DNA from: Mariannaea sp. PMI_226
Lineage: Eukaryota > Ascomycota > Sordariomycetes > Hypocreales > Nectriaceae
NCBI GenBank assembly: GCA_024336345.1
Contig: JANFOG010000009.1
Span: 1,975,784-2,039,783, forward strand
Length of the DNA stretch: 64,000 nt
Direction of reading: 5' to 3'
In this document: positions 1-64,000 of the stretch, piece by piece
Layout: each line of letters opens with the position of its first letter
Position numbering within the stretch: the first letter of the stretch is position 1
Notes under the pieces: model-generated
Told to the model about the DNA's origin: nothing
What the model saw: only the letters and a program-made list of their open reading frames with translations
The model's database searches: none
Made by a program: the position numbers and the translations under genes

Positions 1-480
1 AAAATAGCCTATTAATTATATTTAGATAAATATATTTAATTCTATAAACTAAGGCCATTGGAAGAATAAAGAAGCTAGAGGTATAATAATAATAATAAGA
101 TTAAATTAAGTATAAGGATATTAGATTGGGGTTTATTTAAGTTTTTATTAATAATCTTAAGTTAATGCTTAATTAATATTATTATAAGAAGGAAGAGTTT
201 ATCTTTATTGCTACTTATAAGTGCCTCTAGTGTGTATATTATATTATAAAGAAGGCATCTATAGCTTGTTGCTAAATTAATCTTCTGGGAAGCGTTTTTC
301 TAAATATTCTTCCATTTAGTATATTAAATTAATTTTATATATTATTATTAAATAACTCCTGCTTATAGTCTAAGCGCTAATTAGAGCTATTATAAGGCCT
401 AATTGGCCTGTGATGGTTATATGGCATATTTGCTTAAGAAAGCTATTAGCCGAGCTGGGGATGCTTTACGCATAATAGTC
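1..480. other. AT-rich, RIP-like tract without a gene
   Basis: The tract is strongly TA-biased, full of stops in every frame and carries no reading frame that resembles a protein. The bias matches the RIP-altered tracts further right. It is probably a decayed transposon edge, but no family is recognisable. Confidence 0.6.
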
Positions 481-768
481 ATATTGCGTTATGTCACGCT
501 ATATTGCGTTTAGGCTTTCAATTATGCGCCCCTATAATGTGGAAGAGCTAGCCAATATGAAGCCTAGATGGACTGCACCTGCATCAGAGCTGTCCACCAT
601 GAAATGCAAAGATGCCTGGCTCACCCACCGGGAGAGCCAAGGCCGGCGGAGCTCACCCGGCTCACCCGGATCGCGCGATTGGCCGGAGCTGTGGAGCCAA
701 ATGCGGATTTTCCATTGAGTCCCAGATGGCAGGAGAGAGAGTCGACCCACTGAAGCCTGACACCACAG

Positions 769-1640
769 ATCTCTGGTAGACTTAGCCCTCCACAACTGGA
801 GTGTGTGGTATCCCGACGTATTGAAGAAGGGTTGATTGATTTATTGATTTATTCCTACGGTAGACAAGGCCCTGCGACCAGCTGGGGCGGTCTCGGCAAA
901 TGCCCGGCCTGCCCCTCTTCACTTGTTGAAAAAAACAGCGGCCATCTGTCCCCAGAAAATCTCTCCCTTAGCACTATAACCTCTACATTAACTTTGGCTG
1001 GTTGAAGAGGGGACGCCATCTTATGTCGCTTCCGGGATACCCGACTGGCAAATCAGGAAGGAGATCCTTAACTCTGCATGCACGGCCTACCTACATTTAC
1101 TCCGAATCCATGATCGAAGAAGACCTTAACAAGGTTGGCGTGTGTTCGCCCTGACACGACCTAACGGTGCCAGTGCCTCCGGCCAGCTAGTCCAGGTGAG
1201 GAGAAAGGGTAGTATTTGCTTGGACCTCTTCTCATGTAAGAGAGCAATTCTTAAGTCTCAGGGTTCCCCGACTGTTTCGCTGATCAACGCATCTCCGAAC
1301 ACTTAGTTTGTGGGGGAAAAAAAAAGGTCTTGTAGGAGTCAGGGACCAGATCGCTCCACCCTTCTTTTATCCGTGCCTATTTGCAGTCTCTCGAACTCTT
1401 ACTTGAGCAATCTCATGTTTGGTATGCTGAGGCAATATCAAGGTTCCGCCACCTTAGGACAGAGGCTAATCGTAAAACAACTTCCAGAACAGATCCAGTA
1501 GGATTCCCAGCTCAACCTCGAAACACAAACGCGAGAGGCTGTCAGAACTTGTAAATCTTCATTATCGCCCGCATTACAAGGCCAGCTCTCTTATTGCTGT
1601 GTCAGCATGCACGGCTCAGTCGATAGCTATGTGAACAGGA
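769..1640 (+). repeat. Dispersed repeat, copy 1 (direct orientation with copy 2)
   Basis: This stretch is collinear with 19436-20058 in the same orientation. Shared landmarks are CTTAGCCCTCC near the left edge, CAAATCAGGA, GATCGAAGAAGACCTTAA, GGACCAGATCGCTCCACCC (GGACCGGGTCGCTCCACCC in copy 2) and, at the right edge, CAGCATGCACGGCTCAGTCG followed by a short match. Copy 1 is about 250 bp longer because of several indels. No intact protein spans either copy, so this is a non-autonomous or decayed element; terminal repeats were not found. The single-frame ORFs inside it are not conserved between copies, which argues against coding. Confidence 0.75.
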
Positions 1641-1879
1641 GCACTTAGAAAGTACTGAATTTTCTTCTTACAATCAACTACATAGACAAGAAAGACAATC
1701 CCAACATCCCTCCCACCATCATTAGGAAAACTTTCTCCACTAAGGCTGAAATAGCCCGAGGTCCCAAGCCACCCGAGCGATATTATATCGCATAAGTATT
1801 TGAGAACTGCTCCATTGTTCAGCTTCTGAGCGATCGCGATCATGCAGGAATTAGCTAGCTATGTCAGAGAGGCTAGCAT

Positions 1880-2328
1880 CTACAAGTTTTCTTGCTTCGC
1901 ATCTCCAGGTTGATCCCGAACCTGAGTGGTCATCTGCTCATGAAGGTGGCTAGCTGACCTCAAATCACCAGTCTTCTTCTCACCTCGCAAGGGTTGGCTA
2001 GCGTCGTTATCAACGTTACTAGCGCTGGGTACTGGAGCTGAGGGATATGATATGTTTTCCCGCAGGGGGTGTTCGCTGCCAGTATCCACGCCGCCGATGT
2101 TAGAGGGCTGATGAGCCTGTGAGAGGGCAAAGTCACCCGAATCAAAAAACTTTCTTCCCTGGTATCGATGGCTGAATTAGCCTGGTTCTAAGCAGCTAGT
2201 ATGCTAGAGTGTTTCTCTACCTCTAACTGGCCGTGGAGAAGTTTTCCTCTGGTTGGCATTCTTCCGTACATATGCAAGATGTGTTTATCTTTCTCGGTAG
2301 GAGCCGGAGCCGTCTTGGGAGGATCCAT
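1880..2328 (-). CDS. Endosulfine family protein (Igo1/ENSA/ARPP19 type)
   Basis: The gene has two exons: 2221-2328 (ATG at 2328, 36 codons) and 1880-2158, separated by a 62-bp intron (2159-2220; donor GTAGAG, acceptor ATACCAG, phase 0). The product is 128 aa. Residues 16-36 hold the family's leading segment (HILHMYGRMPTRGKLLHGQL), and the exon junction rebuilds RKFFDSGDFALSQA at residues 38-51, matching the endosulfine core FDSGDYALSKA. Ser43 corresponds to the serine phosphorylated by Greatwall/Rim15-type kinases in this family, which turns endosulfines into inhibitors of PP2A-B55. The C-terminal half is low-complexity and hydrophilic, as is usual in fungal members. Neither exon alone looks like a gene, so it is easily missed. 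It lies 240 bp from dispersed repeat copy 1. A decayed tail copy lies at 6918-7045. Family assignment is strong; expression is untested. Confidence 0.85.
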
Positions 2329-2980
2329 ATCCGCAGGGTCGTGTATAAGTTAGAAATAGAAATACGAAAGAGATGGTGAGGAAGGCCCATCAAAAGCGAA
2401 CTAAGTTAATGTCGTCATCTTATGCCACAATAAGCTGAACACGTGATGGAAAAGAGGGAAGGCAACCGCAGCAAATTGGGCATTGCAAGCCACCGGCGTG
2501 GCATTACGGGATATTTCGACAGTAGTTTATCTACGCCGAGCTGTGAACTCAAATGGAAGAGCTCTGAGTCTGGTTTCTCCCACTACTGACGGTCTTTCAA
2601 GTATCACTTTCTATGCAGCATGTTTCTACTATCACCATCCGCTAGTAATGACGAGTACTGCATGAGATTTGTCATCGAGCCCGAGCTTTACACTTAAATA
2701 GCCGGTTTGCCCAAAGGTCATGCTCTATTCGAGGGGATATCCTAATGATAATATGGTCGAAGAGCCTGTACGGCCCCCAACACATTCAAAGGATCAGGGG
2801 TACAAAGTGCTGACAAAGAACGCGAGATTATGTGGTTGAAATGGATCATGTGGTTAAAATGAAATCGAGATTATCTAGATCCAAGTCTATTATACAGTAC
2901 GATACCAAGTTAGTATTTCTCCCTTGTGGCCCACGACTTAGTAAATGCACATGATTAGCTTCTATACAAGCTAATATTTC
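2329..2980. other. Intergenic region between endosulfine gene and 176-aa ORF
   Basis: This region contains the upstream side of the endosulfine gene and the downstream side of the 2981-3511 gene. Only short, unconvincing ORFs occur; I see no RNA gene or repeat in it. Confidence 0.5.
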
Positions 2981-3511
2981 TCAAAGACGTTTTCGTTTGG
3001 TTCCCGCCCGAGCCCCGTAAGATGACCGAATCGAACTAGTTGGAGTGATTATTGGTCGCTCACACTCCTTGTCTGGTAAATGTGGCATAATCCCAGTGCT
3101 ACTGATAACAGAAGTAGAAGCATGATACGATGGATGCCAAAGATGATGGGTAGGGAGATAAGAGGCGAAGTAGGCAACAAGCGAATCTAAGGAATTTGTA
3201 CGGAAGAGTTGGATAGCATGCTGCCATTGAGGCGTACCGACAAGACGTGGGTTCGCGATGATCTCGAAACTGGCAGATTCAAGAGTGTCGTTCAATTCGC
3301 GGAGGCGTTGTTGCCTGCGATTATTGGCCAATTGATGAAATTCAGCGGGGGAGTTTGCCTTCTGTGAGATCTCGAAGATATCGTGATAAAATGCATTAGG
3401 GTCTTGAATGGGGGATTGATAGGTGTTGTACTGGTCGTGAAGTTTGGTGAATAAATCTTCTCTCTTCATTTTGAACTTCCATGCTGGCCATTCCCAGTGT
3501 GAATCATCCAT
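2981..3511 (-). CDS. Hypothetical protein, 176 aa, basic C-terminal tail
   Basis: This is a single uninterrupted frame from ATG (3511) to stop (2981). I do not recognise the family. The N-terminal half is rich in charged and aromatic residues, with a predicted helical stretch at residues 45-85 (runs such as LANNRRQQRLRELNDTLE). The middle contains a WQHAIQLF/LVAYFASYL amphipathic segment, and the last residues GTKRKRL form a likely nuclear localisation signal. Amino-acid composition is normal and the frame is free of RIP-type stops, unlike the decayed ORFs around it, which supports a real gene. The start at 3511 is the only ATG near the 5' end of the frame. Function unknown; a nuclear location is an inference from the tail only. 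Confidence 0.6.
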   Translation of the reverse strand: MDDSHWEWPAWKFKMKREDLFTKLHDQYNTYQSPIQDPNAFYHDIFEISQKANSPAEFHQLANNRRQQRLRELNDTLESASFEIIANPRLVGTPQWQHAIQLFRTNSLDSLVAYFASYLPTHHLWHPSYHASTSVISSTGIMPHLPDKECERPIITPTSSIRSSYGARAGTKRKRL

Positions 3512-3814
3512 GTCGTAAGGAAGTGTGTTCGTACCATGGGGCGAGGTTAAAACAGTGAGTGTAGATGGCGGGGTAATTTAAAATAAACTATAACCGGAAA
3601 GGATGAGGGGAGGGAAATCTTTCGTGAGAGAAAGTGGGCATGCCTTTTGGCTGTGGAATTGGAGGAGCGGCTTTTGTCGCCCTAACGGAAAAGGAAATAA
3701 TAAATTTCTCGTATCCCCGGGTTTAAATCAAGTTTTCTCAACCACCCATTACTGCATCTAACCAACGGGAGGACAGTAAACCGCCACTAGCGGGGTCAGA
3801 GTGAACGCAAACCC

Positions 3815-3847
3815 GTGCCCTTCCGTCAATTTCTTTAAGTTTCAGCC
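3815..3847 (-). rRNA. 33-nt fragment of fungal 18S rRNA (isolated scrap)
   Basis: On the minus strand this stretch reads as the universally conserved 18S segment around CTGAAACTTAAAGAAATTGA, extended on both sides to GGCTGAAAC at one end and GACGGAAGGGCAC at the other. The match to filamentous-ascomycete 18S appears complete over 33 nt and then stops abruptly on both sides. It is a fragment only, not a functional rRNA, followed by a poly-T run and AT-rich filler. Confidence 0.7.
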
Positions 3848-5254
3848 GTCTTCTTTTTTTTTTTTTCATATAAAATTTTAAACTAAAAAATAATAATATT
3901 TATATCCAACTGGCTTCACGAACTTATCCGATTGTTATATTGTAATCTTCTGCCGCTGGATGGAGCAATTTCGTCCCGATTCTTGTTTGTGTCTTGCTCA
4001 AAGCAACAAAAAAAAAAAAAAAAAAAAGGAAAAAGAAGATGTTTAATTTTGAATTAAAAATTTTTAAAAAATATATTTAGTAAGTAACGCTGAAAATGCA
4101 GATGTATCTGTCTCTTCTGGGTGATGTAGCGAGATAAAAGGGACTATCTCTACAAACGTGCGCCACGCGATCCCGTCTGTTGGCAACTCATGGTGGAAAA
4201 GGCCGAACAATCTTGACGCTTACACTATTTGTAGGATATTGTACCATCAGGCATGCAAGTCTAATCTCCGCGTTCTTACGCACCATAAGGCAACAACAAG
4301 AGTACACAGCGACTACTATGTCAAGTCAATAGGCTGACGGGATGAAACCACCTGAGACTGCTTCCAATGAAATGCTGACTCACTGTAATATACAGACAAG
4401 ATCGGATAATTTGAGTTTAATCCCCGATCTGGCCATGTTGACATATTCTGTTCGGCGAGCTCCGGGTTCAACTCGCTCTTTGCAGTCTTATGCTACATCT
4501 TCTTGCCCGGAGGATGGCTCCTCTCTTTTGTCTTCCTTGCCGACAGTTCAGCTTCCTCCCGCGCAATGCTTGCATCAAACCGAGCGCCTTTGGAGGGCTC
4601 GTGACTGTGCATCATGGCCTATTTAGGTACTTGTTAGTCGGAAGGTCCAGAAGATCAACGCTATTTGAGGCGACGGACAGCGCAGCCAGGTTCAGGCTTG
4701 AATCTGTCTTTGATTTTCTCTGGATCTGGAAAATAAAGGTGTGTGAGCTACATAACTACCGGAAGCATGATAGATGACGAACATGTTCCTCATGCAACTC
4801 ATTCATGATTTTATCCCGATCCACTGGTCACTTGTCAGTGTGCAAAAAGCTGGAAAAGGATGGTCTTTATGCGGACACACTATATCCTGCAGCGTTGAAG
4901 CCATCTTTTGCTACCGCATTCGCCACCTCCGAAGAGTAGTATCTTTTCTGATAAGTGGAGTCAAGTTCATTTGACTTGGGGAACCCAACGCTCGATTGAT
5001 TGCCTCTGTTAGCAAGCCCATATATCGATTCCACAACAACTTTGAGCTCACAAGCGGAACACAATTGCGCTATATTAGTATTCCATTAGCATAGTACAGT
5101 ATACTCAAAAAAAAATCTTGGCAACATACGAATGTAATGGTGCATTCAGGACCCTTATAATTTTGAACACTTTATACCGTATAGCGCTCTTGCTGTTGAT
5201 TTGGTAACACCATATTGCTTTAGGAAATAGAGTAGACCATTCTATTAACGCCCA
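3848..5254. other. Gene-poor region
   Basis: The region contains poly-T (about 3851-3866) and poly-A (about 4010-4027) runs and a few short ORFs up to 95 aa (4342-4777 +) that overlap one another and resemble no protein I know. A 65-aa minus-strand ORF at 4867-5064 has protein-like composition but no recognisable motif. No gene can be supported. Confidence 0.5.
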
Positions 5255-6066
5255 GATTGCCGCAGGCGATTGGATGGAAAGGCTTGGACAGCTAAGCTGG
5301 CTCTACCTGAATTGATGCCGATACATACCTTTGGCACTTGGTAAGAAATAAGTTGGGGTTGGGGAGTAGGTTGTTGAGAAGTGGGAAATCATTGGGTAGA
5401 GGGGGAGAGGTTCTAATAAGCGCATAGAGTGACGTCTAGGAACACCTAGCCAAGCTGTATAATAATATATATACTATAGACCTAACCACAGAACATCTAT
5501 AATATAACTCCCTTATAATACTCATTTATCTTATTTTTATAATTATTATTTTATTATTATAAATTTCCAATTATTATCCTATATATATTATTATATTTAC
5601 TCCCTAATTAAGATTAAATTATATATCTACTTTTGCTAATACCTTGGAAAAATAAAGATAACCTCAGGATAGTACTGGTAGGTTCTCTAGTACGTATTAG
5701 ACCAGATCTCGTTTACTTTTGGTAGGTTGTGCCTATCAGTAACTATGACAGCTTTACTAATATCTTATCAGGATGCTGGAGGCACAAGATCAAAGTTCGT
5801 CGGAGACATCCTTGGTCCGGTACGGGAACCATCCCAACAGCGGCAATATGACGACCAATATCTGGCCTGTGCGCAATGCGCCAGTTCCAACCGGGAGTGC
5901 CGCTTCGGTAGCATAATATCCCGGCGTTGTCGTTGCGGGCTGGGCAAAAATTGACTACCGATTTATACACTACCATTGAGACGACCATTGAGATTACCAT
6001 TGAGACTTTCCCATTTTTAGGCAAGGGCGCTAAGGAAGCCGATCCGGGAACTCGAGGTTACGGCAA
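5255..6066 (+). repeat. Inverted repeat arm A (pairs with 13993-14745)
   Basis: Read in reverse complement, this stretch matches 13993-14745. Matching landmarks include TAAGAAATAAGTTGGGGTTG (5342 on) against its complement near 14655-14680, the GACGTC block near 5431 against 14574, and the segment encoding CAQC...CRF near 5860-5920 against 14090-14160. Arm A also has a 12-bp word (ACCATTGAGAxx) present three times at about 5970-6005, where arm B has it once. The reading frame inside is broken, with only a CxxC-x6-C remnant visible. The arms lie about 7.9 kb apart in opposite orientation and bracket the bZIP-amidohydrolase block. Confidence 0.8.
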
Positions 6067-6917
6067 GCTGAGACTCATAGCAGAATGCACCTTATAAATC
6101 ACATTATAAATTATTTCAATATTCTAATTTATAATTTATAAAACTTTTCTTTCTTATAATATCATTTATAAAGACGAGGTTGCTGTTTCAGTTTACTAGG
6201 TGTAATGTGAATGCTGCGGAGGCTCATCGCGGTTGCCGTCCAAGTTGTATGCTCGCACGTCCGAAGTCATAGCAAGAATATGGTTAGGACGCAGATTGGG
6301 ACAATAAGTGACCCAGACCCATCTGGTGGTTTGAAGGCGCTATAATTAATCCCTGTGGACCGTCTCTCGCAACCTCCAATTAGCCCTGAAGATATGCGGT
6401 GCAGTCCATTGCGACGGCTTGCTGAGCTTAGCGGTAGTGAATCAAGCTCATCCTAGCGTTAACGCGTAGGCTGATAAATTGGGTTGATGCGGAAAATGAC
6501 GCAACTAGCACGTACCGACGCGCTTATGACCTAGGAAAGATGTCAGTATCACGCACGCCAGCAGGCGACATGCAAACCAGTTGACCCGCCTGTATCTCTA
6601 AGTCTTGTTTTCGTCAGCCATCAATGCTCTAACCTGTCGCATCTACCGACCTTTCACAAGCGAATACAACCAGCTAGCTGAGGCCCCTTGTATACAAAAT
6701 AACATCTCAAAGACTATCTCACCCTCCGAGTTCGCCCACAACCGCGTCTATCGCTTCTGAAAAGCGGCTTAAAGACTCACCATAGACTACTTTATGGACT
6801 ATAGATAGCAGAATGAGGAATACCAACGAAACCAAGCCACAACATATCGTATTGGGTTCTGAGCATTACACTATTTTTGAAATTTCTATCGCTTGATGTT
6901 GATACAAGAATTATCTA
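6067..6917. other. No gene seen
   Basis: The stretch starts AT-rich next to repeat arm A and then has normal composition. Reading frames are short and interrupted on both strands. Nothing recognisable. Confidence 0.45.
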
Positions 6918-7045
6918 GTTACATCATAGATCCTAGCATCTATACGTCGCTTTCTTGCTTCGAGTCTCCAGGCCCACCCCGTATCCGAGTAGCCATCTCC
7001 TCTTAAGGTGGCTGACTGGAACTGGGTCTTCTCCTCATCTCGAAG
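6918..7045 (-). pseudogene. Decayed copy of the endosulfine gene tail
   Basis: About 125 bp are collinear with 1862-1990, the last part of the endosulfine gene: the same TCTTGCTTCG...TCTCCAGG...GGTGGCT...TCTTCTCCTCA(C)CTCG order is seen on the plus strand. Indels shift the frame, so the 99-aa ORF covering it (6911-7210) does not encode the endosulfine tail, and the FDSGD core is absent. It is a 5'-truncated fragment lying immediately downstream of the bZIP gene. Confidence 0.6.
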
Positions 7046-7314
7046 ATCAAAGCTGGCCATATATATTAGACAGTAGGACACACCATAGCCCGTCTTGGTT
7101 GCCGCCGTGCGAAACAGGTATTGTGTGACCCAACCCAACTTGGGATTAGGAATATACGTGCTAGAGTCTTTTGCACATTCCGTCAGTCTCTCGTCACCCC
7201 TTGGCACCATTTAACTGGGTTTTAGATACAAATTCTTCCGGTGCTAACTATAGAGATTACCTGATACAGACTGGAACGTCTCGAAAACGACCGTACATAC
7301 GTTATAAATGCGAC

Positions 7315-8205
7315 TTACTTTGCTGCCCACGAAATGTTGCGCTCGAATCCATTTGCCAAATAGCTTTGAATCAGGGTGCAGTTGCAGTCTGAGTGCAGCA
7401 AGATCTCACATTTGAGCCAGTAGATTTCTGTGGTGAGGGCCTCGACTTCGCTACTGAGTTTAATGTGCCGCTGTTCCATCTTCTTCTCCGCAGATTCGAG
7501 TTTCTCGTTACTCTCTCGCTTCCGGATGCGACATAGATTGGCAGCTTTGCGATTTCTCTCGAGTTTTGTATTCTTCCAAACTTTGCTCTTTGCGGAACCG
7601 CGGCCGGCCTCGTCGCGGGGGACACTGCTCATGCTAACTTGATTCTTCCGCAAAATGTTTGTATCTTTGTCGAGAGTAGACTTTCGCCTGGAACTCTTTG
7701 TAGCCGGAACTTCATCTGAAAGCGGTATTTTTCTTCGACGGGGCTGCTTCTTGGGGTTCTTCATCGTCGTTTCCTCGTGTTTTAGTTGGTTATATGAGCT
7801 CGACGGCGAGTTTGGGGGGACTAATGCTGCGAATTCTTGCACTGAGCTTTGGAGTTTGGCCGTAAAGCTCCGGTAATTCTGGTCAATCTGGGAGTATGTT
7901 TGGTCGCTGTAAGGGATGGAACCAGTCTTATCGGGAGTCAAGGCATGTTGTGACGGTGTTCCAGTGATGTCGTGCCACTGAGAGAATCCGTCTTGATGTT
8001 CTGAGGTGCTCGGGAGTAGAGCACAGTCGAAAGCCGTCCATTGATTGTTGAAGACATAGGGTACGTTTACCTCGTACGAGTTCCAGGTTAATCTGGCTCC
8101 TTCATCGGCGGCTGCATCCACGGCCGTACTGAATGGAAACTGAGCATTAAGCATCATTATGGAGTTTGTATAGCTTGAAGAACTTATTGACGTTGTGTTC
8201 TCCAA
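7315..8205 (-). CDS. bZIP transcription factor, ATF/CREB (AtfA-like) type
   Basis: This is a single-exon 296-aa frame. Residues 1-150 are Ser/Thr/Gln-rich and probably form an activation region. Residues 150-175 are strongly basic (KKQPRRRK). The bZIP lies at residues 214-270: a basic region with the diagnostic N-x7-R (Asn218, Arg226; NRKAANLCRIRKR) followed by a zipper with heptad positions Leu236, Met243, Leu250, Leu257 and Leu264. The segment HSDCNCTLIQSYL after the zipper is typical of fungal ATF/CREB regulators, which bind TGACGTCA sites in stress, spore and secondary-metabolite control. The start is the first ATG of the frame. The gene lies inside the large inverted-repeat block. It looks intact; which genes it controls cannot be read from the sequence. 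Confidence 0.85.
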   Translation of the reverse strand: MENTTSISSSSYTNSIMMLNAQFPFSTAVDAAADEGARLTWNSYEVNVPYVFNNQWTAFDCALLPSTSEHQDGFSQWHDITGTPSQHALTPDKTGSIPYSDQTYSQIDQNYRSFTAKLQSSVQEFAALVPPNSPSSSYNQLKHEETTMKNPKKQPRRRKIPLSDEVPATKSSRRKSTLDKDTNILRKNQVSMSSVPRDEAGRGSAKSKVWKNTKLERNRKAANLCRIRKRESNEKLESAEKKMEQRHIKLSSEVEALTTEIYWLKCEILLHSDCNCTLIQSYLANGFERNISWAAK

Positions 8206-10091
8206 TCAAGATGTAATAAATGCAATGTTAGATTGCTGAAGCAAGATTTCTGACTGCTGAATAGTCAAGATAAATTGTGTCGAACCAAATCTCAACTGAG
8301 ATGGCTGGGACTGGGACCGCTGGCGGTGGGCGGGCATGCGATGACTCCCATCGCCTATGGCCAAGGTTGTAGAGCTAAAATACCAATACCAAGCATATGC
8401 ACAACGTAGGGACAGCAGATCAGTCCAGAGCGTGGGACTCTCGCCTCCTCGAGGTGAATGGTTATGTTGTGGGTCGTGACGATATAGCCCGGAGACATCG
8501 CCGATTGGCTGTATTTACCGGAGCTGCACGCCCGTGTCCCTCGCTGGCTGTGATTGGCCAGACCTCAGGAGTGAATGGGCGAAACGGAAAATTAATGCGT
8601 CATGTTGACAAGTGGAATGAACAGTGGCGAGAGTGGGCCCCTGCAGGTGAGAACTGTTGGGCATCGAGGTCTATTGGCCTTGACTACGATAGGATTCTTA
8701 TCCGTGCTGCCTCAACGTTTTTGGCACTCATCGGGCTTCGGGTAGGTGAAAGGACTGGAATCTCGCCTAGACAGATTTTATCGATCGCAAGGTGGCACAA
8801 TTAAGGCGATCATTTCGTGGAGACAGCTGCAGCTTGAAAGATAGTGATTCAAATTAGGCAGGATCTACCGATAGATGGCCCCATGTAAAATACCTATCCT
8901 ATATAACAGCCATCGGTTACATACCGGCGACATGGCTCTGCGTAAGGCTCTCTCCAGAGTCAGTACAGAGCCTGGTGGCTTCTGGCTTCCGCGAACGAGC
9001 ATGTCTTGGGAACAGGTGGGTGGGTACTCCTAGAAGGTGAGCGAGGACCAATAAGCGTACTGCGTTAAGCGCAAATCCTCCCCCCCCCGATCGGAACGGC
9101 GCGTAGTCGACGGATCTAATAGCAGAGATTCATGCTTTCACTAACGCCCACAAAGCAGCCGCAACGTAGAATCAATAGCCAGGTTGAGATTCCCGTAGCA
9201 CCCACATAGCCCGCACATACAGTAGCCCGCACAGTATCAAGACCGGGGTCGCTTGTTTTGTCAGCTGTTAAGTGAAGTAATCTAAAAAATACTCCCGACT
9301 TCATGTTACTGTACGTTCGTGGTTCAAAACGCGCGTGTCAAGTGTCCCATTTACGCCAGCGTGAATCGTTTCACGGTGTACTAGGTCGGGCTAATTATTA
9401 TGGTCACTCGGTTGCTCGTGCGGGTCACCATCTCGCTTGCTCTTGAAGCAATGCGTGTAAACCGTCGGCAATATGACGCTAAGCTTCCAGAAACGATTGG
9501 CCCACGGCTTATCCAACCAGTGGCAAGCTACTCAAGCTGGATTGCTGTTGTACCCATATCTGGAAGCTAAGAGGTACAACGCCGTACGACCATAGTTGTC
9601 TCCAGATCCTCACGAGTGGTCATTGCACGCCGCCTCTCCAATGCTCGAATTCGAAAGCACAATACCAACAGATCATCCCATTTTCTCGCATGCCGTTTTC
9701 CCGTGCCAGGGCTCATGGAGGTGCCGCTGGTCGCCCACTGCCCGCCAACCGTGGTGACCTCGACAACCAGATCGTCACTTACCTCAACATCAAACCCGAC
9801 TCGGGCTACGCGCCTCTGGCGTGGCAGTTATAAGGCAGCCCCACCATCGGACGTCACGGTTTGAAACCGAATCCATACTTTATTCCAAGCTTAGAGACGA
9901 CGTCGGCCAGTCGAGTCTCGATCCTGAAGACGAAAAAAACATAAGACGCCCAGATTGAACGCCCAATGTGAATCCTGCTAACGCCGTTGGTCATTCTCAG
10001 CAATACATCGAATGGATAATCATATCTAGTAATTCTCGATTTGAGCTTGGCTTTGCTGGGGTCAAATGTAGTCTCTGCGCTGAATCTATTC
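8206..10091. other. Long intergenic region upstream of the bZIP gene
   Basis: This is the bZIP promoter side plus about 1.5 kb of moderately GC-rich sequence. A 135-aa ORF at 8397-8804 (+) is open but has no recognisable motif and a composition close to random translation, so I do not call it. Other ORFs (9616-9864, 9854-10150) overlap on opposite strands and look spurious. Confidence 0.45.
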
Positions 10092-10574
10092 TCAATCAAA
10101 CAAGAGCTCGGAAAACAGCTCTCTCGCTTCGGTTGGATCCCAGTCGACAATGTGCCCTTCCCTCGAGTCGGTCATCTTTCTCTCTACAAAGGGCTCCATG
10201 GCCGCTCTCTCTATTTCACTCAACAGGTGCACTCTCGTCTTCCACAAATCATTCTTGAGAACACCATTTTCTCGATCGCCAAAGAATCTCTCATCCAAAA
10301 ACTTCCAGTACATTGCGTCGAACGCCCCACTTTTCCTAGCTCCATAGTTAAGGTAAAATCGCCCCGTTTCCCAGCTCTCTCGCATATACGTAGATAACGG
10401 TGCTGGTAGTGTACTGGGTTCTGTCATACCTGCTTCTGCTTTTTTCATAGCTGAGAGCCAAGTCTTCAAGCGCATGTCGTATGTTTCTCTCCATTCGTCG
10501 ATGCCGGCGGACCACATCTCAGCAGTCTCAAGGAGGAGCCACTAGGGTGGGTCGAGGATAAACTGCGTAGGTCC
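10092..10574 (-). pseudogene. C-terminal fragment of an APH-family phosphotransferase
   Basis: The frame reads QFILDPP, a TAG stop where the family has Trp, then WLLLETAEMW and a 141-aa open tail. This matches the end of fungal APH (phosphotransferase enzyme) proteins, in which a DPPWWLLL motif follows the kinase DFE motif; the same motif occurs in the relic at 59530-60879. The kinase core (ATP-binding loop, HxDxxxxN) is absent. The TGG-to-TAG change is typical of RIP. Upstream, at about 10575, it is joined directly to a fragment of a different gene (Myb/SANT). Clearly a non-functional remnant. Confidence 0.75.
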
Positions 10575-10660
10575 AACGTACTTGTAGACTCTCCTTAGGC
10601 CTATCTCGCTCTGGAAAGGCCGCGTTGAACCGCTGGTGAATCTCAGGCCGCAATAAAGGC
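10575..10660 (-). pseudogene. Fragment of a Myb/SANT-type gene fused to the APH remnant
   Basis: About 70 bp match the C-terminal coding end of the Myb/SANT gene at 22856-24288 almost base for base (CTGGTGAATCTCAGGCC, TGTAGACTCTCCTTAG). In the correct frame it reads PEIHQRFNAAF...SLQVRW. Similarity ends abruptly at both sides and the APH fragment begins at once. Confidence 0.7.
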
Positions 10661-11330
10661 CGCTATGAGGGTAGACAGCTACTCGAAACGGGTGACACCA
10701 GTCAGCATAATGGAGATCAATGATGTAATCACATGGTCGCCGCTTCATGGTAGCAGCTAATCGGTGCTCATGAGTCACTACACTCTTACGTGACAATTGA
10801 TTTTCAGACACGAGCTCTAGAAGTTCGCCCTTCTGGACAGATATTCCTACGGTGCAACAAACTCGACGTATGATGATCCATGCAATACTATATGACCATT
10901 TTGCAGATAAATGGCGTTCCCTGCCTGCGTTTTGCGCCAAGTTTATGTTTAAAGTAGTGGCCAAAAATTCACAGAAGAATGATGATGCATCTCATCTAAC
11001 TAAATCCGGTTCTACCTCTCCATCTTTGCAACAATGACACAATGGTGACTTAGTGACGAGACTCTACTGTTTACAAATAAAGAACCATCCCTAATAGAAT
11101 TTCAGGATTTAATCCAGTTAATAACTTTACATTTTCATAGTCTTCTGAAGGTATCAAGCATTGAGGATCATGCTCACCTACCTTGCCTACCTACTGTATA
11201 CCTAGGGGCTCAAGCCAGGCTGTTAATCCTAGCGGCAAAAGTAGGGTCGCTGGCAGAAAAGAAGTGGAAGTGCATAAAGAGGAAAGAAGAAGAATAAAAA
11301 ACAAAACAAAAAGAAAGAAATAAGATCAAT
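10661..11330. other. Intergenic, upstream region of the amidohydrolase-like gene
   Basis: No gene is seen. The last ~70 bp before the ATG are purine-rich (AAAGAAGAAGAATAAAAAAC-like), usual for a fungal 5' leader. The 140-aa minus ORF at 10542-10964 is a by-product of the two fused pseudogene fragments and is not called. Confidence 0.5.
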
Positions 11331-12437
11331 ATGTTGATTCGTGTTTTCAACGTGGGAGTTTTCAGTGGCAAGAGCATCGACCATCCCACCGAGCTCTGTT
11401 TCCGGGCCAGTCCAGGTAACATCATTGAAACACAGGCAGATGCCCACGAAAAAGTTGATGGAACAGGCTGCACCATTCTTCCAGGCTTCATTGACTCCAA
11501 AATCGATGCCGACTGCTCCTTTTCGGCCTTGGGCGAGTTTGCCTCGCACGGCGTGACAACTGTCATCGACTCGAGCAGCGGCACGATGGAGTCCATTGCC
11601 ATGCGGTTAGCCTCACACCAGAGCACCGGAAGAACCGACTACCTGGCCACAGGCTCGCCAGCAGGAGCATCAGCCGGACACGGTAGCCACGCATCTATGA
11701 ACTTCCCTTACCGGGCCGTCAGGGAGGTTCGGAACCCAGCCGAGGCGGAGACCTTCGTGAATGGACACGCCACTGGTGCAAACAAGTCCGATTTCATCAA
11801 GGTCATCGCCGACGAGCCCGGACTGGACGATGCCACGTTGCACACGCTGGTCCAGGCCACGCACCGGCGAGGGATGATAGCAATCGCGCATGCATCGCAG
11901 GCCGGCGCGTACAGGCGTGCACTCAACGCCGGCTTCGATGTAGTCACACCGGTGCCCGTCGACGGACCGCTTGATGAGGCCGTTGTTAGGGGCTTTGCTG
12001 AGAAGAAGATCGCCGTGATTCCGACCTTGGCTTTCCTCCGACGCCTGCTGAGCCAAAAGAGCTACGTTAGTGATAACCCATCGCACAGCTTCACACACGC
12101 CACCAAAGGAGTGAGAGTCCTGCACCAGGCGGGCGTGCCCATCTGCGCCGGCACAGCATCCAACAACGACGGCCGCTTGTTCATGGCGTTCGGCAAGACG
12201 CTGCACGAGGAGCTTCAGCTGCTGGTTTCCGAAGCGGGTATGTCGAATCGGGAAGCCATACGGGCGGCGACGTGTGTGGCCTCTAAAGTTTTTGGGCTGG
12301 TCGATCGCGGTTCCATCGAGACGGGCCACCGTGCCGACCTTGTCATGGTGCGCGGAGATCCTATGGATGATATTGCCTCTTTGTCCAAAATCCAAAGAGT
12401 CTGGATTAAAGGTGTTGAGGTGTACAAAGCTGAGTAG
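11331..12437 (+). CDS. Amidohydrolase-fold protein lacking metal ligands
   Basis: This 368-aa single-exon frame has the layout of the metal-dependent amidohydrolase superfamily (imidazolonepropionase/prolidase-like branch). It shows a small N-terminal beta-sandwich, the LPGFID segment that normally precedes the HxH metal motif (residues 50-55), GVTTVID (74-80), a Lys in FIKV (Lys157, the position of the bridging Lys), His187 in IAIAHAS, and a C-terminal ATCVASKVFG...GSIETGHRADLVMVRGDP closing region. The catalytic ligands are missing: HxH is replaced by Lys57-x-Asp59, the second-strand His by Pro207 (VVTPVP), and the GTD aspartate by Ala276 (GTAS). The frame is free of stops and has higher GC and coding-like third positions, so the loss looks evolved rather than RIP damage. 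Likely a non-hydrolytic relative; its substrate or partner is unknown. Confidence 0.75.
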   Translation: MLIRVFNVGVFSGKSIDHPTELCFRASPGNIIETQADAHEKVDGTGCTILPGFIDSKIDADCSFSALGEFASHGVTTVIDSSSGTMESIAMRLASHQSTGRTDYLATGSPAGASAGHGSHASMNFPYRAVREVRNPAEAETFVNGHATGANKSDFIKVIADEPGLDDATLHTLVQATHRRGMIAIAHASQAGAYRRALNAGFDVVTPVPVDGPLDEAVVRGFAEKKIAVIPTLAFLRRLLSQKSYVSDNPSHSFTHATKGVRVLHQAGVPICAGTASNNDGRLFMAFGKTLHEELQLLVSEAGMSNREAIRAATCVASKVFGLVDRGSIETGHRADLVMVRGDPMDDIASLSKIQRVWIKGVEVYKAE

Positions 12438-12507
12438 CTTCCGGGCTTTTCAGATAAGAGTGTTCCACCGGAACTTGACTGGGCTGTTTGGTTCGCTTCG
12501 AAGATAA

Positions 12508-12801
12508 GGACATAGAGCCGGTAGTTCGGGGACTGCACGGCCGACTGAGGGTTGTCGCTCGCCAGAGAGAGAAGGGAACGGGCCTGCTGAAGAAGGCGGC
12601 GTGGTCCTGCACGACAGCAAGAACTTCGACATTGAGGGAATCGCGAGGAGAAACGATGCGAAGGACATCAAGAGTGAAGAGATGGCGAAGGTTCGGGTTG
12701 GGAACGAATGGAGCGAGACTGCTTTGGCTCGTGGCCCGGGTATTGTGGACCGGGCGGCGAACCAAGCGGATAGCGTCCATGCGATTAAGGCTATCGCTTG
12801 A
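12508..12801 (+). other. Possible coding remnant downstream of the amidohydrolase-like gene
   Basis: A frame without ATG, opening after a stop at 12505, reads through a hydrophilic, protein-like segment (LHDSKNFDIEGIARRNDAKD ... NEWSETALARGPGIVDRAAN) to a stop at 12801. A minus-strand ORF (12406-12849) overlaps it fully, so at most one is real. I do not recognise a family. It could be the end of a gene whose 5' part is lost, or a chance open frame in GC-rich DNA. Confidence 0.25.
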
Positions 12802-13196
12802 CCTTATTTTATCTCTGGTCCACGATAAAGCTAGAATTCCTAGCCACAATCGGGTCTAGGGCATAGTAGCGCGACTAGTACAATGCAATGTATATCCCGT
12901 GTCATCATTCGAGTGGACGTTTTCGCCGTTAGCAACTCCCTCGAGGAAGAGTGTTGACCTGACGCACACAGGGTGGAGTGGGCCCGTGGGAACGCGATCG
13001 GCACGGGGCGCGTCTAGTGTCACAAGCACCAACCTAGGCGTCAGTTGGTCTTTCTACTTCGCTTTCCAATCCGCTTGTTACATTATTACTTTGTGAATCT
13101 TCTGGAGGCAATTTCAATAAGCTGAAAGTTTGGCGAGTTATTTTTATCCATAATTCTTCCTTATTCATATTAAGGAGCTATATCTGATTATGGCAT

Positions 13197-13740
13197 TTAC
13201 AGCTTCTTCAAGAGGAAGTTTAGCCAACGTTCCTCGGCGTCGGCGTCAATGCTGACCACATTGACAGGGTAAGCCGCCCGGGCATAATCAGTTATAACCT
13301 GGCTATTAGTTTCAGTTGCTTTGAGGCTGAAGTAGGTGTCCGCAATATTGGTGATAATAATTGGCAGTTTCTGATGTAAGAGACGAAATACAGTATTAGA
13401 AAGAGGAGCGCTTCGAGCCTGCTCAGAAAGGCCCTGAATGGCAAGTAGCAAACTGCTTCGAGAGTCTTCTGTTCTGTTCCTTGAGCTTTTGCGATTTCGC
13501 TAATAGGCATGAATCCAAGGGTTGAGAGCAATTGCAGCATTACCAAGCATAGGTTGTGAGGCTATGCCTGAGGTAGTATAGGCGAGCGATCGTCTTAAAC
13601 CTAGCCCTCATTATTTGTATAAGTTCTGTGGCCGACTTGTCTGCATTAATAGGTGTACCTATTAATGCTCTGCTCAACTCTGAATCCATGAATGGCTCAA
13701 ATAAGAGCAATAGGAGATAGTGAAAATGCAAACTATCTGT
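13197..13740 (-). pseudogene. Broken fungal transcription factor (C-terminal part, Zn2Cys6 class)
   Basis: Three consecutive minus-strand ORFs in different frames read as one protein: MHFHYLLLLLFEPFMDSEL, then TIARLYYLRHSLTTYAWMVM, then LLSTLGFMP, followed by a tail to 13197. The order HFHYLLLLLFxPF ... RxxYxLRxxxxxY is the same as in the NirA-like regulator of this window (MYYHFCLLCAFRPF ... SYDDLFTVRRVSGFIPYFV). At least two frameshifts separate the pieces, and the zinc cluster and most of the middle homology region are absent. It is a relic beside repeat arm B. Confidence 0.6.
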
Positions 13741-13992
13741 AAATTACACTTCTCTTTTTGGGGTAAAACCAGGCCCGCAAGCAACACAAGACAAGTTCAA
13801 AATTGTGCCCACTTCAGCCATTTATGCTGCCCGAACGGCAGTCTCAACTAATGTCTCCTCCCACGGCTTCTGGGCTCGTTCCTGGAGCCAGACTGCTAGC
13901 AACATGGTCGGCGTTCTTGCCCTCGCTAAGCGCTTTTGTTGTAGACGTAAGAGCATAAAAACGATCACGAGGGGTAATGGACTTTGGCTTTG

Positions 13993-14745
13993 CAGATTAC
14001 CATAACCTCGAATTAGCGCCCATCCCTACAAATGGGAAAGTCTCAATGGTAGTTTATAACCTCACTGCCACTTTTTCGGCACGCAACGACAACACCGGGA
14101 TATCACGCTGCCGAAGCGGCATACCCGGTTGGAACTGGCGCGCGCACAGGCCGGATATTGGTCGTCATGCTGTCGCTGTTGGAATGGTTCCTGTCCCGGA
14201 CCAAGCATGTCTCCGACGAACTCTGATCTTGTGCCTCCAGCATCCTGATGAGATCTTAGTAAAGCTGTAACGGTTACTGGCAGGCACAGCCTACCAAAAG
14301 CAGCCGAGATCTGGCCTATTACATGATAGAGACCCTATCCTGAGGTTGTCTTTGTTCTTCCAAGGCATTGGCAAAAGTAGATATATAAGTCGATCTATTA
14401 GGGAGTAGGTATAATAATGCACAATAGATGATAATTGGAAAACTATAATGAGAAAATAATTATTAGAGTATAAAAGCAATATATATAAATATTATAAGAG
14501 TGTTATAGTACTAATGTTCAGTGGTCAGGTCCTTATTGTATATAGTAATATATAGTTTGGCTGGGTGTTCCTAGACGTCACTCTATGCGCTCATCAGAAC
14601 CTCTCCCCCTGTCCCCAACAATTTCCCTCTTCTCAACAACCTACCCCCCAACCCCAACTTATTTCTTACCGAGTGTCAAATGTATGTATTAACATCAATT
14701 TAGGCAGAGCCAGCTTAATCCAAGCATTTCCATCCACGCACCTGC
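13993..14745 (-). repeat. Inverted repeat arm B (pairs with 5255-6066)
   Basis: The reverse complement of this stretch aligns with arm A over most of its length, including the CCAACCCCAACTTATTTCTTA block and the coding-like GC-rich part at 14080-14270. Differences are scattered substitutions, many of them C/T or G/A, plus a few indels. No terminal motif or target-site duplication could be identified. Confidence 0.8.
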
Positions 14746-15750
14746 TGGCTTTGCAGCACGTTCAAGAGCAGTGACTCGGCGTCTAAGCGACATCCATCCC
14801 TTATCGAGCCCGGGTGAACCGGCGATCACATCTCAGCAGAGTAGTCATAGGGCTGCGACAGCATAGTGAGAGTTGGTCAAGAATTAGATTTGTTAGGTGC
14901 CGGAAGCACCAAAAATCACAGCTACCCTTTCAGTGCTCAGTTGGCATTCCGGACTTTCCTCCGGAATAGTGTGTGTGGGAAATAGATGGTGATTCATGTT
15001 CCCTGAGCAACCGAAATCATCATGGCAAACGCACTAAAAGCTAAGCTAACCAAAATCCTGCCTCGACTGCGAAGTTGATTGTGCATCCACACTTACAGGG
15101 CTCACTTTCCCCACGAGAACTGCAACTGGTCCAAGTTTATCTACGTGAGATGGATTTAGGAACATTATTTATGTTAGCTGTTACATCTTTAGCTACTTAT
15201 GGTATATTATTAGAGGAGAGTGCTAATATCAGCATTCGAACTCGATGGTAACGCACAGAGACCGAAGACTTCAGCACGAGCTGTTATGCGACATATTCAA
15301 ATCTCAACGCTTACCGAGCTGCCATGCGAGAGTTAGTCGTCAACGGATATGTCCGCAGTCCCCGGTTCCATCTACAACAATGGAATAGGATAACTTCCGA
15401 AACCTGACAATGCCCTATCCGCAGGGATTCCCTTTCCTGATTCGTAAGCAACGAAAAATTCAAAACTACTCTTTCATGATGGCAAAACAGTTGACCGCCT
15501 TCCACTAGTTAGCGACACCTTCTTGTTTCAGTCTGTCTGTACCGCCTCTCAAGATAAACAAGGGCAGGGACTAACTGCAGCAGGAAGCAACAGCACTTTA
15601 ATCGATCCAAACCCTAGAACGTGAGTATTAGCTTTCTACATAAAATATATAGAAACTTATAAGCAATACATAAAAGAGGTAATCCTTATCAACCTATTTA
15701 CCCAAGGTTCCGTATGGAGTCACGGACGTCTGCTTGACCCTCTGATGAGA
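14746..15750. other. Intergenic, no gene seen
   Basis: Only short ORFs occur. The right part is the upstream region of the Zn2Cys6 regulator. Confidence 0.5.
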
Positions 15751-15758
15751 TGACGTCA
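15751..15758 (+). promoter_or_regulatory. Perfect CRE (ATF/CREB) palindrome TGACGTCA
   Basis: The full 8-bp palindrome bound by ATF/CREB bZIP proteins lies 126-133 bp upstream of the ATG of the NirA-like regulator. A TATA-like TATATTAAA follows at about 15778-15786, which places the site in promoter position. The window itself encodes an ATF/CREB-type bZIP, so regulation of this gene by a bZIP is a reasonable inference. Confidence 0.5.
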
Positions 15759-15883
15759 TGAAAGCGGTCCTCCTCAGTATATTAAACCGCGCAATGAACG
15801 TCATGTAGCCATCAGTTTTTGTCGACTATTACGGCCACACATCTCTGTGAGGGCAACCTACTTGCTTACGCCGAAACTACAAG

Positions 15884-18178
15884 ATGTCTCAGGACCAAAC
15901 TCGTTTTTGCCAGTTACTCCCTGCCACACATGCCTCTTTGTCCACCACACGTCCCAACATCTCTTTGCAGAAGTTGCACAACCAAAAGCGAGTCAGCACT
16001 CAGAATGCTTGTAATGAATGTCGCCGGAAGAAGAGACGTGTATGCATAGCCGCCCTGATGCGTTTGACGCCCAACACCCTAGTTCATCTAGCTTTTTTTC
16101 TCTCTTAACTGCTCCTGCGCTCTGACTTTTTGTCTTCTTTCAGTGTGACGGGCTGCACCCTAGCTGCGAAGGTTGTCAGCAGCGATCCATACAATGCATA
16201 TACAGCAATAAACGGGCTCAAGAGCCATCTGCTGCGGCCGAGACCAACGAGATTCTCGAGTTTCTCAGATCTACCCCAGAGAACGAAGCTTTAAGTATCT
16301 TAAGAATGCTTAGGGTCAACAACAACCCATCAATAATCTCCATATTACGAGGGTTTTCCAAAGACGACAGTTCGCAAGAGGATATGATAAAACATCTTGA
16401 GGATACTAACACGTCATCAAATAATGCCACCTCATGGCAGACATCCCATGTAGAGTCTGCTACTCCACCTGATGAAGAAGAAATCGATATAACTTGCTTC
16501 GGTCATCTGCTCCCGTGGAGCACATGTACTAGATCCAGCGACCGCCGCTCGCTAGTCAAAACACCCCAACCGACAGCCATTTTGTCTCTGCCACCGCTTC
16601 CACCTGATGCCTACACCTCCACTGCGCAAGTGGATACGTGGACTCAGACGGGATGGACAAAGGCCCACATACGGCACCTGTTTGACGTTATTGTTACTTG
16701 GGATTACCTACCATTCTGTCTTCTCTGCAAAGAGCTGTTTCTGCAGGACTTTCATAGCGGATTGGGTCAATTTTGTTCGTCAGCACTGGTGCATGCCATG
16801 CTCGCACTTGCCACTCGACTAATCAATGAAAGTGACGATGACAGCGAAATCCTTCCTTCAGGATGGCTTCACAATAAGTACTTTTTCGAAAAGGCCAAGT
16901 CGCTCCTCCGTGATAAAACGCCATCCCGCAGCCTTCCAGACAGCCAAGCTCTTGGTATACTGTCCCTATATCATATGCGCTGTGGACGGGAGGCACAAGC
17001 TAAACAGCTTGCCGAGTCTTTTGTTGCTGATATCAGAGGGCTTTGCCAACGGGAGCATCTTACGGGCAGAGAAAAGGACAGTTATGCTAGGGCACGAGCT
17101 ACAACTTATTGCGGTGCAGTCTCTTTAGCTCGGTACGCTATATGCAAACTATTAATTCCCTACAGCAGCTATTGACTGGAATATAGTATTCTGCTCTTAA
17201 CAACAGGGCAAATATTCAGCATCTCCGAGGATATGACTCAAGAGGATGCGTTATTCCTACATCTTCTAGCCGATTGCAGTAGAGTCAATGGCCAAGAAGA
17301 TGACGGACTGAGACCACGTAAGTGCTCAGCAGGAGGGATTTAGGTACTTTATCAACTCATTTAAACTAACAAAGAAGTAGACTTGGCCGTAAATGCACAT
17401 CCTTCTCTGCTATGGAACCTTCAGCTTCTTCCAGCAAGATTATTCCAGTTAACTGACTGGGTGAATTCCCTTCTAATTACGGCTAGGGCTGACATACAAC
17501 AAACTCTAAACGATGTCGGAGAGGTGTATGACAACTGTCTGAATTGGTATCAGAGTTTCTTCGCATTGCTTGGCGCTGAAAGCAGTAGAACGCCATTCAT
17601 ACAGTTCATCCAGTAAGCAATCTGGCCTTATCAGCCTCTCCCCAGTGGTAAAGTAATGAGAATCTAATGGATTTAGTATGTACTATCATTTCTGCCTCCT
17701 CTGTGCATTTAGGCCCTTTATTGGTCTCACTATAGAAGGTTCCTTTGTTCAGCCTTATAAAATTTGTATGCAGGCTGCGCAATCCATCCTGGCATTGGCT
17801 CAATCCTACGATGATCTCTTTACAGTACGACGCGTGTCCGGATTTATCCCCTATTTTGTCTGCACAGCTGGGCTGTTCAGTCTTGCTGTGGAAGACAGAA
17901 GATCACATCCGGACTCAGCCCGATTGTGTCTAGGGGATGCCTCTTCAACAATAATCCAAGCTAAGCCCCAAGAGCACAAAACCGCTACTGGGCATTCCGG
18001 CCCTTTAGTTTCGCCAGCAGTCCTGGAGATATCGGCAGCAACCCATGCTCACGTATTACTTACAAAGATGGGCTCGACTCATCCAGCAGCAAGAATAGCC
18101 GAGAAGTTGGTTCAGGAAGCTAAATGGGTGACTGAAGCAGAGAGGGGAGTGGGAGGGAGGGGAGGGGATTCAACTTGA
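15884..18178 (+). CDS. Zn2Cys6 transcription factor, NirA-like
   Basis: I reconstruct five exons: 15884-16039, 16144-17132, 17187-17317, 17381-17612 and 17677-18178. All introns are GT-AG (103, 54, 63 and 64 bp), and joining them keeps one frame of 669 aa. The zinc cluster spans the first intron: Cys43, Cys46, Cys53, Cys60, Cys63 and Cys70 (spacing C2C6C6C2C6C) with the basic stretch RRKKRR. Residues ~210-420 form the fungal-specific middle homology region (TWDYLPFCLLCKELFLQDF ... ATTYCGAVSLAR ... LLLTTGQIFSISED). Residues ~525-580 hold the conserved MYYHFCLLCAFRPF ... VSGFIPYFV block. The order resembles nitrogen-assimilation regulators of the NirA group, but the target pathway is not shown by the neighbours. 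The short Gly-rich C-terminus (GVGGRGGDST) may be slightly eroded. A CRE site lies in the promoter. Confidence 0.85.
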
Positions 18179-18242
18179 CTTGTTGATAAGCCATTTCGTC
18201 AGCGAGGGAAGGGAGTGGGAGAGGGGATATGGACAGGTGATA

Positions 18243-18773
18243 TCATTTCCCTAAGCCAGTCGATAGTGTGTCATCATGACGAGCTACTTCAGTTCCGATA
18301 GTCTGAAATTGTTTCTCATAGCGTTCTTGAGAGTGTTGATGCAAGATGCAGTGGGTTTCGCCCATTACTGTACCTCGCTCAAAATCATAGTATCCACTGT
18401 CTATCTGATTCCAATGTCGGCGGCTTTCTTGGCCCAAGGTTTTCAACTTCTCCAAGAGTCCAACCCTCAAGCTTTTGTTGTGGCTTTGAAGTCAGTATTG
18501 GATAGAGTCTCACTGAAGTTGTTTAAGAAATTATCGATTCTGGCCGACCAGTCTCCAACGTTTCATGGGTGGTTGGTTCTGTGAACAAAACCAGCATAGT
18601 GCGAGTGGGTGATGCATCCGCAACGTGGCGGAACCTGACTGGCAGAAATCCTTTTGAGCCATCACCTCGTCCTTGAAGATTTGATCAGAATCACCGAGGC
18701 TGCCGACTAGTAACCTTATTTCGCGCAGGCAGTCCTGTACTGTGTATGTATAGCAAACTTCTCTAAGCTCCAC
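18243..18773 (-). pseudogene. Possible decayed ORF, unrecognised
   Basis: Two minus-strand ORFs (18531-18773 and 18243-18470) share one frame with a few stops between them and have protein-like composition (DCLREIRLLVGSLGDSDQIF in the first, LEKLKTLGQESRRHWNQ in the second). An upstream ORF at 18716-18913 is in another frame. I cannot name the family. A plus-strand ORF (18276-18584) overlaps, so the call is weak. Confidence 0.25.
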
Positions 18774-18913
18774 TGTGTGGGCTCCAAGTGCAGGTGCCCA
18801 GTCTTGCTGTCGTTCAATGAGGAAGTCGCGAGTGGCACTGTCAGTGGCCTGAACAGCCCACCCTTGTCTTCGTTTATCCCACCTGGGGATATTCTATTTT
18901 GCCGATACCGCAT

Positions 18914-19435
18914 TTTTTAGGGGGACCAAGCAATCCCCCACCCTCATTTTTTTCCCCCGCGCTGCTCGTCTCTCTGGTTAGTCATCTAGCAAGGTGGCAA
19001 TCCTGAGACATTGCATCGTCCACAAAAGGCCCCTAGATGTTTAAGATACAGCAAATCGACCTCCAGAATGTAATCATGGGTAAGTTAAAGGGTGAGAAGA
19101 CATTGCGTATAAAGACATAAGGGGACGATTGTCTCCTGCGCTCATCGCTTGTCATTCATGGGCCATGTGGAGTGAGGCACCGAAGGCTGATGGGTGGAGA
19201 TGCCCAAGTCTAGATACCTCAACGTGAATCTTGACTTATGCAGATTTTGTGAGCCACGGCTATGGAACGGTCTGGAATCTACGGATTAAGCCAATCACCA
19301 CGCAACCCCATCTGTGCGTAGTCAGCAGTTGCACCCAACAGAGCTTTCTGGTCCCTCGCCAGTACTAAAAATCTCAAATGCGGCTAAATGGCGAACAAGT
19401 TGGTCCTTCCAACACAGCAGTGATCTGACTTCCTC
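18914..19435. other. Intergenic, no gene seen
   Basis: No open frame of note and no RNA gene. It ends at the left edge of dispersed repeat copy 2. Confidence 0.45.
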
Positions 19436-20058
19436 TCTGGTAAACTTAGCCCTCCGCGACTGGAGCGTGTGGTATCCGGGCGTAGTTAGGAGTGAATGCC
19501 AACCTATGTTGCTTCCGGGATGCCCGACCGGCAAATCAGGAGATTCCTAACTCTGCATGCACTGCCCCCATCTATTCTGAATGAATGATCGAAGAAGACC
19601 TTAAAAAGTTCGTGTAGTTTGTGCTGGCACGACGTAAGGGTGCCACACCCAACTGGTGCCTCAGGCCAGTAGGTCCAGGTGTGGAAAATGGGTAGTGTAA
19701 GAGAGCAATTCTTAAGTCTGAGGGTCTCCTGCTTGTTTCGTTGACCAACACGTCTTTAAACACTTAGTGTGTGAAAAATAAACCGTCTTATAGGAGTAAG
19801 GGACCGGGTCGCTCCACCCTTCTTTTATCCGTTCCGATTTGCAGTCTCTCGAACTATACTGAAGCAGAATCAAGGTCCGCCATCTTGGCCGAGCATAAAC
19901 AACTTCCGGAATTAGACTGCAGGATTCCCAGCTCAGCCTCGAAAGACAAACGCGAGAAGTGTCAGAACTTGCATATCTTGATTGTCACCCGCGTCGCAAG
20001 GCCAGCTCTCTCATTGCTGTGTCAGCATGCACGGCTCAGTCGATCGCTATGTGAACCA
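19436..20058 (+). repeat. Dispersed repeat, copy 2
   Basis: This copy is collinear with 769-1640 in the same orientation and shares the same left (TTAGCCCTCC) and right (CATGCACGGCTCAGTCG) landmarks. It is shorter because of internal deletions. Differences between the copies are not confined to C-to-T transitions, so the copies are old. Confidence 0.75.
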
Positions 20059-20071
20059 GTGGACTACAAGC

Positions 20072-20683
20072 TGCTCTATCTAGGGCGAGAAGAGCTACAT
20101 CTTTGCTCAGAAGACCGCTCGATGTATCGGAAGTAGCCGCACTCAACACCCAGACGATCAGAAAGATACAAAGGCATGCTCGCAAGGAGTTGATAAAATT
20201 GTAGATTCTCTGGCCGGTTCTGCGCCGAATTACGACAATGAGTTAGTGTCTGAATATACCATTGCGCCGGTCAACAAAGGAACTTACGGCAAGGATATCT
20301 GTGACTTCGCTGTATCTCCAGCAATCGGCTTCACAGAGAAAGGGGAGTCAACTGCCGCAGAGATAGTAGAAAATCCAGAACTGCATGCCGCGCTCCGAAA
20401 CGAGCCTATTACCGCGGCAGTGTTGCGCAGAAGCGCGCTGCTAAAAAAGCCGGCAATGGCTGGAATGGAGTGCGAGGGGCAAGTTGCTTATCTAGTACAA
20501 CCTCGCCCGCAAAGAGAACGGAAATGTTGCTCATACATGGACAAGCTCTGGGTTGATGCTGAAAGTATGGATCGAGCTTTGTATGACCTGTTTCAGCTGG
20601 GGCGTCAACTACAAGCAAATGCACGGCGGCAGATGGACGCCATCAACGACAGCACTGGTACCGACTCACCAGACATTCCTTGA
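20072..20683 (+). pseudogene. Unrecognised ORF, probably 5'-truncated
   Basis: One frame is open from a TAG at about 20080 to a stop at 20681-20683 but has no good ATG start (a GTG begins the longest track). The translation is protein-like (SEYTIAPVNKGTYGKDICDF ... LRNEPITAAVLRRSALLKKP) with a Gln/Arg-rich tail ending TDSPDIP. It begins directly after the dispersed repeat, suggesting that the repeat insertion cut off the 5' part. Family not recognised. Confidence 0.4.
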
Positions 20684-22855
20684 TAAATTGATACAAATCA
20701 ATTGCCATGGCCTTATTACCTTTCCAAAATACTATGTTTAACTCCATCCTGCTGTTTCATTCCTCTTCAAACGTAGTGCATTTTTCGTTCCTCTTCCTTG
20801 CCCTTTGACCGAAAGGAAAGTGCGATAAACAGGCCAGCATGACTATAGGATATCTGGATGCTCTAGTTCTTCAGAGCCGTACAGTATCACCTTCAGATAT
20901 CTCCCAGATTGTCATTAGCCCCGCGTGCCTGCAGGTCTGTGCTACGGGGGGCTACTAGTGGCATTATAGCCGATCGAACCAAAAATTGGGGACTATGTAG
21001 TCCACTTTTGGCATCAGAGCAGCTAGGGAGATGAAGTGTCGTGTCCGATAGTCCAAGTACTCCGTGTAGCAACAAAACACGCTCTAGTAGTGAAAATTTT
21101 CGCTCATAAGGAGTACTATGGGAACTATGACAGCAGGAGTGTCTTAATGCGCTCAGTGGGATCATCTTCGCAGTGGCCCATTACCATGTGTCTGGGTTTT
21201 GAAGAACCCCATATGCCCACATGAACTGCGGAGCATATGTACCGGCGATCAATATAGAAGGGTTATGAAATTGTGAACTAACGAATAAATAGCAAGATTG
21301 TGTATATACGAATGCAACACTCTTCATTTGGAAACGGGCGTTTAGGCCAGAGTGACTTGAAGGCTGGTTACTTTGAGCCACAACCCACTTTCAAGGCTGC
21401 CCTCAATACTGTTCCTCGCATGTGATGCCAAGAGAGTGTGGAAGATGAATCCATGGCACAGTCTATCTATTACTCCCCTATGACAAGATCCTTGGTTGAT
21501 TAAACATAAGACGCTAGTTTCCGTCCAGAAAATCCCTTATCACTTTCCTGATTTGCACTTACTAGTAGCTTCGCTATGGTTTATTTAGTAATTAAAGATA
21601 TCCTATAAACAAAGCTAAGTGTAGCAAGCTAAGAACTCCTCCCCTTAGTCATCTTAAATTATTCATCTATCGCAAAGCAAACTATAGTTCTCCATTAGCT
21701 TTGAGATAATGTCGCTAAATAAGGGAGGATGCTCACAAGTATCGTCAGTGCTCACAGCCACAATAGGGATGGTAATGTATGTATAAGCGTTTGAGGTTGT
21801 GTAGATGAGATCCTGGGTGCCATAAGGACTAACTGAAGATTATAGATAAGCTTAGTTCAGAGATGAGCGGGGTTCGGTGCGCCGGTGAACATGAAGGGCC
21901 CTGAAAATGTGGTTAGCTCCACTATAATTTCACAGGGGCTAATGGGCCCAATCTGCGTTCCCCGATTTGTTTTGGGCGCTTCTGCATTCAATCGAGGGTC
22001 CACCCTCGGCAAACCCAGCCATTTATGAAAATGCCATCCAGATCAATGAGCTCAGCAGCAAGATTAGCACTTATTCCAACAACGTCCACTCACAGTCCGG
22101 ATACACTTAAGGATGCACACACACAGTCGTTGACTAGCAGAGACCGACCCATGCTAGATGTCCTCGCAATATGACGATTCTGTTTTCATGAAGGTGTGCC
22201 CAGTTGGCGCAATAGCTGGATAGCCCGCGGAACTTCCATTCATATTTGAGAGTCAACATCTAATCCATAAAGCTATCCTAAATAATTTTTTTTCTCCCTC
22301 CCTGATAGGAGATGAACCCTCCCTGCTACGATCCCTGCGATACCACCGACTACAGTTGAACATCTTGCGTATCTTCCAGCTCAGCTCGATCAAACCTTTA
22401 GTGTCTGCCTCCTTTCTCTCTCCTGCGTCAGAGACGGCATCTCAAAGGAAGAGGGTTAGAGATTGTACACCCTATCAGTTTTCAACAATCTCGCCCGCAT
22501 AAGCGAGTTCTTTCACACTTTCCCTCTCTACGCTATACGGGTCGACCAACTCCGAGGAGGTTTCATTATTCGGGGATGCTGGATGGATAAATCAAGTGAG
22601 TGGTGCTCTGGAAGGCTATCAAAGCTTTCCTCGTGAGGGACTTGCCTAAGTCTTTTGTCAAGCTTGTTCTATTAAGCAGTACCAGTTAGATTTAGTCTGT
22701 GAGAGGTGCAATAAGATTTAGCTTAAAAGAAGCAGAATCATACTCAGTATTATATTCTATCTCTTTTTACAACCTCTTTCAATCTGTTGAACTTCATTAC
22801 GAAATATAGTAGTCATCACCCGGCAGGTTCACTTTCTACATACCACTAAATTCTC
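20684..22855. other. 2.2 kb without a supportable gene
   Basis: There are many short ORFs on both strands, none longer than 90 aa and none with recognisable motifs. I also see no tRNA, repeat unit or clear transposon end here. The right end is the 3' side of the Myb/SANT gene. Confidence 0.45.
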
Positions 22856-24288
22856 TCAGGACTCCTTAAGTTTCGTACACCACCGTACCTGTAGACTCTC
22901 CTTAGACCTATCCCCTTCTGGAAAGGCCTCGTTGAACTGCTGGTGAATCTCAGGCCATGTTAGCTTCTCCCTACTCTTCTTCAATTTAATGAGAAGAGCA
23001 TCTTCCTGTGGGGTGTATTTGGCTTTTCGAGCTGACCCTCGCTTGGCCTTGCCCATTTGCCCACGCTCCGTACAAGGAGTCCAGTCAAACTGTATCTGGA
23101 ACGTTGCTTTGCCGTTCTGAGTTACGCGCTTCAGCACAGCATTTTCAAGCGGCCATTCCTCGAACTTGGCGAGAACTCCCCCCTCAGCCTCAATGGATCT
23201 TGGCTGCGATGGTGCTGGACTTTGGATCCGACTTGCCCGGTCGTCCGTCTAGTTCTCCAAGAGGTGCTACCAGTCGATAAGTTTGAAACCCTACGCCGTT
23301 TGCGCGAGGGTTGCCGATCATCGTAGTCCGACTGTTCATCATCCTCGTCTGTCGAAGAACTAGGGCGGCAGGTAATGCAGTCAGCATCATCTTCGCTTCT
23401 CTCTTCATCACTATAATAATCATAGCGTAACGATCCAGATACAGTCCTGCGACGGAGGTGGCGGCGCATCGATGAATTTGGAGATGGAGAAGTAGATGAA
23501 GCATTGTGCTGTTCAGCTTCCAAATCGTCAGCTTTATGGGCTTTTGTAGGATGTGGCTCTTGGGGTTGTGCCATTTGTGTCGTACCTTGTTCTGCAGGAT
23601 CAGGGGATTTAGGGGTGCTGCTACATCGTGAAGGAGTTGTACTTAGTGGTATGTCGCTAATTTCCCTAGACTCTTGGGCCGGAAGTAGCGTGCTTAATGA
23701 TTGCACAGTTTGTGTTAAGGCAGAATCATCAGAAGCCTTAGGTAGCGAAGGTGCCCAGTCTACTGCTTGGATATCGCCATAACTGACAGGAGTCGGCTTC
23801 GAGTTGTCAACGTTATTAGATGCTTGCCCTCCAGATTCTGCTGTAGGATGTCCTGGAGGTTCGTGAGGGAGCTCTGGTGTTGGACAGGGCTCTGTTGATG
23901 CAAGCGCTGAATTTGAAGAATCAGCATCGCAATTTGGTCCCATTCTTAGCCACTTAGCGGCTTCATCGGCAACACATAGAGCCTTATCTCTTAATAAAGT
24001 TAGCATTACTAAATGTACACCAGATTTATAAAGAGTCCCAAGGTTATTTTCTTGGTAAGCGGTTTTATCTACGTCTAGATGCGGAAGGGGGGGAGTCGAC
24101 AATTTAGATAATGAGGTTGGAGCATTAATGGCTCCATAGAGAGCGGATTTCGGCAATCCAAAAATCACATTGGGGATGGCTGGCTTATTTGCATAAAGGG
24201 TAGGTAATTCCACTAATTGGGCACCAACAAGGTCAACAAATACTATATCAGCTCTTTCTAGATCAACAGTTAGACAGACAGAAAGCAA
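22856..24288 (-). pseudogene. Myb/SANT-like DNA-binding protein gene with a frameshift
   Basis: A long minus-strand frame (to 23131) gives ~385 aa. It starts ADIVFVDLVGAQLVELPTLY, a conserved N-terminal domain in this fungal family, and continues into a Ser/Pro/Glu-rich linker and a KRRR basic patch. The family's C-terminal part (VLAKFEEWPLENAVLKRVT, then KYTPQEDALLIKLKKSREKL and WPEIHQQFNEAFPEGDRSKE, a Myb/SANT-type helix-turn-helix) sits in a different frame ending at 22856. The shift lies at about 23215-23260. No ATG opens the long frame, so a short first exon may lie upstream of a CTAG acceptor near 24265. The frameshift separates the DNA-binding domain and makes this a probable pseudogene. 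A piece of the same gene is fused to APH sequence at 10575-10660. Confidence 0.7.
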
Positions 24289-25060
24289 TCAATTTAAACT
24301 AGCATAGCACATACCGCGCGACTAAGACTGAGTGATAGATATAGCGAGGCTAGAAGCTGGTGGAAGCGATATATCAAATTGTAAGACATCTGCTTATCTA
24401 TCATCTCCGGAATCTTCTGCATCGAAGTCAACATCCAAGGGAATGCAGATTGGCTCAAAAGAAGTGCCAATTGAGGAAATAGAGGGCAGAGTGGCTTCCT
24501 CTTTGCGCAAGGGCGTAGGATGAGAATGAGGACGAGAAGGGGCTTGCTACTGCCACGGGCTGGAATTATAGGTGAGTGTTGAAGTCATTGTTAAGCTGCA
24601 CACGCTTCTGGCAAAGGATTTTGGTTCAAGTTGGAGAATATGGCCAAGAGAGTGGGCACATCACCCTTTATGTCCTGACGCAGGAGACTTCGCTCAAGCG
24701 TTAATACAACTATCCATACCAGGAGGGGGTTTGAGAGGAGGCCGTTGTACTGCCCTCCTTGTTCAACTTACGCAACCCCTAAACCTCCGAGCCAGGTTAA
24801 TATAATTGCATTAATAAAAACCTCTCACTACCTCGCCATCATCTTCTGGCCCAAAACATCTAACGTAGACATTAAGTCATACCCATTCCCTTGTAGAAAT
24901 CACCTCCGTCAGCTTATACAGCTAGCACACCATAATAATCCAACTGAACCACTCAGCCATGCCTAAATACATCTCTTGGGGCTCCAGAGTTGGACCAGGT
25001 CCACCGCATAAGTCCAATGGCTTGCATGAAGTTACAAGCACACAGCGCGCTTGATCATGG
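24289..25060. other. Intergenic, no gene seen
   Basis: Short ORFs at 24332-24523, 24572-24805 and 24745-24966 (+) have no motifs. The region lies upstream of the Myb/SANT gene and downstream of the Helitron-like pseudogene. Confidence 0.45.
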
Positions 25061-26311
25061 TCAGTCATCCTCCGAGTCCGTGACACACTCAAGTTGCTTT
25101 GTTGCGAATGGCCAACAACTAAATGGCTGTCTCTTGAAACCGGAAACGCTGCACCTGACATCACCAATCCATATATCGGAGATGAAGCAGCTTCTCGAGG
25201 AGGGTGCTGCACTGCCGTGTCCCGTTTCCATTGAGCCAAACCAATACGGTTGTATTAAGACTGCCTCACATCTCTGCTGACGTTGGCTAGGGAAATCCCT
25301 CGGTGACTCCGGAACTAGCCCCCAGACCGTTGAGTGCTTGCGGCCTCCACCTGACTTGACGATAGCCCGCTTCTCGGCCAAATGGATGATCATCCTTGGC
25401 CTTTTAAACTCCTCACACCTCAGCGCCGAATAAGGGTCCAAAGAGTATGCTTGGTGTAACAAAACCCACTCACTCCATGCCACACTAACCAGCTCAGCTA
25501 AGGCCACCTTCTTATAGCAGGCCATACATCGTTGAATAGGCAAAGTCTTGGTATCTGTAAATGCATTATAGAAATTCTGTACAGTAAATACCTGCATGGC
25601 CTGCGTGATAGGTTGGCACCATCGCCCTGCCTCTGATAGATGCTGCTTCTCTGAAAATCGCATCTCTATAGTTGTAAGAACCTTATTAACATCCTCGATT
25701 TGCTGCTCCATGCTTCTTTCTACATACTTGCTATCTAAACGCTGTCGCTTACCTAGCATTGGGGGAATCATAAGATCACTTTGCTGCCTTTTTCTTGTTG
25801 CCTGGATTGGTTCCCCCACTGCAATATTGATACATAACTCATCCTCTGACTCAATCTGGTGATAGGATTGTATATCTCTAACTATTCCTTCTGATGGACG
25901 ACTGGATATGCCACTTGGCGAAGAGAGAGGATCCGGCATAGGCTACCGAAGAGGCCTTAGCGTTCTCATGTATTGGCTGTAGGGAACCTCTGTGCTTCGT
26001 CTACCACGGATTGGCTGGATGGTGGAAGAGGGTGATGGTAGTTGAATTGGGGGAATGTTTGATATTGTGATCTTCCCTTTTGTGCTTTCCTTTGGTGCAA
26101 CTAGTTGACTGGATTGGCTCTGCTTAATTGTTAAGAGATGGCTTTTATATTCTTCTGCTGGGACTGGGGCTTGGCGTATACTACTAACTGCTGTGGGTGT
26201 TTCTGGCTTCCTAGAGGTAATACGATTGATTAAGTCTTGTACCTCAGGACTTAGAACACCTATATCCCAGGGACGAGTATTGCCAGAAGCATCTTAATTT
26301 TGGTTAGACAT
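25061..26311 (-). pseudogene. Helitron-like ORF (N-terminal region), RIP-stopped
   Basis: One frame of 417 codons starts at ATG 26311 and is interrupted by TAA (codon 6) and TAG (25943-25945), both explainable as CAA/CAG-to-TAA/TAG changes. The distal part, FYNAFTDTKTLPIQRCMACY followed by KK...LVSVAWSEW, resembles the zinc-binding region that precedes the helicase-like domains of fungal Helitrons (LPIQRCxxCYK). The Rep and helicase domains themselves are absent, so this is a fragment or a captured 5' part. It is divergent to the 26874-28325 pseudogene across a 560-bp spacer. Helitron assignment is moderate; the N-terminal 240 residues are unrecognised. Confidence 0.5.
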
Positions 26312-26873
26312 AATATAAGCAATAATATAATATATATTCATAATAAAAAACTATTATAATGCCAGACAGTTTTTGCCATTCCTTTCTTCTTTCTTATTTA
26401 CTAAAAAAAACACATAACTTTATAAGAGAATACTATTTCTCGAAGAGAACATTGCTCCTCATACTGTATATGTACACATGATCTAGCTTGACTGACTATT
26501 TTCTCACCATAATGTAGCCACAGACCTCAGCTGGTTTTGCTTTTTCTACTACAATACCACACCTCACCACAGTCCAATACATACCAACAACTTCACCAAC
26601 CCAATAAGCACTCTAAAAAAATACACCAACTATAATAATACTAATGTAATCATACCCCCAAGCCTTGGCTATCTGTTGCAGCTGATCCAAAAGCTACCAC
26701 ACCAGCTTCAGTAATATGCTCTATTGCCACTGTGTTAGTACACTTCTTATACGTTCTTGCCCCTACTTATCTTCCGTCTTTTCTTTGTCCTCCTTCCTCT
26801 TACACTCCTCATTCCTCTCCTCATTATTGCAATAATTGCCTCATACTAATATTCCTTATTCCAATCTACCACA
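26312..26873. promoter_or_regulatory. Shared spacer of two divergent decayed ORFs
   Basis: This is AT-rich at the left (ATAATATAATATATATTC) and CT/CA-rich towards 26873 with pyrimidine runs, as in fungal promoters. It separates two divergently oriented ORFs that carry the same type of damage, so it was probably a bidirectional promoter in one mobile unit. Confidence 0.35.
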
Positions 26874-28325
26874 ATGAACACTCCAGGACCAAGCCAGACA
26901 CCTATTCGAAAGCCAAGGAAGCCAGCAGAATACCAAGGTAGCGCTGGCGGCGATGTATCCATGACCTTTCTCGTCAAGACCAACATCCCATCCCGCTTTT
27001 CGTCTGCTGAGGAATTCCGCATTAAGGGACTCAATGCCGAGACTATTGCTCAGGTATACCTCCCTTGCCCAGACTGGCTAAAGCAACCACAATATAGTGC
27101 CCTCTCCCTTTCCTACCACCCGGACGAGCCAAGCCCGTCTATCTTCTTCAGCTTGAACATTTCCCTCTACCACCAGAGGATCACCTCAGAGGATTGGAAA
27201 GACCAATAGTTTATTATGACCAGCCGTATACACCCATATGCCCTAACCTGGCACCTCAAACAAACAGCCGGATTGGAATCTGAAGTTGGCACCATGATGG
27301 AATATACAATCCCAGTTCTTATCGTCAGAGATCAGGGATACCAACCGTGAGTGCACATCCCTACTAATACAACCTTCTATACATCTAGCTAACTGCCTTC
27401 TGCACACAATAGACTCCTTGAACGAAACTTACAAGGCGTCACCCTATTCCCAAACTTCTCCCCAATGATCTCCTTTACCGGTCCAGTTGTTGGCTCTGGC
27501 CAAACCCTTTTGCAAAAGGAATCCACAGGTCTAAGCAACACCCAGCTCAAATGCTGTGGCTTTATCCAGCAATCGACCTATCTATCCCCACCTGATATGG
27601 CCAAGTCACCATTTGGCGGGTTCCACTACTTTCAGATTTTCGTTATCTTCCCCATCCACGCGAACCTATGGACTATTATTCACAAGAAAATGGCCGAAAG
27701 GGAAGAGAGCCCATTCTAACCAAATGCGCTATTCATATGCATTGGAAAAGTCGTCAGCATACTCAATCACGACTTAATGGTCAACCCACCAGAACATGCA
27801 GATGACTATGTTTTAGTTGTTGTCCCTGACTCCTTCAGTTGGCCTCACCGAAACCAAGCAAGCACATTGCCGCCATCAACTCCAACCACTTCCCCCACAA
27901 GCCACCAGACAGGTGCACGACCAACACTAGACTTTGCAAAAATGAAATACATCTCCCCGATGAAACAGAGGCAACCAACAGACCACTTGAACCAAGACGA
28001 GCCAATCCAGCCTATCACACCAAATTCTCCCCCTGCCAAACGAATGCTATAGGATCTTAATACCACACCATCCAAAAAGCCCCGATCTATTCCACCTGCA
28101 TCTTCTTCATATTCCACAGATAGCACAGCAGATGAAGTCGCCCTTGTTACCCCGGCCCCAAATACTGACACCGTCGATGAGATCCAGGCACCAGGACCAA
28201 ATAATGATCCCTTCACAAGTATAAACATAAGAGCATCATTGAACATAGCAAAACATGATTCCACTACATTAGTGGCAGACAAGCCTAATCGCAGAAGCCT
28301 AATCAAGAGACAATATCAAGCATAA
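26874..28325 (+). pseudogene. Unrecognised two-exon protein gene, RIP-stopped
   Basis: Exon 1 starts at ATG 26874. A well-formed intron (27347-27412; GTGAGT donor, CACAATAG acceptor) joins it in frame to exon 2, which continues to TAA at 28323-28325. Three in-frame stops (TAG 27207, TAA 27717, TAG 28050) break an otherwise single frame of about 460 codons. The protein begins MNTPGPSQTPIRKPRKPAEY and has a globular middle (NIPSRFSSAEEFRIKGLNAE ... FPNFSPMISFTGPVVGSG) and a Pro/Ser-rich C-terminal third ending RRSLIKRQYQA. I know no family for it. Its preserved frame and splice sites show recent decay. The divergent arrangement with 25061-26311 suggests both belonged to one element. Confidence 0.55.
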
Positions 28326-29491
28326 TTTAACTTTCTATTCATTTTATTGTTAGCTACTAATTTTCCATTTCCTTCCAATTAGTCTTTATGGTATCTTGAT
28401 CTTAGTATTTCAGGAACACACATTCATTCTATTTCTTAATCTTTAGCCTCAGTATGTGTATCTATATGTGACTTATAGGGTAGGCTGGCAGGAGATGGTC
28501 GCAGCTGAGGTAGCTCTGGGAAACAGCACGTGGGAGTCCCTTGCTGTAGGGAAGGTCGCTTACCCTATAGCCAGGTTTCGGTCAGCTCCAGCATCTAACT
28601 TAGATACTCTTCTCTTAATAATAAGAATGTTGGATTTCCGTTTTCAATTTAAAAGATAACTTCCTACCCTACAATGAAAAATAAATCCTCCATCTAAATG
28701 TTGAACGTGCGGAGCACGTGAAACAGTCACGTGATGTGATTTGGGTCGGCTATGCGTGTGTTTTATGTGTGTTGTTTCTATTTGCTGTTTTCCCTGTATG
28801 ACCTCCATAGCAATTGCCCGGCTGGCCGGGCAAGCAGACAAGCAAGAAGGAGGAAGGATAGATATATCCTGCCTGGCATAGCCTAGATGATAGTCTCCTT
28901 TTCTCCTCATTAATAAATTGGTCTAAACAGGCTGCATACTGTTATTAGTCCCTATTTTCATAGTGTGTAGCTTGTTTAATACTAAAAGTGACCTACCCTA
29001 TAGCAAAATATATTTAGGGCTCCTCAATGCACGCTTTCAATTCCACGATTACCGAGTCACCTAGCCTACTCAATATTTCAAAATACCCCGACAAAGTCAG
29101 GATGGGAGACAGTCCCCCGCTCTACGGGTTCTATTTCGCATTGGCGGTATTAATTCCTATATGCTAAGTTCCTATCTCGACATACCCAACACCATTATGA
29201 ACCTGCCCCCCCGACTATCCCCTCAGAACATATATGATATAAATGGAGACTTATTTGGAGATAGAACTCTAGCTTAGGTTACTAGATTCACGGGGAGGCA
29301 GATAGCGGCGCTATTAGTATGTTTCCTCTATGCTTTCCAGCCTTAAAGCGGATCCTCGGCCCCAAAGGATAGTGGTTTTTTCAAATGTAAGTGAATTATC
29401 ACCTCCAGAAGAAGCCCTTAGAAACCCACAAATTTAGACAACCCCTACTTAAAAACCACCCCCTAGGTAACCAAGAAACGCAAAAGGCAAT
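28326..29491. other. Intergenic; two CACGTG boxes and a GC-rich hairpin
   Basis: No gene is seen. Two CACGTG/TCACGTG E-boxes stand 15 bp apart near 28714-28733, and a CCCGGCTGGCCGGG palindrome lies near 28818-28831. An 88-aa minus ORF overlapping these (28644-28910) is not convincing. Confidence 0.4.
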
Positions 29492-29666
29492 GCAGGAAAA
29501 CAGCAGGAAGGCAACGCAGGAAAACAGCAGGAATGCAACACAGGAAAGCAGCAAAGCAGCAGGAAAGCAACGCAGGAAAGCAGCAGGAAAGCAACGCAGG
29601 AAAACAGCAGGAATCCAACGCAGGAAAACAGCAGGAAAGCAGCGCAGGAAAGCAGCAGAAAACACC
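29492..29666 (+). repeat. 24-bp minisatellite
   Basis: About seven head-to-tail copies of a 24-bp unit, GCAGGAAAACAGCAGGAA plus GGCAAC with small variants; one copy is shortened. All three frames on both strands stay open across it because the unit length is a multiple of three and lacks stops, which explains the overlapping Gln/Lys-rich and Cys/Leu/Phe-rich ORFs. These are not genes. Confidence 0.85.
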
Positions 29667-29739
29667 TAAACTCCCAAACCACACCGCTAGCAACTACACA
29701 CCGCAAACTAGTTATTACTTTATATTATACCTACCAGCT

Positions 29740-29922
29740 AGGTTTTATAGCAGCAAGTCGCATACCATAGGACATTAAGTCCTTGCAAGAATCCCTAAGT
29801 TATTGGAAATCTTCCCTTAGCAATAAAAGCAACCTGTAAGCTAGTAGAAGAGGATTTGGCAGCAAGATCAAGGATGCTAGGGGATAAAGCTTTCCCCTTA
29901 CTATCTGCTGATAGCAACCTCC
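29740..29922 (-). repeat. Structured repeat unit 1 (candidate RNA element)
   Basis: The unit folds as two adjacent three-way junctions. Domain A is closed by AGGTT (29740-29744)/AACCT (29831-29835) and holds hairpin 1, AGGAC/GTCCT (29769-29773/29779-29783), and hairpin 2, CTAAG/CTTAG (29795-29799/29816-29820). Domain B is closed by GAGG(A)TT (29850-29856)/AACCTC (29916-29921) and holds AGGGG/CCCCT and CTATC/GATAG hairpins. Junction strands TGCAAGAATC and CAATAAAAGC are shared with the other units. The strand given is inferred from A.C mismatches that become G.U pairs on the minus strand. Confidence 0.6.
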
Positions 29923-30043
29923 ATTATATTATAAAAGCAATATTGAGCCCCCAGAACCCAGTATAAGAAAAAGCCCCCCGAACCCACTATAGGAAAAAGC
30001 CCCCAGAAAACACGACATGTAACTCAAACGGCACCTACCAACT

Positions 30044-30198
30044 AGGTTTTCCAGCAGCAAAGCGCATACTGTAGGAACATAATTCCTTACACAAATCCCT
30101 AAGGGCTTATGAAAGTTCCCTTAGCAATAAGTGCAACCTGCAAGCTAGTAGAGAAGGATTTGGCAATGTGAGAATGCTATCTAGTGATAACAACCTTC
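30044..30198 (-). repeat. Structured repeat unit 2
   Basis: Same plan as unit 1. The closing stem is AGGTT/AACCT (30044-30048/30135-30139), hairpin 1 AGGAA/TTCCT (30073-30077/30083-30087) and hairpin 2 CTAAGGG/CCCTTAG (30099-30105/30118-30124). The domain B stem is GAAGG(A)TT/AACCTTC (30153-30160/30192-30198), with a TATC/GATA hairpin. The GGGG hairpin of domain B is missing, so this unit is about 30 nt shorter. Confidence 0.6.
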
Positions 30199-30274
30199 TA
30201 CATACCACCAAGAGTAATATGAAGCCCCCAGACAACCCACCAAAAGACACATCAAAACTTAGTACCCACTAGCT

Positions 30275-30456
30275 AGGATTTCTGGCTACATAGCGTATGC
30301 CATAGGGATTAGATCCCTTGCAAGAATCCCTAAAGTAAATATCTTACTTTAGCAATAAAAGCAACCTATAAGCTAATGGGGAAGGTTTTGGCAGCTATAT
30401 AAAAATAACTAACAAGGGAAAAGCTTCCCCTTTACTATCTTCTGATAGTAACCTTC
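30275..30456 (-). repeat. Structured repeat unit 3
   Basis: The closing stem is AGG(A)TT/AACCT, hairpin 1 AGGGA/TCCCT (30304-30308/30314-30318) and hairpin 2 a perfect 9-bp stem CTAAAGTAA/TTACTTTAG (30330-30338/30344-30352). The domain B stem is GAAGGTT/AACCTTC (30381-30387/30450-30456), with AAGGG/CCCTT and ACTATC/GATAGT hairpins. Hairpin 2 is longest here, which makes this the clearest copy. Confidence 0.6.
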
Positions 30457-30747
30457 TTCTATACTTGTAACGTATACGCAACCCCACAGACCCCACCCAT
30501 AAGGTATTAGATCACCCATTAGAACCTCCCCAGACTAGGTGAGGGAAATCCGTCAGAACCCAGCCTGGCTTGGTGAGGGAACTTAAATACCTCATAATAT
30601 ATCAGTTAGGAGTAGCTTTGCTCCCCTTATTCCCTAAGGAATGTGCCATCTGTCCACCCGCTTACCCTCGATAGCAAATATCAGTTATAATTTTATGTCC
30701 CTATATGAGCCCCCACTAGCTCACTGCTTCCAATAATTGCACTAACT

Positions 30748-30929
30748 AGGTTTTGCAGTAGCTGATACGCATACTATAGGAATTATATTCCTTGCTAAAA
30801 TCCTTAAGATAAATAGCCTTACCTTAACAATAATGGCAACCTATAAGCTAGCACAGGAGGTTTTGTTAGCAAAGTCAAACCTTATTAGGGGATATAATTG
30901 CCCCTTACTACCAGCTAATAGTAACCTCC
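30748..30929 (-). repeat. Structured repeat unit 4
   Basis: The closing stem is AGGTT/AACCT (30748-30752/30838-30842), hairpin 1 AGGAA/TTCCT (30778-30782/30788-30792) and hairpin 2 TTAAGATAA/TTACCTTAA with one A.C mismatch (30804-30812/30819-30827). The domain B stem is GGAGGTT/AACCTCC (30856-30862/30923-30929), with AGGGG/CCCCT and ACTA/TAGT hairpins. A more diverged fifth copy may lie at about 31375-31465. Confidence 0.6.
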
Positions 30930-31139
30930 TTGGTCCTAGAGTACACCAAACTCTAGACCTAGCATATATAAATATATACCCCCAGAACCCACTGTGTGTA
31001 AATATATGCCCCTAGAACCCACTGGCTCCGGAGTGCACCAATCTCCAGAGCATAGTAAGGTGCTATATCACCCATCTAAATGGTGCCAAACCAAGTGAGA
31101 AGAATCCATTAGAATAAGGTTCGGCACCATAAGGGAGGC

Positions 31140-32180
31140 ACCCAAGCCTGACTAAAACTAGCCAGATAACAATCATATGCTAGGGTTGGCCACTACCACA
31201 TATCACCACAGTAGGAGAATATCTATATTACTAACTATGCCCACCGAAGGCTTTTACTCCCACAATCACCCCACTAAAGTAATATTCTATTTTCCCTATC
31301 TAGCTTCCCAAGATATTTTATAAGATACCCCTAGCAGGAGGACTATACTTGCCTAGCTTTATCTATTGTGGATTCTATTGGGTGGGGTTACCCCCTATAT
31401 CTCCTAGGAAATCCTTAGAAGCCCTTTTATTAGCAATAGTGGAAACCACCCACCATCTGCTTATAGGCATATCAGGTAGCTATTAGAGCAGGTTCGCTGG
31501 TAATACTTTCATTATATCTACTTGCTAGCAAGACTATAGCCTATAAGTATATATAAATTAATATATAGTGGTTATTATTAAGATAAAGTATAGATAAGGT
31601 ACATTATTTTCATTTTAGTAAGGCCTAAGCTATTGAAATAATATTATAGTTAGGGATGTTCAGTTTGCCCTATGGTAAGAAGAGCTTCTTATAATGGTCT
31701 GATCGGTTCCCAAGGGATAAACCAGGTTGCAATAGGTTTATATTGGCAGAACGGTTGAGGCGTTATACTAAGCAATAGCGGAAGAGTCACTTAGAGTATT
31801 ATATCTAATAATGCACAAATAGATTGTGGTAATTAAATTATATTAAAAGCTAAATAGCTAAGTAGGCTATTTAGGGAATAGATGGGGTTTATATACTAGC
31901 TACTATCTTGGGTTTGCGAAGGTTCGGTATTAAACCTAAACGAACTCTATTAGATTTCTATTCTTAAATTATAATTTAGAATTATAATTTATAGTATTAA
32001 ATTATAAAATAAATTATAATCCGGTTCCTAGATTACGGTTTAGAATTGTGATCTATTGCTAATTGGTAAGAAATTTATGGGGCCATATATATATAATTTA
32101 AGGCTGATTAAAACATAATATAATATCTCCCCTCCGAAGGTCTTATCCTTAAGGCCAATAAGTAGGCCTATTTCAAATTT
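31140..32180. other. AT-rich spacer, no gene seen
   Basis: The left part has moderate composition and may contain a fifth diverged structured unit. From about 31540 on the sequence is RIP-like AT-rich with no usable frame. Confidence 0.4.
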
Positions 32181-32188
32181 CTCATTGG

Positions 32189-32940
32189 TTGGCCCAACTT
32201 AGACTTCTTAACATTCGTGATACTAAGCTAATAATTATGTTAGACTATATTTCCAAGCGCAAGCCTCAATTAATTAAAAAGGTCTCAAAAGAAGACAATA
32301 AGACTGCTAAATATAATTCTCTTTTTGCTTTTGCTAAATTAAATAACAATCCCGCTAATATATTGTGCACATTCTATTTTAAATATAAGAAGAAGTGCAG
32401 AATAGAGAATATTAGTTAGTTAAATAGGTATATTAAGTACATTAAATATAATCGCATTTACAATGGTATTAGGGTGGCTTCCTTATATAGGTCTTTTTTT
32501 TTCCTTATATATATTATTCTTTGCTGACTGTTATAGTAAATAAGTTGGTTAATTAGTAGAAAAAGTTGGAATAAGAAGAGGAGGAGGCTAGTGAGAAGAT
32601 TTTGGTATTATATAAATAGCTGGCAAAGTTATAGAGTTTTTTAGCCATTACTATAAGTTATCTTACTTATATATGAAAAATAAGGAAAAAGGTTAAGGAG
32701 TATGGTTCTGATTTATTTACTTAGGGTATGGCTAAATTAAATAAGGAGGATGGAATCCTTTTTGTTCTTAATTTTAATAAGCAGCATATTTTAAGTGATT
32801 TGCATTATCTAGGTGTTCTAGATAATGTAGATTGATTGTCTTTAGGCTTGGGTTATGATTTTGATAATATTATTTTCTCTTTGGGTTCTGGTATTGTTAG
32901 TGAAAGTTCTTCAAAAGCCATTAGGAGTATGTAAAGTATT
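32189..32940 (+). pseudogene. Degenerate ORF remnant, unrecognised
   Basis: A 76-aa ORF (MAQLRLLNIRDTKLIIMLDY...) is followed in discontinuous frames by Lys/Glu-rich helical text and a short acidic Gly/Ser-rich end near 32860-32930. The order resembles the helical plus acidic tail of small fungal repeat-associated proteins, but too much is lost to assign it. Heavy TA bias shows RIP. Confidence 0.35.
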
Positions 32941-35900
32941 CCGATGGTTCCCATAAATTTTCGTTTTCCTCATATCCTTTCCATTTCACTAGATATTCAA
33001 TTTTACCTTTTTTCTTTCTTATATCAAGTATTTATTCTACTTTATATTCTTCTGGTCTATCGACTTCTACTTTAAATATTTGTTTTTCTATAATAATTAT
33101 ATTTTTATTAATGATTTTGAATAGTGAGATATAAAAGATCGGGTGGATCTTAATTTCTTTAGGTAAGTCAATTTTATAATTATTTTCTAAAATTTTCTTC
33201 TTGATTGGGTATAGTCCAATATATTTATAATTAAGTTTTTAATTTAGTCTTTTAATTATAATGTTTTTTATAATAATAAGGATTATATCTCCTTTTAAGA
33301 AGGTTGATCTTTTTAATCTTTTTTTATTATAGTGCTTTTTATATTGATTTTATATAAAAGAAAGTTCTATGTATAGTTCTTTATGTAGATTTTTGAGTTT
33401 ATTAATTTTAAGTATAGCTACTAGTGTGATGGGTCCCTTTTCCATTGGTATTCTATAGGCATTTAGGGTGAACCTAAAGTTGGCATAAGCTAATATTAAT
33501 TTTGTGCTTTTATTATAGGCAATATTCTAAGTAAGTTATACAATTAACAACTTCTCAACCTAATTATCTTATCTATAATTAATATAGCATCAAAGGTATA
33601 TTTTTAGTATTTAATTTATTCTTTCTATCTATCCATCAACCTATAGTCAATATATTGTGGTGAGCTTATAGTTTAAGCCAATCCTATCCATTAGGCATTA
33701 TTAAAAATTCGAAAAGAATGGTGATTCTTTATCTAAGATAATCTCAATTAGCAGTCTATATATATTAATAATATTTCTTATAAAAATATATAAAAACTAT
33801 TCTACATCTATTGCTTTTTAATATAATATAAAGTATAAGAATTTAGTAAGTCTATTAATAATAATTAGAATGTTATTATAGGCAGTATCTATTGCTAGGT
33901 CTAATAATAGGGGTAGCTTTATAATAAAGTCTATTGTGATTATATCCTATGGTCATGCTGTGATTGGTAGTGGCTGCAATTCTCTGTATGGTTTGTGTCT
34001 TTATGCCTTTATTTTGGTATAAATAATGTATATTTATATAATTTTTTAAATGGTTTTCTTAATTTTGGGAAATATAAATATCATCTTAATTCATTCTAGG
34101 GTTTTTATAATTCTTTAATATCTATGGAGTGGGTATTTATATATTTATCTAATGAGTAGTTCCTTTAGTTCTTTGGGTATTTATTATTTATTTATTTTCT
34201 TATCGTTTGGTAATTATTTATTATACTTCTGGATTTGCTATAGTAGTGGGTTTCCCTGTTCCACTTTGTGTATAGCGATTCCTTCTTTGGGTATTTCTTC
34301 CCTCATTATTGTATTTAGTCATTTGATTATCTTTTTCCAAGTTATTATAATATACTTCTATCTGAGGTGTCCTGCGTTAGTATAGCTTAGAAGTTATTTA
34401 TTGATCTTAGGTTATCCTATATTAAGGTCGGTTCTCCAGCTAATAGTATTTGCTCTATTGTTTTCCATTTTCTTAATATGAATGATAATATAGTTAAATT
34501 TTGCTAGGATTTTTGCATATTATAGTTATTATTTATTGAGTTCTTATGTTATAGCGAAATATATAATATTCTTATAATTTATAAAGACTTTAATTTAGTA
34601 ATGGGTTTTTAATAAATAATATTTAAATTTTTTAAAAATATTAATTATTATAAGAAATTCTTTATTGTAGATAGGGTAGTTAAGCTCTGCTCTATATAAT
34701 TTATATAAGTAGAATGCTATTAAGTATAGCTTACTATTATTATTTTATTGTTCTAATTGTACTCCTAGGGCAAAGTCTAATATATTGGTCTTTAGTTTGA
34801 TAGGTTTTTATAGATTGAACATTTTGAGAATTAGTTTGCTAAATATTAACTATTTGATTTCTTTAAAGGCGGTTTGGGCCTTAGTGGTAAATTTGAATTT
34901 GATGTCTTTTTTAGTTAATTTAGTAAGGGGTATTACTATTTTTCCGAAATTTCTAAGGAACTTCCAATAATAGTTAGCAAATCTTAGGAAGGCTTGTATT
35001 TCTTTAATTATTATTAGTTCTAGCCAATCTTTAATTACTAATATTTTCTTAAGGTTTATTTTTATTTTATTATAGGAGATATAATGTCCTAAGAAGTTTA
35101 TTTTTACTATATAGAAGTGGCTTTTCTTTGGTTTAATTAGAAGCTTTGTGTTTTATAGTACTTATAGTATTTTATAAATATATTCTATATATTCTTCTTT
35201 ATTATTTAAAAAGATTAGGATATTGTTTAGATAGTATATTATAAATATGTTAAGGTATTTATATAATATATTGTTAATTATTTATTAAAATGTAGTTAGC
35301 GCATTAATGAGTCTAAAGGGCATAATAAGATATTTATATAGTCTGAATTTTATTTAAAATATAGTTTTCCATTTATGTCTTTTAGTAATATAAATTAGAT
35401 TATAGGCTCCCTTAAGATTAAGTGTGGTATAATATTTCTTGCCTTGTAATCGATCCTTTAGTTCCTTAATTAGGGGTAATGGTATTTTGTTTTTAATCAT
35501 TATATTATTTAGCCTGCAGTAGTCTATAATTAGTTAGAGCTTGCCGTTCTTTTTGGGAATGAATATAATTGAATATCCTACTATTAACTTTAATATTTTA
35601 ATATATTCTTTTCTTAATATTTCTTTAAGGTATTTTTTAAATGTCTAAAGCTATGCTTTATTGAAATTGTAGATTTTGTGAAATGTGGGTATCATTCTGT
35701 CTTTTAGCCATATTTTATAGTCTTATTGGCTATATTTTGGTAGTCCTATCTTAAGTTCTTTTGCAAAGAGTTGTTTGTAAATCTAGTATTAGGGTGGAAT
35801 GTTCTTAAGTCTTTCTTCTTTTGTATTTAGTATCTTAATTCTTTTCTTAAGGTTTTTGTTCATTTGTGTAAATATTTTCTTAAGGAGTGCAATAATCTTT

Positions 35901-37920
35901 TATATACAATTCTTTAATCCTTTAGTCTATTTATATTATATTTCTTTAGGTATAAATAAGTTTATTATTTCTCTAGCTTGGCTTCCTCTATTTTTGTTAA
36001 TAAGGCCTTAAGATCTTATATCATTCGTTAAGTTATCTTTTTAATTATTGGCTACATTATCTCAAAAGGCTTGTACCTGGCTAGTGCGCTAGTCAATTAG
36101 TGGGTTAAATTGGTCTAGCTATGGATACCTAAGGACAATATTATATCCTCCAAGATCTATAATATTGAATTCTTCACTTTATATTTCTCCTTAAATAATA
36201 ACTTCTAGTTAATCAATCTATTGGTTAATCTATCTATTTTTATAGAAGAGGGCATTTCCTTTTATATTAGATATTTTATAAGGATATTCCTTATCCTTTT
36301 ATAATAATATTAGGTTATTAACCATTTGTGGGCTAATGGCATTTATATCTACTCCACTATTTATTAATGTAGTTAACCATTTTCCCTTAATTTATATTTA
36401 TAGTATTATTTTGCATTGTATTTATAGTATATTAGACTGTTTTATATTCCTTAGAGCCTTCTGTTGACTTTTCTAAATCTGCTCTGGCCACTCCTATTGC
36501 TTTTCTATAGGGGGCGATCCTTATTTTTTAATTCCTTTTTGATGGCTTGGATTTTCCTAACCAATATGCTTACTGAGGTGGTGGCTTCTTAGAACCTTTT
36601 TTTTACAAGCTTTTATACTTTGTGGTCTCTTCTAGTGTATTATAATACAATCTTTCCTTTAAAGTGGTATCTACATTCTTTATATAAGCAATCTTCTGGG
36701 CTAGTCTTATTTCTACATTCTTCGGGGTATGTATATTCTAATTGTTTAAGCTAGACTATATTGATATTAAAATATTGTTTGTTGATTTTATAGTCTTTAA
36801 GCTTTTGGTAAAGGTATGGGTCTCTGTGTGTAGTGTCTTTTGGTATTTAAATAGGGAATGCATTATTGAGGACCTTTTCCTCTATATATATTGTGTAATT
36901 ATGGTATATATATAATGCTTATAAGATAGAATGATGTTTTTTATTATTAATTCTTATCTTTCTATTATTATCCTTCTTCTATTTAGGAGTTTTATTATCT
37001 TTTGCCACTTTATAATATAAAATAGTATAAATATAAATTCTATTATATCTTCCTTCTGGCCCTAGGCTTAGTTAGGTTATGGTAAGTTCTCTTGCGAGCT
37101 ATTCTTATTTATTATTAGATTTACTTAATTAAATGCTTTCTTTTCTTTTAACTTTAGATAATATAAATATGATTTCCCAAATTGTGTTTTCTTCTTCTCC
37201 TAAATATGTATCTTATTTTATATTAATTGTGCTAAAAGTGTTATATCTTTTTATAGTGGTAGTGGTTTATTTATCCCATTTGGATTATTATGAGGGACCT
37301 TCATTTATAAAGTCTTCTAGATATATATCTTCCTATTGGATTAATAACCTTAAGTAGCAAGCTTATATTGCTTTATTTAATATAAGATAGGGTATTTATT
37401 AGAGTCCTTAATATATAATATTATATTTTTTGATTTTTATTATAAGTATGTTATCTACATCATTTAGGTTGGTATTTAATATATATTATTTTTCTTTATG
37501 CATTATTGCTAGTTTCTTATTATTATATCCTAAGTTCTAGTACTTTTTGGGTAGTGGGACTAAAGTCTATTTAATTCTATTTATAACTCCTATATACTTA
37601 TTTTATATTGGTTTTTTCTTTTCTTCTGGTTTGTATTTCCTTGTGTTAGGTTTATATATTAATGGGTATATATCTTCATATACTATATTATATCCTAAGC
37701 ATATTATCACTAAAATTTGGTTATTTTTGGTAAGGCAGACTAATTTATAGTTTTTTGGTATTAGTTTCCATCCTATAGGGGGTTCCCTAAAGGTTTATTC
37801 TTTTGCTAAGGTTTTCAATAGATATAATTTATAGTCCATTCCTCTTTTTTGGAATGCTTTATGCATTTCCTTGAGATTTCCTATAAGTATGTGATTCCAT
37901 ACGAAAATGTTGCCTATTTT
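32941..37920 (-). mobile_element. Ty3/gypsy retrotransposon, heavily RIP-mutated
   Basis: Reverse-strand translation shows gypsy pol order. The reverse transcriptase region at about 34800-35400 contains MPFRLINALTTF (normally MPFGLTNAPATFQ) and, about 40 residues on, the catalytic box as YLNN (35222-35233) instead of YxDD. It is followed by the NKEEYIEYIY...KPKKSHFY...FLGHYIS segment typical of fungal gypsy. The polymerase end lies leftwards. Both catalytic Asp codons have become Asn, consistent with G-to-A RIP. Stops are dense throughout. LTRs could not be recognised, so the limits are approximate. The element is inactive. Confidence 0.75.
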
Positions 37921-38030
37921 GGTAGGTCATTGCTACTAGATTTGGCGGCTTCTCCACATTACCTAGCCCCACACTGTAAGGCATCTTTGCATAAAGCCAA
38001 CCTTCCCGTTTCCTAAAACAGATTCAATAC

Positions 38031-38138
38031 TCACCGCCTTCCTAATTAAAACTTCTCCTCCTTCACCGCCTACCTAATTAGAGACATCCCTCTCTCACCG
38101 CCTACCCTATTAATAAGACCCAACCGCCTACCTCTTTA
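38031..38138 (+). repeat. Four 18-bp iterons upstream of the recombinase gene
   Basis: Four copies of TCACCGCCTACCTAATTA-like words start at 38031, 38063, 38095 and 38121 (spacing 32, 32 and 26 bp, about three helical turns). They lie ~740 bp before the DUF3435 coding start. Two more copies in the same orientation occur at 43429 and 43470. Possible recombinase binding sites, by analogy with other tyrosine recombinase systems. Confidence 0.6.
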
Positions 38139-38873
38139 GTAAAGGTCCTATATGATATCTTCTTTACCTCATTGCTTGTCCCAATCCTCGTCCCCAATTG
38201 TTACCCCTATTTATATTATATAATAGTGCAATCCAGATAAGGCATTGAGTGCCTAATGGGCAGAGTTACAGACCCATCGTTAGTTTTATTTGTCCCATTA
38301 AACCCCATTACGTGGAGTCTTACATACAGTTGGAGCATGGACACTCTTTCCACAATGGTTTGCAATTTAAGCGGAAGGGTCCATACAGTGTGAAAAGATA
38401 GTGCCTGTAAACGGTGTACCTCTAAGCACCAGCCTAGCGACACCCAGAACGGATGAACAGGTTGAGCAGAAGATGTAACTTGGCAAGTCGGGCAAGGTAT
38501 CGGGGTCGATAAGTCACACTGTCCACATAGGCATGGTTTGCTACGGAGCGGGCTAATCCGTATACTTACCAATGTCAAAAAGTACCATTCAACACCAGCC
38601 AGCTATGGACGGGTCAATAAGTAGAGCCAAATACGTAAATACTTCTACTCTGGCTCATCCTTGTGGATAACCCTAGGGGTCATCCAATGACCCTTCAATC
38701 CCTCGGCTGACCCCTACGCCGTAACCCCGAACCATTCTTTCCCGGCTAGACCTTTAACTCTTCCTATTTTACTCCCCTTTGTCCTGCGCTTCTCTCTCTC
38801 AAATTCCCTCTCAAATCTCTCAATTGTATCCATGGCCTGTTATGCTTGGTGACCAGCATACTGAACTATCATT
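38139..38873. other. Leader region of the DUF3435 gene
   Basis: This stretch is not RIP-affected, in contrast to the gypsy relic to its left. The 120-aa minus-strand ORF at 38216-38578 shows no family features. The last 100 bp are CT-rich (CTTCTCTCTCTCAAATTCCC), as in fungal promoters and 5' leaders. Confidence 0.4.
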
Positions 38874-41471
38874 ATGGCTCGAATCTCCAACCTCCCTAGA
38901 CGGGCTATGCAGCGACGCAAGATACCTCGAAACAGAGCTTCGGCCGGAAATCATTCACAATCCGTCCAGAAACCATGCAGTCAAGCCCAAGTTGGACAGA
39001 ACCGTGCAGACACAACACACAATGACGCCCAGGACTCGGTGTCCGAGTACTCGGATGGCAGTGAGCCTGAGTCTGAGGATGATCATAGTGATTCCATTCG
39101 GAAACCCTCACAGAATGCCCGTCCAGGCTCTAAAAAGGACCAGAGGAATTCACTTATGTCAGTTGATGGATCCAATGAAGCCTCAGACTCCGAGCTCGAC
39201 TCCGGTTCTAGTTCAGACTCGGATTTGGACTCTGGATATGCCAGTGCTGAAGAAGATCCGAACGAAGTAGCCGAATACTACAACAGGTTGATTGATCACT
39301 ATGAAGCAGAGGGACCAACAATGGCCAACCATGACGAAAATACGAAGAAAATGACCTACCCGGAAGAAAAAAGATGGAACAAGTATGCTGCTCCCCTTGA
39401 CCGCTAGGAGAATCTGGACTGACTCTAAATTGTGAGACAGGTTTTGCAAGGCAACTAAACGCGACCCCATTGAGTTGCTAAAGGCATGCAAGGTATGTAT
39501 TTTCAAAGCCTACTTACATTGGAGAGTAAAACACTTCAGAATCAAGAAAGAATCTTCTATCATGACCTACTGGAATGTTATCAGTATAGTATATGCCATG
39601 AAGATAGCGCGATGGATGGATGGTGGCGTACTTTATGATATTAGTAATGTTAGTTTCTATCTATTATTATAGTACTCTTATAAACTAATCAGTATTGCTA
39701 GTGGATTTACGCTAAACTTATGCCTAAATTTGATTTAAATATATCTAAAAAGGAGAAGTCTGGACTTTTTATTGAGGACTTGGACTTGATTCTTCACCAT
39801 CATTATATTTATGATGATCATGTATATATTCATGAAAGACTTTATGTACAGCTCGTGTTGATTCTAATTATTGCTGGTGCTACTACCACTCGACCTGATG
39901 CACTCATTGGCAATGTGCTATATAAGCATATCGAATTTCAGCTTTTTCCTCCAGGCCCTGGGGGAAATCGGTCTCGTCTGGGCTTGGTGGTGAATCTAGT
40001 GAAGGTCAAGAAGTCAGCGGGAGTATCCGAGAAGAAGATTTTCGGCTTTCATGAAGAAGACACCCTTCTGCATGATCCTATACTCCACATGCTATCTTTG
40101 GTGTTTGCCGATGGGGCATTTCTCAATGACTTTTCCAGTCCTGAACGAATCTATGAGATGGTTGTCCCGACGCACATGGACCGGGTGAAAATACCATGGA
40201 AAGAGGAATGGCGAGGACGACCAATTTTCCGCGATGTCGATGGCTTGAAAGTGTCGCTTGAGAAGGCTCTAAAGTATTGTAAGACAAGGGGGGATTTGAT
40301 ACGCCTTGGTCGAGCCTTGGGCTATGCTAAGAGGCTCGAGTTCTATGATATTCGCCGTGGGTCTGGTAAAAAGCTACATGGTAAGGGGGGAACTTTATTA
40401 CCATCTGAACGCTACTAACGGTTTACAGAAAAGCTCACCCCTGAGGAACGGAACAAGGCTATGGGCCACCGGCTAGAAGACTCATCTACTTATGTGCGAT
40501 ATTACATGACCGATTTCATTGGTGCAGATATACAAGCCATTACATTCGGCAGCGACCCACAGACTGATTTCGTCAATTTGATAAGCCGGCTTGTGCGTCA
40601 TGGGAATGCTCCAATAAAATTAACTGAAGATCAAAAAGATGAGATTGCCAATAATCCCAGATTAGTCAAGTATCTGCGAAAACGATCCCAAGCCATGGCG
40701 AGATTCAAGAAGCAAGGTTATCCAACCTATATAGCTGCAAAAAAGGCTAGTGTTGCTAAGCAGTATGAGAAATACCGGAAGAGAGTTGAGAGCTTGAGGA
40801 AGATGCTATTAACGAAATGTCTTGAACGCGCTATCTTGGAGTTTCACAAAACAATACACACTAAGGAAATCGACTAGCAGTTATAAGATATCAAGCCATC
40901 CGAACTACTGGCACCCTCGACAATCCAATATAAGCTTAAGGAAAGAGCTAAAGTGGCACGCTTATTCTCTCGAGCCGCTAATGTAAGCAACAGAGAGGAG
41001 CTTTTCGAGCTTCGGATGAAACTCATCCCGGCACTTACACGGCTCTGCAAGCGTCGGGAAAGTCCACGTCGCCTACAGAACCCACGCAAGTCCGTGAAAG
41101 CTGATTCACAGACCTCAACGTTATTCATCAATGAACAGCCCCATACTTCTTCTCAGCTGGAGGTAAAAGTGAAACATAATATTCCCATAGGTGCGACCGT
41201 TCCAAAAACACTACGCTTACAGGGAGCATTACGGACATGTCCCTTTTGCAGATGGCGAGATTCAGAAGTCAGCGAGGAGCAGCAGCAAAGGAAATGGCGA
41301 ATCGATAGTCTGGCAAGACATATTCATTCCCAGCATTTTCCGAAGATCGAAATGCCGTTTAATTGCCCCTACGGCGATTGTCAGGCAGTTCTCGGAACTA
41401 ACGAACACTTTGCCAACCATGCAGCTCGCGAGCATGGAGATCATTATCCGGTATCAATTATTCTAAAGTAA
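38874..41471 (+). pseudogene. DUF3435 tyrosine recombinase (Starship captain family), broken
   Basis: The N-terminal 177 codons (38874-39407) are basic and then Ser/Asp-rich. A frameshift and a TGA interrupt before 39440-39648, which encodes the helical arm domain (LHWRVKHFRIKKESSIMTYW). An intron (39649-39701) leads to WIYAKLMPKFDLNISKKEKSG and the catalytic domain, with the box I Arg in GATTTRPDAL. A second intron (40381-40428, CTAAC branch) follows FYDIRRGSGKKL and leads to LTPEERNKAMGHR and the Tyr region SSTYVRYYM. TAG and TAA stops at 40875-40883 precede a C-terminal part with two C2H2-like fingers (CPFCRWRD...H...H and CPYGDCQ...H...H), ending at 41471. DUF3435 proteins are site-specific recombinases that mobilise giant fungal Starship elements. 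Catalytic residues are kept, but at least four lesions make this copy inactive as read. Confidence 0.85.
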
Positions 41472-41830
41472 AGTAGGAAATTGCAGAAGAAAAAAACACA
41501 CCAAAGAACACATTTACTGTATTGCTCAAATAAGTTGAGCTTAGTGCCTAGCTAAGAACCACGCACGGCAGCTGTCATGAGCCATGAAGAGAGGGCCAGC
41601 AGTTTGAAACGTTGGTTGGCATGTACAGGATGGAATTGAATCGGGATATTTAGTAAGGTGACTAATTCAGCTATCTTTGTAACATAGACGGTTCCCGGTG
41701 CAATGTTTAGACACAAGGATGTATTACACTGCCACCCTGTGAGTATATAATGCCTAGGCTGGCTCCCTCTGAGATTCGAGTTTTCTTTCCTCTTCATCTT
41801 CATCTTCCTTTCTATCCTCTTCTGCTGAGA

Positions 41831-42265
41831 ATGTTCCCTTCTGCCGCGATGGAACAGATGATCTTTGCCGGGCATCACGACCCTTCTCAACCTCTAGCAC
41901 AGTCAGGTCAAGCACATCCAACCCCGCTAGCGATCAGGCCCGCGAGTCGGACAAAGAACAGGCCGCGTCGTGAGATAACACCCACCTGGAAAGTCAAAGA
42001 GGCAGGGTCGTGGGGTGCGGTGCTCGTTGGGGCAGCGCAGTCAAAGCATAAAGCGAGAAAGAAGAAGAAGTATGCACAAAGTGAGTTCACTATGGGAATT
42101 TGATGTTTAGTAGCTAACTATATTTAATTAGGGTGGCTAAAGCGTCATTTGGTTAAGAGCACGAAAGATAAAGCGCAAACACATAATAGATTCTTAGATG
42201 CTACGAGGGAGTTTGTGGGCTTCCCCTCAGTAAAAGAGCTTTTTACTTTTGGTCCAAATGATTGA
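41831..42265 (+). CDS. Small basic hypothetical protein, two exons
   Basis: Exon 1 is 41831-42080 and exon 2 42132-42265, joined across a 51-bp GTGAGT...TTAG intron to give 127 aa. The first half is Pro/Gln-rich (MFPSAAMEQMIFAGHHDPSQ); the second half is strongly basic (SKHKARKKKKYAQRWLKRHL) and ends KELFTFGPND. The stop is TGA followed in frame by KELYQALDS and another stop, so TGA may be a RIP-altered TGG and the intact protein about 10 residues longer. It lies just after the recombinase gene in the same orientation, so it may be part of the same element. I know no family; DNA or RNA binding is possible from charge only. Confidence 0.45.
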
Positions 42266-42657
42266 AAGGAGCTATACCAGGCGTTGGACAGTTAGACTGC
42301 ATTAATTTTGTTGTTTTTTCCCCTGAATGATTTGATCAGCGGCTAAGTTCTACAATGGATTTAATGACCTGGCCGTGAACGTGTTGCAACTAATCTTGGA
42401 TAACCTGCAGCTCTAATAGTTGGATAGCAAGACGGCGCTCAGACTTTTGCCTTCTTAGTCAGTGGAAGATTTTTAATGGTTATCGACCTGCTCTCTTTCC
42501 AAGATGGTTAATTAACTGTTTCCTTGCGTGGGCCCGTTGCTCTACGAAGAAGCTGGTCTACAGTTTGTGTATCCCAGATAGGATAGTCAGATTCAGTACC
42601 ATAATATCCACAATATCCATAATACAAAGAAGCTACAAAGTGGGCTACAAATGGACT

Positions 42658-42981
42658 ATGACCGAAGTAACATCCTATAAATCATCCCCAATGCCTTTAG
42701 TAACGGCCTACTACAAACAATTATCCGAAATTATGGAATCTATCACAAGGAAGCATAATAGAACCAATAAAAACTTCTCGAGGGCTATACAGCACCTTAT
42801 GAAAAGATACAACCAAATGAGTCGTCATTACGGTACAGATATATACATTCAAGCGCGCCGAAATCATCAGCACTATAACTTCATCTCAACCAGCAATCCA
42901 TCATTCCCACTTGCAACCGATGCACTTGTAAGTTTGCTATTCCAAAGGGATTTCTTCTCTCTAACCGTAGGATTAGGATAA
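42658..42981 (+). CDS. MADS-box-like small ORF
   Basis: The frame opens at ATG 42658 (107 aa; an upstream TTG is less likely). Residues ~35-75, NRTNKNFSRAIQHLMKRYNQ MSRHYGTDIYIQARRNHQHY NF, align with the MADS domain pattern N-R-x5-S-R-x3-L-x-K-R, ending in the D-hydrophobic...R-x4-YxF strand. The key KKAxEL helix residues are poorly conserved. A GTAAGT donor lies at 42930 directly after ATDAL, so a second exon probably replaces the last 17 codons. The fit suggests a diverged member of the small fungal MADS-like proteins common in repeat-rich DNA. Function unknown. Confidence 0.45.
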   Translation: MTEVTSYKSSPMPLVTAYYKQLSEIMESITRKHNRTNKNFSRAIQHLMKRYNQMSRHYGTDIYIQARRNHQHYNFISTSNPSFPLATDALVSLLFQRDFFSLTVGLG

Positions 42982-43428
42982 AGTGTATCCAGTCCCTATT
43001 AGGAAAAATCAGGATAGTTTTCAGTAGAAAGTGAGCATTACGTGTTTGCAAATGACTTTGCATTAGGGAGAGATAGCCTCTAGGTTGAAGCTGAACGAGG
43101 TGGAGATATTTATGTTACCTGATACTTAACTCGATATCAATTTTAAGTTCAATCTCAACTTTCCTCATGTACTTGATATGCTGCTAGTGACATCTCGAGC
43201 ATGAAAAGATCTACTAGGCTTCCCAGTGCAGTAATATGGCTATGAAGTATCTAGGTCTAGTTAAAGAGATCTATACTTTTAGAAGGCAGCAGTATGGGTT
43301 GATAATGCAAATATACGTAATATGCCCTTAGAGACTTGATTGCAACCCAAGATCTACCGTATAAGTCAAGGACTTTGACACACATTACATTATGCAAACT
43401 TTATGAATATCCAGTACCTACGCAACTC

Positions 43429-43487
43429 TCACCGCCTACTCGAAAAACCACCGTTTCACTTTGGCCAGCTCACCGCTTGCCTAATTT
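43429..43487 (+). repeat. Two further iterons of the 38-kb family
   Basis: TCACCGCCTACT at 43429 and TCACCGCTTGCCTAATTT at 43470 repeat the 18-bp word found four times at 38031-38138, in the same orientation. Together they bracket the recombinase, basic-protein and MADS-like ORFs. Confidence 0.5.
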
Positions 43488-43903
43488 GTATCGTAATATA
43501 AACGGTGATTATTATGATCCGTCAACCGTTAGAGATAACACGCTTTGACCAATTCTGGACACCGCTGGTTTAACCACAAACGGGTTTAAAGGCTAGCTGT
43601 TTTGGACCATAGCCCGTTTTGGGCTGCAACTGGCTTCGACACGGCCATATTTGGGCCTGGCCTGACGGCTATATGAGCTTATTGTTTTATTTGGTAGCAT
43701 CCATAAATACAGTACCTATGACAATCTGCACCATTTTTTCAAAGTCAAGACGTTGCCTTCTACGCTATCTTGTTGTCATCTCACCCTGATCATCATCTCG
43801 CTATAGGAAGCGACGAATACTATCTTTTGAAACCTAGACACTGAATGGCTGGTCAAAAATCAACGCGACCACCTGCTGGTGTGAATTACACAAGTAATGA
43901 CGA

Positions 43904-44498
43904 GATTTATCTCGTCGGGCTCTTCGACGGGTTGAGGAAGTCTCCATGACAAAATAGTTCCTCAGTCTCCTCCTTGAACTCCTCCACAGAAATTTTAATA
44001 GCTTGTGGCAAAGGTGGCGTTTGCGCATCATCCAAATTGCTGGAATCGTAGCCAAGCTCTGGAGGCTCGCTGGAATATATATGGCGTTTTTTTTCCGCCC
44101 AGGTTCCGCCAAGTGTTTCATGCGGTCCCCTTTCCCAATGTCGACGGCTCATTCACATAATGCCCTGCATTCCCAGGGATTCGGATTAACGTAGCCTTGA
44201 CGAATTTTAGAAAGGGACGGACGTAGAATATATCTACCTCCAAATCGCTGTCCGAGTCCGACGATGAATCAGAATCGGAATCGGAATTGGCAATTTCCTC
44301 GCCCTCCGCCTTGTTTTGACATAATATATTATTTGATTCCGGCTGAGTGGCGCTCAGCTCTCTCATGAGTGATTCGATGAGATGTGCATGACAAATGAGC
44401 TGGCGCAGATTGGGTTCGGGTCGGGCAGCCTCATTGGTGATCTTGGCCTGCGCTACTTGGACCAGGGTGTAAAGAACTGTGGACGACAAGGGATCCAT
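43904..44498 (-). pseudogene. Duplicated-family fungal hypothetical protein, frame disrupted
   Basis: ATG at 44498 opens MDPLSSTVLYTLVQVAQAKI followed by PNLRQLICHAHLIESLMREL, the start of a small protein family that I recall as widely duplicated in Aspergillus and Penicillium. It is followed by a long Ser/Asp tract. The expected continuation (LSRRHWERGPHETLGGTWAEKKR ... PPELGYDSSNLDD) lies in another frame from about 44152 to 43904. Either an intron near 44190-44225 or a frameshift links them. Function unknown; the N-terminal helix pair is the conserved part. Confidence 0.5.
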
Positions 44499-45399
44499 AA
44501 TGCAATATAAAATCTTTACCTATAAGTAGACTATAGGCATGGCTAATATAGTGGCTAGCTAAAGTAAATCAAAGCAAGAAGCCTTATCAGACTTACCTTG
44601 ATGATTCATCAATATTTTAGGCTGCTGGGATCATGAACTAACCAGCCACACGCATGATAGTCCTTGTGGGGATTTAGCAGTAGGGAAGTTGATTCGGCAT
44701 TATCCAGGCAAAGTACTGTACCTGCCGCTTGCCGTAATTTTAGTGGGTAGGAATCTTAAATACGGAGCCAGCTAGGACTCTGCGAGGGCGCCCAGTCTCC
44801 AAACTGTAACCTCTACCTCAGCATGTGTAAAGCAAGCGTCGGCAGTTGGCACGCGACAGCCAAATGAAACCTGCGCATATCGGAGGGAATGGAGTAATCT
44901 GCAGTAGGGACTACGAAGTAGTTCGCCTCCGTTTCCTACACATCACAATAATGACATCACAGAGCTAGTCAACTTGCTATGATATATTATGAGCCCTTAA
45001 CACCTCACAATCGTCTGAGTGCCAGTAGTCTGTGGGCAGCAACATCATGTATGGCGGGAGAACACTGTAGCAATGAATTTGGGGCTGAATTAACATTCCA
45101 ATCCGCGCGTCACGGTATCGTAGTCCTGTATCTGGTGCAGGATAGTTTGCTGGCGATCTTATGATGAGGGGATGGCGTTATGGTGATGGTGGTATGGCGT
45201 TGATTGGGGTCAGTACCTCACTTACCGCTAGGTTAGCGGGTCGCTATCAAGATGATCCACACACCTGAATTTAGCCGTGTGGGTAGTTCATTTATGAGGG
45301 TCAGGCATTACATACCCGGGCTCTTACGTTCTCACGTCCTCCGCAACAAAATGGATGCTGTTCTCGAGGATGCAGTGTCGCCTGGGAGTAGGATAATAG
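44499..45399. other. Intergenic, no gene seen
   Basis: Only short ORFs occur. The right part may contain the degenerate left end of the hAT element. Confidence 0.4.
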
Positions 45400-46330
45400 A
45401 TTAAAGAGGATAGGGAATCTCAGAAAGTTTGTGAGGGAGCCCTGGATTTGCTTGGAAGAAAACCAGCTTATGGTCAATGACTGGGCAGTCCTGGAACACC
45501 TGGCTAAGCTTCTTGGATTCTATGAGGATGCTGTGAAGACTCTGGAAGGCGATGGCCAACAATGCAAGCGGAAAGGAGGGTGGGTTGGCTTGTATAGGAA
45601 TGTATAGGAGGTTATGCAGGGATTCAAGTTCTTATTGAAAGTGCTTGAGGACTATAAGCAGCTTGCTTCTAAGATACCCTATATGAAGCACTTTTGAATC
45701 AATATTAATCTAGGTTGGGAAAACTCAACAAGTATTACAGCAGGCTGGATGAGATGCCAATCTACTATATGGCCTTAGCGCTGCACCTGGCTTTCTGGTG
45801 AGGGTATTTCAAGAATAAGTGAAAGGACAAGACAAAATGGGTGATGAAGGTAAAGCAGATGGTCTAAGAAGTGTGGGAATCGGACTATCATTACCTGCAG
45901 GTAATCTGGAGTCCCGTAGATGATGAACCAGTTGCAAAGTGGCAGCAAAAGTATTATAATCTGTTTCAAGCATACTGTAAGTATACGCAATCGGTTCTTG
46001 GATATAGTTTGGTGAAAGAGAAAGTGATTTTGCTTGATGACATTAATGAAGATATTGATGAGCTTGAATTATAGCAGTTGTTGTGGGAGGATAGAGATAA
46101 TGATGTTAGAGATCTAATATCATATTGGCATGAGTGCAAATGTTGGTATTTTTGTCTTTTATGAATGGCACTGGACTTCCTTATGATCCAGCTGATGTCA
46201 GTAGAGTGTGAGAGGATGTTTGTGGCGGCAGGGCGGATGGTGATGCCACTATGAAATCGGCTGGATGCGGATATTATAGGAATGTGTCAAGTGCTGCGAT
46301 TGTGATTATGGGCTGGGGTGATTGACGACC
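45400..46330 (+). mobile_element. hAT-family transposase relic
   Basis: Translation across stops and frame changes reads NDWAVLEHLAKLLGFYEDAV, later LNKYYSRLDEMPIYYMALAL HL, then VWESDYHYLQV, and at the end the hAT C-terminal dimerisation region FLMIQLMSVECERMFVAAGR MVMP...NRLDADIIGMCQVLR. These are in the order found in fungal hAT transposases. At least eight stops (TAG, TGA, TAA) break it, most explainable as TGG or CAG/CAA changes. The N-terminal BED finger and the first catalytic Asp region are missing. A possible right terminal repeat GTTGATCAACGCCACTG lies near 46500-46516; no matching left end was found. Confidence 0.75.
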
Positions 46331-46516
46331 TGGACGTGTTACTACTTCCAACTGAGAATGGTAGTGGTGGTGGGGTGGAAGAAGGATTGTGGGTAGAGGT
46401 GGGATGTGAAGAAAAGGGGATGGAAGAGTGGGAGTGGAATAGTTTAGCTTGGAGATCAACGACTTCAACCAGTGTCCATTTAACTCAATTTGAGGGATAG
46501 TTGATCAACGCCACTG

Positions 46517-47302
46517 GAGAGAGTGGTTGACCAGGTTACTCACCGCCACTGAGCCATTCAGTTGATTGAATTGAGTGGTGCACATCCTTGGATCATATAC
46601 AGTGCCTAAACTGAAGATATGACTAAGAGGTGGCAACAACGAGCCGTTGGGTCTGTCAGACAAGGTTCCTAAGTTTCCGGAAGACATTGCTCTACTTACT
46701 AAAACGCTAATAGGTGCGTCACAACCTGACATCTGAGTGCCAAGACGGCAGGAGGCTTACTTCGTACTAAGTACGATCTCACTCTCCGTGTTGAAGTCCA
46801 GAGCTCTAGGGTCTCAAAGCCACACAAAAAAAACGGGCAATCGCCATCAAGTCGACACTGTCTGAGTTTACGGAAAGGGGAAAGTCGCGGTGGACACGTC
46901 TTTGCCTATCTGTTACTGGCTCGCGTTGAAGCGAAACTCTCAGCCCCCGAAGAGAGCCACGACCATGCTAGTCTACTTCGTGCTGGCAGCAGCAGACTAC
47001 CCTGCGAAACTTAACGCTATTGGGCTTCGCGAGGTACTTAAAGTGGGAGAGTATCGCTTGGAGTCGGTTGATGCCGGCGCCGGCTTTCTTATTGACCGAC
47101 CGAAGAGGATTGGAACAGATAGAGAGGTACTTCATGGTGCCTTGGTATCATAACTGGGCCACTAGGCTCTCTTGAGCCGGTCCGGTGATCACGGCTAAAA
47201 TAGCCGAGCGCCCCAATTTTACTTCATCCCTTTGAACAGGCCGAATAAATATCCATCCATCCATCTATCCAACGACCTGGCCTTTTTTAATACTCATTAC
47301 CC
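46517..47302. other. Intergenic, upstream of the mitochondrial carrier
   Basis: An 87-aa GTG-started ORF (46890-47153, +) has no motif and is not called. ATCCATCCATCCATCTATCC is a short tetranucleotide run at about 47253, 50 bp before the carrier ATG. Confidence 0.45.
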
Positions 47303-48538
47303 ATGATGCAACCCAAGCATAACAAGCCATCCACTTCCGGCTCACAGTCCTTATCCCATCTGGAACATCTTACGGCCCGTTTCTCCGATACCTCGATTCA
47401 AAGTTTTGCCGGCGCTATCAGTGGGGTAGCCACCAGTGTGGTAATATGTCCTCTAGAGGTTATAAAAATCAAATTACAAGGAAGAGATGGTCTCCAGTTG
47501 TGGACACTTGACTCGATCAGCAAACGACGTTCATTTCAAGACAGAGGCCTGATTGGCACTGGGCGAGCAATATGGCTTGAAGGGGGATCAATTGGTATGT
47601 ACCAAGGATTAGGACCGACCATTGTGGCGTATCTTCCTAGGGGTGCGATATACTTTACAGTATATCATAGAGTGAATCAGTTTTTAAAAGAGAGATTTAG
47701 TAAGCAACCCGTCCTTTGTAACTGACTTAGTCTGAATAACTGCGGGTAGTGCTAACCTCTGCCAAACGGCCATCAACAGATTTGGGTATCCTCAAGTGTG
47801 TCCGCAGTTACTGGGGGTATCTGTTCGATATTATTTACGAATCCATTATGGGTTATCAAGACCAGATTTATATCTCAGGCAAGTATCTCTACGAAGGATA
47901 CTTCAAAAGAATACAAATCTGCCATAGACGTGGCTTGGAAGATGTATTGCCGGGAAGGTATTACTTCATTCTATTCAGGGCTAACTCCAGCTCTGTTGGG
48001 AGTGACACACTTAGCAATACAGTTCCCATTATATGAGCAGTTCAAGAGGTATTTGACTGGGGCAGGGCTTGGGAATTGGCATGAGGACCAGGAATGGCTT
48101 CAAGTTCTAGGGATTATAGCAGCTAGCGCTACAAGCAAAGCTTGTGCAATTGCAGCTACATATCCGCACGAAGTTATTCGAACAAGATTGCAAACGCAAC
48201 AGAAAATATGTCTCACTGCACCAGTGGAACTGGCGAGGCCGAGTAAGGCCCTAGACTCATCCGTGCGTGGGAGTGATTCACGAAGATCAAAGTGCTGCGA
48301 TGGAGGGGGGTCATGCGAGAAGTTCCCTCTTCGATACCGAGGCATTATTAGCACGTTTAAAACAATTTTACGGGAAGAAGGCTGGCGTGCCCTATACTCT
48401 GGTATGGGCACTGGCCTAATTGGAGCTGTACCAGCGTCTGCTACGACAATGCTAGTCTATGAAGCAGTTGTACGAGTACTCAAGAAGTCGAGAAAGCAAG
48501 GGAAAAGAAAGCTTGAACTACAGGAAATAACTGAATAG
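47303..48538 (+). CDS. Mitochondrial carrier, NAD+/nucleotide type (Ndt1/Yia6-like)
   Basis: The two-exon gene encodes about 375-385 aa with three carrier repeats. The signature motifs are CPLEVIKIKLQ (repeat 1), NPLWVIKTRF (repeat 2) and YPHEVIRTRLQTQ (repeat 3). Trp in place of the acidic residue of repeat 2 (PLWVIK) is characteristic of the NAD+/pyrimidine-nucleotide branch, which includes yeast Ndt1/Yia6, so import of NAD+ or a nucleotide across the inner mitochondrial membrane is likely. There is one intron with two readings: donor GTAAGC at 47700 with acceptor CCGCAG (exon 2 from 47808), or donor GTCCTT at 47711 with acceptor AACAG (exon 2 from 47780). The second keeps a full third membrane helix (WVSSSVSAVTGGICSILF). 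The loop before repeat 3 carries an unusual ~45-residue Ser/Cys/Gly insert. Looks intact. Confidence 0.85.
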
Positions 48539-49885
48539 AGTGGTATTTTCTGCCTGAGTATAGTAGAACCAAGCTCCAGAGTGGTATGTAGTAACTACAA
48601 CGGTCGGGTTTCGGTATTGGATACCCACTCACAGTTGGTGCACACAGTTATTGTTACGATCAATGCTACTATAATACTAGGATTAAAGCAGGATTTATAT
48701 ATGGCCAGTCTTTCTGAGATCACATATCTAGGTAATCTTATATTGGACTAACTTTCTTCATTGCTTGAGTAAAATCTCATCTACTATCAGCAAAGGGATA
48801 AAGGATGTAATGATCAAAATGCATGGGAAGGGAGTGCCAATTGGCCGCTGAGAGAAGCATCAACTGCTGGGGAACGGTTAGTGTTAATAGTGATATTCTA
48901 GATTTCCTAAATGAGGAAAATAATAAAATACTAACAAGTTAAAAAAGGGGATCAAAAATTATTTCAGGAACTGAACCCTTGATATCACATTCCCGCAAAG
49001 ATTGCTAAGCACCAATTGAATATAAGTCTACTTCCTCTTTTCCCACCCTGCCAGTTTTCTTAAGACTAATAAAAGCAAGAGTTGCATATTCCTTGCTTCT
49101 GCCATTAACGTCTGTCTAGTCGACGCTAAAAAGGTATAAGAGTTTAGTGACGGCTCACTTCATAAGGCAAAGCAAACGCGGCACTAGCCAGTTTCAATAC
49201 CGTTGTAGGGCCTCTTCCATCCCCATGAAACTTGGCTCCCTTGCCTGAGAAGTAGATGGATTGTCACTCACCGCCGATCTTGATTATTGCTAGCCCCTTG
49301 AAAAACTTGCAAACAGCATGCTGCAAGTAACAGAACTGACCGATATATCTTTCATCTTCTTATGGCTATCTTCATTGTTGTATGGATATGCATGGTATTC
49401 TTCTTCAAGCTGTACACATATATCAAAGTGCCTTAGGACTACTTAACCCAATTAAGTTACCCAAAGGAAGCGTCTGCCATTTACTTTTACATACTATATT
49501 ACCTTTCTTATATATTTTTCTTTATAGAGAAAGTAAGTTTACTCATATATTAATAATAAGACATTCACTTATTCTATAGATAATAATAAGGATAATTTTA
49601 GAATCATACCAATAGTGAAATAATAATAAAAGAATTTTATTTAATATAATTATTAAGGACTGGTTAAATTTCCTTTATCTAGTTATAGGGAAGTGTATTC
49701 TGCAGGTAGTATTAAACTACCCTGGCCCCTCATGGCCCTTCATGTCCCTCCTGTTCCACCAGATATCGCTTACCTAATCGCAGCCTAGGAGGTTGGAAAA
49801 TATTTAAGTCGGGTGGTCGCCCTTAACCATCCATCACTTTTATTTATTATAGCACTTACTCACCTAATACCTTCCACAATCCAAG
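48539..49885. other. Intergenic, no gene seen
   Basis: The right half is AT-rich. A 65-aa ORF at 49382-49579 is not convincing. Confidence 0.45.
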
Positions 49886-50281
49886 ATGGTCGACGTACAG
49901 CAAAATGCCTATACTAAGGCTTTTATAGAAATAACACTAATATTTCCCATTATCTCTCCCCACAAATTTGATCAGATTCTAAAGTCTAATCAAGACATAT
50001 TGTTATGGGACCAGCTTGCTATCCACAACCTTGCGCTCCTATTAGGGGAATTGTACTTTTGCATAAATAGCCAACCGCAACCTATACTCAAAGGCTTTCT
50101 TTACTTATCTTCCTCTTTTATAAAAGCGAGGTATGAGCTTATTATAAGACATCCTAACTCATCATCTATCATGTACATCCAAGCCCATATCATCATGGTA
50201 CTTTTGTATAAAACCACAGAGTGTCTACCTTTTACAGATATCGCGATAATATGCCGCAGATTTGAAAGCTGCCTTACATAG
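49886..50281 (+). CDS. Hypothetical protein, 131 aa
   Basis: An open frame from ATG (49886, context CAAGATGG) to stop has good protein-like composition: hydrophobic helical segments LAIHNLALLLGELYFCI and GFLYLSSSFIKARYELII, then MYIQAHIIMVLLYKTTECLP. I do not recognise a family. The helical pattern could be part of a regulator middle region or a short soluble domain; there is no signal peptide. Past the stop the same frame soon closes, so it may be the 5' exon of a longer decayed gene. Nearby AT-rich DNA shows RIP-like composition, but this frame has no internal stop. Confidence 0.4.
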   Translation: MVDVQQNAYTKAFIEITLIFPIISPHKFDQILKSNQDILLWDQLAIHNLALLLGELYFCINSQPQPILKGFLYLSSSFIKARYELIIRHPNSSSIMYIQAHIIMVLLYKTTECLPFTDIAIICRRFESCLT

Positions 50282-51320
50282 AACTGCGAATTGTCACTAA
50301 TAGCGATAGCTTTCATATATTTGGTCTAGTAAGTAAGGGTTTAGCTAATACTATGATTTGGCTATTAACTTAATAGCAAACACCTATCTCAATGTAATGT
50401 ATAGATAGTTGCACCATTATAACGCCACATAAGAATGCCTTCCAATACATTCCTTCTTGAGCAGTTCGATACAACATTTCCTCTGTTCACCTTAAAATAT
50501 ATCAACTAGCTTTTTAAATTACCTAATTCTTTTTATCAACTGCATGCAGACAATTGGAAAGCGACATTAGTGGTTGCGATTCCATCACCCAAGTCGCCTT
50601 CCGGTCTTCTTACAGCATCAACCTCTACCAGCTTGATATGCGCGGCTCCTCAACAAAATGGCAACAGCAGGGTCCCGGAGCCGAAGCCCAAGTTTAACCC
50701 TACTCCAAGGACGGAAATATCGAATCAACGGCACTTAAAACAAAAATCAAAAAAGGTATAATTCTAATAGGTAAAATTGAAAAGGCAAATATGCTATTTT
50801 TAGAGTCTATTCGCCCAAGAAAATGCCTTCTAATTATAAAGTATAGATTTATAATTTACAGGAGATTAAGCGCAGGATGAAGACAGATTGCTTCATATAT
50901 CGCCAACGCCAAATGAAGGTAAGCACCATTTCGATCATTATTATCTTTATATTTCCACTTTTCAGTGGAGAGGTTTGTTTCCCAAAGGTCATCGCTGGAG
51001 AGCACCTAGAGAGCACACAGCGCCACATACTTTCCAACAAGCAGCAAATATAATATACTCTCTGAACCTGCGTAAAAGCCACATTTAGAAAAATGGTCTC
51101 TTTGCAAATCTTGGACGAACAAATTGCCATTGCCTAGCAATATCAGCACCTCGTTAGCCTTCTTACTGTTCTGCGACAGTTGCAGTCGCTATCACTATGC
51201 ATATTGCTCTCTCCAGATCTCGCGTCCCCTCCACATGCCCCCTTGCCTTGCCCGCCTTAGGTTATGTTTCCTTAGTGTGGAGGCGTTCTTCATCCCCTTC
51301 TAACACTGTTATTTCACCAG

Positions 51321-52336
51321 TGCGACGAGAAACACCCAACGTGCAATAATTGCACGAAGTCTAAGCGCGATTGTTTAGGCTACAACTCTGTGTTCCAACA
51401 GCATCTAGGCAACCAAACCACATCTCAAATCCAACCCACACTGACAAGCCAAATCACCCATCCTGTGCCAAACTCCCTCCCGCTCGCCAGAGCGACTAAC
51501 TCTTATAACAACCAACCTTCAATACTCCCGAATTCCTACGCTCCAGCTTCTATATCCACTGCCAGCCCCAGCCTCTCAACGAACTCACACAATCACAACC
51601 AATACCCTATAAAAAGTAAATCTGGTTCGGAATACCCATCCGCAATTGACCTCACTCTCCAAACACTACTCCTCAAAGCCCAGATAAATATGGCTAAGTG
51701 TTTTACTCTAAGTCATTCACAGCCTAAATTTTTAATCACTATAAAAGAGTGGTTAATACTAACACAGACTCTACCTGCCCCACATCAAGCCCAAGGCCTT
51801 AAGTAGTATATCTACCTATAACTACAGGCTATTTAATAATATATACTTATTTATATAGTGAGGTCAATTTCATAATAATATTAAATAAATACCATTATGC
51901 TTCCAGGAATGCAAGCCAGTGGCTAGTTTTTGCGCAAAAAGCTTTATCTTTCGCACTATTCTATTCTAGTGATTTGGAGATTGATATTAAGACATTGGGC
52001 TACATGGTTGAACAAATTGCACCGCTCTATTCAGCACCATCTATACTTCCTCAAGTGGCTATATGTAAGTCCCGTACAATTTTATACGTTCCAGACTGAC
52101 AATAAAATGAAGGGCCAGCCGCGGAATCCCAGAGAGAGACCACAGATATTAGTAGCAACCTGGGTGGCTCCAGTGTGTTTACTAATGGCCAACACCACTA
52201 TAGCCTGATTCCTGGCAATTTTCATATAGACAATGGTGTCGCAATCAATTCTACAGACTATCATTCTTCCCAAGGGATCACTCCTGTTTTGGATGGAACC
52301 AACGGAGAGATTCGAGTGGATTGGTCATGGATTTAG
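51321..52336 (+). pseudogene. Zn2Cys6 transcription factor, 5'-truncated
   Basis: An exon starting at 51321 after a CACCAG acceptor encodes the second half of a zinc cluster: CDEKHPTCNNCTKSKRDCLGY. In such genes an intron usually separates this from the first half (CxxCRxRRxK), which I could not find in the 800 bp upstream. A Ser/Gln/Asn-rich linker follows, ending ALQGLK-like at 51806. A further exon at about 51860-52068 reads NASQWLVFAQKALSFALFYS and LEIDIKTLGYMVEQIAPLYS up to a GTAAGT donor. A last exon (about 52110-52336) reads GQHHYSLIPGNFHIDNGVAI ... EIRVDWSWI and stops. Frames join only with assumed introns. Without a complete zinc cluster it is probably non-functional. Confidence 0.6.
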
Positions 52337-53891
52337 GCCCTGGAGCGTCGATGATGGGTTATGTGTGGGCATGGCGAGAATGACATACGGTTTTCTGCGA
52401 GAGGAGGGTATAAAGGACAACTTTGTGAGCCGGGGGCTTCACCGGGCGATGAAGACGGTCCGAGACTGGTGGGTGGACGGCGAGGATGCCGGTCATGGAA
52501 AGTCATGTCCGTCAGAAACGGGTAGGGACGCTGAACTGAAACACGGTCGGAGGCGAGGCGGCCGCTCTGGGTTCCTTATGTTCACTTTGGCGTTTGACAT
52601 TGAAGTCATATAATGCTTACTTTCTCAGTTCCGCACATACTAGTTCTGGTCCAAAGCTATATTTTGCGCTTAGGATCTGAAGGTACTCCTTCATGGTCTG
52701 GCCACGTTCTGTCTTTCATTGAGTATCCTTCTTTGCCTTTCTTAATTTCCTCCACGCAGCAACTTTTCGACTACGATGTAACGAACAGTGGTGCTGTCGT
52801 TATCCAGGATTGTGGCCCTCTCTGTCGCGTTCATGTAGTCTGTAGCCACACTGAGACCTTTCAAGAAGGTCACATCTAACCATTCATCCACATCTGTCCA
52901 TCCACCTCCATCTATCCATCAAATCCTGATTGATCCAATTGCAGGTCAGCCACCCTCGCAGAGTTGGTTGCTAGCTAATTTTTGCATGTGAGTTCGGGGC
53001 TCGCAGCCGTATCCGTCATCGTGGAGAAGAGGTCGTCTAAGTGTACCTTCTCGAGTTCCCTTCACCTTGCCTGTATCCGGTCCATCTTCGTCGCTTCGCT
53101 GGTGTCATTTCTAAGCCCAGGACCTGGTGTCACATGTCGCTAATGATGCACCTGAATTGAGCTCATCCTTGCTCCGATTCAACCGTTGTGTAACTCTCGC
53201 GGCCAATTGATTGCGTGGCCTATTACAGAGCTAAATGCTCCCATGGCTTATTGCACACTTGGGCCCGTATTTATTCCTGATACAACGCCAAACAACCACA
53301 GAACGCGTCGTCTCGTGATATACTTCTGTAGTTGACACATTTCACGCAAGATCGCTTCGGCCACGAATCCACTCCGAATTAATGCCAGGTTTTCCATGTC
53401 TGACCGAGATTGTTCTGTTGGTGAGACTTAGCAGATACAAGCCTCTAACCGTCAGTCTGGAGGGAGCGAAAGCGAAGTATTAGTTCGGGGCTAGCGACGG
53501 TTTGGACTACTAGACTGCTGCATGCGCAGTGAAGTAACAGCATATCGCGAAGGCTAAAGCTGGAAGGAAGTAGATTGTGAGTGCATAGACATCCAAACCT
53601 AAGGGTGAGGTTGGGGAAGAAGAGGCGTGTACGATAACTGCCCGCATGTTTGGTGGGCTCGGGGGCTACAACAGGGTTGAGAGTTACCCAGTTCCGATAG
53701 CCGGCTTATAAGTTGGCTTATAAACTTATACTGACTCGAAAAGTGTGTAAATTTACCTGCACCAGCATCACTGGCGGCCAGTTTATCCTTAACAATGATC
53801 TGGTTCATGATCTGATTCGCCAACGCCACCCCATTGTTGTTCACCTCTGTCAATAGCCCGTCGGGCTTGACCGCTAGGACATCCCCCCTCG
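52337..53891. other. Intergenic, no firm gene
   Basis: ORFs at 52233-52613 and 52613-52879 (+) lack motifs. A minus-strand ORF beginning at 53895 overlaps the stop of the next gene by ATGA and reads MTRGDVLAVKPDGLLTEVNN before a GTAAAT donor-like site at about 53756. It may be a further exon, but no continuation was found. Confidence 0.4.
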
Positions 53892-54354
53892 TCATTTCTT
53901 TCCACCCTTGCGCGCTTTTTTCGCAGCCTCGGCGGAGGAGTTCAGCAAGTCTGCATTCGGGTCATTGGCAATCTGCTGGGAGAGCAGCTGCCCACGGACT
54001 ACTCGCCGAGCTTGCTGGGCTTGGTTCCCCGATGACTCAGCCTGGTGCTCAGCCTGCTCTCGGTCTTGCAGAGCCGCGAGCCTAGCAGAAATAGTTAGAG
54101 TAGACTTCTGAAATATATAGGAACATGTAATACCAATCTTGATACCAGAAGCTTTCTGGCAAATCCGATCTAGCCGTGACCAAATTATAGTAGATTTCAC
54201 CGTCATCTGTCGTATACTGAGTATAGTTATCATTGACGGTGACCTCGTTGATTTGCCACAGCTGTGTCGGTTCTATTTGTGACTCCTGGTTGGAACTTTT
54301 GCCTTTGCGATCCTTCTTTTTCTTTTCCCCTTTCACCATCCTTTTGTAATTCAA
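53892..54354 (-). CDS. Small two-exon protein, unrecognised
   Basis: Exon 1 (54134-54354) and exon 2 (53892-54081) join across a 52-bp intron (GTATTA donor, CTGCTAG acceptor, phase 2) to give 136 aa. The protein is Lys-rich at the start (MVKGEKKKKDRKGKSS), has an aromatic, acidic middle (NYTQYTTDDGEIYYNLVTAR SDLPESFWYQDW) and ends in a Gln/Ala-rich coiled-coil segment (LAALQDREQAEHQAESSGNQ) with a basic tail AAKKARKGGKK. An overlapping frame upstream (HWSLYRKLETYKLSILPWET...) suggests that the gene may begin further 5', with a frameshift or intron in the A-rich stretch at 54310-54335. Function unknown; it lies 730 bp from the divergent APH gene. Confidence 0.45.
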
Positions 54355-54836
54355 ATAACTTATCGAGGTTGTTAATCACAGGTAGTAAATCGAAAAACGT
54401 ATGATCAGAAGTTTCCCAAGGCAAAATGGATAACTTATAGGTCTCGAGTTTTCGGTAGAGACTCCAATGACTGCTACCAACAGTAGGCAGCAGTGGCCTT
54501 TAATCCTAGTCCAACATGTGGCGGGTGCTTATTGGTGCGCTGACCTGCAGTTCAACTCTTTTTGGACCTGCATGCAACGTCGATGTGCGAGCTTTCCCTC
54601 GGCTGGACTTATCTTGTAGACAAGAAAAAACACGCACCGGAACAAGCATTGAATATCTTTTCCCATCGGAGTTGGCTTTTTCTTGCGAAGTATGTAGATT
54701 CTCATTCTCGTAGATTAGTGAAGCTTTATGCTCGTTTGAGATGGATCAAATCAGCTGAGTTACAAGTGCCAAGCGGCTTTGTCCTATAACCAACTATATA
54801 TTTCCTAGTTCTACAGAAGTGCCACATGTTGAGACC

Positions 54837-54848
54837 ACATATATAAGG
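54837..54848 (+). promoter_or_regulatory. TATA-like element upstream of the APH-family gene
   Basis: ACATATATAAGG is a good TATA box in the correct orientation about 240 bp upstream of the ATG at 55085. No transcription-start data are available. Confidence 0.35.
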
Positions 54849-55084
54849 CGAGGCTCCTCAATACTAGAAATTTGCCCATCTTGTCTTGGCAAACTGGCAA
54901 CCAGGCAACAGAGTGGATCAAGCGTCCCGGTCCGCGTGGGTGATTCCTAACAGAGCTAGCCCTGTAGCCCAGGTCCGAGCGCCGTATCCTTACCGAGAAT
55001 AACCCCCGAACCACAAAACTCATTATTTCCTCTACAATCCTCACTACGTAATGATCGGACTTTCAGGTTCTTTTTGTCCGCATC

Positions 55085-56764
55085 ATGTCACACGCATCAG
55101 CCCACCAATCTGCGTCCGACCATCCTGCATCTAATCAAGCTGAACCTGACCAAACAGAACCCACCCCACTAGAGTTTGATCAACTCGAGTCTGATCAATC
55201 CACATCTGATCAATCGGAGTCTGGATCTCTAAAAAGGGCTCTCGACGATGACGATAATGTGTTGGTTCCCATGCGCTACCCAACCCTGCGCGATGAGATG
55301 TGGAAGTCGATTGAAGCCAAGAAAGCTGGGATAGAGGAAATGGTCCGGCTTCAACTGGGGGTTCGATCGTGCCGTGTGACTGTCAGCGAAATCTGGAAGT
55401 CAGGTAGCTTTAACCTCGCTATTCCCATTCGCTTACCCAAGGGACAAACCATCTATCTCCGTCTTCCTAATGCGTATCGCATTGGAGAGGAAGAAAATCC
55501 CGGAAACGCCGAAGAAAAACTGAGAACAGAGATTGCTACCTACCTATGGATCCAGGAGCATTGCCCTGACGTCCCAATCCCTATTCTACATGCCTTTGGG
55601 CTGCCAGACGGATCTACAGTAAGTGTTCGCAAATATTCCTAGCGGTTTCTGGATTAATAAGAAACTTAGTTCACACATCCGTCTAATACCCCTGCTTGGG
55701 AAAGAATTTGTTGGAATTTTAGGCGTCTGGTTTTCTTCCTTCTTGGACGTCCCGTACCTATGCGTTATGTGCAACGACGAAACATTCTACACTCATTAGG
55801 CCCTGGGTTTCTACTCCTCAGCGAGGCACGCGGTGAGAAACTGTCTTCGTCTTGGATGAAGCACTGCAATGATAAGACGTATCGGGAGAGGCTATTCCGT
55901 GGTCTTGCACGTGTCTCGTTGTCACTCAATGCAACTCCATTTTCACGAATTGGGTCCATGTTGTTGCGCCCGGATGGGTCGATTGGTTTATGCAACCGGC
56001 CGCTGAACCTTTATTTTCAGATGCTCGAAAACGAGGGAGTCCCATCGGATATTCCACGCCATCGTACATACGCTGAGGTGGAATCGTATCTTTCGGATCT
56101 TCTATCTCTCCAGGATAACAAGATCCGATACCAACCCAACGCAGTACATGACCAAGAAGATGGCCAAATGCAACTTGCTGCTCTTACTGCACTGAGGGCC
56201 ACGATGCATCACTTCATTCGCCCAGAGTTCAGGGATGGCCCCTTTTTCTGTACGCTTACTGATCTGCATCGGCAAAATATCTTCGTTGATAAAGATTGGA
56301 ATATCCAGACCATTATTGATATAGAGTGGACACATAGTCTGCCTATTGAGATGCAGCTGCCTCCCTACTGGCTTACGTCAAGGCCAGTTGACGGTTTTGA
56401 GGACCCCGAGGCTATTGCCGAATATGAAGCCGTGTTGGAGGAATACCTTGCTATTTATGAGGCCGAGGAGAAGCGACGTAATGGCTTGGTGATTCAGGCA
56501 TTGATTAAGCGGGATGTGTGGCAAAGGGGTAGTTTTTGGTACTTCAACGCCGTTTGTGTGCCAAAGGGCATGTACACTATTTTTAATAGGCACATCCAAC
56601 CCCTTTTCAATCAGGAACATCGTGGTCTGAAGGTTTTTGATGAGGTCTTTTATTGGTACTGGGGATTCGGGGCTCAGAACCTGCTAGACAAGAAGCTTGG
56701 GGACAATCAAGACTATAGAGCAAGGGTCAAAGAGGCTTTCACAAGATTGCCAAGCAATGACTAG
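55085..56764 (+). CDS. Phosphotransferase enzyme family (APH-fold) protein
   Basis: Two exons (55085-55618 and 55670-56764; 51-bp intron, GTAAGT/CTTAG, phase 0) give 542 aa. Residues 1-50 contain Asp/Gln/Ser repeats (ESDQSTSDQSESG). The kinase-like fold follows: a glycine-containing loop (KSGSFNLAI), the beta-strand IYLRLP, and a helix with the ion-pair Glu (LRTEIATYLWI). The catalytic segment is LTDLHRQNIFVD, with Asp376 and Asn381, and the metal-binding IDIEW has Asp395. All catalytic residues of the APH/choline-kinase-like fold are present and the frame is clean, so it is probably an active small-molecule or protein kinase, but the substrate is unknown. The long C-terminal helical part ends RVKEAFTRLPSND. 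It is the only undamaged APH gene of three in the window. Confidence 0.85.
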
Positions 56765-56984
56765 ATAACAATAGTACATACTTCACAGACATTGAAACAT
56801 ATATCCTTCCAGGAAGTTCTTAACCCCAAAAACCACGTCAAAGCTGTCTTGGACATACTGTAGACTGTACCCATAGCCTCGATATTTTGTGATCCATGCA
56901 ATTAGTATGCCAAAAGTCTCATGATACCTCAGTGGAAGCTTGGCAGCGGAGAGCGAGGTGCGATAGCGTAATGTTTCCATATCA

Positions 56985-58925
56985 CGTCCCCGTTTCGCCC
57001 GATGTTGTTTGGGCTCTCGAACTAATGATAGGAGCCCCAATATGATGAATAAGAATCCAGCTGGGAGTGGGAGAGCTCCATTTCCCTTGCGTTTCAAAGA
57101 TTACTGTCAAGTTTCTGCCGGCATACTTCTTTCTCATGTGCTTGCACAAGTCTGCTACGTTCGAATAGGATTTACCACAATATACACATATTCTCATACA
57201 TTAAGCAATATGGAGCTCTGCATTCTGCATTGGCCATCTGGTGTAAATATCTTGGTGTGAAGGGCATTTACAGCCTTTGTGGATCTCCCCTAGAGCTATG
57301 GAATTATTTTTGGTCATTGCTGCATCAACGCACTAAGCATAAAGTTAATATCATTTTAAGAATATCCTCGAACAATTACTTACATTTCGCTTAATTTTCC
57401 AACAATTATCGCATTTTAGTGTGTTATACTTTCTTTTTCTTGGACGCACAGGAGTGTTCTCCTCTGATAGTTGAGGGTTAGATGGGTCTTGCCCAATGTG
57501 GGTGTTAATGTGTTCAGGGAATTTCAATAAAGTGCCATTCCAATCACAGAATCCGCATGATATGGACAAATGGAAATCATCCTTATGTACCTAAACCTGA
57601 TCTTTAGGTAACATATTGCCACAATCATCACATTTCACTCCCTTATGCTCAGTCAAAATGTGGGACTTGAGATAGTCGGTATCACCCCTGAAGTTACAAA
57701 CCGGGCATCTCTTGTGGCACTCCATATAGTCCTCTAATAAATCATCTTCAAAAACTTCTTCACAGATCGGACAGATTAGCCACAAGTGGTTCTAGATTAA
57801 GTATTATTTTATATTATGAAATGGTTGAAGCACCTTACACACTATATAAGGCTCAAGCGCATGATCCATGATATATAGTTGAAGGTCTTTGTTATTTGGG
57901 TAAGCCCAATTATAGTAAGTATATCATAACCATTTATACTCCTCAACTTGGTGGTAGTTAAGATCCAATGCAGGATAGGCCTTACGATATTCCATATAGA
58001 TCTCCATAATATATAATGCAGCATGCTCAATATTGTTTGTAAAATCGTTTTCTAATAAGGCGCATACCTAATAATAAGCAAATGAATGACATTTATATAT
58101 ATATTCCCACAATCTCCGCTCCACTTTCACCTCACAATTAGGAAATGGGCAAGTGAGTAAATTGTGCTAAGATATATATTGTAGAAATTCATTAAAACTT
58201 TTCTTAAAGAGGTTATAATAATTATTATAGTCCTTTTAATTATAATTCATCATAAGATGGCTAGGTACTAGCTCAATAGTGAATATTTGTTAGCACAATG
58301 GATAAGGTCGATGATCATTTTCAAGATGGAGGATAAGTGTAGGCACATATTCCTCATAACATCCAGTACATTCATTAAGAATATGGACTTAAAGATATAA
58401 TAACATATCGCCAAATTTAGGTCTATCACATACCTTACATAATCTATCCGGATACTTAGAGTTAAAGTGCTTATTGTCTGTAAGCTCACCACATAATTCA
58501 CAAATATTATAAGCATGTCCTTTGATTGCATTATTTAGTAGGACCATGCAATATATATTGCATATAGTAAAAGCAATGGTAGTTGGTTCTTTGCAAGAAC
58601 ATGAGCCATTAAATACTCCATAACTCATATAGGCAAAGAAGATATTTTTTGGTGCTTTATAAGTATTGTATTCCTGCTTTTTAGGGTAGAAAGTTCTTAG
58701 ATATCCTCGATAGCGGGAGAGGTCTTTTTCTTCATTCCTCTATAAAAGAAAGGCTTTTGACTCTTGAAGGTCCTATAGTATAGGCCATAAATGTTAGGAA
58801 ATTGACAATCGATTCCTTTGATCAGAGTGGGAATGTTTAGATGCATTTCTAAATGCTCTTCGGATTTTGTTATCACTATATATGCCATAGTTAAGACCGA
58901 GGGCATCAAATGGACTATATATCAT
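56985..58925 (-). pseudogene. DnaJ-like domain plus multiple zinc fingers, RIP-stopped
   Basis: One frame runs from ATG 58925 to about 57351, broken by about ten TAA/TAG stops. It starts with a J-domain-like segment: PFDALGLNYG...NKIRRAFRNASKHSHSDQ, where HSD replaces the essential HPD. Zinc-binding segments follow: CELCGELTDN...LCKVCD, CPFPNCEVK, and CPICEEVFEDD...CPVCNFRGDTDYLKSHILTEH with CDDCGNMLP, then CGFCDWNGTLLKFPEHINTH and CDNCWKIK. A GTAAGT intron begins at about 57342, and a last part near 57195-57120 reads CVYCGKSYSNVADLCKHMRK. The combination suggests a nucleic-acid-binding protein of unknown role. Stops are of the CAA/CAG-to-TAA/TAG type expected of RIP. No function can remain. 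Confidence 0.65.
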
Positions 58926-58953
58926 AATTAGGTATAATGGGTGTGTGAAGGTA

Positions 58954-59057
58954 ATAGATGCGTGATAGATGCGTTGGATAGATGCGTGATAGATGTGTTG
59001 GATAGATGCGCAATAGATGCGTAATAGATGCATTGGATAGATGCGCGATAGATGCGC
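58954..59057. repeat. 11/13-bp minisatellite upstream of the DnaJ-like pseudogene
   Basis: Nine units of ATAGATGCGTG (11 bp) and ATAGATGCGTTGG (13 bp) alternate with single-base variants. The array lies only ~30 bp before the ATG of the decayed DnaJ-like gene, and its minus-strand translation gives a spurious RIYHASIQ repeat at the front of that frame. Confidence 0.8.
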
Positions 59058-59144
59058 ACTATATATACTTGAGATATCTAAGGTCTCATCTATAGGAAAA
59101 TGGGCTCCCCACAACAATAATACCATAGGAACTACAGTTTAATT

Positions 59145-59215
59145 AAGTATATAATTTCTTAGATACTAAAGGTTATTTAACTTCAAACATTCTCTATGCC
59201 TTAACTTCCAATTAG
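59145..59215 (+). repeat. Direct repeat with 63785-63855
   Basis: AGATACTA...CTTCAAACATTCTCTAT...CTTCCAATTAGG...CTTTAAGTCC matches, with C/T differences, the block near 63785. Both copies stand upstream of minus-strand decayed ORFs, so they may be old promoter or element-end copies. Confidence 0.5.
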
Positions 59216-59529
59216 GTACCCTTTAAGTCCAATTAGACATTTCTTATACCACTTGGTAGAAAATTAAATTACTTCCTCCCAAGAACCAAAGATTGTATTT
59301 ATTATAATAAGAAGCTATTATTTCTTAATCCTACAATATAATAATATATATACATAATGAATCCCAATCCTCCAAAGTGTTTCTATTTTTCGCTTATCGC
59401 CAATATACAACATAACGTTAGAGTCTTTCAATAAAAGACCATCGGCCATCTTATTTGCAAGCATTAGATAATTTCCTAGTCCGCTAACTAAAGGTTTGAA
59501 TAGGAACCTTATCTATTTGCTTAAAAGAA

Positions 59530-60879
59530 ACGAACAATACACTCCTCCTTATATGCCTTTAGCTACTCTTCCTTTTTGTCTATGAATGGCTTTATCTCAG
59601 CGCGCGCTTTATTATTAAGCATCTCAATCCCGGTGCCCCCATCATGTAGTATAGCCTAATAAATAGCATCTAACTCAAAACTTTTTCTGGCTGCATAATC
59701 AAACCAAAAGCGGCCAGACCTCCACGAGTTGCACATCCATATAGAGAGATATGGTTTAGTAAGTTGCTTACCCATCGGAACCAGCCCTCCTTCCACTAAT
59801 TCTAACGCCTATAAGAACTACTCCATTCGGGGCTCATAAGAGTCACAGAACTCCTCCATAGAATCACGTTCAAGCCACACTTCTGGGCCAGATAATAATA
59901 GCCACCAAGGCGGGTCGTATGTAAATTGTGCTGGCATAGCGTTTATAAACTCAAAATCAAATATGACTATAATTTGAAGGGTCTTTAGATCAATAAGCAT
60001 ATTGGAAGGCTGTAAATCGTCGCAGAAAGGTATAAATGGCCCAATATCGTCAATACAGTACTTTAGGACAAGCTGAAGGAACCGATGCCAAGCAATAAAC
60101 CGGGCCTAGGCAATTTCCAGGTCATCTATAAGGTTGCGCTAAATCCGAAGATGGTCCAGATGCTCGTGCGCCAATGCCTTAAGATAGTCATTTGTACAAT
60201 CGAAAGTTGAGGTTGGAAATAGGTCACTTAAATAGCCTGCGACAATCGCTAACTCATTCATGTTATAAGTCAGCAGTCTTTTGGTAACTGACCACATATT
60301 ACCATCTTTCGAGATAGCTCCAATGCAGGCAAACATAAGCTAAGAAAGTTAAAGAAGGTAACTAGCAATTTGACAGTAGATCTTGCTCAACACTAAGTTA
60401 TTAATACTTGGGTTCAAGACCATATCTTCTTGATCATTTTTCATCGGTTGCTTTAGGACCGTTAATAAGAGCGCCCCTTTAACATAATCTATAATAATAA
60501 ACAGACCAAACTGCTGCGGGCTCTCCATAGTAAAACCCCAATTATAAACATAAGGGATGGGAATTGTAATATTTTGGCTAAAATATTCCATAACCTAGAC
60601 CTCATTTGCAACTTTCTCATCCCTAAGAATTATAGCTATATATCCTGGCTTTAGGAAACGGATAATGGCGTCTGGTCCTCCATCGCTAAACTTAAAATAA
60701 AAGCTAAAGTTGAAGGACCCCTTAAGGAAACCAACATACTTGGTGGCTCTACCCTTTCCCCAGTATATAGCAATAAATACTCCTAGTTCGACCTTCGCTT
60801 CAAAAACTTTACTTAACCAAGCTCTATATTCATTATCCCCATTAATCTCTTCTATCTCATCAAAATAGGTTTTAAACAA
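59530..60879 (-). pseudogene. APH-family phosphotransferase, RIP-stopped
   Basis: One continuous minus-strand frame starts at ATG 60879 (MFKTYFDEIEEINGDNEYRA). It reads through a nucleotide-binding N-lobe (KGSFNFSFYFKFSDG, AIIRFLKPG), an IPIPYVYNWG segment, then FCDDLQPSNMLID with the catalytic Asp and Asn, FDFEFINAMPAQF with the metal Asp, DPPWWLLLSGPEVW, and WRSGRFWFDYAARKSFELDA near the end. About ten in-frame stops, all TAA/TAG/TGA at former Gln/Trp positions, inactivate it. It shares the DPPWWLLL end with the remnant at 10092-10574. This is the large fungal APH family often amplified in Eurotiomycetes. Confidence 0.8.
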
Positions 60880-61369
60880 AGATATCTTCTACATATTAAT
60901 AGGGACGCAAATGGAGACAAAATGGATTAGCTAAGGGAAGCAACGGCATACTGTTTGCCAAATAATAATATAATAAGAAAATTGGGTAATAACTAGCTTT
61001 ATTAATATACTATAATAACAGAGGGGGACAAGATAAATCATGGCAGGGGTGGAGTAATACAGACTTACATTTAGCCGCCTTTAGTCCCACCCTTCTCATC
61101 TTTTGTCAAATTAGGCTGCTCATACTTACAATGTGATATTACTTAATTTAAGTAGAGTAACCTTTTCTTTTATGCTTAGGGCATTATATAAAAACATCCC
61201 TATTAAACGAAAATAGCCAATCATAATAAAAGAAGTGGACACATAATAACGCTCATAAGTCTCAATCAAAAACTGGGAAATGGCTACATATATTTATTAT
61301 TATATAGTTGTAGTATAAGATTCTTGCTTTCTGCTTGACATATAATGGAGGTAGTTGTTAATAGTTCCT
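60880..61369. other. AT-rich spacer, no gene seen
   Basis: RIP-like composition with no open frame of interest. Confidence 0.45.
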
Positions 61370-61560
61370 ATGCAATGCCGCCGCTACCGCCGCCGCCGCC
61401 GCGCCTACGCTTCTGAGATTCCTCTACTGCCTTTTTCATCACTTCTTCCATCTCTCGCTTTTTTCAGGCTTCCTCGCGCTTTCGCTGAGATTCTTCGGCT
61501 ACCTTGCGCATCCACTCCTCTTCCTCTGGGGTGGGGACTTTAATAAAACTGCCACTATCG
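61370..61560 (-). pseudogene. Glu/Lys-rich ORF remnant with UIM-like motifs and Gly tail
   Basis: The minus strand reads PTPEEEEWMRKVAEESQRKR EEA, a TGA, then KKREMEEVMKKAVEESQKRR and a Gly/Ser run encoded by a CCG/GCC microsatellite (61378-61404 on the plus strand). Each EEE...xAxxxS segment fits the ubiquitin-interacting-motif pattern (acidic triplet, Ala/Val, invariant Ser). It looks like the last exon of a decayed gene; the 5' part is lost in AT-rich DNA. The motif assignment is tentative, since charged helices often imitate it. Confidence 0.35.
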
Positions 61561-62286
61561 GTTATATTGATATATAAGCTGATGAAGAAAATGACTAAAG
61601 AGGAATTAGTCAGAAATAAGCACACATAAAATGCTCCGGGAAGTCATACTACTGATTTCAATTTGCTAATATTGCAGCTAAGAATTTGTCTTAATGCAAT
61701 AATAAATCACACCAGAGGTAGGGAAGCAGAATCCAAATATATAGTCAAGACACTGGGTATTGTTTATAATTGTAGGGATAGAAGTCCTGGTCATATGCTA
61801 CCATAAAATACTCGCCATCACAAGGCAACACCATCTCACCCCAACCAACATGGGCAGCAATCCATGCTGTCTTATCGCAACTCGCCTATTATCAACCCTT
61901 CAGCTTTATAAAGAGTTGGGAAGCATAGGCGGGTATCACCAGGCTGGCCATTTGCTATGCCTCAGGCTCCTAATGAGAATAAGTACTAGTGATATAACAC
62001 ACTTTGCATACAGCATAATAACCAACAAACCCATTAGCTCTCCAATCAATTAATAATAAGCCTTCTAATTAAAAGAAAAAAAAAAAGTATGCTAGCGGCA
62101 AATATGAGGTTATGATTCATTGCCTTAAGTTATATATGAAGCTGATTAATTAAAATTGCAGATTGTTGGCTCTCGGGCTGATTTAGGACCAACTCCTTCA
62201 TATAGTTAGTGCTCCGCTATGTCCGAGTGGACTTGCCATAATTAATGCAGAAGAGGGGCAGGGCGGTTCTCTAGGCAACCTTATAT
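61561..62286. other. AT-rich, no gene seen
   Basis: A 97-aa plus ORF (61760-62053) has no motif. There is a poly-A run at about 62072-62085. Confidence 0.4.
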
Positions 62287-62400
62287 AGTGCCTCACACTT
62301 CAAATGGTGCCTCGCACTTCAAATGGCGCCTCACACTTCAAATGGTGCCTCACACTTCAAATAGTGCACTGCACTTCAAAGCATGCATTATGCTTCAAAT
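62287..62400 (+). repeat. 20-bp minisatellite
   Basis: Five to six copies of GTGCCTCACACTTCAAATG(G) with point differences, the last ones degraded (GTGCACTGCACTTCAAAG, GCATTATGCTTCAAAT). Copy number is small and decay is greatest at the right edge. Confidence 0.8.
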
Positions 62401-62559
62401 AATATGCCTTAGACTATGCCAAATTCGATCACTACCCCCAAAACTATAATATAAGGTTAACTCATTCCATTAACCCATATTTCGCTCTTATTTAAATCAC
62501 CTCCTTATTAGCAAGTACCTTAGTAAAGTTTGTTTAATCACAATAAATCCCTCGCAATA

Positions 62560-63213
62560 CCTGGTCCTAGTCTTTATTGGGAGCGGGAGGGATTTTATAA
62601 AATGATGCACAATAAGATCGGCATGGGCTGGCTGGTGGGGCAGTTCACATAGAATGAGAGAAGATCTTATGCGCTAGTGATAGCATTAATGCCTAATATC
62701 TACTTCCCATAACATTACAAAGGTTTATCACGCCTATTAGCACTATGCTTGCTAATTTAATTAATAGATAGCAGGCCATAATTGGAAGAGATGATGGAAG
62801 ATACTCTCCTGCCATTCATCCCGCCCAATCATCACTTAATAATCTTAAAGTTACACAATACTACCCCAAACATACAGGAGGCCCTCCAATTTATTGATGT
62901 AGCATTAACTATAGAAATTCGATATAAAAAACAGATCTAAGCCCTAAGCCCATAGATCACACTAACTGTCCAGATTGAGCCCGAAGAGAGCGATCAGATG
63001 GTTAATGGTGAGTGGCGTCTAATATCAATGGACACATCCCTAACCCCCATGCCAGACAGCCATATCCAGCTCATTCAAGTGACCTACTTATTAAATTCTT
63101 TTCGCTATCCATTAAGTACATCGCTATTATCACATCTAATTCTTAAATTCATCAAAGGGTTTATTCGGTACCCGACTTCCGTCCAAGATAAATATCAAAA
63201 ATATCTTGGATAA
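62560..63213 (+). pseudogene. Decayed unrecognised protein gene
   Basis: One frame reads a protein-like sequence (YWERGGFYKMMHNKIGMGWL ... MMEDTLLPFIPPNHHLIILK ... TLTVQIEPEESDQMVNGEWR) through about seven TAA/TAG stops to the stop at 63211-63213 after KYQKYLG. Stops fit CAA/CAG-to-TAA/TAG change. The family is not recognised; the 5' end is unclear. Confidence 0.4.
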
Positions 63214-63296
63214 TAGTGATTACATTAGATTTCTCGCTTAGATAGGGTTTCAACCTACTTGGCTATATTATATAGTCTAATATCTAAATAGAAATA

Positions 63297-63368
63297 TTAA
63301 TCTAAGCGGACTCTAGTCTTTAGTTTTCATCTCTCAACTAGCTAACCATTACACCACTAAGCAAAACA
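63297..63368 (-). tRNA. tRNA-like sequence (probably a SINE head or tRNA relic)
   Basis: The minus strand contains TTAGTGGTGTAATGGTTAGC, close to the D-arm/A-box of eukaryotic tRNAs of the Glu/Asp type, followed ~35 nt later by GACTAGAGTCC, a degenerate T-arm/B-box (GGTTCGAGTCC). The ends do not form an acceptor stem, so it is not a functional tRNA gene. Confidence 0.35.
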
Positions 63369-63398
63369 TTTAACATAGATCGAAAAATAGTGGTTTTA

Positions 63399-63690
63399 TT
63401 AACAATGCCAGCAGGGATATGGGAACATAGGGGATTTATATATGCTAGTTATTATTATACACACCGGACAAGATAAACGATCTTTTAATAAAGACAAAAA
63501 TGGGATATAGGCCATATCTAAACAGAGATTGCAAAGCTTACCCTCAAATATTAAGATACTAAGATAATGGTTTATTGCTCTACCCTCAAAAGGTATAACT
63601 AAATAAGTCTTATCATTTGGATTAAATGGCTGGCGAAGACGCCACATAAGCTTATCCCATTAAGGCATAGCTCCAATCTCTAGACATCTA
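63399..63690 (-). pseudogene. Decayed ORF at the window edge, unrecognised
   Basis: An 82-aa ORF (MWRLRQPFNPNDKTYLVIPF ...) continues upstream in frame across stops and has a C-terminal CLDMAYIPF...CPVC segment. It lies in RIP-type DNA. No family is recognised. Confidence 0.3.
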
Positions 63691-63784
63691 AACATTTAGG
63701 ACGTAAGGGTATTATAAGCAAGGAAGGACTGAGTTAAATACAGTTATTTCCCAAGGCTCGCTATTATACCTAATTTACAATATA

Positions 63785-63855
63785 TGATTTTTAGATACTA
63801 TATTCAATTTCAAACATCCTCTATACCTTCACTTCCAATTGGCTATCCTTCAAGT
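63785..63855 (+). repeat. Direct repeat with 59145-59215
   Basis: Second copy of the block CTTCAAACAT(C/T)CTCTAT...CTTCCAATT. Differences are mainly C/T. See the first copy for context. Confidence 0.5.
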
Positions 63856-64000
63856 CCCAAATATTAATCCATTTTCCTCCCGCACCTATCCACCTAATTT
63901 ATACTTCCGCTAGATCATTAATGATAATTAATTTAGAGATAGCCTGGGTTATATTACTTATTTCTCCTCAATAGAATGGGCATTTAACAGGTTCCTCACT

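Follow-up and report, generated by a model that had tools for sequence, protein, structure and literature searches.

A tandem array of covarying junction modules in Mariannaea sp. PMI_226: a candidate multicopy family of long structured noncoding RNA genes, predicted on the minus strand

The window, i.e. the whole stretch of 64,000 nucleotides of Mariannaea sp. PMI_226 that was analyzed, carries four same-direction units at 29732-29924, 30036-30200, 30267-30458, and 30740-30931, as an earlier note on this DNA had proposed. Each unit consists of two related halves, the A and B modules, in agreement with the internal dimer suggested there. In the list below, which also covers the neighboring domains, repeats, and hairpins, z values refer to the MFE on the minus strand, R3 is the minus-strand A-module model (37 pairs), and R2 is a plus-oriented B model.

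28982-29483, minus strand: D5 end domain, present at three loci; rich in C>T/G>A changes in the window copy
29484-29662, minus strand: 24-nt repeats, pyrimidine-rich on this strand
29732-29847, minus strand: module A1, four-way junction with an 8-bp outer stem, a 3-nt bulge, an inner stem, and three arms (z -3.12; R3 119.5 bits)
29845-29924, minus strand: module B1, smaller four-way junction with a closing stem and three hairpins (z -1.36; R2 93.1 bits for 29839-29924)
30036-30151, minus strand: module A2, four-way junction (z -3.43; R3 115.8 bits)
30143-30200, minus strand: module B2, reduced, lacking the middle hairpin (R2 54.2 bits)
30267-30379, minus strand: module A3, four-way junction (z -4.09; R3 120.6 bits)
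30377-30458, minus strand: module B3, four-way junction (z -4.18; R2 89.5 bits for 30371-30458)
30740-30854, minus strand: module A4, four-way junction (z -2.70; R3 115.5 bits)
30852-30931, minus strand: module B4, closing stem retained, own MFE not a four-way junction (z -1.54; R2 90.2 bits for 30846-30931)
30934-30958, minus strand: hairpin with a 7-nt loop, UUGGUGU (UUGGUGC in most other copies)
31026-31050, minus strand: second hairpin, loop UUGGUGC
31139-31690, minus strand: D2 domain, matched at each of the five loci; many C>T/G>A changes in the window copy and no significant fold alone

The architecture of the modules departs from the first description, which had three-way junctions joined by fixed strands. 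An extra arm between the closing stem and the helix called hairpin 1 makes the module four-way, a form seen in the A halves and in 5 of 6 B halves whose minus strand was folded. The junction strands also vary, with TGCAAGAATC replaced by TACACAAATC in unit 2 and by TGCTAAAATC in unit 4, while both CAATAAGTGC and CAATAATGGC are found for CAATAAAAGC. The middle hairpin of the unit 2 B half is missing in the window copy (contig C25) and in the copy on contig C23, and is present in that on C11. The C23 orthologue of B4 has a four-way junction as its MFE (z -4.30), and broken pairs are present in several helices (A and B tables, structures of both strands).

Copies of the locus were sought in the genome (42,196,573 bases, 25 contigs) with DNA and pattern searches only, by which more diverged copies may be missed. 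Unit 1 as a BLAST query gives 11 matches, and local alignment finds all four units, in unchanged order, on C25 (the window), on C11 (locus at 114-119 kb), and on C23 (locus at 1366-1370 kb), with a single unit at C23:1463.6 kb. D2 as a query finds five loci, the fifth of which is very diverged (L033, C23:2343.7 kb), and the same five are recovered when this diverged copy is itself the query. About 290 nt from the L033 copy of D2, which was located independently of the modules, lies a diverged module that was held out and that scores 28.7 bits (E 5e-5) with R3; the plus-strand A model gives it 21.7 bits, a comparison that is supportive only, since the two models differ in pairs (37 vs 26). Across 13 further loci of the genome, R3 matched only the four already-known C11 modules (L013). 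A motif match on C19 was dropped, as the fetched region contains no R3 match, and window 355-460 (R3 17.2 bits, E 0.057) is taken as a chance hit. Exact D2 patterns were not found in prokaryote genomes, and one of them was not found in viral contigs either; a module pattern hit viral contigs 4 times, but these matches were rejected because none carries an R3 match.

The C11 and C23 loci are similar over ~4.6 kb, including a degenerate minisatellite (CTAGCATCGCCAACG...) on the D2 side (L009 745-1367 on C11; L010 1245-1624 on C23), and C25 and C11 additionally share a ~1.8 kb flank at 92%. Two open frames lie beside the C11 locus, on the minus strand (L009 5445-6928), in a stretch that is 92% alike at C25, and neither has a Pfam match. 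Among C25, C11, and C23, the units do not change more slowly than the spacers (identity of 84.9-94.3% vs 84.3-94.5%), and gap columns are rarer in units (0-9.4% vs 1.5-28.6% in spacers).

The earlier note had further claimed that the stems differ by paired changes, and both the pair counts and the covariation scores of the A and B halves bear this out. In the plus-strand structures, standard pairs fill 86.9% of 336 cells in the A halves and 89.8% of 186 cells in the B halves, with a covariation score that is higher than in 500 of 500 shuffles and in all six slid versions for both; the number of further pair types is a weaker measure, as 155 of 500 shuffles are as high for A and all 500 for B. 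The minus-strand structures pair 94.6% of 479 cells in A and 94.3% of 244 cells in B, as opposed to 30-63% when the structures are slid. Both sides have changed in 9 of 37 A pairs (2 of 500 shuffles as high) and in 5 of 20 B pairs (39 of 500), and the covariation score is 0.263 against 0.180 in shuffles for A and 0.251 against 0.193 for B, with no shuffle of 500 as high in either case. Further pair types on this strand show no excess over shuffles (70 of 500 as high for A, 435 of 500 for B). The helices thus covary beyond shuffles and slid controls, in structures derived from the minus strand, and they do so with nine further modules per half and one held-out diverged module, all from the same genome. 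The thirteen model sequences are relatives from this one genome, and shuffle counts cannot be read as probabilities when the rows are related.

Pairs that change between copies also stay paired more often on the minus strand than on the plus strand. Specifically, among orthologous modules, changed pairs are still paired in 49 of 69 cases on the minus strand vs 9 of 69 on the plus strand for A, and in 17 of 33 vs 8 of 33 for B; among units within one locus, the figures are 152 of 198 vs 59 of 198 for A and 80 of 105 vs 29 of 105 for B. The consensus structures (alignments A5 and A6) were derived from minus-strand folds, so that these minus-strand counts lean that way.

A count of mismatches in the plus-derived helices, which has no minus bias, points to the same strand, with the proviso that the extra helices were chosen after looking. 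Of 613 cells, 512 are Watson-Crick, 57 are A-C, 13 are G-T, and 31 are other, while a control with partners slid by 1-4 columns gives an A-C:G-T ratio of 813:674. Counted as distinct events, the ratio is 37:7 (binomial 3.8e-5), and with only the helices of the earlier note it is 13:4 (P 0.056). Column make-up alone already favors A-C (shuffle means of 71 A-C and 29 G-T), and the strand argument therefore rests on the slid control. An A-C mismatch on one strand corresponds to a U-G wobble on the complementary one, and a DNA hairpin should be indifferent to strand; from sequence, the folded molecule is therefore best interpreted as a minus-strand RNA rather than a DNA hairpin. The suggestion of selection on RNA or DNA hairpin structure thus stands as far as a folded nucleic acid is concerned, and the A-C excess makes RNA the likelier form, with the strand reversed relative to the proposal. 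Such counts of A-C vs G-T mismatches can help to separate RNA from DNA hairpins and to choose a strand from genome sequence alone.

Folding agrees with this choice. Each of the four window A modules, folded alone on the minus strand, adopts the same four-way junction with the z values listed above, compared with -0.83, -2.25, -2.52, and +0.07 for modules 1-4 on the plus strand. The first minus-strand set comprised 7 of 13 A and 6 of 13 B modules; on this strand, A11_1 has no junction (z -1.35), A11_3 has a partial one (z -2.76), and A23_3 has the junction (z -2.36). Minus-strand folding recovers at least 34 of 37 consensus pairs in 10 of 13 A modules (36 of 36 in one of these), with weak recoveries by the own MFE in A11_1 (13 of 37), A11_3 (26 of 37), and A23b (3 of 36), while the best A module on the plus strand recovers 30 of 37. 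For the 13 A modules, the mean z is -2.43 on the minus strand vs -1.27 on the plus strand, with 8 of 13 vs 4 of 13 below -2; for the B modules, 7 of 13 fall below -2 on each strand, with means of -3.05 (minus) and -2.15 (plus). By comparison, 50 control fragments have a mean z of -0.19 (minus) and -0.32 (plus), and 2 and 3 of them, respectively, fall below -2. The identical MFE shape arises in units that are ~20-25% different. Whole units folded at once are mostly uninformative (plus z -0.95, -2.76, and 0.01; minus -0.94), and when a further 12 pieces of the window core were folded, good folds were limited to 30935-31050 and 31050-31165, which gave them on either strand. Given the A-C excess and the better folding of the minus strand, the plus-strand reading of the earlier note was abandoned.

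The hairpins with UUGGUGC-type loops, in which stems change around a conserved 7-nt loop, are also found in L009, L010, and L011. Across 10 candidates, 13 A-C and 2 G-T mismatches occur in 80 cells, with 3 of the 13 contributed by a candidate that does not fold (C23c); the stretch with the first of these hairpins folds better on the plus strand (-4.2 vs -2.4 on the minus). The idea that D2 and D5 are self-standing structured domains is unsupported, as neither outdoes its shuffles when folded alone: the L010 copy of D2 has z -1.13 (minus) and -0.51 (plus), and the L009 copy of D5 has +0.35 and -0.58. RNAalifold on four of six alignment rows of D2 gives -143.5 (minus) and -121.1 (plus), and 17 of 34 varying pairs of the minus-strand result are broken in some copy.

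The earlier note could name no class for the element, and searches against Rfam and for tRNAs likewise returned no match at threshold. Specifically, none of the 4227 families of Rfam 15 matches the window at the gathering threshold; lax scans give one match in L009-L011 (E 4.6) and, in array stretches of L010 and of the window, four each (best E 0.36), none of which reaches its gathering score. Two H/ACA snoRNA models appear below threshold (E 0.7 and 4.5) in one of the lax scans. With bacterial settings, ARAGORN reports no tRNA or tmRNA in the window, L009, L010, L011, or L033. Plus-strand open frames cross unit 4 (138 aa on C11, 110 aa on C23) and show no clear coding sign, with changes by codon position of 10, 12, and 17 and gap runs of 9 and 59 bases, and 10 open frames tested from the C11 and C23 cores have no Pfam match.

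Likenesses to known systems are partial. The large ornate RNAs GOLLD, ROOL, and OLE (PMC12286853) are likewise long multi-branched noncoding RNAs with many helices. They are bacterial, unlike this fungal array without an Rfam match. We know of no tandem repetition of one module pair in their plan. The Xist A-repeat and roX are scaffold lncRNAs built from several copies of one structured module; they are metazoan and consist of other modules, and what they share with the array, by description only, is a repeated structured module within one RNA. tRNAs and tRNA-derived SINE dimers share the cloverleaf outline and the two joined halves, but ARAGORN finds no tRNA here and only five array loci were found; arm and loop sizes differ from those of tRNA as well. 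The motifs of Li and Breaker (2017; PMC5640933) are also candidate structured fungal RNAs found by comparison; the likeness is one of description, and the main text nowhere uses the words tandem, repeat, or copies. Among the titles and abstract openings of the literature searched, we found no precedent for such an array in fungi.

The window copy shows an excess of one kind of change. Among its 224 private changes, 163 are C>T or G>A, and within 28983-31690 their density per kb is 167 in D2, 78 in D5, and 15 in the array. By site, they affect 42% of CpG, 23% of CpA, 8% of CpT, and 5% of CpC. The direction and the CpG/CpA context fit the damage expected from RIP or methylation, and such dense changes suggest that the window copy may be a damaged or silenced relic. 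Standard RIP indices do not single it out (TA/AT of 1.31 vs 1.32 and 1.22; (CA+TG)/(AC+GT) of 1.14 vs 1.16 and 1.16).

We give an even chance to the reading in which the locus is one copy of a small multicopy family of long structured noncoding RNA genes on the minus strand, with a transcript predicted from sequence and models. The chief rival, which overlaps with it, is a transposon-derived transcript: a decaying or non-autonomous element whose structure was kept only while its source was active, whose copies are now relics, and whose transcript may itself be a folded RNA. We regard this as possible, at clearly less than even chance. It would account for units that change about as fast as spacers, for the C>T/G>A load of the window copy, and for a further repeat at ~31690 with a related stretch near the L011 copy; it sits less well with the finding of only five loci, with the want of Pfam matches in the 10 core frames and the two frames neighboring the C11 locus, with RIP indices that do not set the window copy apart, and with the flank shared by C25 and C11, which looks like the outcome of a segmental duplication.

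A DNA-level origin, with hairpins or cruciforms whose arms were homogenized by template switching, or with MITE terminal inverted repeats, is disfavored, and we think it improbable. Perfect arms, e.g. CTAAAGTAA/TTACTTTAG, and short inverted repeats in the region are what it would predict, as would be strand symmetry, yet A-C:G-T is 57:13 in the helices and 13:2 in the second hairpin family, and the arms lie within a junction and recur along the array. This asymmetry does not fit ordinary MITE terminal inverted repeats, which the earlier note had named as what could undo its reading. Among the 14 inverted pairs listed for 28500-32000, none lies at both ends of the core as roughly delimited; one pair of 28 nt (79%) lies at 29142 and 30957. 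Equally improbable in our view is a chance pattern of inherited differences among related repeats with no structure under selection. The relatedness of the thirteen sequences and some broken pairs speak for such a pattern, while the low pairing of slid structures, the recognition of the held-out L033 module, and the same MFE in diverged units speak against it.

If the structured RNA reading holds, the locus would be transcribed from the minus strand, and selection has probably kept the fold. The predicted RNA would run from the minisatellite (in C11 and C23) through D2, the UUGGUGC-loop hairpins, and the B-A pairs of units 4, 3, 2, and 1 to the pyrimidine-rich repeats and D5. Expansion of one module pair to four would have preceded the spread of the locus to C25, C11, and C23. 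From the repetition and the loop conservation, we infer that such an RNA could serve as a scaffold whose repeated four-way junctions provide multiple similar sites at which one protein, or the junctions themselves, could bind; D2 would be its putative common functional end. A more doubtful extension is that the family represents a large ornate RNA of eukaryotes. Such a multicopy fungal RNA would comprise as many as eight cloverleaf modules in tandem, together with a conserved domain and hairpins with conserved loops, and would build a repetitive scaffold of RNA or of RNA and protein; in the literature searched, no such architecture has yet been described in fungi. If true, fungi would harbor a type of large repetitive RNA that Rfam lacks. 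Because the modules and the strand are specified and one copy was held out, Northern blots or chemical probing could test the prediction directly.

Other repeats lie around the locus. A short interspersed repeat at ~28700-28983 of the window is absent from the C11 copy and has further matches at many genome sites. The repeat that starts at ~31690 (window 31690-38000) accounts for 47 of the 49 matches listed and is, at a guess, LTR-like; it is followed by a stretch of 24-28% GC. An open frame of DUF3435 (PF11917), a family that includes Starship captains, lies at 39702-41471 and is interrupted by stops; a link to the array was rejected, as its matches at three genome places are not near other array copies. 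Finally, a lone 5.8S/ITS2 rDNA fragment is located on C12 (L042 800-960), with the only 5.8S among the matches listed.
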